Part shown: positions 1-55,693 of the stretch, piece by piece
Numbering within the stretch: the stretch's first letter is position 1
Layout: the number at the start of each line of letters is the position of its first letter
Source of the DNA: a virus
IMG/VR virus record: IMGVR_UViG_3300022696_000140
Location: 1 to 55,693 of that record
Direction: 5' to 3' (one strand)
DNA: 55,693 nucleotides
Program-made: the position numbers and the translations under genes
Notes under the pieces: generated by a model
Database searches by the model: none
Seen by the model: only the letters and a program-made list of their open reading frames with translations
Told to the model about the DNA's origin: nothing

Positions 1-87
1 GTTTTCTTGGTTGAGGCCCCTTGCCTCAACCTCTACTAGTAATATATATAATGGTAAGGGCTGGCGCAAGTATTATTTATATAAATA
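1..87 (-). repeat. Late-promoter/hairpin cassette, copy A (cut by window edge)
   Basis: First of six strong copies of an intergenic cassette; the others start near 3184, 4648, 11144, 11600 and 43985. Read on the minus strand it holds a palindromic TATTTATATAAATA box (74-87) containing the T4 late-promoter core TATAAATA, then AATACTTGCGC, then an AT run (TTATATATATTAC), then a 9-bp stem GGTTGAGGC/GCCTCAACC around a 5-nt purine loop. It should drive a leftward gene beyond the window edge. Because the box is a perfect palindrome, it could also fire rightward. Confidence 0.8.
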
Positions 88-160
88 TTAGATTTTTTTC
101 ATTCACTTCTTCAAATATAGATTTATCTTCTATGAAATAGATAAATGTTTCATAATTCAT
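77..160 (-). CDS. Possible 27-aa ORF at the end of the mini-ORF array
   Basis: ATG-to-TAA reading frame of 27 codons beginning MNYETFIYFI. It follows the mini-ORF array but lacks the array's N-terminal signature, has no ribosome site, and its last codons run into the late-promoter box of repeat copy A. It may be only a remnant. Confidence 0.25.
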   Translation of the reverse strand: MNYETFIYFIEDKSIFEEVNEKNLIFI

Positions 161-166
161 ATATCT

Positions 167-298
167 TTATACATAATTTTTATAACCCATAGCGTATAAA
201 TAATGTTTTGTGTATATACTTTTCCATACAGCATCACGGGTAAAATACTCAATTTCTTGTGTTCTATGATAGTAGTTAGATGTAATTAAGATGTTGAT
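167..298 (-). pseudogene. Degenerate member of the mini-ORF family (no start codon)
   Basis: Open frame of 43 codons whose first residues, INILITSNYYHR, align position by position with neighbouring members such as MRYLQTGNSYHR. The codon where the others have ATG is ATC, and no ATG, GTG or TTG lies between it and the upstream in-frame TAG. It is either an inactivated copy or starts at a non-standard codon. It overlaps the end of the preceding ORF by 13 nt. Confidence 0.45.
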
Positions 299-432
299 AT
301 ACTAACAGACCTTCCTTCCAAAGTATAATATACATTGAAAGATACATGATTTTTGGGAGAAATTATAATCATCCTAAAATAGTTTTCCGCTATCGATCTT
401 GAGAATTGGTTGTATGTTATTAAATGAATCAT
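286..432 (-). CDS. Mini-ORF array member, 48 aa
   Basis: Protein begins MIHLITYNQFSRS, matching the array signature [hydrophobic]-Y/H-L-x-T-x-N-x-x-x-R. Its ATG overlaps the TGA of the upstream member (ATGA), so translation is probably by termination-reinitiation; no Shine-Dalgarno sequence is seen. The C-terminal half is unlike that of other members. Function unknown. Confidence 0.6.
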   Translation of the reverse strand: MIHLITYNQFSRSIAENYFRMIIISPKNHVSFNVYYTLEGRSVSISTS

Positions 433-554
433 AACCCATACGACATGACAATTGGTCTATAGAAATAATTATATATTTCAATATTTGTATCAATACGTAA
501 CATGCCAAACGCACATAATCTATGATAAGAATTGCCTGTTTGTAAATATCGCAT
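429..554 (-). CDS. Mini-ORF array member, 41 aa
   Basis: Begins MRYLQTGNSYHRLC, fitting the array signature. The frame stays open to an ATG at 632, but this start is chosen because it aligns with the other members and the longer version would overlap the upstream member. The stop overlaps the next ATG (ATGA). Function unknown. Confidence 0.6.
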   Translation of the reverse strand: MRYLQTGNSYHRLCAFGMLRIDTNIEIYNYFYRPIVMSYGL

Positions 555-558
555 AAAA

Positions 559-696
559 TTATGGAGTATACAATATACTAATAAATTCATATTTAAAATA
601 ATACATAGATGGTATATGATAAATAAGAACATACATCGAAAATGTTTTAGTGTTCATGCACCTAAATCTTTCATTGATTGGTTCTAAATATAGCAT
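559..696 (-). CDS. Mini-ORF array member, 45 aa
   Basis: Begins MLYLEPINERFRCMN, a clear match to the array signature (YL-x-[TP]-x-N-E-x-[FY]-R-C). The next member starts just inside its stop region. The C-terminal half is rich in Tyr, Ile and Phe. No ribosome site is visible. Function unknown. Confidence 0.65.
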   Translation of the reverse strand: MLYLEPINERFRCMNTKTFSMYVLIYHIPSMYYFKYEFISILYTP

Positions 697-709
697 TTTC
701 GATAAAATT

Positions 710-859
710 CTACAAAATAGGCATTGAATAAATAAGACTATAAACCCAAATACTTTTAGATTTTATTAGAGTTTCATTATGGCGCACGCTCCACGAAAAC
801 CATATATTGTCATAATATCTAATATAAGCGTTTATTGTAACTAAATACAATGTATTCAT
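710..859 (-). CDS. Mini-ORF array member, 49 aa
   Basis: The signature appears two residues later than in most members (MNT, then LYLVTINAYIRYY). Aromatic-rich, with Trp in the C-terminal half (WFSWSV, IWVYS). It is separated from its neighbours by 13-24 nt rather than an ATGA overlap. Function unknown. Confidence 0.55.
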   Translation of the reverse strand: MNTLYLVTINAYIRYYDNIWFSWSVRHNETLIKSKSIWVYSLIYSMPIL

Positions 860-883
860 GTTATTCCAATTTTAAGAAAAAAA

Positions 884-1027
884 TCACTGTCTGCTATAGC
901 TTGCGTACCCATAATCACGAAATGTATGTGTACACGATCTTATCGTAGCATCATCATTTAAATACAGCTTAAAAATAGTGATGTGTACATATCTATAGTG
1001 TTCATTCAAAGTTTTTAAATAGATCAT
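884..1027 (-). CDS. Mini-ORF array member, 47 aa
   Basis: Begins MIYLKTLNEHYRYVH. It is the closest relative of the 51-aa member immediately upstream: the first ~38 nt of the two genes differ at only a few positions, so the copies arose by recent duplication. After residue ~20 the two sequences are unrelated. Function unknown. Confidence 0.65.
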   Translation of the reverse strand: MIYLKTLNEHYRYVHITIFKLYLNDDATIRSCTHTFRDYGYASYSRQ

Positions 1028-1044
1028 TCTAATCATTCTAATTT

Positions 1045-1200
1045 TTACAAAGTTTTTAAATCATCATCAGAATATCCTGTAAGCCAACTAACAAAATAGT
1101 ATGGATTATATTCGAGTGTAATTCCAAATAATATATCTTCTTTAAAAGATTGAATTGTTAGACATCTATAGTTTTCATTCAAAGTTTCTAAATAGATCAT
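1045..1200 (-). CDS. Mini-ORF array member, 51 aa
   Basis: Begins MIYLETLNENYRCL and ends in an acidic tail (GYSDDDLKTL). It best represents the array consensus. Its ATG lies 2 nt downstream of the previous member's TGA, with no Shine-Dalgarno motif, which suggests coupled translation. Function unknown. Confidence 0.65.
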   Translation of the reverse strand: MIYLETLNENYRCLTIQSFKEDILFGITLEYNPYYFVSWLTGYSDDDLKTL

Positions 1201-1201
1201 A

Positions 1202-1357
1202 TCAGAAGTTTTTATCATAATATAAATAGCTTATTTGATTATATGTATAAAAATATGGTTTACATAATTCTTCATCAAAACAATCTCCCATAGAAAATTC
1301 AAAATTTTTTATTTTCATTCCCCTAAAATACTCATTAATTGTTTCTAAATAAATCAT
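1202..1357 (-). CDS. Mini-ORF array member, 51 aa
   Basis: Begins MIYLETINEYFRGMK. Start and upstream stop overlap as ATGA. The middle of the protein is acidic (GDCFDEELC) and the end Tyr-rich. Function unknown. Confidence 0.65.
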   Translation of the reverse strand: MIYLETINEYFRGMKIKNFEFSMGDCFDEELCKPYFYTYNQISYLYYDKNF

Positions 1358-1488
1358 AAAAAATAATATCCATTACGATACACACTCAAACGAATATATT
1401 GAATACCAACAAAATAAAATAGATATTGATCAAAATCATTTAAATTACATGCTCTAAAAAAAGCATTCTCATTTTCTAAATAGATCAT
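1354..1488 (-). CDS. Mini-ORF array member, 44 aa
   Basis: Begins MIYLENENAFFRACN. ATGA overlaps at both ends link it to its neighbours. The nucleotide start (ATGATCTATTTAGAAA) is nearly identical to that of the 51-aa member at 1045-1200. Function unknown. Confidence 0.65.
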   Translation of the reverse strand: MIYLENENAFFRACNLNDFDQYLFYFVGIQYIRLSVYRNGYYFL

Positions 1489-1610
1489 ATACGATAAAAT
1501 GGTTTAAAAGGTTCATAATAAAAACAATTCTCAATATTTAATATAAATATTTTAAAACTAGAAATTTGACAACTTCTAAACCATTCATTTTGAGTCGTTA
1601 AATATTTCAT
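1485..1610 (-). CDS. Mini-ORF array member, 41 aa
   Basis: Begins MKYLTTQNEWFRSCQ and fits the signature. It is joined by ATGA overlaps on both sides. Rich in Phe, Tyr and Ile. Function unknown. Confidence 0.65.
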   Translation of the reverse strand: MKYLTTQNEWFRSCQISSFKIFILNIENCFYYEPFKPFYRI

Positions 1611-1753
1611 GATTTATTTTCTATTGTAGTCATCTCAAGATAGATATTGCTGTAATCTTCATGAGTATAGCAGTTTATAGACATACAGAAAATATACATT
1701 TCATACCAACGAAAACTATAATTTTGACAAACTAAATAAATTTCATTTTTCAT
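1607..1753 (-). CDS. Mini-ORF array member, 48 aa
   Basis: The signature is offset by three residues (MKNE, then IYLVCQNYSFRWY). It ends with an ATGA overlap to the next gene and overlaps the upstream member by 11 nt. Function unknown. Confidence 0.55.
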   Translation of the reverse strand: MKNEIYLVCQNYSFRWYEMYIFCMSINCYTHEDYSNIYLEMTTIENKS

Positions 1754-1889
1754 AAAAATCTAAATCTACTTCTATAATGTAAAATCCCTGAAGTGAGGAA
1801 TATAAATTGTTTAGAATTTCAATTGGATAGTTACATAATAATTCAATTGGACAAAATCTATAAATTGCTGATACAGTTCTATAATACAT
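1743..1889 (-). CDS. First, most divergent mini-ORF array member, 48 aa
   Basis: Begins MYYRTVSAIYRFC; Thr, Tyr, Arg and Cys fall where the array signature has them, but Leu and Asn are replaced. It has only a weak upstream AAGAAAG. It is the promoter-proximal member in the leftward direction. Function unknown. Confidence 0.45.
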   Translation of the reverse strand: MYYRTVSAIYRFCPIELLCNYPIEILNNLYSSLQGFYIIEVDLDFYEK

Positions 1890-1925
1890 ACAAAATTCTT
1901 TCTTTAAAAACGTATTTCGATCAAA

Positions 1926-1968
1926 TATTTAGTCATAAATGGCAATATTTAGTGTTTATGACTAAATA
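1926..1968. repeat. 14-bp perfect inverted repeat
   Basis: TATTTAGTCATAAA (1926-1939) and its exact complement (1955-1968) are separated by 15 nt. It lies between the mini-ORF array and the upstream 62-aa gene. Neither side has a run of T after the stem, so it is not a classical terminator; an operator or RNA-processing hairpin is possible. Confidence 0.7.
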
Positions 1969-1986
1969 TAAAATCAATATCTATTT

Positions 1987-2175
1987 TTATGATAAAAAGT
2001 ATTCAATCGATTCTGTTTGACGTTTTGAACACTCAATCAATCTTTCTGGGTTTGCAACAACACCCAAAGAAGAATCTCTTAAACTTACAAGAAGAACTCC
2101 GCCTTTATGATTTTTAAGGGTAGATTTTCTCCAACATCTACCCTTAAACCACACATATTTTTTCTTATTTTCCAT
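1987..2175 (-). CDS. Small basic phage protein, 62 aa
   Basis: Begins MENKKKYVWFKGRCWRKS. Basic and Trp-containing in the first half, with a sequence that reads like a conserved small phage protein (GGVLLVSLRD, NPERLIE). No Shine-Dalgarno precedes the ATG. An in-frame TTG at 2211 would add 12 residues but would sit in what looks like a decayed copy of the promoter cassette. Function unknown. Confidence 0.6.
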   Translation of the reverse strand: MENKKKYVWFKGRCWRKSTLKNHKGGVLLVSLRDSSLGVVANPERLIECSKRQTESIEYFLS

Positions 2176-2220
2176 AAATAAATATATATATAATGTTAGA
2201 AAGGTTTGCAAGTATTATTC
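2175..2220 (-). repeat. Decayed copy of the late-promoter cassette
   Basis: The minus strand reads GAATAATACTTGC, then ATTATATATATAT, lining up with the AATAATACTTGC and CATTATATATATTAC blocks of the intact cassettes. The TATAAATA core is degraded to TTGAATA and the hairpin is missing. It sits directly upstream of the 62-aa gene. Confidence 0.5.
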
Positions 2221-2424
2221 AAAAAATTCTTCAAATGCAACTCCGAGCTGCAGCTCAAAATCATATTCATCCTGCCATATTCCCACGTTTTGGGCTGGGA
2301 ATAGTGTAGAGAGCATATTATACTCTTCTTTGCTCATATGGCCTTTGTGAGAGACTTCTGCGTTGAGAATTTTGTCTTCTTTTTCAGTAAGTTCTCCATT
2401 GAGCCAGTTTTCATAATTTTTCAT
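2215..2424 (-). CDS. Small acidic protein, 69 aa
   Basis: Begins MKNYENWLNGELTEKEDKIL; acidic throughout, ending in FEEFFE. Its start overlaps the end of the upstream gene by 14 nt, so the AAGGAG ribosome site is itself coding sequence of that gene. Likely made together with it. Function unknown. Confidence 0.65.
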   Translation of the reverse strand: MKNYENWLNGELTEKEDKILNAEVSHKGHMSKEEYNMLSTLFPAQNVGIWQDEYDFELQLGVAFEEFFE

Positions 2425-2605
2425 TTTCCATCTCCTTTTTTTGGATTATGTCTTTATGGTATTCATGAATCGCTATGGTGAGAATATCCAATTCAGAGAG
2501 GTTCAACTTATCTTTCAACTCATTGATTTTGTCTATGGTTTGATCTGAAAGTGTCCCCTCTCTATGAGAGCCATTTTTATCGCACCAGAATGCTTTGATT
2601 GACAT
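2411..2605 (-). CDS. Small charged protein, 64 aa
   Basis: Start chosen at the second ATG (MSIKAFWCDKNG) because AAGGAG lies 6 nt upstream; the ATG two codons earlier overlaps that site. The C-terminal half is predicted helical and lysine-rich. The leader CCAAAAAAAGGAGATGG is shared with the repeat-cassette genes, though the hairpin is absent here. Function unknown. Confidence 0.65.
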   Translation of the reverse strand: MSIKAFWCDKNGSHREGTLSDQTIDKINELKDKLNLSELDILTIAIHEYHKDIIQKKEMENEKL

Positions 2606-2633
2606 TTCCATCTCCTTTTTTTGGTTTTATGCA

Positions 2634-3170
2634 TTATGCATAGTGTGTTGTGCTGTATTCTTTTTCCCAATCACCGATGTTGAGATATGCGCCGTGTTTG
2701 AGAGTCCACCCATATTCTGTGGGATTCGCTCTAATCTCCACAACATCACTAACAAAACAATCTTTTTTTGTTTTGTGATAAATTGTGTGTTGAGGGTCTC
2801 CTCTTTTTGAAGTTTCGATTTCAGCAATAGAAATCTTATTGCCGACAACATTCACAATTTGATAAAATTCTCTGTTAGTTTGTTCCCAACCCCAGCAACT
2901 AACCAGAAGCTGACCAACTTTGTAAGAATGTCCATCTTGTTTGATGGTGTTGATTTTTTCTCTTTTTTTGATTTTTTTCTCTTCTTTAGCTTTCCATCTG
3001 GTGTGCCAAAGGTCGAAAACCAATCTCAAAGATTCTGGGCCATTGTAGCGATAGAATTTCTTTTTTCTATTCTTAGCTTTTGGGTAGTAAACAATTCTCA
3101 CTACACCGCCAATTTCCTCAACAGAAATTCTATCTCCTGTTGGTTTGTGGATCAATTCTTTGATTGACAT
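2634..3170 (-). CDS. Conserved phage hypothetical protein, 178 aa
   Basis: Lysine-rich linker (residues ~58-75), then a segment of the type W-x-Q-T-N-x-x-F-Y-Q-I-V (residues ~94-108) that I recognise from many phage and plasmid proteins of unknown role. It is the first gene after repeat cassette B, with AAGGAAG 7 nt before the ATG, so expression late in infection is inferred. Confidence 0.7.
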   Translation of the reverse strand: MSIKELIHKPTGDRISVEEIGGVVRIVYYPKAKNRKKKFYRYNGPESLRLVFDLWHTRWKAKEEKKIKKREKINTIKQDGHSYKVGQLLVSCWGWEQTNREFYQIVNVVGNKISIAEIETSKRGDPQHTIYHKTKKDCFVSDVVEIRANPTEYGWTLKHGAYLNIGDWEKEYSTTHYA

Positions 3171-3183
3171 CTCAAAACTTCCT

Positions 3184-3277
3184 TTTTGGTTTGTTTTTGG
3201 TTGAGGCCCCTTGCCTCAACCTCTACTAATAATATATATAATGGCACTGACGTGCGCAAGTATTATTTATATAAATA
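3184..3277 (-). repeat. Late-promoter/hairpin cassette, copy B
   Basis: Intact copy: palindromic TATTTATATAAATA at 3264-3277, small GCAC/GTGC stem, AT run, then the 9-bp GGTTGAGGC/GCCTCAACC hairpin near 3199-3221, leading into the ribosome site of the 178-aa gene. The leader after the hairpin (AAACAAACCAAAAAGGAAG) matches copy D rather than copies C, E and F. Confidence 0.85.
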
Positions 3278-3285
3278 GTGTATTT

Positions 3286-3918
3286 TCAATCCCAAAGCGT
3301 CCTATAATATGTGACAAAATACGACAAACCTTTTTTAAGCTCTCTAATCTCATCTTTTGTTAGAGAATTTCTATCTCTACCCAACAGATGGAAAGAGTAT
3401 TTTATTTTGTTGAGAATTCTTTTCCATGCATTTAAACCATCATCAAAATCACTATAATGTTTGTTCAATCTTCCTGGATGGGATTTTATATTTTGGATGT
3501 AATATTCTAATCTTTTATACCACCATTCCGATATTTTTTTCGAAAACTCTTTTTCTTCTAACATAAGAACTTTAAAATTTTTCATGCCATGAACAAATTT
3601 GGTGTGTATGTTTTCTTCCCACACAAACAAATCTTTTTCTACCATATAAAAAGAAAAAATAATATCAAGAAAAAAATCAACCCTGTTACTATTTTTATAT
3701 AGATAATCAAAATTCCAATTTAATAGAATTGGTAAAATGTATTTTGAGAAGCTGTAATCCAAATTCCACACATCTCTACAATCCCACCCATTTTTTAAAT
3801 AAAATATCAAATATTTTATTTTTTTATCAATATGATAGAAATATTTAAAATCATAAACCAAAACATAAATAAATCTATTTATTTTTTGGTTGATTGGTTC
3901 TTTTGCTTCAAAATTCAT
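3286..3918 (-). CDS. Conserved phage hypothetical protein, 210 aa
   Basis: Rich in Trp, Tyr and Phe, with the segment GWDCRDVWNLDYSFSKYILP (residues ~44-63) typical of a widespread phage family of unknown function. The ribosome site AAAGGAG precedes the ATG. It is preceded on the minus strand by a GTGTG/CACAC hairpin in the 77-nt gap. No enzymatic motif seen. Confidence 0.7.
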   Translation of the reverse strand: MNFEAKEPINQKINRFIYVLVYDFKYFYHIDKKIKYLIFYLKNGWDCRDVWNLDYSFSKYILPILLNWNFDYLYKNSNRVDFFLDIIFSFYMVEKDLFVWEENIHTKFVHGMKNFKVLMLEEKEFSKKISEWWYKRLEYYIQNIKSHPGRLNKHYSDFDDGLNAWKRILNKIKYSFHLLGRDRNSLTKDEIRELKKGLSYFVTYYRTLWD

Positions 3919-3995
3919 AAAACTCCTTTAGTTTAAAGAATTCAATACTTTTTCTCTTGTGTGTAAACACACAACTTTTCTCTTTATAAGAGATT

Positions 3996-4643
3996 TTAAC
4001 TCAACGGCTCTTTTTTTCTTTTTTTCTTTTTTTCAGCAATGTAAAAATCGATTTCATCTTTTGCATTTTCAAGAAGGCCAGATTCTTCATGGTCACTACC
4101 ATAGAAACCAAAACAACTCGCTATGATCTCATCATCTTGTGCAACAGAGTAGCCGTAGACTTCTCCATTAACATAATTGGACAGAACCGATACTTCACTT
4201 TTGAGATGTTCCTCAATCTGAGAAACTCTTTTTTTAGAAATTTTTTTCCAAAGAAATTTTTCTTTTGCTTCTTCTTTGGAAACATAAACATAACCAATTT
4301 GACACGAATCCCATCGACAAGAAAATCCATCGGTATTGAGCAAAAAACAGCCATGCTCATATTTGTACAAATCCAAAATGATATAATTCTCTTCGATTTT
4401 TTTCTCAATAAAATTTTTGGCATCATCTTCATCAAGTCTTTCAAAATAGTCAGTGTCCAAATTCACACCGACATCAGATAAAAGTTCTTCTAAAACATCT
4501 TCACCATAAGTATCAGAAAAACCATAATCTTTCCTGAAAGTTGCAATCTTTCCGATGTTTTCCCATTCTCTTGGGCTTTCTGGCGAATCATCGATAACAA
4601 TATCGATTTTGAAATTTTTGTGATTGATAGTATCTACTACCAT
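3996..4643 (-). CDS. Conserved phage hypothetical protein, 215 aa
   Basis: Start set at MVVDTINHKNF, 5 nt after GGAGATGG; a longer frame into repeat cassette C is not used. The segment DDSPESPREWENIGKI (residues ~19-34) and a later C-R-W-D-S-x-Q-I-G-Y-V-Y-V block (~109-121) match a family common in phages of many hosts and never assigned a function. The C-terminus is a Lys-rich tail. Confidence 0.75.
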   Translation of the reverse strand: MVVDTINHKNFKIDIVIDDSPESPREWENIGKIATFRKDYGFSDTYGEDVLEELLSDVGVNLDTDYFERLDEDDAKNFIEKKIEENYIILDLYKYEHGCFLLNTDGFSCRWDSCQIGYVYVSKEEAKEKFLWKKISKKRVSQIEEHLKSEVSVLSNYVNGEVYGYSVAQDDEIIASCFGFYGSDHEESGLLENAKDEIDFYIAEKKKKRKKEPLS

Positions 4644-4647
4644 TTTC

Positions 4648-4749
4648 CCATCTCCTTTTTTGGTTTTCTTGGTTGAGGCCCCTCGCCTCAACCTCTACTA
4701 GTAATATATATAATGGCACTATCGTGCGCAAGTATTATTTATATAAATA
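4648..4749 (-). repeat. Late-promoter/hairpin cassette, copy C
   Basis: Intact copy with palindromic late box at 4736-4749. The hairpin loop differs from copies A, B, D and F by one base (GAGGG instead of AAGGG) while the stem is kept, consistent with selection on the RNA stem. It feeds the 215-aa gene. Confidence 0.85.
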
Positions 4750-4784
4750 GTGTATTTTTTTGAGAAAAATGGTGGATTTTAAAG

Positions 4785-4812
4785 AAAAATGGGGCAAAAA
4801 TGCCCCATTTTT
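4785..4812 (-). terminator. Intrinsic terminator after the Hsp20 gene
   Basis: Twelve-base stem (AAAAATGGGGCA paired with its complement) with a 4-nt loop. On the minus strand it is followed by a T-rich stretch. Its first base overlaps the Hsp20 stop codon. Confidence 0.8.
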
Positions 4813-5225
4813 TAAGATATTTTGATTATTTTTTGATTAGTTTTTGACAATCGAGGGACTTTTATTTTTAGCAATCCATCATCACATTCAGCGGTTACAC
4901 CATCAAGATCAAATTTATAAGTGTCTATTAAATATGACACGTCTAAATCTCTTCTTGAAATTTTTCTAACAATCCACTTCTTTTTTTGTGATTCTTTTTC
5001 TTTTTCTTTTCTAATAATTCTCAACCTATTATTATCAACCAAAATTTCAAAATCGTCTTTTTTACTACCAACAGAAGCAAATTCGATAATTAAATCATTT
5101 TCCTCTGTTTGATAAATATCAACAGGATAGTCGATTTTAGCATTTGATAAAGGTGAGAAGTTAGACATTGATGATCTTGTTAGAACATCAAATTCAGAGA
5201 AAAAAGCATCCAATAAATCACTCAT
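4812..5225 (-). CDS. Small heat-shock protein, Hsp20/alpha-crystallin type
   Basis: 137 aa, the usual length for phage Hsp20. The alpha-crystallin domain spans residues ~35-130: Y-P-V-D-I-Y-Q-T-E-E opening strand, an Asn-Arg-Leu-Arg-Ile strand near 67, and the closing motif D-G-L-L-K-I-K-V-P-R (residues ~117-126). The I-x-I/V tail motif that binds other subunits is present (KIIKI). It acts as an ATP-independent holdase; such genes are known in T4-like cyanophages. A late box lies ~58 nt upstream, so a role during virion assembly is plausible. Confidence 0.9.
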   Translation of the reverse strand: MSDLLDAFFSEFDVLTRSSMSNFSPLSNAKIDYPVDIYQTEENDLIIEFASVGSKKDDFEILVDNNRLRIIRKEKEKESQKKKWIVRKISRRDLDVSYLIDTYKFDLDGVTAECDDGLLKIKVPRLSKTNQKIIKIS

Positions 5226-5283
5226 AAAAACCTCCTTAGATGGTTTAAAAAATTATGAGAATCCAATATGGTATCCTCAAAAA

Positions 5284-5291
5284 TATTTATA
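5284..5291 (-). promoter_or_regulatory. T4-type late promoter core (TATAAATA) before hsp20
   Basis: Exact TATAAATA on the minus strand, 58 nt upstream of the Hsp20 ATG and just after the tRNA cluster. It matches the core recognised by the gp55 sigma factor encoded in this window. Confidence 0.6.
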
Positions 5292-5308
5292 ATTTTAACA
5301 CAAAAAAA

Positions 5309-5382
5309 CACCTCGTGATAGACTCGAACTATCAACCCTCAGAGTAGAAATCTGATGCTCTATCCAATTGAGCTAACGAGGC
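5309..5382 (-). tRNA. tRNA-Arg (anticodon TCT)
   Basis: Cloverleaf: acceptor GCCTCGT/ACGAGGT (a G-T closing pair), anticodon stem TCAGA/TCTGA with loop TTTCTAC giving anticodon TCT, T-arm GATAG/CTATC with TTCGAGT loop. CCA is not encoded. It reads AGA, the common Arg codon in this AT-rich genome. Confidence 0.95.
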
Positions 5383-5399
5383 AATGATTAAAAATAAAA

Positions 5400-5477
5400 T
5401 GGTCTGGAAGGTTGGATTTGAACCAACGTACTCTCGGCCCCAAACCGAGCGACTCAACCTGGCTGGCCTACTCCCAG
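5400..5477 (-). tRNA. tRNA-Pro (anticodon TGG)
   Basis: Acceptor CTGGGAG/CTTCCAG (one G-T pair), anticodon stem CTCGG/CCGAG with loop TTTGGGG giving anticodon TGG, T-arm GTTGG/CCAAC, encoded CCA. The D-stem appears to be only three pairs. Its 5' part overlaps the stop end of a 50-aa gene. Confidence 0.93.
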
Positions 5478-5606
5478 ATATTCTTCAAGAATCTCATTAC
5501 ATAGTTGATTAAGAGTAATGTCTTTTTCATGTGCCATCACTGCCAACTTGAAAAACTCTTCATTTGTTAAACAAATCTCAACATCTATAAAATTTTTTTC
5601 ATCCAT
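5454..5606 (-). CDS. Small protein of 50 aa between tRNAs, overlapping tRNA-Pro
   Basis: Start at MDEKNFIDVEI with AGGAAG 8 nt upstream; a longer frame reaching into tRNA-Gln is rejected. Predicted helical (EEFFKLAVMAHEKDITLNQL), resembling ribbon-helix-helix-sized proteins such as antitoxins or Arc-like regulators. The last eight codons and the TGA lie inside the 5' half of tRNA-Pro. A DNA-binding role is only a guess. Confidence 0.6.
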   Translation of the reverse strand: MDEKNFIDVEICLTNEEFFKLAVMAHEKDITLNQLCNEILEEYLGVGQPG

Positions 5607-5620
5607 ATAAAACTTCCTAT

Positions 5621-5697
5621 TGGCTGAAGTAGGGGGACTCGAACCCCCAACACTCAGATTCAAAATCTGATGCTCTAACCATTTGAGCTATACTCCA
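5621..5697 (-). tRNA. tRNA-Gln (anticodon TTG)
   Basis: Acceptor TGGAGTA/TACTTCA with the U1-A72 pair characteristic of tRNA-Gln, anticodon stem TCAGA/TCTGA with loop TTTTGAA giving TTG, T-arm GGGGG/CCCCC, encoded CCA. Confidence 0.95.
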
Positions 5698-5709
5698 TCT
5701 ATTATGTTT

Positions 5710-5737
5710 TTAAAAAGATGCGGAAATTAATCCGCAA
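5710..5737 (-). terminator. Intrinsic terminator after the 246-aa virion-like gene
   Basis: Minus-strand stem TGCGGA/TCCGCA with a 6-nt loop, followed by TCTTTTT. It lies 5 nt past the stop of the upstream gene and separates it from the tRNA genes. Confidence 0.75.
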
Positions 5738-5741
5738 TAAT

Positions 5742-6482
5742 TTAAAATGGTAAAATAACTCTCAATCTTTCATTGTCAACAACTCTAATTTCAAAAGTTG
5801 TAAAGTTTGATAGATTTGTTACTTCAACTCTATCCTCTTCTGAAGGGAAGTACCAATCTCCACAATCTGAAGTGTTTTTAAATGCTAAAATAATTTCACA
5901 TTCACCATTCACAAAATCCGCTCTAATAGGAAATCTATCAATATTAGTTTGAACAGGAATCAAAACATTATTTGTTATGTTAGTGTCAACTCCACTCTGA
6001 TCAGGAGTTAAAACTTGAAGTGTTAACATAACAGCGTCACAAATTTGAGACCAATCAGATGAACCTTGAGTTGGGGTATCTGTAGTGCTTGTTTCAATAA
6101 CTTCCCAAATTTTATTATTTCTAAAAACTTTATCACCTTGAACATATGTTCCTTCTGACCAATTAGAAACATCCTGTAAAATCAAATCTGCCGGTGCATT
6201 AGCTCTTAGTCCGGCAATACTTTTAGAAACAGAGAGCCATCTCTTGTTATCTTCAACTGAGAAATCTAACCCAGTAATATCATCATTAGTCCACACCAAT
6301 TCATACTCATCGCCGTTTTGGATTCGCACCTCTTCAGCACTTGTTGCTGTATAATAACTAATACCATTAAGATCACCGTTAGCATAATTGTTTGCAAATG
6401 CTTGCAATAAACCATCAGTAATTTCACTACTTCTTATTTCTACTACATTTTTATCTACCACCGTTGCTACAAGACTTAACAT
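5742..6482 (-). CDS. Virion-associated-like protein with inserted carbohydrate-binding-like module
   Basis: Start set at MLSLVATVVDK, directly after GGAGGAG; the frame is open further upstream. About 246 aa. Residues ~57-100 (EYELVWTNDDI..LDFSVEDNKRWL) and the end align with the 188-aa protein encoded at 48451-49017 in the rightward structural block, so the two are paralogues. Between the shared halves this copy has an extra segment (residues ~110-153) of the form W-S-x-G-T-Y-V-x-G-D-x-V-x-x-N-N-K-I-W-E, ending P-x-x-G-x-x-x-W, like chitin/cellulose-binding modules of the CBM5/12 type. Surface or fibre role inferred. Confidence 0.65.
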   Translation of the reverse strand: MLSLVATVVDKNVVEIRSSEITDGLLQAFANNYANGDLNGISYYTATSAEEVRIQNGDEYELVWTNDDITGLDFSVEDNKRWLSVSKSIAGLRANAPADLILQDVSNWSEGTYVQGDKVFRNNKIWEVIETSTTDTPTQGSSDWSQICDAVMLTLQVLTPDQSGVDTNITNNVLIPVQTNIDRFPIRADFVNGECEIILAFKNTSDCGDWYFPSEEDRVEVTNLSNFTTFEIRVVDNERLRVILPF

Positions 6483-6727
6483 TGTTCTCCTCCATTTTTC
6501 TTCCAATATTTATATTCTCTTCGTGTTATTTGTTGAGAATTAATAATTGAAAATTCTAAATCATCTGATGATTCTCTTAACTCTAACAAAAAAGATACAG
6601 GGCTTTGTTTAACACAGACTGTTTTAAGAAGTGCTGGTTTGATCGTATTAGGATTTTTTTTCTGACTTGCATATGTAATAAGAAAATAACTTCCAAAACT
6701 CAATCTCAATTTTTGAATTTTTGCCAT
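6476..6727 (-). CDS. Hypothetical protein, 83 aa
   Basis: Begins MAKIQKLRLSFGSYF, with GGAGG upstream. It ends 7 nt inside the next gene, and its last codons form that gene's ribosome site, so the two are coupled. A TATAAATA late core lies ~32 nt upstream. Probably a small virion or assembly protein by context; no recognised domain. Confidence 0.65.
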   Translation of the reverse strand: MAKIQKLRLSFGSYFLITYASQKKNPNTIKPALLKTVCVKQSPVSFLLELRESSDDLEFSIINSQQITRREYKYWKKNGGEQC

Positions 6728-6758
6728 TCTTTACCTCCATTTAATGAATGTTCATTCA

Positions 6759-6766
6759 TATTTATA
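6759..6766 (-). promoter_or_regulatory. T4-type late promoter core before the 83-aa gene
   Basis: TATAAATA on the minus strand, followed by a 16-base inverted repeat (ATGAATGTTCATTCAT) in the leader and GGAGG before the ATG. It drives the two-gene unit ending at the terminator near 5710. Confidence 0.65.
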
Positions 6767-6779
6767 ATATTTACACAAA

Positions 6780-6863
6780 TACTCATGGTGGGACTCGAAC
6801 CCACAAGAACTATTGTTCACTGGATTTTAAGTCCAGAGCGTTTACCAATTTCGCCACATGAGC
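6780..6863 (-). tRNA. tRNA-Leu (anticodon TAA)
   Basis: Class II tRNA with a long variable arm. Acceptor GCTCATG/CATGAGT, anticodon stem CTGGA/TCCAG with loop CTTAAAA giving TAA, T-arm TGGG/CCCA with TTCGAGT. CCA not encoded. It reads TTA. Confidence 0.95.
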
Positions 6864-6869
6864 AATTTA

Positions 6870-7034
6870 TTATCTAAAAAAACCTAAAACATCGAACAGT
6901 GAATAACCAGCAATTTCAAGAATGATTACAATATATAAAATATTAAAACCAAATGAAAATAAATTAACAAATCCTTTTGTTAAAAGTTTAAAAACCATCA
7001 TAATTAGAAATATTATTGTTAACAAAAATATCAT
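6870..7034 (-). CDS. Small membrane protein, 54 aa
   Basis: ATG preceded by GAGGA at 9-10 nt. Two hydrophobic stretches (MIFLLTIIFLIMMVF; FGFNILYIVIILEIAGY) suggest one or two membrane helices. It lies between tRNA-Leu and another small membrane protein. A lysis-accessory or superinfection role is possible but unsupported. Confidence 0.6.
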   Translation of the reverse strand: MIFLLTIIFLIMMVFKLLTKGFVNLFSFGFNILYIVIILEIAGYSLFDVLGFFR

Positions 7035-7050
7035 TTTATACAATCCTCAG

Positions 7051-7269
7051 TCATTTTTTAATATTATCATCATTCAACGTTTTTTTAATATTATCATCAT
7101 TCAACGTTATAAGATCATTTTTAATATACCAGTCTATAACCTGAGCAAGTCTAATTTCAACAATTTTAGATGTTTTTGCTGTCATAAATTTATAAACAAC
7201 ATTTCCCGATGCTATTGATCCAATAACAACTCCCAACAAGAAAGAAAAGTCTGATGATATGTTAATCAT
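7051..7269 (-). CDS. Small membrane-anchored protein with duplicated tail, 72 aa
   Basis: N-terminal hydrophobic segment (FSFLLGVVIGSIASG), then a charged part. AAGGA precedes the ATG. The last 18 residues are TLNDDNIKK twice, encoded by a perfect 27-bp tandem duplication, so the tail grew recently. Function unknown. Confidence 0.65.
   Translation of the reverse strand: MINISSDFSFLLGVVIGSIASGNVVYKFMTAKTSKIVEIRLAQVIDWYIKNDLITLNDDNIKKTLNDDNIKK
7054..7107 (-). repeat. 27-bp perfect tandem duplication
   Basis: Two identical 27-base units (7054-7080 and 7081-7107) at the 3' end of the 72-aa gene. They keep the reading frame and add one TLNDDNIKK unit. Confidence 0.9.
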
Positions 7270-7336
7270 AAATATCCTTTATTAATAAACTACTATACCG
7301 AAGTTTTAATTTTGTGTTGCCGCTCTTAATGCCGTG

Positions 7337-7426
7337 TTACCTCTCGCAATAACAAGCACCCCATGGTTGAGGATGTTTAGGCCAACGAATATATTCGTCC
7401 ACTTTTTCTGTATCATCTTTAAGCAT
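7337..7426 (-). CDS. Possible 29-aa Cys-containing ORF
   Basis: Begins MLKDDTEKVDEYIRWP and ends WGACYCER. AAAGGA lies 13 nt upstream, longer than ideal. It is the only plausible coding stretch in 7270-7616, the left edge of the higher-GC block. Low confidence. Confidence 0.35.
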   Translation of the reverse strand: MLKDDTEKVDEYIRWPKHPQPWGACYCER

Positions 7427-7515
7427 ATAAACTATAATTCCTTTCAAGCAAAATATTTACACAACGTTTTGGCAAATTGGGTGGAGTGACAGAGGCCCGT
7501 TCCAACTGGATTAAT

Positions 7516-7540
7516 GTTAGCACGGTGCACCGAAACTAAC
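7516..7540. repeat. Inverted repeat in the gap left of the 74-aa gene
   Basis: GTTAG and CTAAC flank the 10-base palindrome CGGTGCACCG. The surrounding 7427-7616 has no convincing ORF. It may be a terminator-like hairpin for the leftward 74-aa gene or an operator. Confidence 0.45.
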
Positions 7541-7616
7541 AAACTGAGTGTGCATGTCACATTTCACCCTTTGTCTGTTTGTTTTTTAATTTCCGCATAA
7601 TTGTTGTTATACGCAG

Positions 7617-7841
7617 TCATTCAGCTTTCTTGGCTGTTATTATTAAATGTGGTTTACCATCAACGGTTATTGTGTTTTCTGTCCCAGCTTCAAAGTAATC
7701 AATACATGCAGATAAAAACTCCTCTGTTTTGTCGCATTTACTTTGCCACACTTTACGACCTTTTGAGTCTTGTTTTATATTTCCAACATAAACCTTTTTT
7801 GTTAGTGGCGAAACTCCTATCTTTAATTTTTCATAAGCCAT
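7617..7841 (-). CDS. Small phage protein, DUF7446-like, 74 aa
   Basis: Begins MAYEKLKIGVSPLTKKVYVGNI. The K-I-G-V-S-P-L-T-x-x-x-Y-x-G opening is, from memory, that of a small family found in many phages (DUF7446); the assignment is unverified. Good AAAGGAG ribosome site. It is the first recognisable gene of the higher-GC block. Confidence 0.65.
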   Translation of the reverse strand: MAYEKLKIGVSPLTKKVYVGNIKQDSKGRKVWQSKCDKTEEFLSACIDYFEAGTENTITVDGKPHLIITAKKAE

Positions 7842-7912
7842 ATTTTCTCCTTTGCTGAATTATTGCATGCAATTACTTATACAGTGATTATTTTAATATA
7901 CGGTTGTTGTTG

Positions 7913-8206
7913 TTAATTACTGTTCACGTTTTCTTCCTTGTTTTTCTGTAGCATGTCCATTCCATCATCGTAATAGTCAACGTGTGAAGTGCAACCACAA
8001 CCACGGGGTTGACTAATAGAAACATACCCACATTTAGCACAAATGTACTGTTCACGCCAGTGCATGTCGTGGTTGCATTTTGTACTTGACTTGTTGTGTT
8101 TTGAAGGAATAGCCCTACAACCAGTACAAACTTTTGTAAGGAAGTAAGAATACCCCAACCACCATCCAACCAAAATTGATAACATCATACAAATAGTTAC
8201 AATCAT
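7913..8206 (-). CDS. Membrane-anchored zinc-ribbon-like protein, 97 aa
   Basis: N-terminal hydrophobic helix (MIVTICMMLSILVGWWLGY), then C-x2-C ... C ... H ... C-A-K-C-G-Y and C-G-C, a set of Cys and His suited to one or two zinc sites. The C-terminus is acidic and Asn-rich. It looks like a type II membrane protein with a cytoplasmic zinc domain. Function unknown. Confidence 0.6.
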   Translation of the reverse strand: MIVTICMMLSILVGWWLGYSYFLTKVCTGCRAIPSKHNKSSTKCNHDMHWREQYICAKCGYVSISQPRGCGCTSHVDYYDDGMDMLQKNKEENVNSN

Positions 8207-8248
8207 AATAGTCTATTTCAAAATTTTAATTAACATCAAACGTATGCA

Positions 8249-8635
8249 CTATTGCTGAAGTTGTGCAACTAATTTAAGTAATTTTCTGTGAATAGGACAG
8301 GTAAAGTCGTCATCGGATTTAATATCGTATTTCTTACGTACAAACTGTAATAGTTCCTTAACAGTTTGTACAATTTCCAGCATGATTCTGTTGTATGAAG
8401 TGGCTAATAGTTGCTCGTTTACCAGCACTACAATTTGATCAAGACGATCAACCGCTGGTATAGACGAATCTATGGCGATATAGCTGACCCTAAAAGCAAT
8501 TTCAGCCTTTAGCTGTTGCACGTCTGTGTTTGGTGACTCCTCTTTTAGAGGTTGCCGACCAATCTCCGCCACAACGCTGCAATTTGGATAATAATTTTTA
8601 AGCTGCTGATACTGATATTCCGTTACATTATACAA
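8249..8635 (-). CDS. Hypothetical protein, 128 aa, TTG start
   Basis: The start is TTG, five bases after AGGAGG; no in-frame ATG is better placed. Predicted mostly helical (residues ~40-125). Base composition is clearly richer in G+C than the replication genes. A sigma70-like promoter lies 12-41 nt upstream. Function unknown. Confidence 0.65.
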   Translation of the reverse strand: MYNVTEYQYQQLKNYYPNCSVVAEIGRQPLKEESPNTDVQQLKAEIAFRVSYIAIDSSIPAVDRLDQIVVLVNEQLLATSYNRIMLEIVQTVKELLQFVRKKYDIKSDDDFTCPIHRKLLKLVAQLQQ

Positions 8636-8646
8636 GGCAACCTCCT

Positions 8647-8676
8647 ATGATATGGTTCGCCAAACATTGTGTACAA
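8647..8676 (-). promoter_or_regulatory. sigma70-like promoter, first of a matched pair
   Basis: Minus strand TTGTAC (8671-8676), 18-nt spacer, TATCAT (8647-8652). The upstream bases ATCATACGTATAGTTGTAC are identical in the second promoter at 9166-9195. It serves the 128-aa gene. Confidence 0.65.
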
Positions 8677-8715
8677 CTATACGTATGATACATGTATGCT
8701 GTAAAGTGATCCACC

Positions 8716-8817
8716 TTAATATAAGCAAACAAAACACCGTGTTAGGAATCTAACCCAAATAATACCCACACCTATTGCGGCTTGGTCACGGCGATTTACA
8801 TGTTTGCCTATAATCAT
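8716..8817 (-). CDS. Possible 33-aa hydrophobic ORF
   Basis: Begins MIIGKHVNRRDQAAIGVGII and ends with a hydrophobic Cys-containing tail. No ribosome site is visible. It lies between two promoter-bearing genes; otherwise 8690-8851 holds nothing recognisable. Confidence 0.25.
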   Translation of the reverse strand: MIIGKHVNRRDQAAIGVGIIWVRFLTRCFVCLY

Positions 8818-8851
8818 AAATAGCTCACGTTATTTCTTACAACGTCTCTCG

Positions 8852-9154
8852 CTATTGTGCTGTTTTCAATGGCATAATAGCGCTGTTGTACGATGTGCCT
8901 GTGCGCTCCTTGAATTTATGAGCGGCGCACCACCAAATTTCTGTTTCATTTTCAAATATTTCACCTTCGTAAAACTCCAATATTTCTAATTCGCAAACAA
9001 CCGCCTCGCAAATCTCACAAGTGTACGCGTTATATAACGTATCATCAACAATCTTTTGCATGGTCACACGCCGTCCCTTTGGGATAATACCACAGCAACC
9101 GACACACGTATGCTCCTTGCGAGTGATTACTTTATCGTTAAATATTACATCCAT
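8852..9154 (-). CDS. Cys-rich putative zinc protein, 100 aa
   Basis: Contains C-x2-C-C near residues 17-21, C-E-I-C near 46-49, then C and W-W-C-A-A-H near 74-78, a pattern compatible with a treble-clef or zinc-ribbon fold. Preceded by its own sigma70-like promoter and GGAG. Probably an early accessory gene of the higher-GC block. Confidence 0.65.
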   Translation of the reverse strand: MDVIFNDKVITRKEHTCVGCCGIIPKGRRVTMQKIVDDTLYNAYTCEICEAVVCELEILEFYEGEIFENETEIWWCAAHKFKERTGTSYNSAIMPLKTAQ

Positions 9155-9165
9155 TAGCCACTCCT

Positions 9166-9195
9166 ATAATATTGTCGCACAGGCATTTTGTACAA
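9166..9195 (-). promoter_or_regulatory. sigma70-like promoter, second of a matched pair
   Basis: TTGTAC (9190-9195), 18-nt spacer, TATTAT (9166-9171), with the same upstream ATCATACGTATAG element as the promoter at 8647-8676. It serves the 100-aa Cys-rich gene. Confidence 0.65.
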
Positions 9196-9214
9196 CTATA
9201 CGTATGATGCACTT

Positions 9215-9439
9215 TTAACGCACATCTTTTTTAATAAAAACATTGAACATTTTCAAAATCCTTGCATAAACAACATTCTGATCAGATTGAATATCTTTTA
9301 TGCTATCGAACTCTTTCAATATTTTATAGTATAAATACTTAGCTTCTCTAACATAAGAATTGTATTTAAATCTAACATCAAGATATAAAATAAGAAAAAT
9401 TATATTTGATATTAATAGAATGATGTAACCACTATCCAT
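9215..9439 (-). CDS. Small membrane protein, 74 aa
   Basis: Start set at MDSGYIILLISNIIF because this ATG overlaps the upstream stop (ATGGATAG). N-terminal membrane helix (residues ~4-22), then a charged helical region. It looks like a spanin- or lysis-accessory-sized inner-membrane protein, but there is no specific evidence. Confidence 0.55.
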   Translation of the reverse strand: MDSGYIILLISNIIFLILYLDVRFKYNSYVREAKYLYYKILKEFDSIKDIQSDQNVVYARILKMFNVFIKKDVR

Positions 9440-9704
9440 TCCACAAACCTTTTTTAATTTCACTACTCAATTTATAAACATATATATTACTAACTTTCTT
9501 GTTAGCATTTTCGTTTATTTTTTTAAGACACTCAATAGGACGCATTCCAGATTTCAACATCTGGACAATTGCGTTTCTTTTATTAGGATATGATATTCCA
9601 TCGATCTCAATACCCCAAGATTTCTTTTTTTCTTCTTCGATTTTCGATTCTTTTTCTTCTTTAGCTTTTTCTAAAGACTTTTGAATAGTAGTCAACTCAT
9701 CCAT
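9432..9704 (-). CDS. Hypothetical coiled-coil and helix-turn-helix-like protein, 90 aa
   Basis: Charged coiled coil over residues ~1-30 (KAKEEKESKIEEEKKK), then a C-terminal region (KRNAIVQMLKSGMRPIECLKKI...VYKLSSEI) that could form a helix-turn-helix. It overlaps the next gene. A regulatory role is only a suggestion. Confidence 0.6.
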   Translation of the reverse strand: MDELTTIQKSLEKAKEEKESKIEEEKKKSWGIEIDGISYPNKRNAIVQMLKSGMRPIECLKKINENANKKVSNIYVYKLSSEIKKGLWNG

Positions 9705-9716
9705 TTTTCTTTTCCT

Positions 9717-10670
9717 TTATTGAAGATGTATTTTTAAAAAATTATTATCAATTATACTACCAATTGAAGGAACTTCCCTTTTTAATAGTCTCCCAAGAAG
9801 ATCAAATTTTACATTTTTTCTACCATCATTAAGATTATATTTTATTTTTCTATTGTCAATCTTATTTGTGATTTTTTTGTCGTAATCATATTCAATATGA
9901 GAGAACATAGCCCATCTATCAACATCGGAATTATACCCCCAAGATTCTACTCTCACCAAATAACCATCTTCATCATAATAATATACTTTCTTGCTATTGT
10001 TGTTTAAAAACTCAAGAAGTCTACAATCACCACCAAAAACATAATCATAATTGTTGGTTTTTTTAATTAGATTGTTAGTATGATCATAATAAACTGTAGA
10101 ATCTAATAATCCACAACGATATTTAAATTCACTTTTAGATACAGGAGTATTATTATTTACAATTTCCTCAGACATTAATAATCCGTTTTGATAAATTTTT
10201 ATAATTTTTGAAGTTTGATAACTATTACTATCTGAGTTAACAGTTTTTATTAGTTGTCCATTTAAATTAAAATAATCGGTTGTGTTATTAGCATTGCTAA
10301 CTCTAATATAACCAGTATCGGTCTTTGTTATTGTATATTTTTGATTTTGTAAAATCGAATATCCAAAAACCTCACTAACGATACCATATTCGTATTTAAT
10401 TAATTTCATGAATATGGTTCTTCGATAATCAAAAATAGAATCATACACCACTTTAAATAGAGAATCTATCCCATCCCCTCTTTTCCATATCTTCTCATTA
10501 CCATCAATCACTGATCTAACCAATCTCTGAGAATCATCATATTCGACTTTATAAGACGTTGAATATTTGAATTGCCCTCTCTCATAGTAAGATTTCACAT
10601 AGCTACTGTCAATCTGAGAGAAGCATATTGACAGAAGTGAAAGGATTAAAAAAATCATTTTGTTGAACAT
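9717..10670 (-). CDS. Secreted YD-rich protein with signal peptide, 317 aa
   Basis: Signal peptide: MFNKMIFLILSLLSICFSQ with cleavage likely after Ser/Gln ~18-19. The rest is short beta-type repeats with Y-D, D-E-D-G-Y-L and N-Y-D motifs, like bacterial YD or YwqK-type repeat proteins. The C-terminal segment F-D-L-L-G-R-L-L-K recalls the Y-D-x-x-G-R core of secretion-tail domains in Bacteroidetes and Fibrobacteres. Unusual for a phage and probably host-derived; it may act at the cell surface. AAAGGAG precedes the start. Confidence 0.6.
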   Translation of the reverse strand: MFNKMIFLILSLLSICFSQIDSSYVKSYYERGQFKYSTSYKVEYDDSQRLVRSVIDGNEKIWKRGDGIDSLFKVVYDSIFDYRRTIFMKLIKYEYGIVSEVFGYSILQNQKYTITKTDTGYIRVSNANNTTDYFNLNGQLIKTVNSDSNSYQTSKIIKIYQNGLLMSEEIVNNNTPVSKSEFKYRCGLLDSTVYYDHTNNLIKKTNNYDYVFGGDCRLLEFLNNNSKKVYYYDEDGYLVRVESWGYNSDVDRWAMFSHIEYDYDKKITNKIDNRKIKYNLNDGRKNVKFDLLGRLLKREVPSIGSIIDNNFLKIHLQ

Positions 10671-10695
10671 GGTGAATCTCCTTTTTTAAAAATTG

Positions 10696-11136
10696 TTATT
10701 TCACTGGCCAAATGTAAGCTCCGTCAATGGGCACATTCCAGTATTTTTTGTAATGTTCCGGATTTTTCCTGCTCAGGTTTGATTGATGGGATTCGTGGAA
10801 TGGTGACCATCCAATCCACCAAGGCATATCAGAGGCTTTTGGAAATCTAAAATTTATGTTAGTAATGTTAGATTCTACCAATTCTAACATTTTGTTTTCG
10901 CAGGTATCTTTATATCCTCTACCTCTCCACTCATGGCAGATAGCACTACCATAATTTAGAAGCATGATCGGATAATCTTTCCACATTTTAACTGCTGGAT
11001 GATTTTTCCATCCATAATCATCGAGCAGAATTGATTTTAAAATCTGAAAAGTCTCAACTCTTTGTTTGCCGAGTCTTTTCATATCCAAAACTGATGCGGA
11101 TTTTTTAAAATCTGGATAAGGTAAAAATGTTTGCAT
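10696..11136 (-). CDS. Pyrimidine-dimer DNA glycosylase-like protein (MSMEG_6728/Pyr_excise type)
   Basis: 146 aa, beginning MQTFLPYPDFKKSASVLDMK, then K-R-L-G-K-Q-R-V-E, H-P-A-V-K-M-W and H-E-W-R-G-R-G-Y-K-D, the conserved blocks of a bacterial and phage family annotated as pyrimidine-dimer DNA glycosylase (T4 DenV-related). Repair of UV damage is inferred from family naming only. It is expressed behind cassette D, with AAGGAAG before the ATG. Confidence 0.7.
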   Translation of the reverse strand: MQTFLPYPDFKKSASVLDMKRLGKQRVETFQILKSILLDDYGWKNHPAVKMWKDYPIMLLNYGSAICHEWRGRGYKDTCENKMLELVESNITNINFRFPKASDMPWWIGWSPFHESHQSNLSRKNPEHYKKYWNVPIDGAYIWPVK

Positions 11137-11143
11137 CTCAAAA

Positions 11144-11212
11144 CTTCCTTTTTGGTTTGTTTTTGGTTGAGGCCCCTTGCCTCAACCTCTACTAATAATA
11201 TATATAATGGTA
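11144..11212 (-). repeat. Late-promoter/hairpin cassette, copy D (truncated, hairpin only)
   Basis: Contains the AT run and the 9-bp hairpin but lacks AATACTTGCGC and the late box, because the upstream gene ends immediately before it. The gene behind it (10696-11136) would be transcribed by read-through from cassette E. Confidence 0.8.
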
Positions 11213-11230
11213 AAAGAAAAACAAACACAT

Positions 11231-11596
11231 TTAAAGTATTTCTAAATGCATATCCTCCCCTTTGTTTATTGCTGAGTAAAACCATACACCATTTTGAAAA
11301 ACGTATATGTATTCTGCATCAGATGCATCGCAATAATCTTGCAATTTTTCTCTATATACATTCTTGGAATAAAAACCGTCAGATAAATGATTGATACTTC
11401 CATCCTCTTCAAAATTTTTGATGTCATTGCCGTTACCATCACCATCAAAAATTTCATCTGGATGTTTTGAGTTGATGCCATTATAATGGGTTTTTAAGAT
11501 TTTACCATTATATTCTGGATAACCATCATAGTGACAATAAATTACGTCATATCTATTGTCCTCTACTAATCTTGCGATAAGTGATCTTGTGGCCAT
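11231..11596 (-). CDS. Conserved phage hypothetical protein, 121 aa
   Basis: Begins MATRSLIARL and contains I-Y-C-H-Y-D-G-Y-P-E (residues ~19-28), the hallmark of a common phage family of unknown function, then an Asp/Gly-rich middle. GGAG precedes the ATG and cassette E lies immediately upstream, so late expression is likely. Confidence 0.75.
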   Translation of the reverse strand: MATRSLIARLVEDNRYDVIYCHYDGYPEYNGKILKTHYNGINSKHPDEIFDGDGNGNDIKNFEEDGSINHLSDGFYSKNVYREKLQDYCDASDAEYIYVFQNGVWFYSAINKGEDMHLEIL

Positions 11597-11599
11597 TTT

Positions 11600-11702
11600 T
11601 CCATCTCCTTTTTTGGTTTTCTTGGTTGAGGCCCCTCACCTCAACCTCTACTAATAATATATATAATGGCACTATCGTGCGCAAGTATTATTTATATAAA
11701 TA
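11600..11702 (-). repeat. Late-promoter/hairpin cassette, copy E
   Basis: Palindromic late box at 11689-11702 and the hairpin. One stem pair has changed from C-G to T-G relative to other copies, leaving the stem intact. It drives the 121-aa gene and, via copy D, the glycosylase-like gene. Confidence 0.85.
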
Positions 11703-11734
11703 TTAGATTTTTTTGAGAAAAATGGGGAAATGAT

Positions 11735-11761
11735 ATAAAAAAAGGCTCAAAAATGAGCCTT
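11735..11761 (-). terminator. Intrinsic terminator
   Basis: Minus-strand AAGGCTCA/TGAGCCTT stem with a 4-nt loop, followed by seven T. It ends the leftward operon carrying the 55-, 85- and 26-aa genes, just before cassette E. Confidence 0.85.
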
Positions 11762-11840
11762 AATAAAAAATCATGATAGCAATATATGAAAGTATCAAAA
11801 AATAAGCAGAAATTTCATATGCTATAGAATCTTTCATCAT
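11760..11840 (-). CDS. Tiny membrane peptide, 26 aa
   Basis: MMKDSIAYEISAYFLILS and then a hydrophobic end (YIAIMIFY): one predicted membrane helix. Its ATG overlaps the upstream stop as ATGA, and its own stop touches the terminator stem, so it looks like a true last gene of the operon. Function unknown. Confidence 0.45.
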   Translation of the reverse strand: MMKDSIAYEISAYFLILSYIAIMIFY

Positions 11841-12094
11841 AGCTGACTCTCTAACAAATTAATTCTTCTTCTCAATTCTTCAAACTGTCTCGGACTCAAA
11901 CTATCTTTTCTAACGGCAAGATCATATTCTAATCTTAAAGAATCAAGCTCTTCAACAATTTTAGAATTATCTTTTTTATTATTCTTAGAAACGTCTTCTT
12001 TTTCTTCTGACGCTTTATCTACTAACGTAGAGTTTTCATCAATCTTAACATCATCATAAGCGACTTCATTTAATACTTTTTTTTGTTTAGCCAT
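11837..12094 (-). CDS. Acidic coiled-coil protein, 85 aa
   Basis: Start set at MAKQKKVLNEV, where GAGGAT lies 9 nt upstream. Acidic linker, then a coiled coil (residues ~45-85, EELDSLRLEYDLAVRK...LRRRINLLES). No known domain. Confidence 0.6.
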   Translation of the reverse strand: MAKQKKVLNEVAYDDVKIDENSTLVDKASEEKEDVSKNNKKDNSKIVEELDSLRLEYDLAVRKDSLSPRQFEELRRRINLLESQL

Positions 12095-12095
12095 T

Positions 12096-12263
12096 TTAAT
12101 AATCCTCATCTTCCATATAATCTAAAAAATTGTTTTTATTTATCTTTTCTCTTTTGTAAGGTCTGTTCTTTTTTCTAATCGCTTTTTCAAGTTTATCCTC
12201 AGCAGTTTCAATATTCTCCCCAATACTATCTTTGGGGATTTTAATATCTTTAATCTCAAGCAT
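12096..12263 (-). CDS. Small charged protein, 55 aa
   Basis: Begins MLEIKDIKIPKDSIGENIE; Lys/Glu-rich with an acidic tail (MEDEDY). GAGGA precedes the ATG. First gene behind an overlapping early/late promoter. I could not match it to gp33 or another T4 regulator. Confidence 0.6.
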   Translation of the reverse strand: MLEIKDIKIPKDSIGENIETAEDKLEKAIRKKNRPYKREKINKNNFLDYMEDEDY

Positions 12264-12303
12264 ATAAACTACATCCTCTTTCTTTTTTATAAAATAAAAC
12301 TTT

Positions 12304-12332
12304 AATATAATTATTTATATTTTAATTGTCAA
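12304..12332 (-). promoter_or_regulatory. sigma70-like promoter with an embedded late-promoter core
   Basis: Minus strand TTGACA (12327-12332), exactly 17 nt, then TATATT (12304-12309). The spacer contains TATAAATA (12312-12319). Host polymerase early and gp55 polymerase late could both start the 55/85/26-aa operon from one site. Confidence 0.65.
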
Positions 12333-12592
12333 TATGGGGTTTTGTCTCCAGTCAATATGTCAGCTTGTTCAGAAACACTTTTATTTTTCTTCCAAGCCTT
12401 CTTCCCATATTCATAATCATAACCACCAACCACATCAAAACTTTGACCACTAACAGAGAACTGTTTTACTAACTTTCCAGTATTGCATTTTGGACAATTT
12501 TCTGGAACCTGCATAGATTTTGGTAGACTACTGTTTGTTGAAAATTCTTGAACAACACCACAATGATCACATTTAAAATCGAACAATGGCAT
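12329..12592 (-). CDS. FmdB-type zinc-ribbon protein, 87 aa
   Basis: Begins MPLFDFKCDHCGVVQEF, then C-P-K-C near residue 34: two C-x2-C knuckles, as in the FmdB family of small zinc-ribbon proteins. Such proteins are often called regulators but are biochemically poorly defined. Its stop overlaps the -35 element of the downstream promoter. Confidence 0.75.
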   Translation of the reverse strand: MPLFDFKCDHCGVVQEFSTNSSLPKSMQVPENCPKCNTGKLVKQFSVSGQSFDVVGGYDYEYGKKAWKKNKSVSEQADILTGDKTPY

Positions 12593-12594
12593 AA

Positions 12595-13302
12595 TTAAAT
12601 TTCTTCCTTTTTTGATGGCCTGCCTTTAGGTTTTTTATTTTTAGACATAATATCTTTAGTTATCAATTCCACCTGATTTTCCAATGCTTGTTTAGTTTTA
12701 TTGTTAATAACTTTATAATCCCATTTATCATAATCATCAAGAGCAGTTTCAGATTCGTGTTGATTTTCAATAGATTCTCTCTCAATATATCTTTCAATTC
12801 TTATTTTGTATACATCATACTCAGAACTTGAAAATGCATCTATTTCATTAGGAAATCTAACATCAGTTATTATTATAACATCAGCATCACTATTATTTAT
12901 ATTTTCTTTCAATTTATCTACCCAATAAGAATCACTAACTCTTTTTCTCATTATATTGGTTCCATAAGTCTGCAACAAAGTTCTGGTAATTAAATTCTTA
13001 TCTTCATACCAATTATCATCATTAACCTCAATATCCTTCAATTTATTATTTAATTTAATAAAAGAATCTCTTCTCAATATCTCAAAATTGGCTTGAATTA
13101 AACTTTTTAACTCATTAGAAAATTGGTTTAATGCTTCTATAAAATAAGAAAAATCTTCATTACAATTTTTTTTCAATTCTTTAGCAAAGTATTCATATAT
13201 CGCAGTTTTCTTGTTTTTCTCAAAACATTCTATCATATAATCAGAAAAAGAGTTTTTTCCAGATTGTAATTTACCACTAACCAAAATAACAGTTTTTTTC
13301 AT
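12595..13302 (-). CDS. Deoxynucleoside monophosphate kinase-like protein (T4 gp1 type)
   Basis: P-loop G-K-L-Q-S-G-K-N-S-F (residues ~9-18), a mid-region R-T-L-L-Q-T-Y-G-T-N-I-M-R, and I-I-I-T-D-V-R-F-P-N-E-I, as in phage dNMP kinases, which phosphorylate dNMPs for replication. 235 aa, near the 241 aa of T4 gp1. ATG chosen 5 nt after AGGAG and overlapping the upstream stop (TGATG); a GTG one codon earlier is possible. The Lys-rich tail is atypical. Confidence 0.75.
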   Translation of the reverse strand: MKKTVILVSGKLQSGKNSFSDYMIECFEKNKKTAIYEYFAKELKKNCNEDFSYFIEALNQFSNELKSLIQANFEILRRDSFIKLNNKLKDIEVNDDNWYEDKNLITRTLLQTYGTNIMRKRVSDSYWVDKLKENINNSDADVIIITDVRFPNEIDAFSSSEYDVYKIRIERYIERESIENQHESETALDDYDKWDYKVINNKTKQALENQVELITKDIMSKNKKPKGRPSKKEEI

Positions 13303-13547
13303 CACATCTCCTCATCAAAAAAATTTCCTTTATTAACAATCATAGTTTTAATTTCAACATAAGAATCTTTATTTTTAGCATAAACCTCATATCTACAAGG
13401 ATCATTAGTTTTTTTTATAATAAGAGGATAATTCTCTTTCATTGTTATAGATGTTGCGCTACACTCAACAACACAATTCTGAGGAAAATTATTTCTTAAA
13501 GAGTTTTCCGTTAACCAAATATTAGCAACTTTCTCTACTCTTCCCAT
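13302..13547 (-). CDS. Hypothetical protein, 81 aa
   Basis: No recognised domain; contains two Cys near residues 25-29 and one near 51. It overlaps both neighbours by 1-13 nt, indicating coupled translation with the dNMP-kinase-like gene. Confidence 0.6.
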   Translation of the reverse strand: MGRVEKVANIWLTENSLRNNFPQNCVVECSATSITMKENYPLIIKKTNDPCRYEVYAKNKDSYVEIKTMIVNKGNFFDEEM

Positions 13548-14062
13548 TCAGTCTCTACCTCTTCATCATCATAACCAATATATTGAATTAATTTTCTATC
13601 ACATATAGTACAATGAAAATCTTCATCTGGAATCGTTTTTGCGTCATCCCAACTATAAAACATTCCGCAAGTAGGACAATCCAAATTTAAAAAACTATCC
13701 AAAATTCCATTTTCATTTTCTGGATTATCTGACTCAACTCTATCAATAAATTTTTCACTCTCTTTTTCTGCAAGCTCAATAAAATCTTCTTCTGTGAAAT
13801 TATCACATCTCTGTCCGTTAGGAAGGAGTTTAGTGAATCGCTCTGAATTTAGCCCCATAGCAGAATAATCGAATCTAAAAGAATCAATTTCAATTTCACA
13901 TTCCATATTCTCTAAAACAGAATTGAATTCACTACTCAATTGCTCCGCTGTCATTGCGACACCATCAAGAAATCCTACTAAGTATTGTTTGTCTTTAACT
14001 ACAATAGGAACCCAATAACTAACACCATTATTATCTTTAGGATTCTCATATTTATACAGCAT
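13535..14062 (-). CDS. Hypothetical zinc-binding protein, 175 aa
   Basis: Start placed at MLYKYENPKDN, just after the upstream stop (TAAAATG); a TTG at 14089 or GTG at 14104 with GAGG nearby is possible. The C-terminal half has C-P-T-C-G (residues ~128-132) and C-T-I-C (~148-151), a zinc ribbon, and ends in an acidic tail. Function unknown. Confidence 0.6.
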   Translation of the reverse strand: MLYKYENPKDNNGVSYWVPIVVKDKQYLVGFLDGVAMTAEQLSSEFNSVLENMECEIEIDSFRFDYSAMGLNSERFTKLLPNGQRCDNFTEEDFIELAEKESEKFIDRVESDNPENENGILDSFLNLDCPTCGMFYSWDDAKTIPDEDFHCTICDRKLIQYIGYDDEEVETEWEE

Positions 14063-14063
14063 T

Positions 14064-14462
14064 TTAGTTGGTTTGGTATTTTCTGACAATTTTTTCCACC
14101 TCACTGTTTGACATTAATAATAAATATTCTTTAGCATCTTTCATTCCTATTTGATAATAATTACATAAACAAACTAATTTATTATAATCATCATCTTCTA
14201 TTTTTTCTTTTTTTATAAAACTAAAAAACACCTTTCTCTTAGGTAATGAATTCTTATAATACTCATAATGAACATTTTTAGGAATGTCATATTTATTTAT
14301 TTCATTTACTAACGGAATAAATAGTTCACACATCGAAACCCATTTATTTATAAAAAATTTCTCATAACCTTTTTTAATTTCATCATCACTAAAATCCAAA
14401 TCTTCTTTGGTTGATGTCATTGAATTTAAAAAATAGAATATGTTTTTTTTACTTTTTTTCAT
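14064..14462 (-). CDS. 62: Probable clamp-loader small subunit (gp62-like)
   Basis: 132 aa, start at MKKSKKNIFYFLNS. The order of features matches short gp62 proteins of T4-like marine phages: F-x-x-N-K-W near residue 38, a conserved N-E-I-N, Y-x-x-Y-x-x-x-L-P-K-R-K-x-F-F-S (~67-82), then a Y-Y-Q-I-x-x-x-x-A-x-E-Y-L-L segment near the end. It would join five-subunit gp44/62 and load the gp45 clamp. Assignment rests on remembered family patterns, not a search. The position away from gp44 is unlike T4. Confidence 0.55.
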   Translation of the reverse strand: MKKSKKNIFYFLNSMTSTKEDLDFSDDEIKKGYEKFFINKWVSMCELFIPLVNEINKYDIPKNVHYEYYKNSLPKRKVFFSFIKKEKIEDDDYNKLVCLCNYYQIGMKDAKEYLLLMSNSEVEKIVRKYQTN

Positions 14463-14616
14463 ATATAGAAACAATCTCAAAGTTAAATTTAAAAATTTGA
14501 ATAGAGAACACCCAATTTATATTTAATTTCTTAGCATCTTCTTTAGTATTTATGAGCAACAAAATAAAAGGAAGAAATGCATTTTCTTTACTAAAATAAA
14601 AATCTTTTTCAATCAT
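14449..14616 (-). CDS. Small protein, 55 aa
   Basis: Begins MIEKDFYFSKENAFLPFILLL. Start overlaps the upstream stop by 1 nt (TAATG) and the end overlaps the gp62-like gene by 14 nt. Position between the peptidase and gp62-like genes suggests a real coupled gene. Function unknown. Confidence 0.5.
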   Translation of the reverse strand: MIEKDFYFSKENAFLPFILLLINTKEDAKKLNINWVFSIQIFKFNFEIVSIYEKK

Positions 14617-15089
14617 TATTTACCAAAAACCAAATATCTATTTTGTTTCTTGTTTAAATTTCTACAATCAACATGAACCCAATCCATACCATCAAAATCT
14701 TCAACACCAGTGATATATTTAAAAGCAGGTTCTTTTGGATTTTCCAATATTGTATTTCTCATATTTTTTGCTGACATATTAGGACTAATAAAATCAATAG
14801 CTCTACCAAAAGAATGTTGAGAAGTTTTTTTATAATAAGGACTATCGTTAGTTCTTAGCCCAGACCAATTTCTTAAACCACCCCAACGCCAACTATTTAT
14901 AATTATCGGAACATCAAAATATTCTCTTATCAAATCAGCAGTCATGACTATTCTAATATCCATAGTCAATAATGAATCATCTCCGAGCAAATTGTACATG
15001 TCTCTTGATACAAACTCACAAACATTAAAATATTTTGGGGTATATGAGTGAAAAGATTCTGAATCTTTTTTTCTAAAAAAATTAATCAT
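14616..15089 (-). CDS. M15-type peptidase (D-Ala-D-Ala carboxypeptidase/endolysin fold)
   Basis: 157 aa from MINFFRKK, whose ATG overlaps the preceding 30-aa ORF (ATGA). Zinc-site motif S-Q-H-S-F-G-R-A-I-D-F (residues ~90-100) and W-V-H-V-D-C (~136-141) are the H-x6-D and H of Peptidase M15. Likely cleaves peptidoglycan stem peptides as an endolysin or virion peptidase. No signal peptide. It sits among metabolic genes rather than in a lysis cassette. Confidence 0.75.
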   Translation of the reverse strand: MINFFRKKDSESFHSYTPKYFNVCEFVSRDMYNLLGDDSLLTMDIRIVMTADLIREYFDVPIIINSWRWGGLRNWSGLRTNDSPYYKKTSQHSFGRAIDFISPNMSAKNMRNTILENPKEPAFKYITGVEDFDGMDWVHVDCRNLNKKQNRYLVFGK

Positions 15090-15178
15090 ACACCACTTAC
15101 CCACTCATGACCGATCTTAATATTTTTATAAAAATCTTCAACTTTACTTTCAATTAAAAACTTTTTGAATTTAGACAT
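15086..15178 (-). CDS. 30-aa ORF ahead of the peptidase
   Basis: MSKFKKFLIESKVEDFYKNI..., with a good AGGAG 6 nt upstream and an ATGA overlap into the peptidase gene. It may be a short real protein or a translational leader supplying ribosomes to the peptidase. Confidence 0.45.
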   Translation of the reverse strand: MSKFKKFLIESKVEDFYKNIKIGHEWVSGV

Positions 15179-15187
15179 GTAAAACTC

Positions 15188-15949
15188 CTAAAGAACAACC
15201 TCTTCTATATTTTCATTTTCAAAATCTCTAACATTAAAATCTTCTTTTGTTATTGGAAAATTCTTTCCTTTTGAAATCCATTTTTTAGTAAAAATATCTT
15301 TTTGTTTATTCCAAGAAGGTTTAAAAGCACCGTTTCCGGGTGATGAGTGTAACAAAAATATGTCAGCAACAGCCACTTTATAACCCATTTCCAAAACTTT
15401 AAAACAAATATCTAAATCATAAAAATCATACCCATCAAAATTCTCACTATCAAATCTCAAACCATTCAATAATAGTTCCCCTCTAACAGCAAAGAAAAAG
15501 CCATCAACACAAACAAGATCATCAAAAAAACCAACAGAACCTTTAACCAAATGATAAGATTGAGCACCGTTCTCTTGTTGTAAATGACCTCTCAAATCTT
15601 TTGAATCATTCATCCACCACGCACATTTTTCATTTAATTTTTTTGAACCAACAACACCTAAAACACCAACATCTCTTTTTTGATCAAACACATGTTGAAT
15701 CTTATTTTTAAAAAATGGGTCTAACAAAGAAACATCCTCATGTATAAAACATATAACATCATCATTACCAATAGAGTTTTGGCTTAATAGTTGTTCTATA
15801 CCATGATTATATTTTAAAAATATGCTTTTCTGCTCTTCGCCCTTTGTTTGCATTATTTCAGCACACATTATACGATGTTCAGTCAAACTTTTTTTTAAAT
15901 AATCCTCATACTTCTGCTCATTGTTTACAGCACACATTACTTTAACCAT
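15188..15949 (-). CDS. Glycosyltransferase family 2-like protein
   Basis: 253 aa, Rossmann-like opening (MVKVMCAVNNEQKYEDYL), C-F-I-H-E-D-V-S-L-L-D-P (residues ~67-78) as the Asp-containing nucleotide-sugar motif, D-G-F-F-F-A-V-R (~148-155), and F-D-G-Y-D-F-Y-D-L-D-I-C (~167-178). These blocks fit GT-A enzymes of the glycosyltransferase-like family. Substrate unknown: cell-surface sugars, virion glycans or modified DNA bases. Confidence 0.75.
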   Translation of the reverse strand: MVKVMCAVNNEQKYEDYLKKSLTEHRIMCAEIMQTKGEEQKSIFLKYNHGIEQLLSQNSIGNDDVICFIHEDVSLLDPFFKNKIQHVFDQKRDVGVLGVVGSKKLNEKCAWWMNDSKDLRGHLQQENGAQSYHLVKGSVGFFDDLVCVDGFFFAVRGELLLNGLRFDSENFDGYDFYDLDICFKVLEMGYKVAVADIFLLHSSPGNGAFKPSWNKQKDIFTKKWISKGKNFPITKEDFNVRDFENENIEEVVL

Positions 15950-15951
15950 AT

Positions 15952-16806
15952 TTAAACACTCACAGGATAAGAAATAAAAGAATCGTGTTCATAATCTACT
16001 AACTCAATATCTTTATATTTCCATTCAAATATATTTTTAAAATTTTTAATATAAAGATTTGGTAATTTTTTAGGAGTTCTTTTCAATTGGACATTCTTGA
16101 CTTTATCTAATTGATTTTTATATATATGCACATTGGATAAAAACCCAGTCAAACATCCTTCTTTATATCCAGTTTCTTGACACAATAGTTTTAATAGTAA
16201 AGCATATTGAGCAATGTTAAATGGTAGTCCAATAGGAACATCAACACTTCTCTGATACCATGTTAAATTCAATCTATTACCAATAATATCAACTTTCCAT
16301 AAAACATGGCAGGGGGGTAAAGCCATATGATCTAATGCTAAAGGATTCCAAGAACTACACAAAAGTCTTCTATTGTTAGGATCAGATCGAATTTTATCTA
16401 TAATAAATTTCAATTGATCGACCTTAGTTGAATTTTCGACATTCGGATCACTAAAACCTCTCCACTGGACACCATAAATTTCACCCAAATCATTTTCTTT
16501 TTTCATATCTTGTAGAGTTTTTAGGTTTGTTCCATATTTAACTTTTTTAGGATTAGCCCAATTATCCCATATATGACAATCTCTGTCATGTAGAAATTTT
16601 TTATTGCCAACACCTTTAATAAACATTTCAAGTTCAGCGGACACCTTATAAATATTTATCTTTTTAGTTGTTAACAATGGAAAACCATTTTTCATATCGT
16701 GCTTAAACATTGTGGATGGTATTGTTAGACAATCTTCACCAGTCCTGGTAGAAACCCAATTCCCATTGTCGATAACATCCTGTAAAATATTCAAATATCC
16801 AATCAT
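15952..16806 (-). CDS. thyA: Thymidylate synthase (ThyA)
   Basis: 284 aa. Catalytic Cys in A-L-P-P-C-H-V-L-W (residues ~161-169), Y-Q-R-S-V-D-V-P-I-G-L-P-F-N-I-A (~184-199), Y-G-V-Q-W-R-G-F (~110-117) and V-H-I-Y (~227-230). The Asn of F-N-I-A, which selects dUMP over dCMP, is retained, so this makes dTMP rather than hydroxymethyl-dCMP. It supplies thymine nucleotides for an AT-rich genome together with the ribonucleotide reductase. Confidence 0.95.
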   Translation of the reverse strand: MIGYLNILQDVIDNGNWVSTRTGEDCLTIPSTMFKHDMKNGFPLLTTKKINIYKVSAELEMFIKGVGNKKFLHDRDCHIWDNWANPKKVKYGTNLKTLQDMKKENDLGEIYGVQWRGFSDPNVENSTKVDQLKFIIDKIRSDPNNRRLLCSSWNPLALDHMALPPCHVLWKVDIIGNRLNLTWYQRSVDVPIGLPFNIAQYALLLKLLCQETGYKEGCLTGFLSNVHIYKNQLDKVKNVQLKRTPKKLPNLYIKNFKNIFEWKYKDIELVDYEHDSFISYPVSV

Positions 16807-16810
16807 AATA

Positions 16811-17050
16811 TTATTTTTCTCTTTCTTCTATTTCTATCCGTTTTAATATACCATACCACTCAGAGGATGGTGCTTTAAATCCCAAAGAAGTTAAATGATG
16901 ATCATTCTTTAAAATAGCAATCGCAATGGCCCTATATGATGGCGCAAAATTTAAATCTTCTATTCTAATAGGAACTTCATCTGGAATATCTTCTGGATAG
17001 CCTTTATCCTTCCAGTTATTTATGTATTCTTCTATCTTTTTTTTAACCAT
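16811..17050 (-). CDS. Small protein sharing the IbrA C-terminal motif, 79 aa
   Basis: The segment P-S-Y-R-A-I-A-I-A-I-L-K-N-D-H-H-L (residues ~37-53) resembles W-K-R-L-A-I-T-I-L-K-N-D-H-V-C near the end of the PP-loop protein at 18342-19661. It looks like a free-standing copy of that C-terminal module. It sits at the distal end of the Ibr-like operon. Confidence 0.65.
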   Translation of the reverse strand: MVKKKIEEYINNWKDKGYPEDIPDEVPIRIEDLNFAPSYRAIAIAILKNDHHLTSLGFKAPSSEWYGILKRIEIEEREK

Positions 17051-17430
17051 TCAACCAACCTCTCAAGTGCTAAATTATCCGCTTTTTGTTGATTTTCTAA
17101 AGACAGTAGTTTAAATCCATGTCTAAATATTGAAGGTATTTTCATATCATAACACACTGATGCCTGACCAATCCATGCAATTCTATTAATAGAGGGATTT
17201 GTTAAAAACTGTTCGCATGAATATGGCCAATTATCAAAAACGTTATTAATATTATCATTAAACCTTTTTAAATCTTCTAAAAAGAAACAATACTCTAAAA
17301 CACAATCATCTTTATCTAAATTTTTAGGGGGAACGGTATCAAAAAAACCATATTTAACACACTCCCACTTTTCCCAATGGTGATATATTCTTTCGACTTT
17401 AGGTATTTTTAATTTTTTGTTCATACTCAT
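17032..17430 (-). CDS. Ibr-module associated protein, 132 aa
   Basis: Opens with K-I-P-K-V-E-R-I-Y-H-H-W-E-K-W-E-C, then W-P-Y-S-C-E-Q-F-L-T-N-x-x-I-N-R-I-A-W-I-G-Q-A (residues ~68-90) and F-R-H-G-F. From memory this combination accompanies DUF3440/ParB genes in phages. No catalytic motif identified. It overlaps IbrB upstream and the 79-aa gene downstream, so all three are made together. Confidence 0.65.
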   Translation of the reverse strand: MSMNKKLKIPKVERIYHHWEKWECVKYGFFDTVPPKNLDKDDCVLEYCFFLEDLKRFNDNINNVFDNWPYSCEQFLTNPSINRIAWIGQASVCYDMKIPSIFRHGFKLLSLENQQKADNLALERLVEWLKKR

Positions 17431-17956
17431 CTATATCAAAATCCTCATCGACTTCCCAAGATTCAGAAAACGATTTATTCTCAAAAAGACTTGCAACTCC
17501 AGTTATTTGCTTTAAACGAAGTAATTCATCTTTAGACATTCCAATATGTTTACATATCCAAGCATCACCCTTCCCCATTTCTACTAATTCAGAAACTATG
17601 CTAGACATAAGATCGACATTGTGAGAGCCTCTTGCTCTATTATGTCTAATTGTAGATGCCATTCTATCACTAATATCTTTTTCAATAACAACAACAGGCA
17701 ACATACCATTTTCTCTATCATATATTCTTTTACTATTTTTAATAGTTAAATATCTATGAAAACCATCAACAACAATATACAAATCTTGATCGGAATCATA
17801 AAAAGTCACGACTGGTTGAGTATAACCATCTTCCCATATAGAAACTTCTAACAATTCCATTTCTGGTGGTGCCACAGAATTTGGGTTATAATCATTAGCT
17901 TTAACTTTTTCAATAGGAACTGCAATAACATTATACACTGGAGATTTGAATGACAT
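17399..17956 (-). CDS. ibrB: ParB-like nuclease-domain protein (IbrB-like)
   Basis: 185 aa. ParB/sulfiredoxin-fold N-terminus: N-D-Y-N-P-N (residues ~21-26), V-V-D-G-F-H-R-Y (~62-69) and R-H-N-R-A-R-G-S-H (~104-112), followed by a helix-turn-helix-like region (C-K-H-I-G-M-S-K-D-E-L-L-R-L). This is the partner of IbrA-type proteins, known in E. coli as activators of eib genes. The biochemical role is unresolved. Adjacent to the EctC-like gene. Confidence 0.8.
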   Translation of the reverse strand: MSFKSPVYNVIAVPIEKVKANDYNPNSVAPPEMELLEVSIWEDGYTQPVVTFYDSDQDLYIVVDGFHRYLTIKNSKRIYDRENGMLPVVVIEKDISDRMASTIRHNRARGSHNVDLMSSIVSELVEMGKGDAWICKHIGMSKDELLRLKQITGVASLFENKSFSESWEVDEDFDIDEYEQKIKNT

Positions 17957-17961
17957 ACCAA

Positions 17962-18345
17962 TTACCTTTCATAAGAACCATCAGTAGAATGAACTTCTCT
18001 ACCTTTAAGTGGTGGATTAAAAACACATATCAATATAGTTTCTTCTAAAGCCAAAAAACTATGTGCATCATTATCATCTAAAATATATATAAAATCTTTT
18101 TCTATAATAAACTGTTCTTTCGTTTTTTCATTTGTGACAATACCCCTTCCTGAAATACAATAACAAGATTCTAAATGATTCTTATAGTGCCAAAAATATG
18201 GCCCACCTTTATTAACAATGGTTTTTGTTAATGTATACCCCATAGAATCGCTTTCTAATAAAATTCTTAATGAAATAAAATTATTTTTAGGACAAATAAC
18301 TTCTCTTTCAGTATTTTTCAAATCATCTACTTTCACAACTTTCAT
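17962..18345 (-). CDS. Ectoine synthase-like cupin (EctC family)
   Basis: 127 aa, full length for EctC (~130). Conserved blocks: N-F-I-S-L-R-I-L-L (residues ~22-30), W-H-Y-K-N-H-L-E-S-C-Y-C-I-S-G (~52-66), I-Y-I-L-D-D-N-D-A-H (~86-95) and C-V-F-N-P-P-L-K-G-R-E-V-H (~107-119). The Glu, Tyr and His that bind iron in characterised EctC enzymes appear conserved. EctC closes N-gamma-acetyl-diaminobutyrate to ectoine. No EctA or EctB is in the window, so it acts on a host intermediate or a different substrate. Its ATG overlaps the IbrA stop (ATGA). Confidence 0.85.
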   Translation of the reverse strand: MKVVKVDDLKNTEREVICPKNNFISLRILLESDSMGYTLTKTIVNKGGPYFWHYKNHLESCYCISGRGIVTNEKTKEQFIIEKDFIYILDDNDAHSFLALEETILICVFNPPLKGREVHSTDGSYER

Positions 18346-19661
18346 TTTTTTCTACCTTTAATGTCTATTTTTTTATACTTTTCTTGAATATATCTCTGCC
18401 TCTCCATTTGTTTTTTTGTAGGAGCCAACCCAAGATATTTACAAACATGATCGTTTTTTAAAATAGTAATAGCTAATCTTTTCCAAGAAGCAACATCAGA
18501 ATTATGACAGGATAAAAAATCTAAATGATCTGGATAATGTGGTAATTTTACTAAATCCATATTCTTATTCCCATGTGCAGTTTTTCCTCCTATTTTAAAA
18601 TAAACACCATACTCTTTTAGTTCATTTATTGTTTTTTGGGGCAATCCGCGACCCACTCTACCCCAAACAATGATAGACTGAATGAATCGAATTTTAAAAT
18701 TTTCAGAAACCTCTTTCGGTAAAGTATTTAATAAAAATTTAGTAAAACTTTTCCATGTATGATTAGGCGGCAATTTGAAACTTCTATAATTTAACTGTTT
18801 TCCATATGTAGCAATAAAATTAGCACCACCAACTCTAGCACAAAGTTTAGCCCAAACGTTAGGGTCTATCACTCTATACAATCCTAATGAAGATTTAGAT
18901 TCACTCATAAAAGGAGAAGCCACTCTCATTTGATGTATAGACAATCCAGCTTTATAAAAAATATCATACAATTTATTATAATCCCATTCAAATTTAGCAT
19001 TAGCAATCCAAACGTCTTCTGTTTTCCAATCGTATATTGGGTAGCAATTATACACATAATCAGTGTTCTTTTTAGTCCACATATGACCACCATGAACTGT
19101 TTTACGTGTGTTCATAATAGACCTAAATCTATTTAAAGATTCCGCAGTTCTAATACCAATCAAACACGCCGTTTCTTTTCCTTGAGAATACCAATCACCA
19201 AACTTATCCCAAAATTCATCATAATTCATATTTTCTTTAAAAAAGTCGAAATTGTGATTTTTTAAATTAACAACATATTCTTCTTTTGGCATAGGTCTAA
19301 TCCACTTATCTTTATCATCCTCACCCCAACATTGCCAATCTACAGAATAAGAACTAATAGTACATGGTAATGTTATAGGCAAACAACACCAATAAACATC
19401 TAATAAATCTAAATTATCTTTAATTATTTTATGCATAAAATTTAAAGAATGTTCATAATTTGCTTCATTATCTAATGTCATCAACCCTATTTTTTTTGTT
19501 ATATTATTTTTTCTCATATAATCTAAAACCAAATTCAACATAACTCCACTATCTTTACCCCCAGAAAAAGATAGATATATTCTTTCAAAATTATTGAATA
19601 TATATTCTACTCTTTCAATGGATGCTACATATACATTTTTATTTTTATTGTATTTTCTCAT
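18342..19661 (-). CDS. ibrA: PP-loop phosphoadenosine-phosphosulfate-reductase-like protein (IbrA-like, DUF3440)
   Basis: 439 aa. PP-loop S-F-S-G-G-K-D-S-G (residues ~31-39) of N-type ATP pyrophosphatases. Then G-I-R-T-A-E-S-L-N-R-F (~165-175), Y-N-C-Y-P-I-Y-D-W-K-T-E-D-V-W (~204-218), and the DUF3440 extension with a C-terminal I-L-K-N-D-H motif. Related enzymes activate substrates by adenylation; PAPS reductase and DndC are better-known relatives. Good GGAG before the ATG. Heads the five-gene Ibr-like operon. Confidence 0.85.
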   Translation of the reverse strand: MRKYNKNKNVYVASIERVEYIFNNFERIYLSFSGGKDSGVMLNLVLDYMRKNNITKKIGLMTLDNEANYEHSLNFMHKIIKDNLDLLDVYWCCLPITLPCTISSYSVDWQCWGEDDKDKWIRPMPKEEYVVNLKNHNFDFFKENMNYDEFWDKFGDWYSQGKETACLIGIRTAESLNRFRSIMNTRKTVHGGHMWTKKNTDYVYNCYPIYDWKTEDVWIANAKFEWDYNKLYDIFYKAGLSIHQMRVASPFMSESKSSLGLYRVIDPNVWAKLCARVGGANFIATYGKQLNYRSFKLPPNHTWKSFTKFLLNTLPKEVSENFKIRFIQSIIVWGRVGRGLPQKTINELKEYGVYFKIGGKTAHGNKNMDLVKLPHYPDHLDFLSCHNSDVASWKRLAITILKNDHVCKYLGLAPTKKQMERQRYIQEKYKKIDIKGRKK

Positions 19662-19669
19662 AAATACTC

Positions 19670-20548
19670 CTAAAATATTTCATCAATAAGATTCATCAGA
19701 TAACCACCATCAATATTTTCACCATCTTCAAACTTCTTTTCAAGATTAGAAATCATAACACTAAAATGTGTTGTGTCCACACCAATCAATTGATCTTTTA
19801 AAGTGTGAATATTATCCAAATCTAATTTAGATATTTGCCAAGCCATTTTTAAATATTGCCCAGCATTAATAAACCATCCACGATTAATAAATTTTCTTGT
19901 TCTAAATATAGAACAAATTGGATATAAAGAACCTTGATATATTAACTCTTTATTTATAATAGATTCTAACGCTTCAGGTGGAAGTATTAACTCATTGGTA
20001 GAAACATTAAAGGAGCATGTACAATGAACAAAGTCATAATTCTTGTGAATATCTTTAGCTTCTCCACAAAAACGAAAAATTAATTGAATTTTATTAGATA
20101 ATGTTATGGCATTAGAAGAAATAAACACTGGATTATATTTATCCGACTTTGAATTATCATTAACTTTAGGTTTGCCAATACTTCCCATATCTTCAAAATC
20201 TTCATCATTACTATCACCAACAACGCCGATAGATTTAACAAAAATATCAACATGATCACCACTAATGCCAGTATAAACATCAATATCTTTTATAGAATCT
20301 TTTAAATTCTTTGGTGGTTTTTTCTTAAAAACACCAATGTAATAATCCGCAACTTCTTTGGCAACCTCAACGTTTTTGAAATAAATATCATAATCATTCA
20401 CTTCTTCGTTTGTTAGCAAAGATACTATCGAACCACCAGTCACTATAACATTGTCTAAACATTTTTTCTTTAGGTCTTCATTCTCTATTGAATTTACCCA
20501 AGAGACTACTTTTTTGTGCAAAACTTTCTTAATACTTTTTGAATTCAA
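19670..20548 (-). CDS. Nucleotidyltransferase-fold protein, 292 aa
   Basis: Motif V-T-G-G-S-I-V-S-L-L...V-N-D-Y-D-I-Y-F (residues ~31-53) matches the G-G-S...D-x-D signature of the polymerase-beta-like nucleotidyltransferase superfamily; a second D-I-F near 103-105 could be the third acid. Similar uncharacterised genes occur in other T4-like phages near gp44. Start is probably TTG, 5 nt after GGGAG. Confidence 0.65.
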   Translation of the reverse strand: MNSKSIKKVLHKKVVSWVNSIENEDLKKKCLDNVIVTGGSIVSLLTNEEVNDYDIYFKNVEVAKEVADYYIGVFKKKPPKNLKDSIKDIDVYTGISGDHVDIFVKSIGVVGDSNDEDFEDMGSIGKPKVNDNSKSDKYNPVFISSNAITLSNKIQLIFRFCGEAKDIHKNYDFVHCTCSFNVSTNELILPPEALESIINKELIYQGSLYPICSIFRTRKFINRGWFINAGQYLKMAWQISKLDLDNIHTLKDQLIGVDTTHFSVMISNLEKKFEDGENIDGGYLMNLIDEIF

Positions 20549-20550
20549 AA

Positions 20551-21495
20551 TTACTCCCTTATGATTCTCATCAATTCTATTAAAAGTGCTGAAAAATTAA
20601 TTTCTTTATTTATAACAAATGAATTTCTATATTCATATTCAGCAATTTCTAAAATTGCTTGAGGCCTCTTTTGTGGTGGAATTTTAGGTAAAAGATTATC
20701 ATAAAAATCTTTAAACAACTCTTCAACGTTATAATTTTTTTCAATTATAAATTTTCTTGCCTTTTCAAATTTAGCTTCTAATATATAATCATATAAAGAA
20801 TCGTCAATTTTTAAATAGTCAAAAATATTATCATCGATTCTACCATTAATATTAGAATACTTTTGACAGTTTTGTATAAGACTTCGAATGTCTGGAAAAT
20901 AAACATCGACCAATTTTACAATAGTGTCTAATGAATATTCAATATTATTATTTTTTAAAATAGCTGCCATTTTTTTAATAACCATTGGTTTCATCTGCTG
21001 TACATTTTTTTCATCTTTAAAATTAAAATCAAAAGACTGTACTCTTGATAAAAGTGGCGTTATTATTTTAGACTTATAATTGCATGTTAAAATAAATCTA
21101 CAACTATTGTGATATTTTTCAATAAATCCTCTTAAAGAATCTTGTAGTGCTCTTGTTGCACCATCAAACTCATCTAAGATCACAACTTTAGGCTTTCCAG
21201 ACAAAGATTTAACACACGCATAATTTTCTATTCTATTTCTAACAACATCAATACCATTTTCTAAAGATGAATTTATATATAAATAATCAGCATCCATTTC
21301 TAAACAAATAGCTTTTGCTAAAGTGGTTTTTCCACTTCCTGGATTTGAGCTATATAATAAGAGATTTGGTATGTTTTTTTCTTTGATGGCTTTTGAAAAA
21401 AACATTTTATAACTTCTTGGTAGAATTATATTCTTCAACGTTAGAGGTCTATATCGCTCAACCCATAGAAACTGATTCTTTTTATCTACTGCCAT
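20551..21495 (-). CDS. 44: Clamp-loader AAA+ ATPase (gp44)
   Basis: 314 aa from MAVDKKNQFLW (T4 gp44 is 319). Walker A N-P-G-S-G-K-T-T-L-A (residues ~51-60), Walker B V-V-I-L-D-E-F-D (~98-105), arginine-finger region L-L-S-R-V-Q-S-F (~149-156). With gp62 it opens the gp45 ring at primer ends. The GAGG site lies inside the 3' end of the upstream gene. Confidence 0.93.
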   Translation of the reverse strand: MAVDKKNQFLWVERYRPLTLKNIILPRSYKMFFSKAIKEKNIPNLLLYSSNPGSGKTTLAKAICLEMDADYLYINSSLENGIDVVRNRIENYACVKSLSGKPKVVILDEFDGATRALQDSLRGFIEKYHNSCRFILTCNYKSKIITPLLSRVQSFDFNFKDEKNVQQMKPMVIKKMAAILKNNNIEYSLDTIVKLVDVYFPDIRSLIQNCQKYSNINGRIDDNIFDYLKIDDSLYDYILEAKFEKARKFIIEKNYNVEELFKDFYDNLLPKIPPQKRPQAILEIAEYEYRNSFVINKEINFSALLIELMRIIRE

Positions 21496-21916
21496 TATTA
21501 ATACTACCTCTTTTTTTATTTGATAGTGCAATTTGTTTACTATATTTTCTTCTCATTCTACGATTCATAAAAGTTAGATTGTTTTGAAAGTTTTCTCTAT
21601 TCTTTTTTCTATCTTCCTTTGAATATATACATGGACACGGAATAGGTCTTTTATTTTTATGGTCGACACCAATAACTCCTACACCATTACAATCTCTACA
21701 ACTTTTATTTGGATTATTAACCTCCAAACCCAATTTTTGAGAAATCAATTTTATCTGTTGGAATTTTGTTAAATTCTTTTGATCAATTATTTCATTAGTT
21801 TCTTCATCAATAAAAGCATTATTGTTAGCCTCAATATCATAATCTGGTGTATAATAATCATCCAAATTAAAATCTAAATTATCATCCAAAAATTCTTCAT
21901 TTTCTTCGTTTGTCAC
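21482..21916 (-). CDS. Acidic protein with DnaJ-like zinc knuckles, 144 aa
   Basis: Start set at GTG (MTNEENEEFLDD), 5 nt after GGAGG. Acidic N-terminal half, then C-R-D-C-N-G-V-G-V-I-G ... C-P-C-I-Y (residues ~73-96) like the C-x2-C-x-G-x-G zinc repeats of DnaJ. The basic C-terminus (MNRRMRRKY) could bind nucleic acid. Overlaps the gp44 start. Confidence 0.65.
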   Translation of the reverse strand: MTNEENEEFLDDNLDFNLDDYYTPDYDIEANNNAFIDEETNEIIDQKNLTKFQQIKLISQKLGLEVNNPNKSCRDCNGVGVIGVDHKNKRPIPCPCIYSKEDRKKNRENFQNNLTFMNRRMRRKYSKQIALSNKKRGSINNGSR

Positions 21917-21933
21917 AAATCCCTCCAAAAAAG

Positions 21934-22950
21934 TCAAAAAAACTGTTTTTTGTTTCTTTTATTATAATATTTTTCTATTGATTTAGCAACAGCACAAATA
22001 ACTTGAGGATTAACTGATCGAGCCAATCTTTCATATTTTTGTTTCCACGCACCAACTAATATAAAATCGTCTGGGAATCCCATCAACCTCTTAACTTCTT
22101 TTATTGTATGTCTTCTTTTTTCAAAAGGATGACATATACCACGAGCTGAAACATCAGATTCTGTTTGAACTAATGTACGACTCGGAAGATCCCATCTATT
22201 TTTTCCAAAATTGAATGCTTTATAATGATTTTCTCCAACATTTACAGAATCATAAAATTCGTATGCTTTGTATTTATTGGCGGCTTCAAATAAAAATTTT
22301 AATTCATCTGGATCATTTTTTATATTTTCAATAGCATCTTTAACAGATATTTTTTCTGAACTATATGTCGGGTTAGGATATGTAAAAGACCTATATAACA
22401 AATCATTTCGAACAGAAACAAAAATAACTCTTTCTCTATTTTGTGGAGCACCGAAATCAGTACCATTCAAAATTTTATAAAAACAAGTATAACCAATTTT
22501 CATAAATTGATGAACTATTTCATTTAAAACTTTTTTTGATTCGCCAATAGTTAACCCCTTAACATTTTCATTGACACAAAATTTCGGTCTTATCTGATCA
22601 GCCAATCTTATAAATTCAAAAAACAAATCATCAACTCTTTGCTTCTTGCTAGAATATGCTTTTACTTTGTTCCAGCCTTTTTCTCTTATGCCACTCATAG
22701 AAAAAGATGCACAAGGAGGACTACCGTCTAATATATCTAATTCACCAACATTCAAATTTAACTCTTTTAAAATATCCTCACCACACACATTTCTAACATC
22801 ATCAAAAAAAACTTTTGCATCTGGAAAATTTTTTTTATAACAATCGACAGCATTTTCTATAAATTCTACACAAGCCAGAACATCCATTCCAGCCATCTTA
22901 TAACCTAAGCTAGATCCACCACATCCAGAAAATGTACTAACAACTTTCAT
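21934..22950 (-). CDS. Cytosine-C5 DNA methyltransferase with altered motif X
   Basis: 338 aa from MKVVSTFSGCGG, whose ATG overlaps the CmoA-like stop (ATGA). Motif I F-S-G-C-G-G-S-S; IV G-S-P-P-C-A-S-F with the catalytic Cys; VI E-N-V; VIII Q-N-R-E-R-V; IX/target region R-H-T-I-K-E-V-K-R-L-M-G-F-P. The expected motif X Q-x-G-N-[AS]-V is L-A-R-S-V-N-P (residues ~314-320): the near-invariant Gly-Asn is Ala-Arg (Arg codon CGA at 22018-22020). All catalytic residues are intact, so the enzyme should be active, possibly with a non-standard cofactor. No restriction partner nearby. Confidence 0.93.
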   Translation of the reverse strand: MKVVSTFSGCGGSSLGYKMAGMDVLACVEFIENAVDCYKKNFPDAKVFFDDVRNVCGEDILKELNLNVGELDILDGSPPCASFSMSGIREKGWNKVKAYSSKKQRVDDLFFEFIRLADQIRPKFCVNENVKGLTIGESKKVLNEIVHQFMKIGYTCFYKILNGTDFGAPQNRERVIFVSVRNDLLYRSFTYPNPTYSSEKISVKDAIENIKNDPDELKFLFEAANKYKAYEFYDSVNVGENHYKAFNFGKNRWDLPSRTLVQTESDVSARGICHPFEKRRHTIKEVKRLMGFPDDFILVGAWKQKYERLARSVNPQVICAVAKSIEKYYNKRNKKQFF

Positions 22951-23609
22951 TTTATACATAAAATCCCTACAAATTTTTGAGATTGCCAAAAAGTAGTTAC
23001 TTTTGAAAATCCAACATTTTTACACAATTCAATATTTTCTTCCAATGACATTTTTTTCATCATGTGAATTAGTTGATTATCTTTTTCAAAAATCTCTTCC
23101 AAACTAAAATTTTTTCTTTTATGATTATATATACTATTCTGCATTATAAAATCTAACTCAGAAAAATAATCAACCTTTTCACTAAAAACAAAACACCCCT
23201 TATTGTTTAACCATTTATATATTTTTTCAATTAATATCTTCCTTTTATTTAATGGAATGAAAACTAATGTAAAAAGAGAATAGACAAAAGAACAATTATC
23301 AAATTCCATGTTTAATATATCATCATTCAAAAAATTTATATTTTCATAATTTTTATAATATTTCTCAAAGGATTTTTCTATCTCAATTGCATAATAAGAA
23401 ACGTTTTTTTTAAAAACTGACATGTCTAAATAAATATCATTTAACATTTTTCCTGTAGAACTACCAATATCAACAACATTAGTATAATCATCAATAAAAT
23501 ATTTTGATATATCTTTAACATCCTGACACAATGAATCATAGTCTCTAATTGAATTAAAAATATGCTCATCAAATTCATTAGCCATATTTTTAAAAGAAAA
23601 AGTTTTCAT
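22947..23609 (-). CDS. CmoA-like SAM-dependent enzyme (possible carboxy-SAM synthase)
   Basis: 220 aa class I SAM fold: V-V-D-I-G-S-S-T-G-K (residues ~46-55), Y-A-I-E-I-E (~73-78), N-D-D-I-L (~95-99). The second half follows E. coli CmoA closely in order: F-T-L-V-F-I-P at NFTLQFLEP, K-I-Y-K-W-L-N at KIYQGLN, C-F-V-F-S-E-K at ALVLSEK, H-K-R-K-N-F at FKRANGY. CmoA makes carboxy-S-adenosylmethionine from SAM and prephenate. In my hand alignment the column of CmoA Arg199, which contacts the carboxylate, holds Asp, so the product is uncertain. Translationally coupled to the DNA methyltransferase. Confidence 0.75.
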   Translation of the reverse strand: MKTFSFKNMANEFDEHIFNSIRDYDSLCQDVKDISKYFIDDYTNVVDIGSSTGKMLNDIYLDMSVFKKNVSYYAIEIEKSFEKYYKNYENINFLNDDILNMEFDNCSFVYSLFTLVFIPLNKRKILIEKIYKWLNNKGCFVFSEKVDYFSELDFIMQNSIYNHKRKNFSLEEIFEKDNQLIHMMKKMSLEENIELCKNVGFSKVTTFWQSQKFVGILCIK

Positions 23610-24350
23610 TTAGAAGTCTGCTTCAAACTCTCTCGCGACAATCCCCAAATCGATATTATCATCATTCATATAATCAAATTTAACAAAATGCTCACTATCT
23701 CCATCAGAATCGGTTTCTTTAAAGATAGACACTCTATAATTCAAATCTGGTAGAATTGAAATTGATGTTTTTGAAATATTAAAATCAAAATCTTTATTAT
23801 TATCTTCAAGCTCCAATTTCTTTTCATAAGAGTTGCTATGATTACTATTGTGTAATAACACATTAACACTTGAGTCTTTTGAAGTCAACTTTACTTGTTG
23901 AATATCCAAAAGATTGGCAAACTTTTTCAATTCTTTAATAACAGAACTACTCAAATCAAAAGAAGCTAACAAATTTTTAAAACCAAATTTTTCAATTTCT
24001 TCATTTTTTGATAAAATGTCTGGGTCTTGTGTGGCATATCTTATTTTATTGGTATCTTTACTAACCTCAAAAAGAACTCTATCGATTTCAGAATCGACTT
24101 TAACACCAATATCAGGAGATTCAAAAGTATTAACCAATTGGTAGAATTCATTGAATTTAGTGAAGAAAATTTTCTCAGTCTTATCGGTAAAATCGAAAAG
24201 CTCTTTTTCAAATCTCAAAATATACGGATTGAATGAATTGTTTCTAGAACTACTAACGATGCTATCACCTTTACTACTAAGAATGATTTTGTTTTCTGAC
24301 ATTCCAGAAATTCGATCCAACAAATCCAAAACATTTTTATTGTACTTCAT
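23610..24350 (-). CDS. 45: Sliding clamp (gp45-like)
   Basis: 246 aa, close to T4 gp45 (228). Placed two genes upstream of the clamp loader region. Composition and layout fit a clamp: two similar halves, each with a strand-rich core, an N-terminal K-Y-N-K-N-V-L-D-L-L-D-R-I-S-G helix as in other gp45 proteins, and an acidic C-terminus. It tethers gp43 and, in T4, activates gp55-dependent late transcription. The CmoA-like ATG directly follows its stop. Confidence 0.75.
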   Translation of the reverse strand: MKYNKNVLDLLDRISGMSENKIILSSKGDSIVSSSRNNSFNPYILRFEKELFDFTDKTEKIFFTKFNEFYQLVNTFESPDIGVKVDSEIDRVLFEVSKDTNKIRYATQDPDILSKNEEIEKFGFKNLLASFDLSSSVIKELKKFANLLDIQQVKLTSKDSSVNVLLHNSNHSNSYEKKLELEDNNKDFDFNISKTSISILPDLNYRVSIFKETDSDGDSEHFVKFDYMNDDNIDLGIVAREFEADF

Positions 24351-24397
24351 TTACAAACTCCTTTAAAAAATTCAAATCAATATTTTAGTATGTGTTA

Positions 24398-24426
24398 AAT
24401 ATTATACTTTTTAAGTTCATTGTCAA
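24398..24426 (-). promoter_or_regulatory. Possible sigma70-like promoter for gp45
   Basis: Minus-strand TTGACA (24421-24426) in the context TATATATTGACA shared with promoters near 12332 and 41074. A TATAAT lies only 14 nt away; at the 17-nt spacing the -10 would be AATATT. AAAGGAG follows before the gp45 ATG. Confidence 0.4.
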
Positions 24427-24436
24427 TATATAAAAA

Positions 24437-26317
24437 TCAAATAATTTCACAAGCCCCGCCACCACACGCAACTTCTCCCTTTAAATCTGTATTGTCTTTA
24501 TCTTCAGATACTTTAGTTAAATCTATTTTTCTTGCAAACTTTGAAAGTTCGTTATATTTACTTTCATCAATTTCTTCAAATGGTGCTTGAACATATGTGC
24601 CACCATCATGAGGCAACACTGAAATACCGTTATAGAAATCTCTATTGTTCCACATCCACTCACCGACTTCATCCCATTCATCATCTTTTAAATTAACAGT
24701 ACAACTAACATTATGTGTGTTGTGTCCAGAAACATGAGAAGGACTGATCCAATCTTTATGAAAACGTTTGACTCTTTCAAGTAAGTCTAACGATCTCTCA
24801 GTTCTAAATATAGCAGAATCGCTATTCACTTTAATAGGAATAGAAACTACTCCCTGAGTGTATGGTTTGTGAAAATCATCTTCAACTAAATTAGGAATAG
24901 CTTTTTTAAGATAATTATAAATTGCTTCATCCTTGCCAAATCTCATTCTACGAACATAATAAGGAGAATGCCACGAATGAATACCAGAAGAAGTTCCTAA
25001 CACAAGAGAACCACTACCTTCAGGTTTAATTGTTCCTATTCTCTTTGCTGGATTGATATTAATAATGTTAGCAACTCTTTCATTTTCTTCGATAGATAAT
25101 TTTGAAGATTCTTTAATATCGAATTCTAAAATTTTACCTGAAGCAATTCCTGTCATAGAAACACCTAACAATGCTTCATTTTCAGCGTTTTCTTGCCATT
25201 CTGGTCTCAAATAATGAAAATCTGTATAGCTTGCTTGAATGGTTCCTATCAGTGTAGCAGCTTTAACTCTTTTGTTAAGTTCTTCTTGGCTATCAATATC
25301 CGAAACATTAATACTTGTTAGATTACAAAATCCCATCGGTCTAAGAGAAATTTCAGCACATGGATTTGTTCCAGCATCTTTATCATTACTTAAATACAAT
25401 CCAGGCTCACCAGAACCAGAAGCCCTAACTCTATCCCAAAGAAATTTAAAATCTTTATTCTTTATTCTATGTCTAAGCATAAAGACTGAATTGTTGGCTC
25501 TTCCTCTTTGTGGGTTAAGTTCCCACCAATTACCAAATTTACATTCCATCATTTCATGATCATTAAAACTAAAGAGAGAAATTAATGCTGATCTACGAAT
25601 ACCACCAGATAAAACAGCATCTGCTAAATGACAACAAATATCATGAACTTCAATTGGTTTTATACTACACCCAAAACCCCTTTCAGATATTGCTAAGTCT
25701 AAAACCTTTTTTACATTATGCAAAGCATCTTTTAATGGTTGAGCGCCAGGAGCAATACCACCAGCTGTTTTGAGAGGAGTTCCAGCAGGTCTAATATCAC
25801 TAAAATCAAATTTCGGCATTGGTTTATTGAAAAAATATGCCTTCATTAAAACTTTAACAGCATCAGACCATCCAATTATTGAATCCTCAATTAAAAATTT
25901 TCTTGTTCTTTTTGATGGGCCGAGAAGTGTAGGAAGTTTTTGTACATGATGAAACTGTACAGAATAACCAACACCACATCCACACATCAATAGAAACATC
26001 ACCTCATGAAAAGCCTCCCATGAGTCTATTGGTAGATATGAACAATTGTATTGTCTCGCATGATTCAACTCAACAGCTCTACCAGCAAATTGACAAGAAC
26101 GCATTGATGGCAAAACTTTTTTATCTCTAACAAAATTGAATGCTTCTTTTATTTCATTTTTAAATTCAGAATTTAAATCTTTATATTTTTTTAAATGCAT
26201 ATTCTCTATTCTGTCAACAATCTCATTCCATGTTTCTCTTCTACCTAAGTCACTTCTATATTTAGCATATTTTGAATATACAGTTAAGTCTGATAAAATT
26301 TTAATAGAATTGTCCAC
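24437..26317 (-). CDS. nrdJ: Adenosylcobalamin-dependent ribonucleotide reductase (class II, monomeric RTPR-like)
   Basis: 626 aa. Substrate-site Cys in Q-Y-N-C-S-Y (~89-94), L-L-M-C-G-C-G-V-G-Y-S-V (~108-119), active-site N-P-C-A-E-I-S-L (~314-321) with F-C-N-L-T-S-I-N downstream, and a C-terminal shuttle C-G-G-G-A-C-E. No beta-subunit gene is present, as expected for the B12 class. T4 uses the class I NrdAB pair instead. GTG start, preceded by GGAGG; the upstream 39-aa ORF stop overlaps it by 1 nt (TAGTG). Confidence 0.9.
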   Translation of the reverse strand: MDNSIKILSDLTVYSKYAKYRSDLGRRETWNEIVDRIENMHLKKYKDLNSEFKNEIKEAFNFVRDKKVLPSMRSCQFAGRAVELNHARQYNCSYLPIDSWEAFHEVMFLLMCGCGVGYSVQFHHVQKLPTLLGPSKRTRKFLIEDSIIGWSDAVKVLMKAYFFNKPMPKFDFSDIRPAGTPLKTAGGIAPGAQPLKDALHNVKKVLDLAISERGFGCSIKPIEVHDICCHLADAVLSGGIRRSALISLFSFNDHEMMECKFGNWWELNPQRGRANNSVFMLRHRIKNKDFKFLWDRVRASGSGEPGLYLSNDKDAGTNPCAEISLRPMGFCNLTSINVSDIDSQEELNKRVKAATLIGTIQASYTDFHYLRPEWQENAENEALLGVSMTGIASGKILEFDIKESSKLSIEENERVANIININPAKRIGTIKPEGSGSLVLGTSSGIHSWHSPYYVRRMRFGKDEAIYNYLKKAIPNLVEDDFHKPYTQGVVSIPIKVNSDSAIFRTERSLDLLERVKRFHKDWISPSHVSGHNTHNVSCTVNLKDDEWDEVGEWMWNNRDFYNGISVLPHDGGTYVQAPFEEIDESKYNELSKFARKIDLTKVSEDKDNTDLKGEVACGGGACEII

Positions 26318-26436
26318 TACCTACCACCTCCACGATACTTTGTAAAATAAACGTCTAACAAAACGATAATCAATTTCAAATTTAAATAAACAATCTTTAA
26401 TATATTTTTTATAGAATTTACATAAAAATTAAACAT
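26317..26436 (-). CDS. 39-aa ORF coupled to the ribonucleotide reductase
   Basis: MFNFYVNSIKNILKIVYLNL... with GGAG upstream and one hydrophobic helix, ending RGGGR; the codons for that tail form the reductase ribosome site (GGAGGTGG). Either a small membrane peptide or a translational leader for nrdJ. Confidence 0.45.
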   Translation of the reverse strand: MFNFYVNSIKNILKIVYLNLKLIIVLLDVYFTKYRGGGR

Positions 26437-26447
26437 CACATTCTCCA

Positions 26448-27572
26448 TCACAAAACAGGACTTTCTAACATATCAATAACACCATCTTTTTTATTCCACA
26501 CAAAAGCACTCGCACCTTTAATATTACAGGTATACCCCATTTTAGAATGCCATGAATCTGTTGCAGTTAAAGATTTCATATACCTAACAATAACACCCTT
26601 ACTATCAAAAGTGCTCATATACTTAATTTCTTTAGTATGATGTAAATGTCCGAGATGTACTTCTTTAAAAGTACACTCACTTGAATATTTACATTCCTGC
26701 AACATCAAAAGAGGAAGGTCGTTAGCTTTCACATCATTTCCATGAGTATAACAAATTAAACAATCACCAAAACGATAATATTTTCTTGGATATTCTTCAT
26801 TATATATAGTTACTGATTCATCATTTTCATACAAACATTCTAAACAATCACCAACATAATACATTCTCTGCTCATCATGATTACCAGGAACAACAACGAC
26901 ATCAACTGGAGCGAACTGTTTTAAATACTCAATGGCTTTAATCAATATTTTTCTACCCAACTTATAAGTCTTTTGCCAACGAGCGTCCTCATGCTGTGGA
27001 GTACCTTTTGTAGTAGCATTTATTAAACTATCTGAATTAAAAAAATCATTTCCAATTGGAAAAACTATTTTTTCATAACCAAACTTTTTAGCTCTTTCAA
27101 CCAAATTTTCTAAATTTCCAATGAATCTTTTCTCTGCAATTTTAATATCATAATTATCTCCAGATTCTGGCGACCAACAAAGTTGACCTAAATGCAAATC
27201 AAATAAATTCAACTCTAACAAATTGTCTGTTTTTCTACCAAAATTATATTTTATTTTAGGAAATTTCTTAGGTTGCAATTCTTTAATAGACTCCACAAAT
27301 TCTTTTTTCAAAAATTCAAAATCAAATTTTATATTATTTCTAATTAACCATATTTTGGTTTGATAGTTTCTAAAAGTTTCACCTACAGCGTTAGTGACAT
27401 CCCAACTATTTATAACATGTCTCTGAACTACCCAAATTTCAGTATCTACTTTGAACAACTTTAGAGCTTGTTCTACCGTTAAAGGTTTATTTTTTCTTGT
27501 GACCATACCATGAGCATTTTCACCCTCTTCGATGTATTTTTCTTGTTCAATATCAGTTATTTCTTTTTCCAT
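26448..27572 (-). CDS. Calcineurin-like metallophosphoesterase, 374 aa
   Basis: Metal-binding motifs in order: D-L-H-L-G (residues ~127-131), G-N-D-F-F (~174-178), G-N-H-D-E-Q (~229-234), Y-T-H-G-N-D (~275-280) and G-H-L-H-H (~306-310). The ~100-residue N-terminus contains a helix-turn-helix-like segment (EQALKLF...). Related phage genes are unassigned; phosphodiesterase or nuclease activity is expected. Overlaps the 73-aa gene. Confidence 0.8.
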   Translation of the reverse strand: MEKEITDIEQEKYIEEGENAHGMVTRKNKPLTVEQALKLFKVDTEIWVVQRHVINSWDVTNAVGETFRNYQTKIWLIRNNIKFDFEFLKKEFVESIKELQPKKFPKIKYNFGRKTDNLLELNLFDLHLGQLCWSPESGDNYDIKIAEKRFIGNLENLVERAKKFGYEKIVFPIGNDFFNSDSLINATTKGTPQHEDARWQKTYKLGRKILIKAIEYLKQFAPVDVVVVPGNHDEQRMYYVGDCLECLYENDESVTIYNEEYPRKYYRFGDCLICYTHGNDVKANDLPLLMLQECKYSSECTFKEVHLGHLHHTKEIKYMSTFDSKGVIVRYMKSLTATDSWHSKMGYTCNIKGASAFVWNKKDGVIDMLESPVL

Positions 27573-27774
27573 TGTGCAATCCTTTTGAATTGTTAAAATA
27601 ATCTAAAAATTCTTCTAACTCAAATATCCTAGATTTTAAATCTTTAACACTATACTTATATTTTCCACTATTCAATATAGTTTTTAAAATATCTATAGAA
27701 TATTTGATTTCATCTCTACTCATACTCTGAACAGGTTTCCTAAACGCATGATTAGTACCAAAACAATTATTCAT
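27553..27774 (-). CDS. Hypothetical protein, 73 aa
   Basis: MNNCFGTNHAFRKPVQSM, then a helical region. Its start overlaps the gp4 stop (ATGA) and its end overlaps the metallophosphoesterase gene by 20 nt. No recognisable domain. Confidence 0.6.
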   Translation of the reverse strand: MNNCFGTNHAFRKPVQSMSRDEIKYSIDILKTILNSGKYKYSVKDLKSRIFELEEFLDYFNNSKGLHNGKRNN

Positions 27775-28259
27775 AATAAATTTAAATCTTTCTTATTTAT
27801 CAAAACAAACTTATATCCTTTTTTATTGCAGTATTTTATTGCAGACTCCCATTTATTTTTATTCTCTACATATTTTTTCATAGCATATTGATAATTTTCT
27901 ACTGATTTTTTGGTTTTTCTTTTTGGTTCTTTTGGTTTGTTAGAATAGTCAAAACCCCTCTCTGTTAGTATAGGGCCTTGCTTTTCTGGTTTAATTTCAA
28001 CGATATATTTTTGTATTTTACCATTCTTATCTAAAACTTCCATGTACCCATCAGTGATATACGTTCTTTTTTTATTTTCAATCTCATACAAATATGGAAT
28101 GTTTACTAATTCACTTGCCCATCTAACAACATTAGTGTTGTGGTCACAATAATACATCCATCTTTCCTCCCAACTACTACGAAAGAAGGGAGAATTTTTG
28201 CCAATATATTTTTTAGGATTTTTTAATTCGTAGTAATCTTGTTTCCATGTGCTACTCAA
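27771..28259 (-). CDS. 4: Head-completion protein, gp4-like
   Basis: 162 aa. K-N-P-K-K-Y-I-G-K (residues ~13-21), F-R-S-S-W-E-E-R-W-M (~26-35), N-V-V-R-W-A-S-E (~43-50), I-P-Y, and a Y-I-V-E-I-K-P strand (~84-90) are the conserved blocks of T4 gp4/50/64, which have an endonuclease-like fold and finish the packaged head before tail joining. It is transcribed with early genes here, as in several T4 relatives. Confidence 0.9.
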   Translation of the reverse strand: MSSTWKQDYYELKNPKKYIGKNSPFFRSSWEERWMYYCDHNTNVVRWASELVNIPYLYEIENKKRTYITDGYMEVLDKNGKIQKYIVEIKPEKQGPILTERGFDYSNKPKEPKRKTKKSVENYQYAMKKYVENKNKWESAIKYCNKKGYKFVLINKKDLNLL

Positions 28260-28914
28260 CTTTAACTTTTCTGTTTACTTTTCCAAGTTTTGGTGTTGGT
28301 GCTTTAAATGCTAAAGTGATACTACCCTTTATCTTTCTCGGGGGATCGCTTCTCATAAAAACTTTATTCTTTTTATCAATAGCAATAGAAGTTATTTTAT
28401 TACCTCTTGTTAGAATTCTAACATCAAAAGAATTTCCCAATTTTTCAGCATAGAAGTTTTTTATTGTCATCAAATCATCTAATGTTTCTACATCTTTATT
28501 TTTTGTTGCTTCAATTATTTTTTCTTGTATCTCTTTGCTTTTGGGTTTAAGAAACACAATATCATTTAATCCTTTTTTTCTAAATATTCTTTTTATTCTT
28601 TTTTGATATAGATCAAAATTAAAATCTTCTGACACACCATCCCAAGGAAGAAGATCATATATCTCTTTGGATGAAAACATCCATTTAGTTCCAAACACTT
28701 TTATATTAACATCAGCATCATCCAAAATCCTATTCCAATTTCCAGATTTTGGTTTTATATCCCATCCTGGCCCAGTGGACACGTTAGCTTCAAATTCTAA
28801 CCCAACAAGTTTTAAAGCCTTAACAAAAGTTTTTTCAAACTCTTTACCTTTAAGACCAGAGTCCTCAATATCTTTAACTTCATTTATAAATTTCAAAAAT
28901 TTAGATTCTGCCAT
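28252..28914 (-). CDS. Conserved hypothetical protein, possible nuclease fold, 220 aa
   Basis: G-K-E-F-E-K-T-F-V-K-A-L (residues ~22-33), then G-W-D-I-K-P and D-V-N-I-K-V-F (~49-74) resemble the D...x-x-K layout of PD-(D/E)xK nucleases. The basic C-terminus is K/R-rich. Overlaps gp4 by 8 nt. The nuclease idea is unproven. Confidence 0.6.
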   Translation of the reverse strand: MAESKFLKFINEVKDIEDSGLKGKEFEKTFVKALKLVGLEFEANVSTGPGWDIKPKSGNWNRILDDADVNIKVFGTKWMFSSKEIYDLLPWDGVSEDFNFDLYQKRIKRIFRKKGLNDIVFLKPKSKEIQEKIIEATKNKDVETLDDLMTIKNFYAEKLGNSFDVRILTRGNKITSIAIDKKNKVFMRSDPPRKIKGSITLAFKAPTPKLGKVNRKVKVE

Positions 28915-28916
28915 TT

Positions 28917-29795
28917 TTAAACTCCATCCAATTTTCTTAACAATTCTCTATGTTCTGATATTTCTTTCGATAATTTTAAACATTTATTATCAACAAGAAA
29001 TTTTTCAAAATTATTTAAATTTATTTTTTTAATTTTATTATTTTCATATTCAATCAAAATATCATTATATACTTCATGTGGAATGCTGTCAAAATCAATC
29101 AACATTTTATTTCTTTGATAGTTAAATCTATAAGTCTCACCATCTTCTTCTCTTTCAAAGAATTCTTCCAATCCTTCATTAAGAATTTTCTCTGCTGTCT
29201 TTATACCACATCTCTCCTTAATTGCGGGGATATTGTCTGATCGATCACCTGTTATTATTTTTAAAATTAATTCTTTTTCACAATTAATAGGACTTTTAAA
29301 CTTTTTTTCAATAGGATTAAATATTTTGACGTTATCGAATTTTAATAATTGATGCATATCTTTATCAGAAGATATTACAACTTTGTTGTCTCTTGGAGAA
29401 TATTTTTCTTTTATTAAAACTGCAATGACATCATCAGCCTCAGCAGTGTCAACATAAACATATTTAAAATTAGTTATAACATTTCTCATGTCATATAAAA
29501 ACTTATTGCTGACATCATAAAACTTTTTAAAATCTATGTTAGATTTATCCCTTTTTTCTTTTCTATTTGATTTATATTCTTTTAAATATTTTTTGCGCCA
29601 AGGAGATTTTGAATCCAAAGCAACAACAATCTCATCAGGAGAAAATTCTCTTAGTATATGAAAAATAGAATTTATCATCAAATGTTTCCAATATGAAAAA
29701 TCTTCATTCCCCATATTATTTTCATCAAACTCCGAAACATATAAAACTCTATACATCAAATTATGATAATCTAACAAAACTATATTTTTATTCAT
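28917..29795 (-). CDS. rnh: RNase H / 5'-3' exonuclease (T4 rnh type)
   Basis: 292 aa from MNKNIVLLDY (T4 Rnh 305). FEN-family acids: L-L-D-Y-H-N-L-M (residues ~6-13), A-L-D-S-K (~59-63), D-T-A-E-A-D-D-V-I-A-V-L (~113-124), S-S-D-K-D-M-H-Q-L (~141-149), T-G-D-R-S-D-N-I-P (~182-190). It removes RNA primers from lagging-strand fragments. Starts right after the RuvC-like stop. Confidence 0.92.
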   Translation of the reverse strand: MNKNIVLLDYHNLMYRVLYVSEFDENNMGNEDFSYWKHLMINSIFHILREFSPDEIVVALDSKSPWRKKYLKEYKSNRKEKRDKSNIDFKKFYDVSNKFLYDMRNVITNFKYVYVDTAEADDVIAVLIKEKYSPRDNKVVISSDKDMHQLLKFDNVKIFNPIEKKFKSPINCEKELILKIITGDRSDNIPAIKERCGIKTAEKILNEGLEEFFEREEDGETYRFNYQRNKMLIDFDSIPHEVYNDILIEYENNKIKKINLNNFEKFLVDNKCLKLSKEISEHRELLRKLDGV

Positions 29796-29797
29796 TT

Positions 29798-30454
29798 TCA
29801 ATCTCTTTTCATTTTTTCAAGAAATGGTGTTACTAATAAATTTTCTGGTTGTCTTTTTGTGACTCTATTAAAAACATCTCTAATGTTTTGGTCAATGGCT
29901 CTAATATCATCCAAACCAAAACGAAGCCTCAACTCTTGAAGCAATAATTTAGCACTGTAGAAAGCATCAACAACATCATTAACATAACATGCACCATAAT
30001 CATTTAAATTTATCTTATCACCATTGGTATCGTAGAAACGCAACATCAAATTCTTATCAGCATTTCCATTGCCTGTTGCAAATTTTTTGATGCTCTTAGG
30101 ATCATATATTCTAACTTTAGAATCGTATCGCTCAACAAACAAAGATTTTAATAGAGAGGTGGCCTCAGCAATATCAAACACTCTACCAACAGAACCATAA
30201 GAATACCCTTCAAAAGACACATAATCTATTTTAGAATATTCCAAAAAATCAATTATCAGATTTCTAATATGTATGGATTTTTGAAAATTATATTCAAAAT
30301 CTTTATTCTTAATCCAAGAAATACTATCTGAGGAATCTTTTTTTGTTCTTGAGACTGCAAAAAAATTTTTTGCTATTATTTCAAAATCACCATTCAATTC
30401 AAAAACAACAACAGACGGGGATGTTATAGAACAGTCAACACCAGCTATAACCAT
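29798..30454 (-). CDS. RuvC-like Holliday-junction resolvase
   Basis: 218 aa. RNase H-fold acids: G-V-D-C-S-I-T-S-P-S (residues ~5-14), S-F-E-G-Y-S-Y-G (~79-86) and a D-V-V-D-A-F-Y-S-A-K (~161-170) helix with two Asp. It would resolve branched DNA before packaging, a role filled by gp49 in T4. Adjacent to RNase H and primase. Confidence 0.8.
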   Translation of the reverse strand: MVIAGVDCSITSPSVVVFELNGDFEIIAKNFFAVSRTKKDSSDSISWIKNKDFEYNFQKSIHIRNLIIDFLEYSKIDYVSFEGYSYGSVGRVFDIAEATSLLKSLFVERYDSKVRIYDPKSIKKFATGNGNADKNLMLRFYDTNGDKINLNDYGACYVNDVVDAFYSAKLLLQELRLRFGLDDIRAIDQNIRDVFNRVTKRQPENLLVTPFLEKMKRD

Positions 30455-30466
30455 AAATAGAATCCT

Positions 30467-31477
30467 CTATGTAAAATAAATAGTATCATATATATTGTTA
30501 GTAAAAAAAGGCTTCAAATCTTTTATCGTTAAAAAATCTTTATTTGAAGATATAATAAAATCATTGATGTCTTTAATATTTATAATTTTATAATGAGCCA
30601 AAAACTTTTTCCAATTAAAAACATAATGACCTTTTTTTAAATACTTCAAACTAAAACTTCTACCATCAGCATCATTATCAAAAAGAAAGACTTTATTAGG
30701 AATCCTATCTATTTTATCATACACTTCAGTTTTTATTTTTGTTCCAAGAACCGATATAGAATTTTCCACAAAAAAACTATCTATGACTCCTTCAAGAATA
30801 ATAACAATATTATTCTTATCCACAAAATCAAAATTATAAATAGCGTTAGTCTTTCCGAAAGGTCTGTTTAAATATTTTGGTTCATCATTATATAAAGCTC
30901 TACATTGATAATAAATAGTTTTATTTTTTTTATTTCGAAAAGGTATTAACAATCTATTTTTATAGAAACCATCAACCACAACATAAAAAGTTTTAATTTT
31001 TTCTAAAGGTATTTTTCTTTTTTTACAAAACTCAGTTGCATCTAAATGCAATTTGTTTTTAGATTTTAAATCCAATCTCTCTGCGTATTTTAAATTTTCA
31101 ACCTCATTTATCTTCTTCCTTTTTATCTCTTCTATTTTTTCTTTTTTTAATTTTTCTTCAAACTCTTTTTCTTTTCTATCAAGTTCATCTGTGTTAGTAT
31201 TAAATAAGTAACTTTTATATTGTAAATAGTATGAGTGAAAAAATCTCTTCAACCAAGAAATAGCGCCCATGCTAGCACCACAATTGTGACAATAATAAAC
31301 ATACCTATCTTTTTTTAATATATATCCTCGTTTTTTGTACTTATTTATTTTAGAATCTCCACAAATATTACATCTAAAATTGTAATAACTTGAATTACTA
31401 TAATTAACATTAGTGAATTCATTAGTTAAAACATTTTTTATAACAGTATCTAATATGTGTCTTTTTTCTATATCCAT
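30467..31477 (-). CDS. 61: DNA primase (gp61)
   Basis: 336 aa (T4 gp61 342). N-terminal zinc site C-N-I-C-G-D-S-K (residues ~35-42) and C-H-N-C-G-A (~63-68), Lys-rich linker, then TOPRIM motifs: I-L-E-G-V-I-D-S (~227-234) and F-D-N-D-A-D-G (~265-271). Makes primers with gp41. It lies after the gp32 terminator. Confidence 0.92.
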   Translation of the reverse strand: MDIEKRHILDTVIKNVLTNEFTNVNYSNSSYYNFRCNICGDSKINKYKKRGYILKKDRYVYYCHNCGASMGAISWLKRFFHSYYLQYKSYLFNTNTDELDRKEKEFEEKLKKEKIEEIKRKKINEVENLKYAERLDLKSKNKLHLDATEFCKKRKIPLEKIKTFYVVVDGFYKNRLLIPFRNKKNKTIYYQCRALYNDEPKYLNRPFGKTNAIYNFDFVDKNNIVIILEGVIDSFFVENSISVLGTKIKTEVYDKIDRIPNKVFLFDNDADGRSFSLKYLKKGHYVFNWKKFLAHYKIINIKDINDFIISSNKDFLTIKDLKPFFTNNIYDTIYFT

Positions 31478-31482
31478 TATTT

Positions 31483-31504
31483 AAAAAGGGGCTTAATAAC
31501 CCCC
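31483..31504 (-). terminator. Intrinsic terminator/attenuator after gp32
   Basis: Minus strand GGGG...CCCC stem with an AT-rich loop, followed by TTTTT, in the 34-nt gap between gp32 and primase. It should lower primase transcription relative to gp32, which is needed in large amounts. Confidence 0.65.
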
Positions 31505-31511
31505 ATAAAAA

Positions 31512-32444
31512 TTAATCATCCAACAAAGAATCTAAATCTTCATCATCCAAATCAAAATCATCAGAATCAAAATCAGTAGAACCTTTTTCGTTAGTATCAA
31601 CATCTACATCATCTTTCTCATCAATTTCTTCTGACTCTTCAGATTCTTCTGTTGGTAACTTAGATTTTTTTCTTCTAACTGGTTCTTCTTCTTGAAATTT
31701 TTCTCCACTCGATTTTTTAAAACCTAATATATCATTAAACTTCTTTTCTATTTCTTCATAAGATTGCATTTCACTTTTTAGAGAATCTGAATACTCTTGA
31801 AGATTGTACATATCTTCATATACTTGATCAATCTTATCATCATCTCCATTATATAAGGGAACACTTTCAGTGAAAGAACAATTATCATAATTAGGCATTG
31901 TACTATTACCGACTTTTTTGAGTTTAATTTTTAACTTAAAGTTTGCGCCTGAATAAAAATCAAAAATTTCAATAGGATCATCGATACTATCCTCTTCAGG
32001 TTTTCTCACTGATTCTATTTTTTGAAAGATAGTCTTGCCATATCTATATAAGAACACCTTTCCTTCATTATCAGGATTTTTATTATCTTTAATGACAATT
32101 ATGTTAGAAACAAAATTTTGTTTTCTTGATCTTTTTCTAACAGCATCCTCATCATGCGCCCAGTCTTCACCATTTTTCTTACAAATAGGACAATCTAAAC
32201 CAAAACTTGTGGGACAAATAACATTTAAGAATCTTCCATTATTTGAAATGTTGTGCCTATAATATTTGAAATATGGTAACTCTTCTAAATCTTTGTTTGG
32301 TAGAAATCTAATAATACCTTCAAATTTTCCATCTTTCCAATCTGGAGTATAAAATCTTTCATCTGAAAAAGAACTATTGCTCTCCTCAGATTTTTCAATC
32401 TTTTCTTGAACGGCATCCCAGTTGATTTTAAATTTTTTGCTCAT
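31512..32444 (-). CDS. 32: Single-stranded DNA-binding protein (gp32)
   Basis: 310 aa (T4 gp32 301). N-terminal basic self-interaction region, zinc motif H-x(12)-C-x(8)-C-P-I-C (residues ~64-89), OB-fold core with V-F-L-Y-R-Y-G (~130-136), long acidic C-terminal tail (SDDFDLDDEDLDSLLDD) that recruits partners. Coats ssDNA in replication and recombination. Confidence 0.93.
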   Translation of the reverse strand: MSKKFKINWDAVQEKIEKSEESNSSFSDERFYTPDWKDGKFEGIIRFLPNKDLEELPYFKYYRHNISNNGRFLNVICPTSFGLDCPICKKNGEDWAHDEDAVRKRSRKQNFVSNIIVIKDNKNPDNEGKVFLYRYGKTIFQKIESVRKPEEDSIDDPIEIFDFYSGANFKLKIKLKKVGNSTMPNYDNCSFTESVPLYNGDDDKIDQVYEDMYNLQEYSDSLKSEMQSYEEIEKKFNDILGFKKSSGEKFQEEEPVRRKKSKLPTEESEESEEIDEKDDVDVDTNEKGSTDFDSDDFDLDDEDLDSLLDD

Positions 32445-32995
32445 GCAAAACTTCCTTTCGAATTAATAACCATTTTAATGTTATTGACAATGTTTTCAAA
32501 TTTTTTTATGTTAGAATTTTTTTCATTCACTTCTTCAACTTTTATAGATCGAACAATACTCATATATGTAATTGGTGATATATACTTATTCAACACCAAA
32601 TTATTATAAAGATAATTATTTCCATATCTATCTATAATAATAAATTTATTTACATTTTTAAACTTTAATTTTTTCTGAATTCTTTTAATAAAAGCAATAT
32701 CTTTTTTTATTCGATCTTTTGTTAAAACTTCTTTCATTTCACTTATGTTGGCTTTATCAATTTTTTTTAAATCTATTTTACCAAAAATAGAAATATAATA
32801 CATTATCAGAATAAAATCAATAATAGAATAAAAATTATTTTCAATATCATTATATATTCTTTTTATTTGTTTTTTTATAAAAACATTACTATTGTTATAC
32901 ATATTCTTTTTAACGTATACCCTTTTAAATTTCTTTTTATTGTTTACACTACTATTAACACTAATATATAAACAATAAACATCATAAGAAGTCAT
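32441..32995 (-). CDS. 59: Probable helicase loader (gp59-like)
   Basis: 184 aa, start overlapping upstream and stop overlapping the gp32 ATG (ATGA). Weak similarity to T4 gp59: Y-D-V-Y-C-L-Y-I opening (residues ~4-11), a basic K-K-x-K-R-V-Y stretch, and an all-helical body with F-I-K-R-I-Q-K-K-L-K-F. Its place beside gp32 matches the T4 59-32 neighbourhood. It would load gp41 onto gp32-coated DNA. Confidence 0.55.
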   Translation of the reverse strand: MTSYDVYCLYISVNSSVNNKKKFKRVYVKKNMYNNSNVFIKKQIKRIYNDIENNFYSIIDFILIMYYISIFGKIDLKKIDKANISEMKEVLTKDRIKKDIAFIKRIQKKLKFKNVNKFIIIDRYGNNYLYNNLVLNKYISPITYMSIVRSIKVEEVNEKNSNIKKFENIVNNIKMVINSKGSFA

Positions 32996-33372
32996 GGTAA
33001 AAATATTTCCTTTTTTGTGAAATTATCCTCCTCCAATTCATTTTTTAAAACAATTAAATTTTCTTCATCAAGAAACCTTTTTAATTTACTAAAAGTTATA
33101 TAAGTATCATCAAGATAAAAAAGAATGTATTTTATTTTTATATTCCTATTCTTATTAAAATTCCTTATCACATTATTAAATTTTTTAATGCTACCATCAA
33201 ACACTTCTGTTGGTTTTTTAAAAAGAAAAAATAAATCCAAGTTTATGGATGCACACTCTTTTTCAAAATCAGAAAACAAAATATTTTCTATCCATTTCTC
33301 TTCAATGATATTATTTACGTTTCTAAAAAAATACTTATCTACCTTATCATATTTATTGTTTATATATTTCAC
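32992..33372 (-). CDS. Hypothetical protein between helicase and loader, 126 aa
   Basis: Helical and Lys/Asn-rich (KYINNKYDKVDKYFF...). It ends with an ATGA overlap to the gp59-like gene. In T4 the small co-activator gp33 lies in this area, but I see no gp33 similarity. A replication or late-transcription accessory role is inferred from position only. Confidence 0.6.
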   Translation of the reverse strand: MKYINNKYDKVDKYFFRNVNNIIEEKWIENILFSDFEKECASINLDLFFLFKKPTEVFDGSIKKFNNVIRNFNKNRNIKIKYILFYLDDTYITFSKLKRFLDEENLIVLKNELEEDNFTKKEIFLP

Positions 33373-33373
33373 A

Positions 33374-34780
33374 TCAATTCTCCATATCTATAAAATCAAA
33401 ACTACTCTTCTTTTTATCTTTTTCTGAATTTGAAATTTCATTACTAACGGTATCAACATCAGAAATCTTTTTGTTGGATTTATAATTTTCAAAATCTTCT
33501 AACTCATCTTTGTCTTCTGATATTCTCATTTTACCATATTCCACTTTAACATTTTTACTAACTTTTTTTAAACCATATCTATTTTTTAAAATAACCCAAT
33601 TATATAAATTTAAATCTTTAAATTCATCTGTTTGGGTAATTCCAATAATCAAATCGGCAGTGGCTGCCTTACCAATACTATCTGCAATATCAGTAAGATC
33701 AAGTTCAGATATTCCAAAACCTTTCCTATTAGTTTGAGAGCTACTAACGACAGGTATGCCAGTCTCAACACTAATAGCACGAATCTCCTCAGAAATTATT
33801 CTACCATCAGTATATGTGTTTCCATCTTTTTGAGTTCTTATAGGCACAACTAAATCTAAATAATCTAAAAATATTATGTCAGGAGAAAATCTTTTTTTAG
33901 TATTCAATTCTTTTAACAAATTTCTAATATGATTAGCATTTATTGTTCTCGGTGCATATTCTTTAATTATCATTTTTGCATCAAAGTTTTTCCTTACGCT
34001 ATCAAAACTACTTTTTAAATCATTTTTAGTTTTTTTAAACAAATCATCCAACTCTATATCAAACAAATTTGCAAAAATTCTTCTTTTAATTTCTTTTTCT
34101 GACATCTCACATGAGATATATAAAACATTTTTATTTTGTAATAAAGAAGAAGTTGATAGAGAACATTTGTTTAAAGTTTTTCCCATGTTAGTTTCACCCA
34201 TAAATAACGTTAAAGATTTCTCATGAAAACCTCCACGTATAAAATAATCAAAATATTTTATATTTGTAGGAATAACATTATCTTTACTATGAATATCTTC
34301 ATAAAATTCATCAATGCTACTTTCAGAGAAAACATCAGTACCAATATTAGTATCAAAACTAAAACTAAGAACATCTTTTATCGAATCTGGAATATCATTT
34401 AATGAATTGACATCATCCCCATCTAAAAACTCTTTAGCCTTCAATATCTCATCAAAAATTAATTTCTTTTTGAAATACTCTTCAATCTCATCTAATAAAA
34501 CATTTGAATTGTATTCTCCTATTTCATATTCAATACAATCTTTAATTAGATAATTATAAACATGACGATCCTTAATCTTTAGTTTTAAATCGTGTATTGT
34601 TGGAAATTTTTTATATTTATTATTAAACTCTAAAACATCTTCAATGACATTTGCATTTTCATATTGAGTGAAAATGTCACTTTTTAAAAATGGTAACATT
34701 TTATCTCTAACAGAAATATCAGTGAATAAGAGTTTGATTATTATATTTTCAAACTCTACTGGAGAAATAGATTCTGACAT
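33374..34780 (-). CDS. 41: Replicative DNA helicase (gp41, DnaB family)
   Basis: 468 aa (T4 gp41 475). N-terminal helical domain, Walker A G-E-T-N-M-G-K-T-L (residues ~194-202), Walker B I-I-F-L-D-Y-L-D-L (~294-302), H4-type S-S-S-Q-T-N-R-K-G (~341-349) and K-N-R-Y-G (~397-401). The C-terminal acidic Ser-rich tail may bind gp59 or primase. Hexameric 5'-3' fork helicase. Confidence 0.93.
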   Translation of the reverse strand: MSESISPVEFENIIIKLLFTDISVRDKMLPFLKSDIFTQYENANVIEDVLEFNNKYKKFPTIHDLKLKIKDRHVYNYLIKDCIEYEIGEYNSNVLLDEIEEYFKKKLIFDEILKAKEFLDGDDVNSLNDIPDSIKDVLSFSFDTNIGTDVFSESSIDEFYEDIHSKDNVIPTNIKYFDYFIRGGFHEKSLTLFMGETNMGKTLNKCSLSTSSLLQNKNVLYISCEMSEKEIKRRIFANLFDIELDDLFKKTKNDLKSSFDSVRKNFDAKMIIKEYAPRTINANHIRNLLKELNTKKRFSPDIIFLDYLDLVVPIRTQKDGNTYTDGRIISEEIRAISVETGIPVVSSSQTNRKGFGISELDLTDIADSIGKAATADLIIGITQTDEFKDLNLYNWVILKNRYGLKKVSKNVKVEYGKMRISEDKDELEDFENYKSNKKISDVDTVSNEISNSEKDKKKSSFDFIDMEN

Positions 34781-34791
34781 TAAAAACCTTT

Positions 34792-35793
34792 CTACATTTT
34801 ATATTTTTTTTCAATGAGTTCACTTAGATTAGAATTTTGAATAACATATTTCCAAAATTCATCATCGAATGAACTATCTTTAACAAGAATCTCTCTCTCT
34901 TTAAATTTTATACTTTTACTTCTACCAATTCTACCATAGTCACACACTCCAAGTTCAACAGAAATCTCATCAAGGCCTGAGTACGGACGTATACCATCTT
35001 CCCATGTGACTTCAATAGGAATATTAGTTTTTTCTCTAACCTTTCTTGATTTATAAACATTTATTGAAAATTTATAACCAATGACTTCACCAGAATCTTT
35101 TGTTTGTTTTCTACCAATAAACCAAATATTATCTGAATTGTACTCTATTCCTGTACCACCGGACATTTTCTCTGTAGATATAAAAGTTTGTGTATCATAC
35201 GTATGGTTAATTACTAAAAATGGTAGGTCTAACATTTTAACTTTTGCTGTTATAATTCTAAATAATGATTTTATTTGTTTTGCTCTTGTCATATCTACTT
35301 TGTTTTCACCATCTCTTGCATCAGATATTTCTTTTTCAGATGCAGCATTACCAATCGAATCTATCATAAAAATTACTTTTGCAGAATCTTCATCTTCTAA
35401 TAAATCTAACTGAGAAACTACTTTGTGTTTAAGCTCCTCAACAGTAGAAAAAGGCACATGAATGACTCTACTCGTATCGATACCATATTTTTCAAAATAT
35501 TCATTAGGAGAGCCAAACTCATTATCGAAAAATACACAAACAGAATCCTCATGTTTTTTCAAATACTCTGAAACAAGAAATAAGCCATACATAGTTTTGA
35601 AATGTTTAGATTTTCCAGCTATAGTTAACATTCCACCACAAAGACCACCAGTCAGACTTCCAGAAAGAGCAACATTAATCATTGGAATTTTTGTACTAAC
35701 CATATCAGGCGTTCTTGAAAAAAATACTGATTTTTCTACAGTATTAACATTTTTAGATTTTGTTACTTTAATAAGCCTATCAATAATACTCAA
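34792..35793 (-). CDS. uvsX: Recombinase UvsX (RecA family)
   Basis: 333 aa, shorter than T4 UvsX (391). P-loop region I-A-G-K-S-K-H-F-K-T (residues ~58-67), F-F-D-N-E-F-G-S (~87-94), Walker B V-I-F-M-I-D-S-I-G (~140-148) and a loop with M-S-G-G-T-G-I-E-Y (~215-223). Catalyses strand exchange with UvsY (42932-43321). Confidence 0.92.
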   Translation of the reverse strand: MSIIDRLIKVTKSKNVNTVEKSVFFSRTPDMVSTKIPMINVALSGSLTGGLCGGMLTIAGKSKHFKTMYGLFLVSEYLKKHEDSVCVFFDNEFGSPNEYFEKYGIDTSRVIHVPFSTVEELKHKVVSQLDLLEDEDSAKVIFMIDSIGNAASEKEISDARDGENKVDMTRAKQIKSLFRIITAKVKMLDLPFLVINHTYDTQTFISTEKMSGGTGIEYNSDNIWFIGRKQTKDSGEVIGYKFSINVYKSRKVREKTNIPIEVTWEDGIRPYSGLDEISVELGVCDYGRIGRSKSIKFKEREILVKDSSFDDEFWKYVIQNSNLSELIEKKYKM

Positions 35794-35805
35794 TTCTAAC
35801 CTCCA

Positions 35806-38352
35806 TTAAAAAAATGTATCTTTTTTATTTATATTTAAATCGACATCTCCCCACCCAACAACATGAAAAACTCTTTCTATTATTTTTTCAAAAGTTCTCC
35901 CCCACTGTAAATCATAATCAATTTTAAAATATTTGTCAAATTCTTTAGGCCAAGTATTTATAAAACCAACAACTTTAGCTTGTATTTTATTATCATCATT
36001 GATAAAAACATATTTTATTTTTGTTCCATTCTTAACATCTTGATAAGGCAAATTATATTTCTTGATCATAAAATTATAATTTATAGCAGCTTTATTATAT
36101 ATTGGTGATCCTTTTTTAAACCTCAATCCATTTTCAACATACCAATCAAAACTCTCTGAGTATTTATCATAATCACTAATACCAACTGGTAGCCCAATCT
36201 CTGTTGCATCTTTTGTTAGGAATTCTTTTTTAATATTTCTAATTTCTTTAATTATTTTGTGTCTATCTTGATATTTAAAAATGTCATCTACAATCTTCTC
36301 TAATTTTTTTCTACAAAATAGAGGAGTGTCTGTTTTTTTGATCTCAGCGCCAGTGACACTAATTTTAGGTTTGTCTATATATAATTTCTTCTCATCAGCC
36401 ACCGCTTGAGTAATATACTTCTTTTTTGCCATTATTAACATATTAGATGCAATTTTTTCTCTTTTAAAATTTATTTTATTTTCAACATCATACCTCTCAA
36501 AATATTTATCCAACATCATATCCAAATATGGCTCAAGTTCATTTTCAACAAAATCATTAGACCATTCAAAAAAATCTTTATTATTTTTAAAACTCATTCC
36601 AATTTGTTCAAATGCATATTGAAGAGTAATATAACAAGAGTCTGTGTCAATAAGAATAACACTATCCTTATTTAATTTGAAATCGATATTTCTTTTTTTC
36701 CAAAATAAAACAGACATATAATGATTTAAACATTTTCTAAGAAATTTTATTAAATGTTGCCCACCAAGTGTGATAGCCATCGCATTTGTAATATTGAAAA
36801 AATGAAATTTCTCATTACATAAAACACCATATAAAGAGTTAATGAGAATTTTTCTAACCATCTGTTGATGTTTATAATAAACATCACTAAAATTTTCATT
36901 CTTGACTTCTTGTATTAATTTTTTATCGAAATCCTCTAAAGAATTATTTTTATCTAAACCATCTTTGATAAACATTTTTTCTTTATACATTTTTCTTTCA
37001 TTGAAAATGTACTCAACAATTTCTGATAATATACCCTTACCACGTTCATAATAAACATCCTCAATATCAAAATTTCCTTGTTCAGTTTTCCATATCTTCT
37101 TTTCTGATAAAGGCGTTTTGATATATCCTTCTTTATAACAATCTCTAATAGTTTCTGGGCCAATGTTATATTCCATAATCATATTAGGATATAGACTTTC
37201 AACATCAAAAGAAACACAATATTTAAAAAGCCCCTGATTGGCAAAAACAAAACCGCCGGGGTTGCTATGAGTTTTCTTTATGTTTTTCTTCTTTGGTAGA
37301 ACTATATCTTTTCGATGTAAAAAATTTAAAACATATCCCAACAAAGTGACCATAGTACCAAAAATACTATCAAAAGGTGTTAAAGATTCATAACATAAAG
37401 TAACCGCAAGTTCAATAAATTTTAATTTATTCTCTAACTTATCAATCAATAAAACATCTTGAATATTATATTCTACAAAAGAATCCCAATCATGATTATA
37501 TACATCGTTTATTGTTCCTTCATAATCTAACTTGCCTTCACCGAGTTCATCTTCAGCAATAAATTGCAAAGAATATCTTTCCTTTGGTTCAAAAGTAAAT
37601 CTTTTATATAATTTTTGATAATCTAATATACTAACCCCTGGTATGGAAAACTCTTTTGTTCTTTCGTTATATTTCTCAAAACCTAACGGAGAAAAACTAT
37701 ATTCCTTAGAATCTATTTTTAAAAAATTTCTACGTCTTATAATATAAGGAATATCAAATCCATGAATATACCATCCAGTCAAAATGTCAATCTTAGCTTT
37801 TTTGATAATAGTGAAAAACTTCTCAAGCAATTTTTTTTCATCTGGTATGTGATAATAGAAATCTGGCTTTATAACATTGCCACTTTTATCTTTTTGCCCA
37901 GTAGTTTTATATGGCCTATTACCAAGAGTGATAACTTTATTTTGCTTTGTTAATTTTATTGTTATTAAATTTATAGGAAAACGAACTTCTTCTGGATCTG
38001 GAAATTGGGTAGATTCACATTCGATGTCAATATTACAAATATTTATTTTGCTAATATCCACACCAAAATCTTTTCCACCATATTTTTGCTGTAAGTATTT
38101 TATATCAGGTTTAAGGTCGGATTCGGCATATTCAATTTTACTATTTTTTATTTCATTTATTTTATATAAATCTTTAGTTGTTCTTTTTGATTTACGATTT
38201 CCATATATATCTTTATAATCACCATCAGAATCATCAACATAATAATCAAATTCCAATTTCTCTTTTATAAAATTTCTATTGTTAGTATCTTTATTTATAT
38301 ACCAATGATATATATGATTAGTCTTATAATCATAATAAGTGTTAATAAACAT
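35806..38352 (-). CDS. 43: DNA polymerase, family B (gp43)
   Basis: 848 aa (T4 gp43 898). Exonuclease I D-I-E-C-E-S (residues ~107-112), ExoII near D-I-L-T-G-W-Y-I-H-G-F-D (~190-201), polymerase motif A F-D-V-E-S-L-Y-P-N-M-I (~383-393), motif B K-I-L-I-N-S-L-Y-G (~501-509), motif C I-D-T-D-S-C-Y (~570-576). Intact replicase with proofreading; no intein or intron. Confidence 0.95.
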   Translation of the reverse strand: MFINTYYDYKTNHIYHWYINKDTNNRNFIKEKLEFDYYVDDSDGDYKDIYGNRKSKRTTKDLYKINEIKNSKIEYAESDLKPDIKYLQQKYGGKDFGVDISKINICNIDIECESTQFPDPEEVRFPINLITIKLTKQNKVITLGNRPYKTTGQKDKSGNVIKPDFYYHIPDEKKLLEKFFTIIKKAKIDILTGWYIHGFDIPYIIRRRNFLKIDSKEYSFSPLGFEKYNERTKEFSIPGVSILDYQKLYKRFTFEPKERYSLQFIAEDELGEGKLDYEGTINDVYNHDWDSFVEYNIQDVLLIDKLENKLKFIELAVTLCYESLTPFDSIFGTMVTLLGYVLNFLHRKDIVLPKKKNIKKTHSNPGGFVFANQGLFKYCVSFDVESLYPNMIMEYNIGPETIRDCYKEGYIKTPLSEKKIWKTEQGNFDIEDVYYERGKGILSEIVEYIFNERKMYKEKMFIKDGLDKNNSLEDFDKKLIQEVKNENFSDVYYKHQQMVRKILINSLYGVLCNEKFHFFNITNAMAITLGGQHLIKFLRKCLNHYMSVLFWKKRNIDFKLNKDSVILIDTDSCYITLQYAFEQIGMSFKNNKDFFEWSNDFVENELEPYLDMMLDKYFERYDVENKINFKREKIASNMLIMAKKKYITQAVADEKKLYIDKPKISVTGAEIKKTDTPLFCRKKLEKIVDDIFKYQDRHKIIKEIRNIKKEFLTKDATEIGLPVGISDYDKYSESFDWYVENGLRFKKGSPIYNKAAINYNFMIKKYNLPYQDVKNGTKIKYVFINDDNKIQAKVVGFINTWPKEFDKYFKIDYDLQWGRTFEKIIERVFHVVGWGDVDLNINKKDTFF

Positions 38353-38363
38353 AAAAAACCTTT

Positions 38364-39566
38364 TTAATTGAACATGTATTTTATAAATTTTTCAATATAG
38401 ATGTTAGACTCTAAATACCATCCATTGTCATCTAATTGCTCATACTGCTTTTGAATAACCTCATTAAATCTATCAGGCTCACACAATTCTCTAAGAATCA
38501 AATCATCTAATTGTTCAATGGTAACATCATCAGGAACGTTAATAATATTTTTATCATATGGACTTGGAAAATCACATTTAAAATATGTTCCGATACCAAT
38601 AGAACCGCTTGCACAAGCCTCTTGATATTTTATTTCTGATTTAGAAAAATTGAAATGGTTTCTAACAAGAGGAGCAATGTTGAAATGTGCTCCATAATTT
38701 AAAACAGGTTGATGATAGTGTAAAGTATCTACCCATTTCATATATTTTATTTTGTCTTTAATTTCTTCAAAAAAGAATGGAAGTCCGCCCATACAGAAAA
38801 AATCTATTTTATCATCTTTAACATTTTTTATAACCCACTCTAACCAATCACCACTTTCCCAGTCACCCTTCAATTTTCTACGTTGGCAATAATGGGTCGG
38901 CGATCCAGTGTAAATAACTTTTGGTTTTTCTATCCTACTAACAATAGGTTGTCTTTTTCTATTTCCCCATAGATATTTAGGAATACTATTATTTAAAACT
39001 TCAATAGGAACGTCTATTTTTTTAGATAGAAAACTTTTCAAATATTCAGAACTAACAACAACAGTATCCATCATTTTCATTATTTCAATTGATGAATCTC
39101 CAACACTGCTTTTAATGTTCATAGAAGCAGGATTGTATGTTGGCAGGCCCTCATAGCTATCAGGGCTTTTCCAAATCCAATCATCTATATCATACACCAT
39201 TTTATAGCCTAACTGTGTTTGTGCCTTCTTATATTGAGCTATAGTGTCAATCTTATCACTATCCATAACTCTCTGAAAAAACAAAGATTTTGCTCTAATC
39301 AATATTTCTTTTTGTGTTATGAAAAAAGGAGCAATAAAAGGAATCATTTTCTTTTGTTTAGCAAACACAGCATTCATGTAAGTTAGTGGTAAAATATTTC
39401 TTATGTGCCCACAACCACTCGGATCACTAACAAAAGAAACAAAAACATTTTTTAAAATGGGATGTAAATTTTTAGATGATTGTGTTGATGATTTTATATC
39501 TCTATTTGGATTGTCTAATTGTTTTTGAAAAACATCCATATTAGATGTTGGTATATTATTTTCCAT
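38364..39566 (-). CDS. Glycosyltransferase, GT4/GT-B-like, 400 aa
   Basis: GT-B type: S-D-P-S-G-C-G-H-I-R (residues ~48-57), V-Y-D-I-D-D-W-I-W (~123-131), V-V-V-S-S-E-Y-L (~168-175), I-Y-T-G-S-P-T-H (~212-219) and the sugar-nucleotide end A-P-L-V-R-N-H-F-N-F-S-K-S-E-I-K-Y-Q-E-A (~296-315). Sited between DNA polymerase and gp47, unlike a surface-glycan gene, so a DNA-base or virion substrate is possible. Confidence 0.75.
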   Translation of the reverse strand: MENNIPTSNMDVFQKQLDNPNRDIKSSTQSSKNLHPILKNVFVSFVSDPSGCGHIRNILPLTYMNAVFAKQKKMIPFIAPFFITQKEILIRAKSLFFQRVMDSDKIDTIAQYKKAQTQLGYKMVYDIDDWIWKSPDSYEGLPTYNPASMNIKSSVGDSSIEIMKMMDTVVVSSEYLKSFLSKKIDVPIEVLNNSIPKYLWGNRKRQPIVSRIEKPKVIYTGSPTHYCQRRKLKGDWESGDWLEWVIKNVKDDKIDFFCMGGLPFFFEEIKDKIKYMKWVDTLHYHQPVLNYGAHFNIAPLVRNHFNFSKSEIKYQEACASGSIGIGTYFKCDFPSPYDKNIINVPDDVTIEQLDDLILRELCEPDRFNEVIQKQYEQLDDNGWYLESNIYIEKFIKYMFN

Positions 39567-39569
39567 ATA

Positions 39570-40631
39570 TCAATTTCCTTTATTTTCTTCATATTTTTCC
39601 AATAGATATTTTTGTACTTCATCTTTGTTAGAAATTTCTAATTCAGATACGTATTCTCTCAACAACACACCAATATCATTTATATTAACATCATCAATAT
39701 TACTTTCTAACGTAGAATCCTTTTCATTATTTATACTAACATTTATTGGAAATAATGGATTATAACTATTCAATTTCTCAATATATTTATTTATTTCTTT
39801 ATTCTTTTTTGAATCGTATTCATCATCAATTGTTATAACTAAATCAACATGATTATTTTTGATATCTTCTTCTTTTGGAATGTTAGGATATTCAACAACA
39901 ATATGCTTCATTGTTTTTTGTGAATTTATAAATTCATATTCTAAAGTATTGGTATCTAAAACACAAAAACCTTTTTCACTATAAGAATCTGATCTTGTCA
40001 TTTCATAAGGTGAACCCACATAAATAATTTCTGAGTTATTTATTTTTCTAACATTCCTAAGATGAAAATGTCCAGTAAAGGTTTTTACATAATTGTTATA
40101 AAACAGTTTACTATTAAAACCATTATCACATATTTTTTTATTGTTTAAAGCAAAACCATTAATTTCAAAGTGTCCAAAACACACATCACACTCAATGTTC
40201 TTGTTAGCAACACGTTTTCTAAAATCTTCTCTATCTACAATCCAAGGAACAAATAAAAACTTCTTACCATTATCATCTATCAACTCAATATCTTCAAAAA
40301 CTCTTATGTTAGAGAATTTTTTTAAAAATTTTATTGAGTGTGTTCCCAAACTATTTGAGTAGTATATGTCATGATTACCAAGCAAAACATATATATTAAA
40401 CAATTCGTTCATTGTATCAAAAAGCTCATACACTTTATTTAGAACATAACTGTTTAAACTATTTCTATTATCAAAAACATCTCCAAGAATAACAACATCA
40501 GAAATATCATTATCTTTACAATATGGAATAAACTCATCATAATAAAATTTGAGCTGGTTTTCTAAAAATGTTTTATTTGATTTTTTAACACCAAAATGTA
40601 AATCTGCTAACAAAGCTATTTTATTCTTCAT
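39570..40631 (-). CDS. 47: Recombination nuclease subunit gp47 (SbcD/Mre11 type)
   Basis: 353 aa from MKNKIALLADLHFG (T4 gp47 339); this ATG overlaps the gp55 end. Phosphoesterase motifs D-L-H-F-G, G-D-V-F-D (residues ~48-52), G-N-H-D-I (~84-88), G-H-F (~139-141 and ~178-180). With gp46 it resects DNA ends for recombination-dependent replication. Confidence 0.92.
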   Translation of the reverse strand: MKNKIALLADLHFGVKKSNKTFLENQLKFYYDEFIPYCKDNDISDVVILGDVFDNRNSLNSYVLNKVYELFDTMNELFNIYVLLGNHDIYYSNSLGTHSIKFLKKFSNIRVFEDIELIDDNGKKFLFVPWIVDREDFRKRVANKNIECDVCFGHFEINGFALNNKKICDNGFNSKLFYNNYVKTFTGHFHLRNVRKINNSEIIYVGSPYEMTRSDSYSEKGFCVLDTNTLEYEFINSQKTMKHIVVEYPNIPKEEDIKNNHVDLVITIDDEYDSKKNKEINKYIEKLNSYNPLFPINVSINNEKDSTLESNIDDVNINDIGVLLREYVSELEISNKDEVQKYLLEKYEENKGN

Positions 40632-41007
40632 CCATACCCTCAATATCATCCACCTCAATAGAATCATTAAAATCTAATGAAGTATATCTTTTTATTAAAA
40701 TGTTTTGTTTGTTTAGATATTTATATATTTCATTTTTTGTTATTGTGGTAAAATATGATAATGGATTTTTATGCTCATCTACATCATATTTGTCAATAGC
40801 TTTTACCATATAATATAAACAAGAGCTTTCCATTTCATCTTTTCTATCAGAACTGTACTGTATCAAATTGGGATTTTTTAAATAGTTTCTAACAATTAAA
40901 ATAAATTTCTTACCAATTCTCTCATATGCCTTTTTGTTACCATTTTTTTTATATTCAACAATATCTACATAAAAATTTTTATTATTTATATAATTTTTTT
41001 TTGTCAT
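40621..41007 (-). CDS. 55: Late-transcription sigma factor (gp55)
   Basis: 128 aa, shorter than T4 gp55 (185). Conserved core: Y-E-R-I-G-K-K-F (residues ~27-34), D-R-K-D-E-M (~54-59), a Y-M-V-K-A-I-D-K-Y-D segment (~66-75) and Y-F-T-T-I-T-K-N-E-I (~85-94). Directs host polymerase to TATAAATA promoters, which are abundant here. Lies between gp46 and gp47. Confidence 0.88.
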   Translation of the reverse strand: MTKKNYINNKNFYVDIVEYKKNGNKKAYERIGKKFILIVRNYLKNPNLIQYSSDRKDEMESSCLYYMVKAIDKYDVDEHKNPLSYFTTITKNEIYKYLNKQNILIKRYTSLDFNDSIEVDDIEGMDEE

Positions 41008-41045
41008 AAAGTGATATACCTTTTTTAAAAACTAACGCAATGTTT

Positions 41046-41074
41046 AATATAGCATTTTATTTTATATTAATCAA
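41046..41074 (-). promoter_or_regulatory. sigma70-like promoter for gp55-gp47
   Basis: Minus-strand TTGATT (41069-41074), 17-nt spacer, TATATT (41046-41051), in the same ATATTGA context as the promoter at 12304-12332. It lies in the gap between gp46 and gp55. Confidence 0.6.
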
Positions 41075-41082
41075 TATATAAT

Positions 41083-42852
41083 TTATTCCTTTTCAATAAA
41101 ACTAAAAGAACCTTCGTTTTTTATAGTTAACTGTTTATTGAATCCTATATAATTTTGAAATCTATGGCTAATCATATACATGCACATTTCATCATTAGTA
41201 TCAGAAATATTTTTAATAGAATCAAGAATTTGATCTAACCCCTCTTCATCAACCTGACCTTCAAGAAGTTCATCAAAAATAATTAAATTTGTTTTAAAGT
41301 TAGATATTAGTTTTAAAATATCTATAAAACTAAGAACTATAGATATGTCGATTCTTTTCTTTTCTCCCTCAGAATGAGAAAAATAAGATATTTTAGAATC
41401 AACTCTTTTTACGTTAATTATTTCTTCTGTTAAATTTTTTGTTATTTCTATATATATCGGTAATTCAAATTGTTTTAAATAATCATTTATTCTTTTATTT
41501 AAAATTGGCAATAACTTATCAAACACATAAGCCTTAATACCACCATCGCTCAATATATTTTTACTATTCATCAATATTGATAAATTTTTTTCAATTTTTG
41601 ATAAAATTTCTTGTGAGGTGTTATATTCTTTTAAAGATTCATTATATTTATCTTCAAAACTTTTTATTTGTGAATCAAAAGATTCTTGATTTTTTATATT
41701 GTTTATCGAATCTAATTTATATAAAATATCTTTTTCAATCAAAGATATTTCATTTCTTTTTTCAATAAGCTCTCTATTAAATCTCTGAAACTCCAACAAC
41801 TTTCTGTCTAATTTATCTAACACGTTAGAGTTTTTATTTTTATACTCTTTCAATTTCTCATTTTTATGTTCTAACTCAACAATGTTTTTATTAGATTCCT
41901 CTATAATACTATTTCTATTTTCTTTGTCTAACTCAGTGCCACATGTAGGACAATTCACATTATCCACATAAAATTTAGAATCTTTTTTGATTTTTTTGAT
42001 GGAGTTATCATTTAAATATATTTTATTATCTATTTTTCTAATCTTATCATCACACTCTTTTCTTTTAGCTCTTATCTCTTCTTCTTTTTCTTTATTATTA
42101 TTTTTATTTAATAAATTATATTCATTATTTTTTTCCTCTTTTTTAGCTTTGAGTACATCAACCTCTTCTTCAATTTTTTTAATTTTTATTTCATTATTGT
42201 TTTTATATTCTTCTTGTTTCTTTTTAAATAAGAATAATTGATCTCCAGCATCTTTAACATTTTTATATTGAACTGCATTACTATTTTCCTGAACGTCTTT
42301 TTCAATCTTTTTGTTAGAAATATCCTGCTTTATGCTTTTAAGCATATCACTAAAAACACCTATATTGAATATGGTCTCTATAACATCTCTCTTCTCAGCC
42401 AAATCCATAGCCAAATACGGTTTGTTATGATTCACAGCAAGAACAATAACCAATTTAAAAATGTTGTATGTAACACCAATTATTTTTTCTATCTCATCTT
42501 GAATTAATTTTTTTGAAGATAGAAGCTCCATCTCTTCACCATTTTTATATATTTTTAAAAGGTCTGGTTTTAACCCTCTTTCAATTATATACTCTTCCAC
42601 GCCATTAATAACAAACTCACACTTACAATACATATTCTTTTTGTTAGTTCTATTTATGAGTTCACTTATTTTTATTTTTCGATATGGTTTACCAAAAAGA
42701 ACAAATGTCAATGTGTCTAACAAACATGCGGATTTTCCACTACCATTTTTACCAACAATTAAATTCATTCCATGATTAAATTCTATTTTTTGGGGAGTGT
42801 TGCCATATGAAAGAAAATTTTTAAATTCTATACTCTTAAACTCTAAATACAT
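41083..42852 (-). CDS. 46: Recombination ATPase subunit gp46 (SbcC/Rad50 type)
   Basis: 589 aa (T4 gp46 560). Walker A V-G-K-N-G-S-G-K-S-A (residues ~33-42), two coiled-coil arms around a zinc hook C-P-T-C-G (~300-304), ABC signature F-S-H-S-E-G-E-K-K-R (~488-497), Walker B L-I-I-F-D-E-L-L-E-G (~521-530). Partner of gp47. Confidence 0.92.
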   Translation of the reverse strand: MYLEFKSIEFKNFLSYGNTPQKIEFNHGMNLIVGKNGSGKSACLLDTLTFVLFGKPYRKIKISELINRTNKKNMYCKCEFVINGVEEYIIERGLKPDLLKIYKNGEEMELLSSKKLIQDEIEKIIGVTYNIFKLVIVLAVNHNKPYLAMDLAEKRDVIETIFNIGVFSDMLKSIKQDISNKKIEKDVQENSNAVQYKNVKDAGDQLFLFKKKQEEYKNNNEIKIKKIEEEVDVLKAKKEEKNNEYNLLNKNNNKEKEEEIRAKRKECDDKIRKIDNKIYLNDNSIKKIKKDSKFYVDNVNCPTCGTELDKENRNSIIEESNKNIVELEHKNEKLKEYKNKNSNVLDKLDRKLLEFQRFNRELIEKRNEISLIEKDILYKLDSINNIKNQESFDSQIKSFEDKYNESLKEYNTSQEILSKIEKNLSILMNSKNILSDGGIKAYVFDKLLPILNKRINDYLKQFELPIYIEITKNLTEEIINVKRVDSKISYFSHSEGEKKRIDISIVLSFIDILKLISNFKTNLIIFDELLEGQVDEEGLDQILDSIKNISDTNDEMCMYMISHRFQNYIGFNKQLTIKNEGSFSFIEKE

Positions 42853-42883
42853 AGGTTTCCTTTTTCTTAAAATAATATTAGAT

Positions 42884-42891
42884 TATAAATA
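42884..42891 (+). promoter_or_regulatory. T4-type late promoter core before uvsY
   Basis: TATAAATA on the plus strand, 41 nt upstream of the uvsY ATG in the divergent gap with gp46. No separate early promoter is obvious. Confidence 0.6.
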
Positions 42892-42931
42892 TCTATAATA
42901 ATACTTTGTTTTAAAAAAGGCAATATATAAC

Positions 42932-43321
42932 ATGGATTTGAAAAAACAAATTGAAGAAGATTTGGAGATCACAGAGAAAAATCTACTCTCTAAAAATTTT
43001 GAAATAACCAGACTATTCAACAAATACAATTTAATGTATATAAGCATTCTAAAAAAATATAAGAAAATCAAAAATGAATTGAATTTATTATATAAACAGA
43101 AATACCATTACTATAAATTTGATTTTAATTATGGGTTGAGTTCTAAGGCGGAGATTGACTTATATGTTAAGGGAGATAATGATTATATAAAAAAATCTGA
43201 TATTGTTGATGATTGTTATATAAAATTAAAAATGATTGAAAATACTTTAGAGGAAATAAAAAATGTTCGATACCATGTATCGAACATTATTAAAATAAAA
43301 ACTTTTATGAGTGGTGATTAA
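42932..43321 (+). CDS. uvsY: Recombination mediator UvsY
   Basis: 129 aa (T4 UvsY 137). M-D-L-K-K-Q-I-E-E-D opening, a mid-region Y-K-K-I-K-N-E-L-N-L-L-Y-K-Q-K-Y-H-Y-Y (residues ~42-60), then K-x-D-x-Y-I-K-K and a final I-K-I-K-T-F-M-S-G, matching the UvsY layout (helix, aromatic YY, C-terminal I-K-x-I-x-x-x-x-F-x-x-G). Loads UvsX on gp32-coated ssDNA. The only rightward gene between 2 kb and 44 kb. Confidence 0.8.
   Translation: MDLKKQIEEDLEITEKNLLSKNFEITRLFNKYNLMYISILKKYKKIKNELNLLYKQKYHYYKFDFNYGLSSKAEIDLYVKGDNDYIKKSDIVDDCYIKLKMIENTLEEIKNVRYHVSNIIKIKTFMSGD
43256..43288 (-). terminator. Leftward terminator inside the 3' end of uvsY
   Basis: Perfect 11-bp stem (AATGTTCGATA and complement, 43262-43288, 5-nt loop) followed on the minus strand by TTTTTTA. 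It lies ~30 nt past the stop of the opposing leftward gene, whose terminator is therefore coded within uvsY. Confidence 0.75.
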
Positions 43322-43671
43322 TATGGTAGAATTGCGTCAACATGCCATTCATCAAGATTCAATTCTTCAATAACTTTATCGATTTTGGCAATTTTGCTTT
43401 TCACTTTCCATTCAATAAAATTTTTGCATTCTTGAATGGAAGACAGTAACAGCAAAAGATTAATTGAAATTTTATTGCACTCATGTTTGCTCTCAGTCTC
43501 CCATAAGACAATATTTCTATTTGCATCAACATTGTTCAATTGAATTAAAATAGAATCCTCATAATTTTCTCTTTCAATGATAAACTGAATACCATTGATG
43601 ATCGGTGATTCAAAATATATAAATCCTTTTGAATTTGATTTGAGACATTTTTTTAATGATGAAATTTTCAT
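43318..43671 (-). CDS. Hypothetical protein, 117 aa
   Basis: MKISSLKKCLKSNSKGFIYF, ending DEWHVDAILPY. AAAGGAA lies ~9 nt upstream. Second gene behind cassette F and convergent with uvsY (stops adjacent). No known domain. Confidence 0.65.
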   Translation of the reverse strand: MKISSLKKCLKSNSKGFIYFESPIINGIQFIIERENYEDSILIQLNNVDANRNIVLWETESKHECNKISINLLLLLSSIQECKNFIEWKVKSKIAKIDKVIEELNLDEWHVDAILPY

Positions 43672-43698
43672 GATAGATTTTTCCTTTTTTGGTTTAAG

Positions 43699-43980
43699 TT
43701 ACCACTCAAATTTTTGTTTAGCTCTACCAGGAAGATACCCAATCTGACGTCCTTCACCTATATACAGGATTGCGCACCCTTGTATATATTCTTCACAATA
43801 ATCATCAACACCATCCCATACATCAGCAGCAAGAGATTTTTCAACTTCACCAATAGCAACAACACTCGCAATCGTATTTTCAAACGGCCAATTTGGTTGG
43901 GTTGCTAATCTTACTTCAGTCTCATCACCATGAGACTCTGCGAACTCCTCAAGTGTTTCGATAAGTTCTCTTACATTCAT
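43699..43980 (-). CDS. Conserved small protein, 93 aa
   Basis: Contains D-E-T-E-V-R-L-A-T-Q-P-N-W-P-F-E (residues ~19-34), characteristic of a small family found in phages and bacteria without known function. Acidic overall. AAAGGAG precedes the ATG and late cassette F lies directly upstream. Confidence 0.75.
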   Translation of the reverse strand: MNVRELIETLEEFAESHGDETEVRLATQPNWPFENTIASVVAIGEVEKSLAADVWDGVDDYCEEYIQGCAILYIGEGRQIGYLPGRAKQKFEW

Positions 43981-43984
43981 TTCT

Positions 43985-44087
43985 CATCTCCTTTTTTTGG
44001 TTTTGTGGTTGAGGCCCCTTGCCTCAACCTCTACTAATAATATATATAATGGCACTGACGTGCGCAAGTATTATTTATGTAAATAAT
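43985..44087 (-). repeat. Late-promoter/hairpin cassette, copy F
   Basis: As copies B, C and E, with the hairpin and AATACTTGCGC. The box is TATTTATGTAAATA (44072-44085), so the palindrome is imperfect: leftward CATAAATA remains, rightward TATAAATA is lost. Confidence 0.85.
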
Positions 44088-44282
44088 AAAAAAATTCATC
44101 AAATTTGAGCCATTTTGGGCAATTTTAAAGAAAAAATAAAAAAATTGAAATAAAAAACATCTTTTTTCGCTCAAAAACGTAAATATTTGTTCTCATTAGT
44201 AAAGAAAAAATAGTATAATTTGTTTCTATTTATAGAAAACATTAAAATGATTATATCGTTAAACGCTTTTTTCTGATAAAAT

Positions 44283-44290
44283 TATAAATA
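44283..44290 (+). promoter_or_regulatory. T4-type late promoter core before a non-coding region
   Basis: TATAAATA on the plus strand. No plausible protein gene begins within 800 nt downstream; the next rightward gene is uvsW at 45170. It points directly at the structured region 44300-44706. Confidence 0.65.
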
Positions 44291-44299
44291 AATCTAAAG

Positions 44300-44706
44300 A
44301 AGCATAATACATCTCATCCGTATAGTGAGTTGAAACGTACTCATATCACATCAAATTTTTAGGTTTGGTGTAGATAAAAATAGCACCGGATGATAGTCGT
44401 TTGGGTAGTAGACTAACAAAACATACCCACGATACCGAAGATGGAGTCGTCTGAGATAAGTATGGCCATCGAAGGGGTAGTCGATTTAATCATGGTGTAT
44501 TCTATGGTTAATAATGCCGTTGTTAGAGTGATATTGCGTGACTTTGTATGTCCAATTCCTCTGTGGGGGCATTCCTCTCTCTCAATTCCAAATCCCAATT
44601 TAGAGAAGCATTGTACAGGACAACCGACCAATGTAAAAAGAATGTATATATCCATTCCCCCATCCCACACGTTAGTTTTTAAAAAATTCTAACAGTGGGT
44701 GGGTAG
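44300..44706 (+). ncRNA. Candidate structured non-coding RNA, about 400 nt
   Basis: Noticeably richer in G+C than its surroundings and full of nested complementary segments: CATCCG (44315) with CGGATG (44387) enclosing two hairpins; TGGGTA (44402) with TACCCA (44424); GATGG (44440) with CCATC (44466); TAATCAT (44487) with ATGGTTA (44504); AATGCC (44513) with GGCATT (44568); and a long end stem of CCCAC plus GTTAG with CTAAC plus GTGGG (44664-44699). It begins ~10 nt after a late promoter. Overlapping open frames on both strands (83 and 85 codons) lack ribosome sites. Class not recognised. Confidence 0.55.
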
Positions 44707-44931
44707 AACTATATCCAAATCTTTATATTATATATTTCAATATATTAATTTATAATAATTTAATCTTTTAAAGATTTTAAAAAATTCATGATAATCAGGA
44801 TGTTGAGTATTTTAAAGAATTGAAGAAGTTAATATATACATTAAATTTTCAATCTGCTTTTTAAAGCTACATATAAAAACTCATGTTAACACATTTACCA
44901 TATAAAATAAAAAAAATAAAATTAAAAGTAC
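44707..44931. other. AT-rich gap with no visible feature
   Basis: Very AT-rich spacer between the candidate RNA and the hairpin cluster. No ORF, promoter core or strong hairpin seen. Could be unwinding DNA of an origin, but nothing specific supports this. Confidence 0.4.
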
Positions 44932-44991
44932 ATCACCATCGCTACCAAACGCAGTTTGGTTAGATGGTGATTTTCGACCTTTGGTCGAAAA
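44932..44991 (+). terminator. Two stacked hairpins with T-rich tail
   Basis: First hairpin: ATCACCATC/GATGGTGAT (44932-44971) continued by ACCAAAC/GTTTGGT with loop GCA. Second: TTTTCGACC/GGTCGAAAA (44971-44991) with a 3-nt loop. A T-rich run (44992-45012) follows on the plus strand. Likely 3' end of a transcript from the late promoter at 44283. Confidence 0.7.
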
Positions 44992-45015
44992 AATCTTCTT
45001 TTTTCTTTTTTTAAG

Positions 45016-45049
45016 GATTGAAGATATTAACTTCTTCAATCGATTGAAG
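45016..45049 (+). promoter_or_regulatory. Mutually exclusive hairpin elements upstream of uvsW
   Basis: GATTGAAG occurs at 45016-45023 and 45042-45049, and its complement CTTCAATC at 45034-45041 lies between. Either copy can pair with the middle element but not both, the arrangement of an attenuator; CTTCAATCGATTGAAG is also a 16-base palindrome and could be an operator. Confidence 0.5.
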
Positions 45050-45117
45050 TTCATGAAAACCTATGGCGGGTACCCTATCGGGGAAATTATATCCAAAAAT
45101 AACAGCACATTTCATAT

Positions 45118-45125
45118 TATAAATA
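45118..45125 (+). promoter_or_regulatory. T4-type late promoter core before uvsW
   Basis: TATAAATA followed by CTTATATC, 45 nt upstream of the uvsW ATG. Confidence 0.7.
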
Positions 45126-45169
45126 CTTATATCTACATTTAATCTTTAAATTGACACTGAAATTTTATT

Positions 45170-46714
45170 ATGAAATTAAAACTATTCAATCAAGTCTATT
45201 TTCAAATATATGGTATTGAATTCGATCAAAGCAAAGAGTTGTCAAACTACATGACAACATTTGCCAAAAATTACAAATTCCATCCGAAATTCAAGCAAGG
45301 TATTTGGAGTGGAAAAATTTCTTTCTATGATCATGCACTTCAGATATTTCCAATTGGATTGTTGAGTGTTTTCATTAAATTCTGTGAAGATTTTCAATAC
45401 GAATACTCATTCGGATTCAATCCACAATCCATTTTATATGACAATACATTAAAAAATAAAGAATTAAATAGTTTTTATAAAGAAATTTTCAACAATGTTA
45501 AAATGGATGGTAAGCCTTTAGAGTTGAGATATTATCAAAAAGAGGCAATTGAAAATATATTAAAAAACAAAAAATGCACCATTGAGAGTGCCACAGGAAG
45601 CGGAAAAAGTCTTCTCATATACACAACAATTAGATATATAAAAAATCGTTGTGATATTGAAGTTGAGAATTATAATAAGAGTCTTGTTAAAAAAAATAAA
45701 ATTTTACTTGTTGTTCCTAATGTTTCTTTGGTTGAGCAGATGTATTCTGATTTTAAATCGTATGGTTATACTAACATAGAGAAAGATGTTGACGTTTTAT
45801 ATAATGGTAAACAACTCTCTAACAAACAGATTTTAATATCCACATGGCAATCAATACATAAAAAGAGTGGTGATTTTTTTGAACAATTCTATGCTATTCT
45901 TGTTGATGAGGTTCATGGTTTGGGTAGTAGCGCATCAATCCAAAAGATTGTTAAGAAATGTATAAATTCTCATTATCGTGTCGGATTCACTGGCACATTA
46001 CCAAATGAGGAAATAGATCAATACAACATTTTCGGCTATCTCGGCCCCTGTGTGTATCGATTGAATAGCTCTACGTTAATCGATAAGGGAATACTATCAA
46101 AAATACTTATTGTTAATCTCATTCTACAATATCCAAAAGAAGTTAAGGGTGTTTTGAAAAAGAAGAAATATGATGAAGAAGTGAGTTTTATAGCCACACA
46201 CCAAGAAAGAAATAAAGTCTTTGATTATATACTTAGTAAACAAAAAGAGCCTAAAAATACTTTAATATTGTGTACAAGAATTTTTCATTTAAAAGATATT
46301 GTAAAATATCTTGAGAATAAATATTCTCATAAATATAAAATTCTTACGATTCATGGCTCTGTTGGTGTTGAGAGAAGAGAGAAAATAAGAAAGTTGATGG
46401 AAAAAAGAAATGATATTCTTCTTGTGGCTACTTATGCAACTTTATCTACTGGTATAAATATTAGAAATCTTCACCATGTGGTTTTTGCATCTTCATATAA
46501 ATCTAAAATAAAAGTATTGCAATCTATTGGTAGAGGTTTAAGATCGAATAAGAATAAAAATAAAATGGTTCTTTGGGATATTGTAGATGACTTCACATAT
46601 ATAAAGAGGACTAAAAAAAGATTTTTGAATTATACTTTTAAACACTGGCTTCTAAGGTTGAAATATTATAAAGATCAAAAATTTAAGTATGTTAATAAAA
46701 AAATAAATATATAA
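45170..46714 (+). CDS. uvsW: RNA-DNA/branched-DNA helicase UvsW
   Basis: 514 aa (T4 UvsW 502). N-terminal domain with F-K-Q-G-I-W-S-G-K-I-S-F (residues ~40-51), Walker A S-A-T-G-S-G-K-S (~141-148), Walker B L-V-D-E-V-H-G (~244-250), motif III G-F-T-G-T-L-P (~277-283), motif VI S-I-G-R-G-L-R-S (~459-466). Ends origin replication by unwinding R-loops and remodels forks. Late expression from TATAAATA matches T4. Confidence 0.93.
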   Translation: MKLKLFNQVYFQIYGIEFDQSKELSNYMTTFAKNYKFHPKFKQGIWSGKISFYDHALQIFPIGLLSVFIKFCEDFQYEYSFGFNPQSILYDNTLKNKELNSFYKEIFNNVKMDGKPLELRYYQKEAIENILKNKKCTIESATGSGKSLLIYTTIRYIKNRCDIEVENYNKSLVKKNKILLVVPNVSLVEQMYSDFKSYGYTNIEKDVDVLYNGKQLSNKQILISTWQSIHKKSGDFFEQFYAILVDEVHGLGSSASIQKIVKKCINSHYRVGFTGTLPNEEIDQYNIFGYLGPCVYRLNSSTLIDKGILSKILIVNLILQYPKEVKGVLKKKKYDEEVSFIATHQERNKVFDYILSKQKEPKNTLILCTRIFHLKDIVKYLENKYSHKYKILTIHGSVGVERREKIRKLMEKRNDILLVATYATLSTGINIRNLHHVVFASSYKSKIKVLQSIGRGLRSNKNKNKMVLWDIVDDFTYIKRTKKRFLNYTFKHWLLRLKYYKDQKFKYVNKKINI

Positions 46715-46745
46715 AAGAGATTTACTTAATATAGGATTTTTATAT

Positions 46746-47540
46746 ATGGACACTACAAAGATGATTGTGTTTAAAAGTTTTTTGGATAAGTTTGATAGTT
46801 CTCAAACTATAATAGTATTATTATTGATTCTATTAATTGTTTTTTTGTTGAATATTTCTAACGTTACAAAAATCTATAGTTATTTTTATAAATTGCTTTT
46901 TAATAATAATGTGTATAAAAGTAAACTTAGAATTACCATAGATTATGATATATTAAAAAATATTATGGGCCAGAATAGAGATATTGTTAGTAAAATTGAA
47001 CAAATACAGCTTAAAAATATTATACATAGGCAAATGTTATATGTTTCTGATAAATCGAATGAAATCAAAAATAGACTCAAAGTAGGCTTTGAAAATGCTG
47101 TCAATGATAAGTTAAATGTTGTTGATAGTTCTACATACAATGACATACCAAATCTTATATATAAAGATATAAAACATTTTGAAACTGTTATAGAATTGAT
47201 GGAGAATAGTGTTAAAAAAGATTTTAGATCAGCGTTCATATTTAATCATTTTATAGATTTGACTGATGATGAATTTGATAGATATGTTGATGATAAATTT
47301 AGCACTTTTTTTAATAATATGATGGATGTTCTTTTAGATTATTGGTCTTTACAAGGTTCTTTTATGAATATTCAAGATATACGACATTATATAAGAGATA
47401 ATATTCAAGATGATTTGAAGGTTATAATTAGATCGGTTTTTGTTAAAGCTAAAATTTTTGCAAAGGAAAATTTGGCAGATATAGAAAAACTTGAGGAAAA
47501 ATATAGAGAAAACATAGAATCTTTAGGAGGAAGTGTATAA
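46746..47540 (+). CDS. Membrane-anchored hypothetical protein, 264 aa
   Basis: One strong membrane helix (residues ~21-41, TIIVLLLILLIVFLL), the rest helical and charged. No catalytic motif. It sits between uvsW and virion genes, with GGAGG of the next gene at its end. A role in membrane-bound assembly is speculative. Confidence 0.65.
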   Translation: MDTTKMIVFKSFLDKFDSSQTIIVLLLILLIVFLLNISNVTKIYSYFYKLLFNNNVYKSKLRITIDYDILKNIMGQNRDIVSKIEQIQLKNIIHRQMLYVSDKSNEIKNRLKVGFENAVNDKLNVVDSSTYNDIPNLIYKDIKHFETVIELMENSVKKDFRSAFIFNHFIDLTDDEFDRYVDDKFSTFFNNMMDVLLDYWSLQGSFMNIQDIRHYIRDNIQDDLKVIIRSVFVKAKIFAKENLADIEKLEEKYRENIESLGGSV

Positions 47541-47542
47541 CC

Positions 47543-47902
47543 ATGAGTTCAAAATTAGAAAAATATCTTAGAGAAAAGAATAAAGTTAGAAGTGTTAACA
47601 ATGATCATGATATAGAGTTGAAGTTTAGAGAAGCATTTAAAGAAATATATGAATTAAAAAATTATATGAAAGAGTTAGAGTCGATTAAAGAAAATATTAA
47701 TGAAATTAAAGAATCTTTGAATGTGCGTTTAGATAATGGTAAAAAAGATATTCGTGAAAGTGAGAAAAATTTGTCAGACTTAGAATATGCTACTATGTTG
47801 AGTGATGATGATGGATTGAAAAAACAAAATACTAATAAAATTATAAATAATAATATAGGAAGCGGAATAGATTTAGGACATTCCGCTCAGTTGTTAGAAT
47901 AA
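47543..47902 (+). CDS. Coiled-coil protein, 119 aa
   Basis: Almost entirely helical heptad-like sequence (residues ~10-80) with a flexible Asn/Gly tail ending DLGHSAQLLE. GGAGG lies ~11 nt before the ATG. Possibly a scaffold or whisker-like small virion protein. No family match. Confidence 0.6.
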   Translation: MSSKLEKYLREKNKVRSVNNDHDIELKFREAFKEIYELKNYMKELESIKENINEIKESLNVRLDNGKKDIRESEKNLSDLEYATMLSDDDGLKKQNTNKIINNNIGSGIDLGHSAQLLE

Positions 47903-47931
47903 AAAAATGTTAATTATTATAGGAGGAAAAA

Positions 47932-48360
47932 ATGGCCAATGCTATTACTAATAGGTTCAAAAGAGAGCTTTTTGATGGAAATGTTGATTTGTCAGCAAAT
48001 GATTATTGGGCTGTATCGTTAATTGATGCTCGTTACGTTAGTGCTGCTGCAGATACTTTGAACAACTACAATAGTTGGACTGAAATCTCTGATTCCGAAG
48101 TTACTGGATCGGGTTACACTGCTGGAGGCAAGAATCTTTCTGGTGTTACTTTGAATGAGAACGATACAACAAATAAAGTCGTTTGGGATGCTGAAGACTT
48201 AACATGGTCATCATCAACAATTACAGCAAGAGGGGCAGCTATATATGATCCCAACAACGATCTATTGGTAGCTTTGTTTGATTTCACTGAAGACAAATCT
48301 TCTACTGCTGGTGACTTTACGATCAGTTGGAGTTCTAATGGTATTATTGATGTAACTTAA
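47932..48360 (+). CDS. Phage structural/decoration-like protein, 142 aa
   Basis: Opens MANAITNRFKRELFDGNVDL; later G-S-G-Y-T-A-G-G-K-N-L-S-G-V (residues ~58-71), W-S-S-S-T-I-T-A-R-G-A-A-I-Y (~91-104) and S-T-A-G-D-F-T-I-S-W. This pattern is common to small virion proteins of many tailed phages. AGGAGG upstream. Followed by a terminator. Confidence 0.75.
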   Translation: MANAITNRFKRELFDGNVDLSANDYWAVSLIDARYVSAAADTLNNYNSWTEISDSEVTGSGYTAGGKNLSGVTLNENDTTNKVVWDAEDLTWSSSTITARGAAIYDPNNDLLVALFDFTEDKSSTAGDFTISWSSNGIIDVT

Positions 48361-48392
48361 TAGTGCTTACAATTTGATTTTTATTATACACA

Positions 48393-48430
48393 TGGCCAAA
48401 ATTGAATTTTTCTTTTTTGGTCATTTTTTT
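48393..48430 (+). terminator. Intrinsic terminator after the 142-aa gene
   Basis: TGGCCAAAA paired with TTTTGGTCA (one G-T pair), then seven T. Confidence 0.7.
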
Positions 48431-48450
48431 AAAATAGGAGATTTTTGATA

Positions 48451-49017
48451 ATGTCTTTTTACATTACAGCTAAAAAAGATACACAAGAGATTTTAGAATC
48501 TGGATTTAGAAAACCTGACTTAGTTGGTGATTATTTAGTTAAGTACAAAGAAGCTATAGCACAAAACTATTCTGATTCTGTTTCTAACATAGAAATTTTT
48601 GTATTAGATGATAGTCATGAGGATGCTATTAGAGTTAGTAAAAGAGATCAATTTGATATTGTATGGTCTAAAGGATCTATTGCTTCTTTGAATTTTTCTA
48701 TAGAAGATGATAAAAAATGGCTTAGAATAACTACTAATAATAGTGTTGTTAAAGCGAACGGAAAATCTTCTGTTATTGTTTCTATCGAAACATTAAACTC
48801 TAATAAATCTGAAATTGATTCCACCATCAATGGTGGTGTTAAAATACCAATTGTTTTGCCATCTGGACAATCTATGAATTCTGAGTTTAGATTTTATAAT
48901 GGTAAGGCTTCTAAGAAATTCACTTCATTGGATATTGGTGTTTTACAAATTAATTCTAAAAGTGTTATTGATGGATATAGAATAGAAAAAGATGTTTCTG
49001 TGGAATTTGAAATTTAA
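48451..49017 (+). CDS. Virion-associated-like protein, 188 aa; paralogue of the gene at 5742-6482
   Basis: ATG at MSFYITAKKD chosen; a TTG two codons earlier is closer to GGAG. Residues ~65-105 (Q-F-D-I-V-W-S...L-N-F-S-I-E-D-D-K-K-W-L-R) align with the leftward paralogue (E-Y-E-L-V-W-T...L-D-F-S-V-E-D-N-K-R-W-L-S), and both end with V-x-I-P-V/I plus a beta-rich tail. This copy lacks the carbohydrate-binding-like insert. Probably a capsid or neck surface protein. Confidence 0.65.
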   Translation: MSFYITAKKDTQEILESGFRKPDLVGDYLVKYKEAIAQNYSDSVSNIEIFVLDDSHEDAIRVSKRDQFDIVWSKGSIASLNFSIEDDKKWLRITTNNSVVKANGKSSVIVSIETLNSNKSEIDSTINGGVKIPIVLPSGQSMNSEFRFYNGKASKKFTSLDIGVLQINSKSVIDGYRIEKDVSVEFEI

Positions 49018-49042
49018 TAAAATTTAAAAGGAGATTTTTATT

Positions 49043-49333
49043 ATGGCTTTAATAGATGTGTATAATTTGGCTGAAAATGCAGAATTGAAAGCAAGAGTTT
49101 CAGCAGCGGTCGCAAAAGCCGCTTTTGATGTTATTAATGAAGATTCTGGGACTGCTTATCATGCAGAGAGAGTTGTGTGGGCTAAAGATGCTATGAAAGA
49201 CCCAGAAATTGTTTCCGATAAAATGGTTTGGACTGTAGTACAAAATCCAACAATACAATCTAATGGGTTAGATTCTACTGATAATGACATTCAGTTCGTA
49301 GTCAATTCAAACATTAACAATTTTGCGGTGTAA
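49043..49333 (+). CDS. Small conserved virion protein, 96 aa
   Basis: Contains A-A-F-D-V-I-N-E-D-S-G-T-A-Y-H-A-E-R-V-V-W-A-K (residues ~26-48) and D-N-D-I-Q-F-V-V-N-S (~81-90), the conserved parts of a small structural protein found in many phages. AAAGGAG upstream. Exact virion location unknown. Confidence 0.75.
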   Translation: MALIDVYNLAENAELKARVSAAVAKAAFDVINEDSGTAYHAERVVWAKDAMKDPEIVSDKMVWTVVQNPTIQSNGLDSTDNDIQFVVNSNINNFAV

Positions 49334-49343
49334 GCATATCTAA

Positions 49344-52300
49344 ATGGCGACTTCCGGTCTAACAATCCAATCTGGTAAGACTACTTTTGCAAGTAGTAGC
49401 GATACTCACACCGTCACTATTAGTGCAGTTGATTGGTCTAAGGCGTGGATTGAATGGAGTATAGACAATGACGGTTTGAATGCGTCTCAGAGTCTGTATC
49501 GAGTGAGACCTGGAACATCTACTCAGATAATTTTTGAATCGCAAAATTCTGAAAATGCGATAATATCGTGGAAAGTGATTGAGTACGCCAGTGGGGTTGC
49601 CGTTCAACACAATAGCTCCACGCCTAACTCCGCAGGAGCTACGATAAACTACACGCTTTCGGCGGTTGATCTGGCTAAGAGCTGGAACATAGTCAGTTTC
49701 ACATCTCGATTTTCAAGTGAAAGATCAAGCTGTAGGGCATATTTTAGTAGCACTACTCAGGCAAGTGTCGAGCTGGTACGAAGCCGTGACCTTACAGTCA
49801 CCACTGTTGAGCACGATGATGCATCGGTGCAAGAGGATACGGTAAGTTTTCCCGGAACTAACACAACTCAGTCAATTGCAATCTCAACCGTCGATACAAC
49901 TAAGTCCATTCTTTTTGGTGGATATGCTGCAGGCGCCGACAGTGGTTTGGAGCATCGACCGCAATTCAGATTTACCACATCTACGAATGTTGAGGTTACG
50001 AGAGCTACGGCGCTTGGCACTAACTGCAATGTGACTGCGTATTCTATTGAGATATCGACCGCAGACGTGCAGCACGTTAGATCGAGTCAAGCCGGAACGG
50101 TTTGGAATCCTACTTTTACCACACCGTCAAACACGGGAAACGCTTATGCACGCCTGTCTACTAACGGCTGTGATATACCAGAGATAGATGAGAATGAGGT
50201 TCGGCGCGATACTGGGGGATGGACGGCGCAATACTCCCCACCATCGACGGTAAATTTAGAGCGCTCAAGCGCTTTTGGAACATCCCAGATCAATCTCGAT
50301 TTAGTTGAGCTTGGTTTGTCTACTGGAGGTGTTGATACCAGTGCAAGTTTAAACACAGAATCATTAACACTAAGTTCATACGATACTACAATTACTACAA
50401 CAGAGAGTGTTGTTAATGATTTAGATGTAGACTCCTTATTGTTGAGTATATACGATACTACAATTACTACAACAGAGAATGTATCTACTAATCTTGATAC
50501 TGAGTCATTAACTCTAAGTTCGTATGATGTAGATGTTATTAATATTGATAATATAATTTCAGTTTTAAACACAGAATCATTAAATTTAAGTTCATACGAT
50601 ACTACAATTACTACAACAGAGAATGCATCTACTAATCTTGATACTGAGTCATTGAATTTAAGTTCGTATGATACTACAATTACTACAACAGATAGTGTTT
50701 TTACTAATCTTGATACTGAGTCATTAAATTTGAGTTCATACGATGTAGATGTTTTAACAGTAGAGGCTTCAATTGTAAATTTAGATACTGAGTCATTAAC
50801 TCTAAGTTCGTATGATACTACAATTACTACAACAGAGAGTGTTGTTAATAATTTAGATGAACAGAATTTAATTTTAGATATTTATTCAGCCAATGTTGAT
50901 ACTATTGGGGCCGTAACTACTAATCTTAATACTGAATCTCTAACTTTAAGTTCATATGACACAACAATCACTACAACAGATAGTGTTGTTAATGATTTAG
51001 ACGTAGAATCTCTAAATTTAAGTTCTTATAATGTAGATGTTGTTAATATTGAAAATGTTTTTACTAATCTTAATACTGAATCTCTAACTTTAAGTTCATA
51101 TGACACAACAATCACTACAACAGATAGTGTTTCTACTAATCTAAATACTGAATCTTTAACATTAAGTTCATATAATGTAGATGTTAGTTTAGGATCATCT
51201 ATAGATGTAGACGTTAATAATCTTATTTTAGATTTTCATGAAGTTTCTGTAGATATTGCTGGCGCTGTTCAAGTAAATTTAAATGTTCAAAATTTGGTTT
51301 TGGGTTTTTATGATACTACAATTACTACAACAGAGAATGTATCTACTAATCTTGATACAGAATCATTAACTTTAAGTTCATATGATGTCGATTTTATTTC
51401 AAGTATTGAAAATGATTTAGATTTTCAGTCATTAGTTTTAGATGTATATTCTGTTACTATAATTAGTGAAGGTGTTAATGTTGTAAGTCTTGATACAGAA
51501 TCTTTAACTTTAAGTTCATATGATGTTGATGTCTTGGCTGTAGGTTCTGAAACAGTAAATCTTGACACTCTGCCTCTAAATTTAAGCTCATATAGTGTTG
51601 ATGCAATCTCACAATCAAATTCTTTTGTTGTTTTAGATGTAGAATCTTTAACATTAAATTCATATAGTGTTGATGTTGATTTTGGTGTTTTTATACAACC
51701 AACAACAATTAGTCTAAATATAAATACTGTGCCATTATCTTTAGAGACTAATAATAACATCTCTCAAGAATTACTATCTTTAAATATAAATATATATGAT
51801 ACTATTGTTAATATTATAAGATTTGATACATCAGCTACTGTAGATGTTTTCAATTTATTATTGAACAATGCTGGTGTTGGAATATCTGTTGATAAAAATT
51901 TTCCAAATTACAATGAGGTTAGTGTAATGCCTACTAATTGGCTTAGAAAAAGATGTGGTGATGATTATGACAATGAAAGAGATTTGCATGCTAGATTGCA
52001 AACTGAGAGAAATAATCATCATGGTGTATGTGTTCAATATCATATTATAACTTTTGATACTTCTTATAATAAGATATGGGGAGAAGATGATAATAGAAGG
52101 TTTGTTAGAAGTTTTCCTGTTATGGCTTATTATGAATTGCCAAAAGAAGATGAGGTTTGGTCTAAGTTTGGTATTGAAGGTTTAGATCAGTTTAGTATGT
52201 TTGTTACTAAGTTACATTTTACTGAGGCTTCTAAATTTGATAAGGATGGGGCTTATCAAGTATCTAGTTCTTACACACCAAAGATTGGTGATGTTATAAA

Positions 52301-52562
52301 AGCCGAATACAATGATGTGTACTATGAAATAGTTGATGTTGGTGAAGAAGAAGATCTTTTTCTACAAGGTAAACATACTTATGAATTCAAAGTTAGAACA
52401 TATAGAAATGAACATGCAGATTTTACTTCAGCTTCAGAGATAAGTGCTACTGTTTCAAGTTTAGAGGATATTTTCGATTTACAATCTGAAGTTAGCGCAA
52501 ATATGGTTGATATTGGTTCTATTGTAGAAGATGAAGATATTGATAAAACTGGGTGGTGGTAA
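49344..52562 (+). CDS. Giant composite neck protein: exposed beta domain, ~22 tandem repeats, gp14-like C-terminus
   Basis: 1072 aa in three parts. Residues 1-~333: Thr/Ser-rich beta domains in DNA clearly higher in G+C than the rest. Residues ~335-853: about 22 repeats of ~24 aa, consensus N-L-D-T-E-S-L-T-L-S-S-Y-D plus T-T-I-T-T-T. Residues ~855-1050: E-R-D-L-H-A-R-L-Q, I-W-G-E-D-D-N-R, S-K-F-G-I-E-G-L-D-Q-F, Y-E-I-V-D-V, F-L-Q-G-K-H-T-Y, which resembles T4 gp14-type head-closure proteins. The protein would display a repeat stalk from the neck. No ribosome site stronger than AAGCAT; it starts 8 nt after the previous stop. Confidence 0.7.
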   Translation: MATSGLTIQSGKTTFASSSDTHTVTISAVDWSKAWIEWSIDNDGLNASQSLYRVRPGTSTQIIFESQNSENAIISWKVIEYASGVAVQHNSSTPNSAGATINYTLSAVDLAKSWNIVSFTSRFSSERSSCRAYFSSTTQASVELVRSRDLTVTTVEHDDASVQEDTVSFPGTNTTQSIAISTVDTTKSILFGGYAAGADSGLEHRPQFRFTTSTNVEVTRATALGTNCNVTAYSIEISTADVQHVRSSQAGTVWNPTFTTPSNTGNAYARLSTNGCDIPEIDENEVRRDTGGWTAQYSPPSTVNLERSSAFGTSQINLDLVELGLSTGGVDTSASLNTESLTLSSYDTTITTTESVVNDLDVDSLLLSIYDTTITTTENVSTNLDTESLTLSSYDVDVINIDNIISVLNTESLNLSSYDTTITTTENASTNLDTESLNLSSYDTTITTTDSVFTNLDTESLNLSSYDVDVLTVEASIVNLDTESLTLSSYDTTITTTESVVNNLDEQNLILDIYSANVDTIGAVTTNLNTESLTLSSYDTTITTTDSVVNDLDVESLNLSSYNVDVVNIENVFTNLNTESLTLSSYDTTITTTDSVSTNLNTESLTLSSYNVDVSLGSSIDVDVNNLILDFHEVSVDIAGAVQVNLNVQNLVLGFYDTTITTTENVSTNLDTESLTLSSYDVDFISSIENDLDFQSLVLDVYSVTIISEGVNVVSLDTESLTLSSYDVDVLAVGSETVNLDTLPLNLSSYSVDAISQSNSFVVLDVESLTLNSYSVDVDFGVFIQPTTISLNINTVPLSLETNNNISQELLSLNINIYDTIVNIIRFDTSATVDVFNLLLNNAGVGISVDKNFPNYNEVSVMPTNWLRKRCGDDYDNERDLHARLQTERNNHHGVCVQYHIITFDTSYNKIWGEDDNRRFVRSFPVMAYYELPKEDEVWSKFGIEGLDQFSMFVTKLHFTEASKFDKDGAYQVSSSYTPKIGDVIKAEYNDVYYEIVDVGEEEDLFLQGKHTYEFKVRTYRNEHADFTSASEISATVSSLEDIFDLQSEVSANMVDIGSIVEDEDIDKTGWW
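50347..51905 (+). repeat. Tandem coding repeats, ~72-bp period
   Basis: About 22 in-frame units of ~72 bp. Neighbouring units share long identical stretches (the T-T-I-T-T-T segment is almost invariant at the DNA level), showing recent expansion; outer units (after ~51570) are more diverged. Confidence 0.85.
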
Positions 52563-52565
52563 GAT

Positions 52566-52573
52566 TATAAATA
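52566..52573 (+). promoter_or_regulatory. T4-type late promoter core
   Basis: TATAAATA 19 nt upstream of the ATG of the 100-aa gene, directly after the composite neck gene. GGAGG lies between. Confidence 0.65.
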
Positions 52574-52592
52574 TTTATATATTGGAGGTTTT

Positions 52593-52895
52593 ATGTCAGA
52601 TTTAAAAAAACAAATATCTGAGGCCCTTCGTGGGTTTCCTCAAAAAAAGATAAATGGTAGTCTTGATATAATCAAGGAATTAGCAGATACTAATTTTAGT
52701 GTCAATAAAAGATCACAGATGAGAGCTTCTGAAAAAATGATGGAGCTTGCTATGAGTAATGCCAAATGTTCAAATGAAATTTTTAAAGAGTTTGATTCTT
52801 TTATGTCTAATAAAGGTAAAGAAATATATAATAAATATTATGAGGAAATGGCAAACAATTACGATGAATATGTAAAAAATAATATGGAGATGTGA
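52593..52895 (+). CDS. Hypothetical helical protein, 100 aa
   Basis: MSDLKKQISEALRGF; Lys/Met/Asn-rich, fully helical, no known domain. First of four small genes between the neck protein and portal, so probably an assembly factor. Confidence 0.65.
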   Translation: MSDLKKQISEALRGFPQKKINGSLDIIKELADTNFSVNKRSQMRASEKMMELAMSNAKCSNEIFKEFDSFMSNKGKEIYNKYYEEMANNYDEYVKNNMEM

Positions 52896-52896
52896 T

Positions 52897-53166
52897 ATGC
52901 CAACTCAATTGATAGATAAATATTCTGAGAGAAGTGGAAAATCGAAACAGGAAGTTGAGCGTCTTTGGGATAAGGCTAAAGGTGTTGTAGATTCTCAATA
53001 TAAAGATGTTGATAAAGAAAGTGATGATTATTGGAAATTGACTATGGGAATATTTAAAAATATGTTGGGGTTAGATGAAGAAGCACCATCAACAACAACA
53101 TCTACTATGGGTAATTATGTTCATAAGAAAAAGTTAATGTGGGGAGATAGAGATGAGAAAGATTGA
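52897..53166 (+). CDS. Small conserved pre-portal protein, 89 aa
   Basis: Contains R-S-G-K-S-K-Q-E-V-E-R-L-W-D-K-A-K (residues ~12-28), a helical motif seen in small unassigned proteins of marine and T4-like phages, then a Thr-rich linker and basic tail. Overlaps the next gene by 14 nt. Confidence 0.65.
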   Translation: MPTQLIDKYSERSGKSKQEVERLWDKAKGVVDSQYKDVDKESDDYWKLTMGIFKNMLGLDEEAPSTTTSTMGNYVHKKKLMWGDRDEKD

Positions 53167-53440
53167 TGTTTATTTAAACAAATTATTGAATGAAGCTAAA
53201 AAATTTAATGTCGGTGATTTTGTGACTGGTCAATTAGGATCAAAGTATAATCCTGTTGTTATATACGCTATGATTGTTGGTGGAGATAATAAAAATGGGT
53301 ATGACGTTCTTGCGATAGATACTGATGCTGAAAGAGTTGTTAGTGATAACACTTCTAATTGGATTTTTGATTTTGATAAGATAAAAGAGAAAAAAATACC
53401 TAATCATTTATTATCAAAGATACATTCTTTTAAAGAATAA
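53153..53440 (+). CDS. Hypothetical protein, 95 aa
   Basis: MRKIDVYLNKLLNEAKKFNVGDFVTG, then a compact beta region. Resembles the small N-terminal-leader proteins near head genes of other T4-like phages only in position. Function unknown. Confidence 0.6.
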   Translation: MRKIDVYLNKLLNEAKKFNVGDFVTGQLGSKYNPVVIYAMIVGGDNKNGYDVLAIDTDAERVVSDNTSNWIFDFDKIKEKKIPNHLLSKIHSFKE

Positions 53441-53449
53441 GAGATTTTA

Positions 53450-53971
53450 ATGCCCCAACTTTCTTTAGAAAAACAGCTACAATATTCAAGTTTTAACAAT
53501 TACTTAGAGTATTTGAAAAGTAATTTTAGAATAAATTCAGTAATTAGAAAAGGGCATTTTTATACTTATTTATATAAATTTGGAAAAGACTATCCAGATG
53601 ATATTTTAAAATATTTTGATTGGTGGCCTTTGACTTTTATTTTCGATGTTAATTATGATAAAAAGTATTTTGTTGGTATGAATCTACATCATATGCCTGT
53701 TTTGTCAAGGCAGATTTGGGTTTCACGTTTAAAGAAAGTGTCCGCTGAAAACTTTGAAAATAATAAACAACCAATAAGAATAAATTATCCATCTTTAATA
53801 TCAATGTTTAAAAAATCTGGGTTTATTGTTAGAAACTATAGAATGGATAGAGTTAATTTGTTGAGGAAAGTACAATTAAATAGTGTTGATGAGGTAGTTA
53901 GATATTACTCTGATACATATTATAAAGTTTCTTATGAGCAATCTGCTAATAGGTATAGGAGTTTGAGATAA
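53450..53971 (+). CDS. Conserved protein preceding the portal, 173 aa
   Basis: Aromatic-rich, with Y-F-D-W-W-P-L-T-F-I-F-D (residues ~59-70), F-V-G-M-N-L-H-H-M-P (~78-87) and F-I-V-R-N-Y-R-M-D (~128-136). Similar proteins lie near head genes in many T4-like phages and are thought to be structural or assembly proteins. Its stop overlaps the portal ATG by 1 nt. Confidence 0.7.
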   Translation: MPQLSLEKQLQYSSFNNYLEYLKSNFRINSVIRKGHFYTYLYKFGKDYPDDILKYFDWWPLTFIFDVNYDKKYFVGMNLHHMPVLSRQIWVSRLKKVSAENFENNKQPIRINYPSLISMFKKSGFIVRNYRMDRVNLLRKVQLNSVDEVVRYYSDTYYKVSYEQSANRYRSLR

Positions 53972-55536
53972 TGGCACTTGGTGATTTTATTAAAGATAAT
54001 AGTTTTTTTGGTTTATTTAAATCAAAAAGAAATATAGAGGCAGAAGAGTATGATAAGGAAATGATTGACAGGAGTCTTGCTGTCTCTCAGAGTGAGTTGG
54101 ATGATTATTTATATAAAAGCAATGTTGGTGTTTTTAATGAGTATTCCAGCTATAGTTTTGATTTTTATCCATTTATAAAAAACAAAAAATTTAGAATATC
54201 TAAATATAGAGAGATGTCATTATATCCAGAAATATCTGATGCGTTAGATAATATTGTGAATGATGCTATTGTGGATGATGGTAGAGGAAAATATTTGGAG
54301 TTAGAAATAAAGAATGATAAATATCCAGAATCAAAAAAGAAGAGAATGAACGATGCATTTGATTATTTAGTTAATAAAGTTATTAAATACAATGATGAAG
54401 GTTCTTTTTTATTTAGAAAATGGCTTGTTGAAGGAGAATTATATGTTGAAGCTATATCTAACAAAGAAAAAAATAATATTATTGGGATTAAAGTTTTGCC
54501 TGCATACACAATGTTTCCAATATATAAAGAGGGTGTTATAGATTCTTATATTCAAATTTTGGATGATGTTGATAATATTAATTATGAAAGATTGAAAAAT
54601 TCTGAGTCTGGAAAAAGATTTCATAAAACTCAAATAGCCTTTTCTGATTTTGGTGATTATGGATCATCTTATTTAGACCCAAGAGGTTATTTGGAAAGAG
54701 CGATTAAAACATATAATTTGTTAAGAAATCTTGAAGATAGTATTGTTGTTTATAGGATTGTTAGATCACCTCAGAGAAGAGTGTGGAATGTATACACTGC
54801 TAATATGAGTAGGCCAAGAGCTGAGGCATATCTCAAAAAGGTTATGAGGAAATATAGAAATAAATTTAATTTGGATTCTGATAGTGGAGATATTAAAACC
54901 ACAGTCAATTCACAAAGCCATTCTGAGGATTATTGGTTTAGTAAAAATAGTGAGGGGCAAGGAACAACGGTTGAAACAGTTAACGATTCTATTGATTTAG
55001 GTGAAATAACGGATTTAAATTACTTTTTAAGAAAATTATATAGAGCGTTAAAAATACCATCTACTCGTTGGCACAATAATGAAGGGTCTACGTATGAGCC
55101 TGGTAGGTCTGGTCAGGTAACAAGAGAAGAAATTAAATTTTCGAGATTTGTTGAAGAACAACAGAAAAAATTTAAAAAGGTTGTTATAGATTTGTATATG
55201 ACTCTTATGAATTTTAGGGGTATTGAGGTTGATAGAGATGATATTGATATTAATTTTGTTAAGAGCAATCTTTTTAAAGAGTTTAAAGAAATTGAGATTT
55301 CAGAGCAGAGGTTGGGTATTCTTTCAACCGCAACTAGCTTTATTTCTACCATAGAAAATAAAAATTCTCCAGAAGCTCTTTTTTCTAAGGAATTTGTCTT
55401 AAAAGAGTTTTTTAGGATGAGTGAAGATGAGTATGAGAAGAATAGAGAATTTTTAGAATCTGAGATAGAAAAGCAAATTGAAGTTGTCAAAAGAGATAAA
55501 GAAGAGGGTTTAGATGATGTTGGTGGTGGGTTTTAA
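53971..55536 (+). CDS. 20: Portal vertex protein (gp20)
   Basis: 521 aa (T4 gp20 524). Recognisable blocks: Y-R-E-M-S-L-Y-P-E-I-S-D-A-L-D-N-I-V-N-D-A (residues ~77-97), the wing/stem region with P-A-Y-T-M-F-P (~178-184), V-Y-R-I-V-R-S-P-Q-R-R-V-W-N-V-Y (~258-273), and R-A-L-K-I-P-S-T-R-W (~359-368). Forms the dodecameric channel for DNA packaging and starts head assembly. Confidence 0.95.
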   Translation: MALGDFIKDNSFFGLFKSKRNIEAEEYDKEMIDRSLAVSQSELDDYLYKSNVGVFNEYSSYSFDFYPFIKNKKFRISKYREMSLYPEISDALDNIVNDAIVDDGRGKYLELEIKNDKYPESKKKRMNDAFDYLVNKVIKYNDEGSFLFRKWLVEGELYVEAISNKEKNNIIGIKVLPAYTMFPIYKEGVIDSYIQILDDVDNINYERLKNSESGKRFHKTQIAFSDFGDYGSSYLDPRGYLERAIKTYNLLRNLEDSIVVYRIVRSPQRRVWNVYTANMSRPRAEAYLKKVMRKYRNKFNLDSDSGDIKTTVNSQSHSEDYWFSKNSEGQGTTVETVNDSIDLGEITDLNYFLRKLYRALKIPSTRWHNNEGSTYEPGRSGQVTREEIKFSRFVEEQQKKFKKVVIDLYMTLMNFRGIEVDRDDIDINFVKSNLFKEFKEIEISEQRLGILSTATSFISTIENKNSPEALFSKEFVLKEFFRMSEDEYEKNREFLESEIEKQIEVVKRDKEEGLDDVGGGF

Positions 55537-55555
55537 GAGTTTTTTTAAATAAAAT

Positions 55556-55563
55556 TATAAATA
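55556..55563 (+). promoter_or_regulatory. T4-type late promoter core after gp20
   Basis: TATAAATA followed by GGAGG, 26 nt before the ATG of the prohead core gene. Confidence 0.7.
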
Positions 55564-55589
55564 CTTTAAATATTTTTTTGGAGGTTAAA

Positions 55590-55693
55590 ATGGATAGTTT
55601 AATTAGTTTGTTAGAAAATAAAGAGTATTCTACTCTTAAAGAAAAAATCAACGAAATGGTTTCTGATAAGATTGTTAAGAAAATCGATGAGTT
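55590..55693 (+). CDS. Start of a prohead core/scaffold protein (cut by window end)
   Basis: First 34 codons: MDSLISLLENKEYSTLKEKI, then a helical Lys/Glu-rich stretch. Position directly after gp20 and the short N-terminal helix match gp67/gp68-type prohead core proteins of T4-like phages. GGAGG precedes the ATG. The rest is outside the window. Confidence 0.65.
   Translation, partial: MDSLISLLENKEYSTLKEKINEMVSDKIVKKIDE

Follow-up and report, generated by a model that had tools for sequence, protein, structure and literature searches.

Ectoine synthases (EctC), of which SaEctC (5bxx) and PlEctC (5onm-o) have been solved, are one of the described systems closest to the gene examined here; their product, ectoine, protects bacteria against salt. 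A deep tunnel with a conserved lid leads down to the active site of EctC (PMC6344544). Trp-21, Ser-23, Thr-40, and Tyr-52 as well as the metal ligands are described as substrate or metal residues in SaEctC and PlEctC, and exchange of Trp-21 for Ala left 26% of the activity in SaEctC and 9.7% in PlEctC (PMC4795551, PMC6344544). In ectoine research, solitary EctC proteins are presented as an open question, and one of them, from P. syringae, was able to complement an ectC mutant of H. elongata (PMC5924519).

The other close system is the IbrA/IbrB (YbdN/YbdM) pair of phages and enterobacteria. Annotations describe IbrAB as co-activating the expression of prophage genes, as is reported for the E. 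coli proteins, and the paper on the eib genes is titled in the same sense. We found no molecular function for IbrA/IbrB in the open-access literature searched, and no IbrAB system for which a modified nucleotide, a product, or an activity is given. ParB-superfamily proteins, namely DndB and DpdB, are reported as partners of DNA-modifying systems (PMC10853773, PMC12839542). ParB-fold proteins are described as NTP-binding switches that bind CTP, ATP, or GTP and occur in fusions with many domains; the main text of that study contains none of the words cupin, ectoine, or PAPS (PMC12704722).

The combination of EctC and ParB is already known from GenBank product names, in which Gaia gp104 and a protein of phage XCL1123 are annotated as an "ectoine synthase/ParB multidomain protein," that is, as a domain combination. 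Cysteine dioxygenases are cupins. In the M. abscessus prophage prophiGD21-3, gp20, with cysteine-dioxygenase motifs, is reported to be paired with the PAPS-reductase-like gp23 (PMC8092301), which by analogy may be a cousin arrangement to the one described below. In the open-access literature, to which the search was confined (most subscription papers and all preprints lie outside it), we recognized no description of this cassette, which is no proof that it is unpublished.

The window, by which we mean the whole stretch of DNA analyzed, is a 55.7-kb linear viral record and a fragment of a T4-like phage, with genes for a gp20-type portal, gp32, UvsW, a clamp-loader ATPase with a gp44 lid domain, a DnaB-type helicase, and a family B polymerase. 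The EctC gene in this window is not a stray gene but a member of a five-gene cassette, IbrA-EctC-ParB-X132-X79, arranged as an operon as follows.

18342 to 19661, minus strand: IbrA-type protein, 439 aa, with a PP-loop (PAPS-reductase-like) domain carrying SGGKDS and a DUF3440 domain (PF11922, E = 1e-57; PF01507, E = 6e-11; phrog_2302, E = 3e-110)
17962 to 18345, minus strand: EctC-family cupin, 127 aa, ATG start (PF06339, E = 2e-40; solved EctC structures; iron ligands)
17399 to 17956, minus strand: ParB-like protein (IbrB type), 185 aa (phrog_2159, E = 6e-80; PF02195, E = 0.0019, below the gathering cutoff)
17032 to 17430, minus strand: X132, helical protein, 132 aa, overlapping the end of the ParB gene (conserved in cassette loci; model with pLDDT of 96.6)
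16811 to 17050, minus strand: X79, small protein, 79 aa, overlapping the end of X132 (PF11922 positions 137 to 175, E = 4e-5, just below the cutoff)

The start of the EctC gene overlaps the stop of the PAPS_reduct and DUF3440 gene by 4 nt (ATGA), and the plus strand at the EctC position is interrupted by stops. The first-pass annotation had read the protein as a full-length EctC match that keeps the Glu, Tyr, and His ligands, and this holds. Residues 1 to 126 of 127 align with positions 1 to 124 of 127 of the Pfam Ectoine_synth profile (PF06339) at 138 bits (cutoff, 27), the NCBIfam ectoine synthase model NF009806 gives 136.6 bits (cutoff, 128), and the closest PDB sequences are the solved EctCs 5bxx/5by5 and 5onm-o, with E values of about 2e-20. 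The metal (iron) ligands are E59, Y87, and H95. EctA and EctB models gave no match in the window record, a linear fragment of 55.7 kb.

The cassette IbrA and the adjacent ParB protein belong to the families of the IbrA/IbrB pair. The SGGKDS motif is invariant across the IbrA alignment, save for one Gly in a single locus (L225). Residues 4 to 266 of the predicted IbrA structure match the fold of PAPS/APS reductases and FAD synthase (Z, 13 to 15), with weaker fold matches of the predicted N-terminal domain to NcsA, TilS, and LarE (Z, 9 to 11). IbrA scored 15.9 bits against the CysH/PAPS reductase model TIGR00434 (cutoff, 165.1) and 21.8 bits against PRK02090 (cutoff, 154). The DUF3440 part of the model is of low confidence in places and was barely probed by the fold search, so that an assignment of DUF3440 function by fold was abandoned. 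When the five cassette proteins were scanned with PADLOC, IbrA alone matched, and to DndC only (E = 5e-9); against the curated DndC model TIGR03183 it scored 23.9 bits (cutoff, 290.4). The cassette thus shares with Dnd phosphorothioation (DndC, DndB) and with Dpd (DpdB) a PP-loop enzyme with some DndC likeness and a ParB-superfamily partner, but the DndC similarity is weak, the other four proteins have no PADLOC match, and an EctC cupin is included.

X132 has no match in Pfam, PHROG, or NCBIfam. An assignment of its function by fold was likewise given up, since the model is confident yet without a convincing match in the PDB (best Foldseek E value, 1.1; best VIA Z, 3.1). A search of BFVD returned a single match at E < 0.001, an unnamed viral protein that is probably a homologue. 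X79 looks like a stand-alone copy of the C-terminal end of DUF3440 (window positions 16811 to 17050 compared with 18345 to 18500), and in one locus (L219) it precedes IbrA in a single fused protein.

We examined the linkage of EctC to these partners with two scans of viral contigs. The scan centered on EctC found at least 80 loci; among the 80 listed, IbrA was present in 77, ParB in 79, X132 in 79, a separate X79 in 75, and all five parts in 73. These counts are no census of EctC loci, because the scans favor close relatives of the window and the 80 EctC-centered loci are a lower bound. The scan centered on IbrA, with independent ascertainment, found 68 loci, although the two scans share contigs and include near-copies. 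Where IbrA was at least 63% identical to that of the window, EctC was present in 58 of 59 loci, and the exception is cut at the contig end right after IbrA; an X132 homologue was likewise present in 58/59 of these close loci. In contrast, where IbrA was at most 45% identical, EctC was found in 0/9 loci, ParB in 9/9, and X132 and X79 in 4/9. ParB occurred in 67 of the 68 loci overall. This split indicates that EctC belongs to, and has stayed with, one IbrA subfamily. The IbrA-ParB system as a whole is wider, and X132 and X79 are found in part of it. All 12 loci lacking some part were checked, and 10 of them are truncated by a contig end just where the missing part would lie. The other two are the locus with the X79-IbrA fusion (L219) and a locus in which IbrA is absent from the 5 kb upstream and the contig is cut downstream (L074). 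The latter is compatible with a rotated gene order, which is unproven, and is the least certain of the incomplete loci.

The same linkage was found in a tblastn search of 50,697 phage records. EctC was present in five, namely, Pseudoalteromonas phage XCL1123, Mycobacterium phages Gaia (two records) and Nebkiss, and a gut record. In XCL1123, Gaia, and Nebkiss, a PAPS-reductase-like gene is followed directly by EctC and then by ParB, with EctC fused to ParB in Gaia and Nebkiss. The GenBank entries for Gaia and XCL1123 describe no system and list the X132 and X79 genes as hypothetical proteins. The gut phage record (MT835761, locus L003) has EctB-EctC, a canonical ect fragment, and was rejected as a cassette. 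IbrA was found in 215 phage records and ParB in 218, and the 4/215 records in which IbrA exceeds 60% identity are exactly the four with a cassette-type EctC. The isolate Microcystis phage Mwe-JY13 has IbrA-like, ParB, and X132 genes and no EctC match.

These scans bear on what the first-pass annotation had proposed, namely, that EctC functions within an Ibr-type module rather than as a free-standing osmolyte gene. The linkage supports that proposal. A survey for EctC beside DUF3440 and ParB genes in viral contigs, which it had suggested, returned the EctC-centered loci above, and loss of EctC from relatives that keep the operon, which it had named as evidence to the contrary, was the opposite of what was found. 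The absence of EctA and EctB that it had noted also extends beyond the window: both were found in 0/30 module-bearing records, 3 of which are whole records of isolated phages, while most of the others may be fragments.

Ordinary IbrA/IbrB pairs differ from the cassette in lacking EctC and, in several cases, X132 and X79, and some have an SNF2-like helicase gene upstream instead. A related gene of this type lies directly upstream of EctC-less IbrA-ParB pairs in one streptococcal phage, one flavobacterial phage, and two viral contigs (L237:1797-3029, L240:1200-2420, L223:2781-3998, and L226:2802-3974). In Microbacterium phage Hendrix (L242:595-4143), an IbrA-like gene lies among abutting genes annotated as glucosyltransferase, methyltransferase, and N-acyltransferase, a row that looks like a DNA-hypermodification cluster.

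Within the cassette, gene order is variable. Six orders occur among 57 nonredundant module rows with all four large parts, and at least nine changes of order are required on the EctC tree (59 nonredundant module rows), while the parts remain together. Most orders are cyclic rotations of IbrA-EctC-ParB-X132-X79 (L173, L178, L005, L166, L174, L180, and others), and two loci deviate (L169 and L220). The rotated orders look as if they had spread by tandem duplication and loss or via circles. In 17 of the 59 module rows EctC and ParB form one fused protein and in 42 they are separate, a state that changed at least six times on the EctC tree.

Blind clustering of the open reading frames of 65 loci placed each of the cassette families in 61 to 65 loci; the most frequent family besides them occurred in 8. 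No conserved amino or acetyl donor partner (EctA/EctB-like, GNAT, or aminotransferase) was found by this clustering. Among 150 neighbors, drawn at random from 183 genes after exclusion of proteins shorter than 100 aa, longer than 900 aa, or containing X, the Pfam matches were mostly to replication and recombination proteins (DnaB, PDDEXK, ERF, NinG, YqaJ, DNA polymerase A, DnaA, and Toprim), and no Pfam family exceeded 6/150. A rearranged cassette of accessory genes in unrelated phages would also suit a role in counter-defense, in which the cassette would chemically alter a host immune signal, nucleotide, or protein rather than the phage genome. The PP-loop and ParB families are known in defense systems (PMC12839542, PMC10853773), but we found no link to a particular defense, the PADLOC scan of the five proteins giving the match of IbrA to DndC only. 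We regard this role as distinctly unlikely.

To place the cassette EctCs among other members of the family, 226 EctC domains were classed, and removal of those that were shorter than 105 aa or identical left 197, comprising 113 module, 60 ect-operon, and 24 solitary EctCs. The ect and solitary sets consist mostly of the sequences nearest to phage EctC. Solitary here means that EctB, IbrA, ParB, and X132 are all absent from the fetched stretch; one of these (L233) does have a gene annotated as ectA alongside. In a tree of 121 of the 197 domains, which is unrooted and based on few columns, a branch with 100/100 support separates all 59 module EctCs from the remainder, which includes the solitary bacterial EctCs. 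From a scan of 84,980 species genomes, the 80 nearest EctCs among a larger number of matches were kept; 57 were found with EctB, 2 with IbrA and ParB, and 21 with neither. The two linked to IbrA and ParB are on contigs binned with Saprospiraceae and Planctomycetota, and these contigs are possibly viral. The solitary bacterial EctCs resemble the cassette EctCs in having no ectB neighbor, in Cys at position 61 (15/24), and in the absence of Trp (11/24), but they have no IbrA or ParB nearby (24 loci), an acidic position 41 (24/24), and no Trp at position 52. A solitary EctC of Mycetohabitans (L234:4001-4387) adjoins a nonribosomal peptide synthetase gene, a hint that EctC chemistry is employed outside ectoine making.

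The catalytic core of the cassette EctCs is kept, whereas the surrounding substrate shell is altered. Among the 113 unique module EctCs, the ligands E59 and Y87 are present in all and H95 in 112, the one exception having Met in place of the His ligand (L184). S25, R27, T42, Y54, E117, and H119 are kept in 113/113, the substrate contacts Ser-23, Arg-25, Thr-40, Tyr-52, and Phe-106/107 are retained, and the conserved lid residues are present. At position 23 (Trp-21 in SaEctC), by contrast, the module EctCs have Phe, Gly, or Met, with Trp in 0/113 compared with 58/60 ect-operon EctCs. Position 41, just before Thr-40, is Lys or Arg in 107/113 compared with 0/60 in the ect-operon set, where it is acidic or aliphatic; position 52 is Trp in 100/113 compared with 0/60, where it is aliphatic; and position 61 is Cys in 113/113 compared with Val in 60/60. 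Two further changes are Leu to Phe in 112/113 and Arg to Glu in 84/113 (Arg in 55/60 ect-operon EctCs). At position 40 (Asn-38 of PlEctC, a substrate contact), the His that is common in ect-operon EctCs occurs in 26/113. A kept core with an altered shell is the pattern expected for a new substrate with retained chemistry, although it derives from a single divergence and cannot be assessed as repeated convergence. From these residues, the cassette EctC is probably adapted to a substrate other than the ectoine precursor; the first-pass annotation had considered a nucleic acid or nucleotide precursor.

These changes bear directly on osmoprotection, in which the phage EctC would finish ectoine from host N-gamma-acetyl-diaminobutyrate and so raise host ectoine during infection. 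The family match, the retained catalytic core, and the complementation by the solitary P. syringae EctC all suit such a role, and a 2026 virome paper interprets viral ectoine synthase as osmotic help (PMC13079714). However, EctC tracks the IbrA subfamily (58/59 versus 0/9) and not EctA or EctB (0/30 records), the substrate-stacking Trp is gone in every module EctC, the cassette EctCs lie apart from ect-operon EctCs in the tree, and repeated fusion to ParB is hard to square with an osmolyte enzyme. On linkage, clade, and pocket changes, we rejected ectoine production as the main reading and consider it very improbable. Because two marks that define ectoine synthases, Trp-21 and the ectAB context, are absent, the cassette EctC, despite its full-length homology with ectoine synthase and the shared iron ligands, core, and C-terminal lid, is not filed here as ectoine synthase by function.

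The fusion of EctC to ParB fits with regulation, in which IbrA and ParB would co-activate phage or host transcription and EctC, instead of being an enzyme, would sense a ligand or act as an allosteric subunit. The annotation of E. coli IbrAB as co-activators points in the same direction, as does the description of ParB-fold proteins as NTP-binding switches (PMC12704722). The metal and most core catalytic residues are, however, kept in at least 112 of the 113 module EctCs, which is beyond the need of a pure sensor, and the matched neighbors of the module are mostly replication and recombination genes. A regulatory role is unlikely in our judgment.

The analysis establishes the family of the gene, its operon, its obligate linkage to the cassette, the fusion to ParB, the placement in a single clade, and the kept core within an altered shell, as well as the absence of EctA and EctB from the records searched. 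On this basis we favor, as a tentative reading that is quite possible but short of probable, that EctC, as an obligate part of a self-contained phage cassette, acts as a catalytically competent cyclase with a changed substrate, within an ATP-dependent modification module whose likeliest target is nucleic acid. EctC would carry out the dehydrative ring closure of a small amide-bearing amino compound by cyclic-amidine chemistry as in ectoine formation. IbrA, of the PP-loop ATP pyrophosphatase type, would adenylate the target at a carbonyl or phosphate and then couple the group to it, the ParB-fold NTPase would carry the complex to the target, most likely phage nucleic acid, and X132 and X79 may serve as adaptor subunits. 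Hypermodification of phage DNA (or RNA) would then confer resistance to host nucleases or label phage transcripts. Because the conserved genes of the cassette include no donor enzyme for an amino or acetyl group, the small substrate would need to come from the host.

In favor of this reading are, beside the linkage, the single clade, and the kept core with its altered shell, that the nearest defense model of IbrA is DndC, that ParB-like ATPases are partners of DNA-modifying systems (PMC12839542, PMC10853773), and that the matched neighbors are mostly DNA replication and recombination genes. Several observations count against it. The literature search yielded neither a modified nucleotide nor any other product or activity for an IbrAB system, and the effect published for IbrAB is to co-activate the prophage eib genes. 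No amino or acetyl donor belongs to the conserved parts. The deep tunnel with its kept lid suits a small free molecule better than a base that is part of DNA. Position 40 is His in 26/113 module EctCs, and the His ligand is Met in one. The most specific form of the proposal, a new hypermodification of nucleic acid in which an EctC-type cupin would supply or finish a cyclic-amidine (ectoine-like) group and a ParB-guided DndC/TilS-like PP-loop enzyme would place it on phage DNA or RNA, is speculative and rather doubtful.

Whatever its product, the cassette affects how such genes are interpreted. Reading viral cassette EctC genes as salt-stress helpers is likely wrong, and the neighbors of viral "ectoine synthase" genes should be inspected before these are counted as osmotic-stress auxiliary metabolic genes. 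Such counting occurs in at least one virome paper of 2026 (PMC13079714), for whose genes no kinship with the cassette is implied. The cassette joins the questions of solitary EctC and of IbrA/IbrB, and phages Gaia and Nebkiss, which infect the laboratory strain Mycobacterium smegmatis mc2 155, offer a tractable test case.

The window also has a gene for a C5-cytosine DNA methylase and another that is methyltransferase-like. It further encodes a thymidylate synthase, a protein like ribonucleotide reductase in which there is a B12-type insertion, a protein like deoxynucleotide kinases, and tRNAs.

21934 to 22989, 22947 to 23609, 15952 to 16806, 24437 to 26317, and 12595 to 13305: methylase and nucleotide-metabolism genes, as a set
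5308 to 6864, minus strand: four tRNA genes, Arg(tct), Pro(tgg), Gln(ttg), and Leu(taa)

Follow-up and report, generated by a model that had tools for sequence, protein, structure and literature searches.

The viral DNA studied here (the window, that is, the whole stretch of 55,693 nucleotides) carries two coupled genes that very probably form a unit making carboxy-SAM (Cx-SAM) and carboxymethylating the cytosines of the phage DNA. In all likelihood, the CmoA-like product supplies Cx-SAM and the CmoX-like product makes 5-carboxymethylcytosine (5cxmC), probably protecting against host nucleases. A natural carboxymethylcytosine system had been suggested for this locus in an earlier note, and this reading is supported by its match to the biochemistry of the Synechococcus phage S-B43 (PMC12783734), by the shared key residues and by the genomic coupling. 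The window pair is a divergent new member of a kind published in December 2025 (PMC12783734), and hence not the first case. The observed gene anatomy, homology, residue conservation, fold and linkage of the motif-X Arg to CmoA are presented below.

The gene pair and its genomic setting

A natural 5cxmC system has been shown in S-B43 (Yang et al., Nat Commun, December 2025; PMC12783734). In this phage, CmoA (SpCmoA) converts SAM and prephenate into Cx-SAM, and does so more rapidly than E. coli CmoA; CmoX (SpCmoX) moves the carboxymethyl group to the C5 position of cytosines that lie within a GC motif of the DNA, a modification that blocks HhaI in vitro; and the CmoY ligase adds glycine, the virion DNA containing this amide with glycine but lacking free 5cxmC (PMC12783734). 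The motif-X Arg350 of SpCmoX contacts the Cx-SAM carboxylate, and the wild-type enzyme accepts only Cx-SAM, while the R350N form uses neither cofactor (PMC12783734). The same study defined 5615 CmoX candidates by the presence of SPPC and a motif-X Arg and found 2251 ligases accompanying them (PMC12783734). SpCmoX is the sole CmoX enzyme to have been assayed.

In the window, the overlap that the earlier note had read between the CmoA-like gene and the transferase gene is present as described, both open reading frames lying on the minus strand, with the cmoA-like stop TGA at 22947-22949 and the cmoX-like ATG at 22948-22950 (Table 1).

Table 1. Coordinates of the gene pair, its neighbours and the ectoine-synthase-like cassette in the window
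Feature	Position	Strand	Evidence
gp45-like sliding clamp, stop abuts cmoA start	23610..24350	-	phrog_223 4.7e-14, PF09116 weak
cmoA-like gene (220 aa; predicted carboxy-SAM synthase)	22947..23609	-	phmmer, NCBIfam, AlphaFold fold match
ATGA overlap of cmoA stop and cmoX start (translational coupling)	22947..22950	-	direct sequence reading
cmoX-like gene (338 aa; predicted DNA cytosine C5-carboxymethyltransferase)	21934..22950	-	PF00145, 8YF3 sequence and fold match
Catalytic Cys80 codon in GSPPC, equivalent to SpCmoX Cys98	22711..22713	-	alignment; invariant in 150 relatives
Motif-X Arg311 codon (CGA), equivalent to SpCmoX Arg350	22018..22020	-	alignment
151-aa protein overlapping cmoX stop	21482..21937	-	without Pfam or PHROG match
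gp44-like clamp loader subunit	20551..21531	-	PF00004, Gp44_lid PF21328
Four-gene cassette	17032-19661	-	ectoine-synthase-like cupin PF06339 2e-40

The record is a 55.7-kb fragment of a T4-like phage, with a gp43-type polymerase, gp44, gp45, a gp62-type clamp loader, gp32, a UvsX-like RecA, a DnaB-type helicase, a gp20-type portal and a gp2-type end protector. The pair is embedded in a run consisting of the clamp, cmoA, cmoX, one small gene and the clamp loader gp44; the small gene, which encodes the 151-aa protein, is not a conserved partner (one match among the CmoX/CmoA loci).

We infer that the divergent pair carries out the two reactions of its S-B43 homologues; its target motif and its benefit are inferred as well. 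CmoA would convert SAM and prephenate into Cx-SAM. CmoX would flip a cytosine out of the DNA, its Cys80 would attack C6, and the carboxymethyl group would be transferred to C5 while the motif-X Arg311 holds the carboxylate of the cofactor. The predicted product is 5cxmC within a short sequence motif that the target-recognition domain would determine. Expression of both proteins would coincide with that of the replisome, since their genes share one operon-like run with the clamp and the clamp loader, and 5cxmC would most likely shield the DNA from host nucleases. Base composition was considered as a hint to the target motif and is uninformative, the dinucleotide GC being near expectation (0.92) and CG low (0.58).

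A reading that we regard as a serious possibility, though as somewhat less likely than not, is that 5cxmC serves as no more than a handle, which a ligase encoded elsewhere in the genome turns into an amide or a larger adduct as the final base. This reading is compatible with the proposed 5cxmC synthesis, to which it would add a further step. It is favoured by the many ligases accompanying the published CmoX candidates, by the glycine amide of S-B43 and by the fact that the record is only part of a T4-like genome. Against it, HMMs of both CmoY types and PF00733 detected no ligase in the 55.7-kb record, and beside the pairs of Synechococcus phage S-CRM01 and of a phage group with a terminase-3 (L168) no ligase was detected either. 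Because no CmoY amide ligase was found on the record, 5cxmC may be the end product, or genes beyond the fragment may modify it; this lack of a ligase on the record also counts against the proposed 5cxmC system.

A hydroxymethylated base was also considered and rejected. The GLPFNIA Asn is typical of dUMP enzymes. The thymidylate synthase homologue encoded at 15952-16806 matches thymidylate synthase models and keeps this Asn, and there is therefore no sign of a dCMP hydroxymethylase. This gene belongs to a minus-strand region (12595-16806) that also encodes a dNMP kinase and a GT2-like glycosyltransferase, and a second glycosyltransferase-like protein is encoded at 38364-39566. Elsewhere in the window, also on the minus strand, we noticed a protein with a TnsA-like endonuclease domain (27771-28259) and a DenV-like pyrimidine-dimer DNA glycosylase (10696-11136).

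The motif-X Arg transferase and its linkage to CmoA

The window transferase possesses both SPPC and the motif-X Arg that define the published candidates (PMC12783734). A second record of this phage, IMGVR_UViG_3300022671_000061, likewise fits that definition. Its best sequence match in the PDB is SpCmoX (8YF3; E=6e-62, 212.7 bits, the next match scoring 91.6), a relationship which, judged by these alignment scores, is far beyond chance. An AlphaFold model built from a 22-row alignment (pLDDT 88.6) likewise has 8YF3 as its best fold match (E=2.9e-28, TM 0.80). In the alignment, Phe25, Glu47, Phe48, Asp69, Cys98 and Arg350 of SpCmoX correspond to Phe7, Glu29, Phe30, Asp51, Cys80 and Arg311 of the window protein, and every cofactor-binding residue named for SpCmoX is thus conserved.

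Motif X reads R-L-A-R-S-V-N-P (residues 308-315), as the earlier note had it, with Arg311 standing where the usual Asn would be. The remaining catalytic motifs are intact, as had also been stated: GSPPC (residues 76-80, with Cys80), ENV (Glu128) and RxR (Arg172/Arg174) are present and do not vary across 150 aligned homologues, a set that also contains near-identical copies. The motif-X Arg had been presented as an oddity, which holds in comparison with ordinary C5 methyltransferases and not within the protein's own family, where Arg occupies the position in every aligned CmoX relative that extends over it (148/148). In a quick maximum-likelihood tree the Arg-type transferases group together, with a Leu-type side branch nested among them, and the window protein falls on the Arg side (support 87), as an early, long branch outside the supported clade of SpCmoX; together with SpCmoX being the only CmoX assayed, this position appears to count against the proposed 5cxmC system.

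The linkage between motif X and CmoA was analysed in viral contigs selected with two DNA patterns that match the C5-transferase catalytic motif and are blind to both motif X and CmoA. In this pattern-anchored sample, a CmoA was present in the fetched flank of 37/49 Arg types, and of 0/111 Asn, 0/31 Met and 0/4 Leu types, with a Fisher p of about 1e-28 for sequences that are not independent. Clustering at 60% identity left a CmoA linked in all 7 of the 7 Arg clusters and in none of the 68 Asn/Met/Leu clusters. Among the 12 unlinked Arg types, four were examined further and one was found to have a CmoA elsewhere on its contig; the other 11 of the 49 have none on the contig sequence at hand, many of these contigs being short, and they count to that extent against the proposed 5cxmC system. 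The earlier note had named a motif-X Arg common in homologues without a CmoA neighbour as a finding that would speak against its reading; the linkage observed here does not refute it. The CmoA-CmoX pair was also found in unrelated phages, including the terminase-3 group, in which no window gene was matched beyond the pair itself. Natural 5cxmC systems would thus reach a deep, divergent lineage as well as unrelated phage types, and the combination of a motif-X Arg with CmoA offers a rule by which to recognise them.

These data also bear on the view that the window transferase is an ordinary SAM-using 5-methylcytosine enzyme, the adjoining CmoA-like gene serving, for example, the cmo5U modification of host tRNA. 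This view, which we hold to be very unlikely, draws on strong matches to PF00145 (6e-60) and to Dcm models, on the early branching outside the assayed clade and on the unusual substitutions of the window CmoA. It is opposed by the carboxylate-binding role of the equivalent Arg in SpCmoX and the cofactor requirements of the wild-type and R350N enzymes, by the fact that Asn- and Met-type viral transferases never had a CmoA neighbour in our sample and by the search of window proteins, which revealed no recognisable CmoB-like gene.

Three other groups of transferases were observed in the course of this analysis. First, the Leu types (L257, L258, L328 and L345; motif ARIGLMVAP) branch together as a small clade within the CmoX Arg types; they have no CmoA on the contig sequence at hand, which is short, and they possibly lost the use of Cx-SAM. 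This change from Arg to Leu in the absence of CmoA speaks for the proposed 5cxmC system. Second, 31 GSPPC C5 methyltransferases form a Met-type clade (YLIGMSVPP; including L249, L259, L260, L288, L306 and L338) with no CmoA nearby, and in 13 loci a recurrent ParB-domain protein adjoins the Met-type transferase. Third, in one locus (L435:11834-14311), a CmoA-like gene stands directly upstream of a GFPCQ-type C5 methyltransferase fused to a ParB-like domain; its motif X (QYRRCSGIPPV) has Ser for Asn, making it a Ser type with a CmoA-like neighbour, and it possibly represents a second, independent recruitment of Cx-SAM by a different C5-methyltransferase lineage.

The CmoA-like protein and the Arg199 position

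The window CmoA-like protein matches YecO/CmoA (1im8; phmmer E=1.6e-17) and E. coli CmoA (1.7e-13 to 2.6e-14), which by these scores places the relationship far beyond chance. Its AlphaFold model (pLDDT 91.6) best matches 1im8, followed by the CmoA structures 4gek/4iwn (TM 0.84-0.90), and the resemblance in sequence and fold spans the full length of the protein. The best NCBIfam match is the CmoA model TIGR00740, at 85.9 bits, which is under the cut-off of 193.3. Because the assayed SpCmoA is likewise under it (115.6 bits), this cut-off describes the bacterial CmoA branch. Glu164, Lys165 and other near-invariant positions are kept. Two oddities were found: a Val in the column of E. coli Gln136, where 127/129 phage CmoAs have Gln, and a Ser where nearly all phage CmoAs have Cys. 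Together with the score under the NCBIfam cut-off, these substitutions appear to count against the proposed 5cxmC system.

Bacterial CmoA binds the carboxylate through Arg199, which is the sole carboxylate contact in E. coli CmoA (PMC3663124, PMC4482062). The earlier note had cautioned that this column holds Asp in the window protein and that the cofactor might differ. The Asp is confirmed, and the bacterial Arg199 salt bridge is absent; as a sign against Cx-SAM, however, the caution does not stand, since the assayed SpCmoA has Glu at this position. The 129 phage CmoAs have Glu in 120 cases, Gln in seven, Asp in one and a gap in one. On this alignment, the loss of Arg199 appears as a feature of the phage branch that is compatible with Cx-SAM synthesis, and the Arg199 test derived from bacterial CmoA must not be used on phage CmoAs.

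The proposal that the CmoA-like enzyme makes another SAM derivative, and that the base carries another group, is therefore one to which we give very little credence: the Asp in place of the sole carboxylate contact and the Val in the Gln136 column speak for it, but SpCmoA outpaces E. coli CmoA as a Cx-SAM synthase with an acidic residue at the same place, the column holds Glu in nearly all phage CmoAs, and the window CmoX keeps the Arg that binds the carboxylate.

A separate cassette, and comparison with known systems

A four-gene cassette lies a few kilobases from the pair and comprises a DUF3440/PAPS-reductase-like (IbrA-like) PP-loop protein, an ectoine-synthase-like cupin (EctC), a ParB-like protein and a 132-aa protein (Table 1). 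EctC closes an N-acyl diamine. Because it acts on such a substrate, a link with 5cxmC is attractive, in which the carboxymethyl group would first receive a diamine through the PP-loop enzyme, and ring closure by the EctC-like enzyme would then leave an ectoine-like ring on the cytosine. We consider this extremely unlikely and rejected the cassette as a part of the 5cxmC pathway, since it occurs in about 80 viral loci without a nearby CmoA/CmoX and is missing from other CmoX loci. Its EctC was found in 80 viral contigs and five phage records, with the same gene order in 74/83 viral loci, and in Mycobacterium phage Gaia EctC and ParB are joined in one protein. In the fetched flanks (up to 10 kb) of the examined EctC loci, no CmoA/CmoX was found besides that of the window phage, four loci having a distant, ordinary Asn-type C5 methyltransferase; the 18 whole records searched gave no CmoX and two weak matches to ordinary C5 methyltransferases only; and the cassette is absent from all the other 159 CmoA/CmoX-anchored loci. 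It is a module separate from the CmoA-CmoX pair, for whose function no description was found in the literature searched; it may serve DNA modification or regulation in its own right.

The closest known system is the CmoA-CmoX(-CmoY) of S-B43. Both phages have a CmoA homologue and a GSPPC C5 transferase with a motif-X Arg, the named cofactor-binding and catalytic residues, the fold, a short operon with overlapping genes and a cyanomyovirus (T4-like) background. The window differs in that its proteins are only 41% and 41% identical to the assayed S-B43 CmoA and to S-B43 CmoX, respectively; in that no CmoY lies between or beside the two genes; in the motif-X context, LARSVNP as opposed to VGRMVPP in SpCmoX; in the Gln136-to-Val substitution; and in a lineage that branches outside the SpCmoX clade. 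Similarly to the window, S-CRM01 (NC_015569) has CmoA directly followed by CmoX with an overlap and no adjoining ligase, within the replication cluster from gp45-gp44-gp62 to gp43; the identity is about 40%, and the window pair lies between gp45 and gp44, whereas the S-CRM01 pair lies after gp62. In M.MpeI N374K, exchange of the motif-X Asn for a basic residue enables a C5 methyltransferase to use carboxy-SAM (cited in PMC12783734), but this is an engineered CpG enzyme, whereas the Arg of the window protein is natural and belongs to a separate natural clade. Finally, the bacterial CmoA proteins (E. coli 4GEK/4IWN; H. influenzae YecO, 1IM8) share with the window CmoA the fold, most SAM-site positions and Glu164 and Lys165; they differ from it at the Arg199 column, which is acidic in the window as in phage CmoAs generally, and in their partner, which is CmoB in bacteria and a DNA transferase in the window.

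Follow-up and report, generated by a model that had tools for sequence, protein, structure and literature searches.

A candidate structured non-coding RNA behind a late promoter in the divergent region of a T4-type phage fragment

Among the described phage-encoded RNAs, the large ornate RNAs GOLLD and ROOL, known from phages and prophages, are the closest to the locus reported here: they are long, structured and stand-alone, they code for no protein, and GOLLD RNA rises during phage lysis (PMC12286853). GOLLD members often exceed 800 nt, one ROOL RNA measures 659 nt, and both often lie near tRNA islands. Structured RNAs are also known from T4-like phages, namely wcaG and manA (PMC2864571, PMC9964418), a precedent that tells against the opinion of an earlier note on this DNA that structured RNA of this size is unusual in a lytic phage. 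Both act in cis as regulatory leaders of metabolic genes. No phages are better studied than those of T4 type, yet in the literature searched a stand-alone late structured RNA is not described for them.

The candidate described here is predicted from sequence to resemble GOLLD and ROOL in being phage-encoded, long, structured, stand-alone and devoid of a protein, whereas at ~410 nt it is shorter than these RNAs and lies 37 kb from the four tRNAs of its genome fragment (at 5.3-6.9 kb) rather than near a tRNA island. Covariance models of GOLLD and ROOL gave no match in it, even when filters were permissive and E was allowed up to 5, and those of wcaG and manA gave none either. Unlike the latter leaders of metabolic genes, the candidate precedes uvsW, from which hairpins and a separate promoter divide it. 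With T4 late promoters the locus shares a perfect 8-bp TATA box, TATAAATA, A+T-rich DNA just downstream of it and a gp55-family gene in the genome (PMC2988020), but T4 late promoters lead into a gene, whereas the box at 44283 precedes an 879-nt non-coding interval.

The window, that is, the whole 55.7-kb stretch analysed (IMG/VR virus record IMGVR_UViG_3300022696_000140; 28.6% G+C overall), is T4-type in content, with gp43 DNA polymerase, a portal protein, a gp55-family late sigma factor and a UvsW helicase. Most genes as far as 43980 are on the - strand and, from 45170 onward, on the + strand, and the 1189-nt gap that separates these two blocks, one early and one late, houses the candidate RNA (Table 1). 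The region 44283-44706 is known from one assembly; a sibling contig (L082), identified by a 100% polymerase match and 99.8-100% identical over the compared stretches, stops at window position 37030. The early-leader cassette adjoining the region (43999-44097) shares 96% identity with a copy that the sibling contig carries, which argues that the candidate-RNA region belongs to the phage.

Table 1. Features of the divergent region and its surroundings, in positions of the window
Feature	Position	Strand	Details
gp55-family late sigma factor	40621..41007	-	phrog_234 match, E 3.7e-14
Divergent early-type promoter and leader-hairpin cassette	43980..44097	-	one of six copies in the window
Perfect T4-type late promoter TATAAATA	44283..44290	+	first T at -13, predicted +1 ~44296; T4 spacing (PMC2988020)
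Candidate structured ncRNA	44296..44706	+	39% G+C island without coding signal
Predicted three-way junction	44314..44393	+	P1 44314-44320/44387-44393, hairpins 44325-44344 and 44345-44375; p<0.001, 1000 shuffles
Middle region, local stem-loops	44394..44657	+	264 nt; energy no better than shuffles, p 0.29
Predicted 3' hairpin	44659..44703	+	CCCA/CCCAC/GTTAG...CTAAC/GTGGG/TGGG, 14 bp plus; p<0.001
A+T-rich spacer	44707..44928	.	222 nt, 84% A+T
Two strong hairpins, then T-rich tract	44929..45015	+	hairpins 44932-44971 and 44972-44990; z -7.2 for 44916-45060
Separate TATAAATA	45118..45125	+	44 nt upstream of uvsW start
UvsW-type helicase	45170..46714	+	next + strand gene after the island

The window also carries several families of repeated elements. 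The early-type promoter of the phage, with the motif AATACTTGCGC... CATTATATATATTA and a leader hairpin GGTTGAGGC...GCCTCAACC, is present in six - strand copies (1-99, 3191-3289, 4663-4761, 11157-11255, which is truncated, 11616-11714 and 43999-44097), and the sibling contig (L171) has further promoter/leader copies. Late boxes that overlap back to back, TATTTATATAAATA, stand just upstream of early-type promoters at 74-87, 3264-3277, 4736-4749 and 11689-11702. A 51-nt repeat on the - strand (8642-8692 and 9161-9211), directly upstream of two genes and ending in a ribosome-binding site, is a second shared leader type. Short units ATGATCTATTTAGAA (MIYLE...) recur at ~900-1800 (-) within a long A+T-rich stretch, with similar copies in the sibling contig, and are possibly a family of small ORFs, while 72-nt (24-residue) tandem repeats occupy 50330-51674 within a late protein of 1072 aa that belongs to no known family. 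Other - strand genes encode a C5 cytosine methylase (21934-22989) and a protein (24437-26317) that matches the barrel domain of ribonucleotide reductase and, more weakly, the B12-dependent type.

The late-promoter core that the earlier note saw facing the region is a perfect TATAAATA, which starts 14 nt ahead of a G+C island; the probability of such a box arising by chance no more than 40 nt from where the island starts is 0.012, as estimated from shuffles of the 221-nt upstream tract. The box is enriched in the fragment (46 copies vs 16.7±4.5 expected) and stands upstream of 42932, 45170 (uvsW) and 52593; for several genes, uvsW among them, the distance is within 60 nt. It resembles a sigma-70 -10 box too. 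The early-type motif, known from its six - strand sites, was not found on the + strand at the start of the candidate RNA, so that late control is the better reading of the sequence.

The description of some 400 nt of relatively GC-rich DNA likewise held, as 44297-44706 has 39.3% G+C vs 18.1% and 15.8% in its non-coding flanks, with sharp borders. The neighbouring gene 43699-43980 is also ~40% G+C, and G+C islands therefore need not be RNA. Two ORFs cover the island, one of 83 aa on the + strand and one of 85 aa on the - strand, with coding scores of -0.04 and -0.15, below the 0.19-0.62 of 42 phage genes; a ribosome-binding site was found for neither, and a protein family search and tblastn gave no match. 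The island thus shows neither the codon usage of the phage nor a ribosome-binding site, in agreement with the earlier view that it holds no credible protein start.

The minimum free energy of the island has a z between -2.7 and -2.9, and 16 of 138 other windows of the fragment (12%) also reach z <= -2.5, which makes energy alone a weak argument for structure. The ensemble measures are more distinctive: 180 of the 410 nt of 44297-44706 pair at P>0.85 vs 79±39 in shuffles, and the mean ensemble entropy of the + strand is 0.45 vs 1.07±0.26, with none of 150 shuffles lower. The reverse complement has a shuffle-like entropy of 0.99, and the predicted fold is accordingly both well defined and strand-specific. 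By pairing count as well as by entropy the island ranks second among 554 fragment windows of the same length; the first, a coding-strand window (43201-), exceeds it on the ensemble measures and consists mostly of coding sequence, which shows that an RNA gene is not required for one value of this kind.

The structural signal is confined to the two ends of the island. At the 5' end, the three-way junction recognized earlier is real in prediction (p<0.001): its 7-bp P1, CATCCG/CGGATG, has a mean P of 0.94 and closes two hairpins. At the other end stands the 3' hairpin, possibly the processed 3' end of the RNA. The nested organization proposed for the whole survives only in part: the defined fold, the junction and the 3' hairpin stand, whereas "nested" was an overstatement, since the 5'-3' closing pairs of the first minimum-energy structure are not robust (P ~0.3-0.5), no stable helix encloses the whole molecule, and the middle does not differ from shuffles. 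Outside the junction, the predicted RNA is a row of local stem-loops, of which those at 44403-44428, 44440-44470, 44486-44511, 44578-44606 and 44608-44634 in the middle persist in two folding contexts. All of this fold evidence comes from one sequence, where selected structure and chance look alike.

Farther downstream lie terminator-like hairpins with a T-rich tail (44929-45015), which the earlier note had overlooked. The hairpin pair 44929-44991 is the strongest local fold found in a fold scan of the window, and together with the T-rich tract it is likely to be the terminator of the transcription unit.

Rfam at curated and permissive thresholds (E up to 5) gave no match in the island, in line with the earlier note, which could place the RNA in no known class. 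BLASTN of phages and plasmids returned chance matches of 30-36 nt only, and exact 16-20-mers of the region had zero matches in IMG/VR; a 19-mer present in bacterial genomes came from three unrelated contigs without flanking similarity. A single-sequence covariance model of 44299-44434 (R1), run on 162 loci and 18 records, found only itself, which at its low power is weak evidence; a 20.7-bit match at 3598-3673 (-) falls within a gene and was discounted. By protein, the nearest UvsW in IMG/VR is 48% identical, the polymerase leads to the sibling contig at 100% and to a relative (L083) at 40%, and a gp46 search of IMG/VR yielded no relatives. Ten relatives have a gap of ~406-457 nt ahead of uvsW that at first seemed promising, but the two inspected (L104, L153) hold a 149-aa gene overlapping uvsW. 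By no route was a homologue of the candidate RNA found in these collections, which may omit this genome's own or closest records; on its sequence, the region is an orphan candidate RNA, of no family shown.

The best reading of 44296-44706 is a gene for a stand-alone, late-transcribed structured non-coding RNA acting in trans, which we hold with moderate confidence. Directly established are the promoter sequence, the composition island, the lack of coding signal, the strand-specific predicted fold, the downstream hairpins and the gp55 gene; the transcription, its timing, the ends and the trans action of the RNA we infer. The structured RNA under a late promoter that the earlier note proposed stands to the same extent. 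It is unlikely that the stretch has no RNA function and is an acquired or decaying piece of higher G+C content with chance folding and a chance late box, as the empty homologue search, the shuffle-like middle, the similar G+C content of the neighbouring gene and a coding window that folds as definitely might suggest; the position of the promoter, the sharp borders and the strand-specific fold are mutually consistent, and long non-coding gaps are few in such phages (1.54 Mb of relatives hold 10 of at least 500 nt that lack a 100-aa ORF), though this window has seven.

Less probable again is a cis-acting leader, a long 5' UTR of a uvsW late operon, in which read-through into uvsW would be controlled by the folds of the RNA or by the hairpins at 44929-44991. 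This gene is indeed the next on the same strand, the intervening hairpins with their T-rich tail are attenuator-like, and riboswitch-type leaders, wcaG and manA, are known from T4-like cyanophages (PMC2864571). The terminator-like element and the perfect TATAAATA of uvsW's own argue against it, as do the distance of ~466 nt from the 3' hairpin to uvsW, which includes 222 nt of 84% A+T, and the lack of a match to Rfam leader families in the island. The least probable alternative is a T4-type R-loop replication origin formed by the promoter and the A+T-rich tract, with the hairpins as landing or blocking sites and the RNA as primer. The cumulative GC skew turns at the divergent junction, where the coding-strand switch by itself accounts for the change; the A+T-rich tract after the promoter and the strong hairpins would suit an origin, as would the adjoining uvsW, whose product removes origin R-loops in T4. 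T4 origins, however, rely on middle-mode promoters rather than late ones, and a primer would not require a G+C island of 410 nt that has a defined fold on the + strand.

If the region is a stand-alone late RNA gene, the phage's gp55-type sigma would, late in infection, guide the RNA polymerase of the host to the box at 44283 (TATAAATA), and transcription would start near 44296. Given the terminator-like hairpins, the primary transcript would run to 44929-44991 and measure ~700 nt, unless processed after the 3' hairpin (44703), which would leave ~410 nt. The folded RNA would consist of the three-way junction on its 5' side, successive stem-loops and, shielding its end, a stable 3' hairpin, and may act in trans as a stable structured RNA, which a late promoter and such a hairpin would fit. 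Most likely it would serve as the core of a particle, made of RNA and protein or of RNA only, and not as an antisense regulator; complementarity to the translation starts of the 59 window genes is not outstanding (best z -3.6), which speaks against a simple antisense effect on mRNAs of the phage itself. It is tempting, if doubtful, to see here a novel class of large late phage RNA, a structured particle in virion production that is GOLLD/ROOL-like but unrelated. If real, the candidate would bring an RNA component into T4-type late development and give one more reason to ask about the functions of large phage RNAs.
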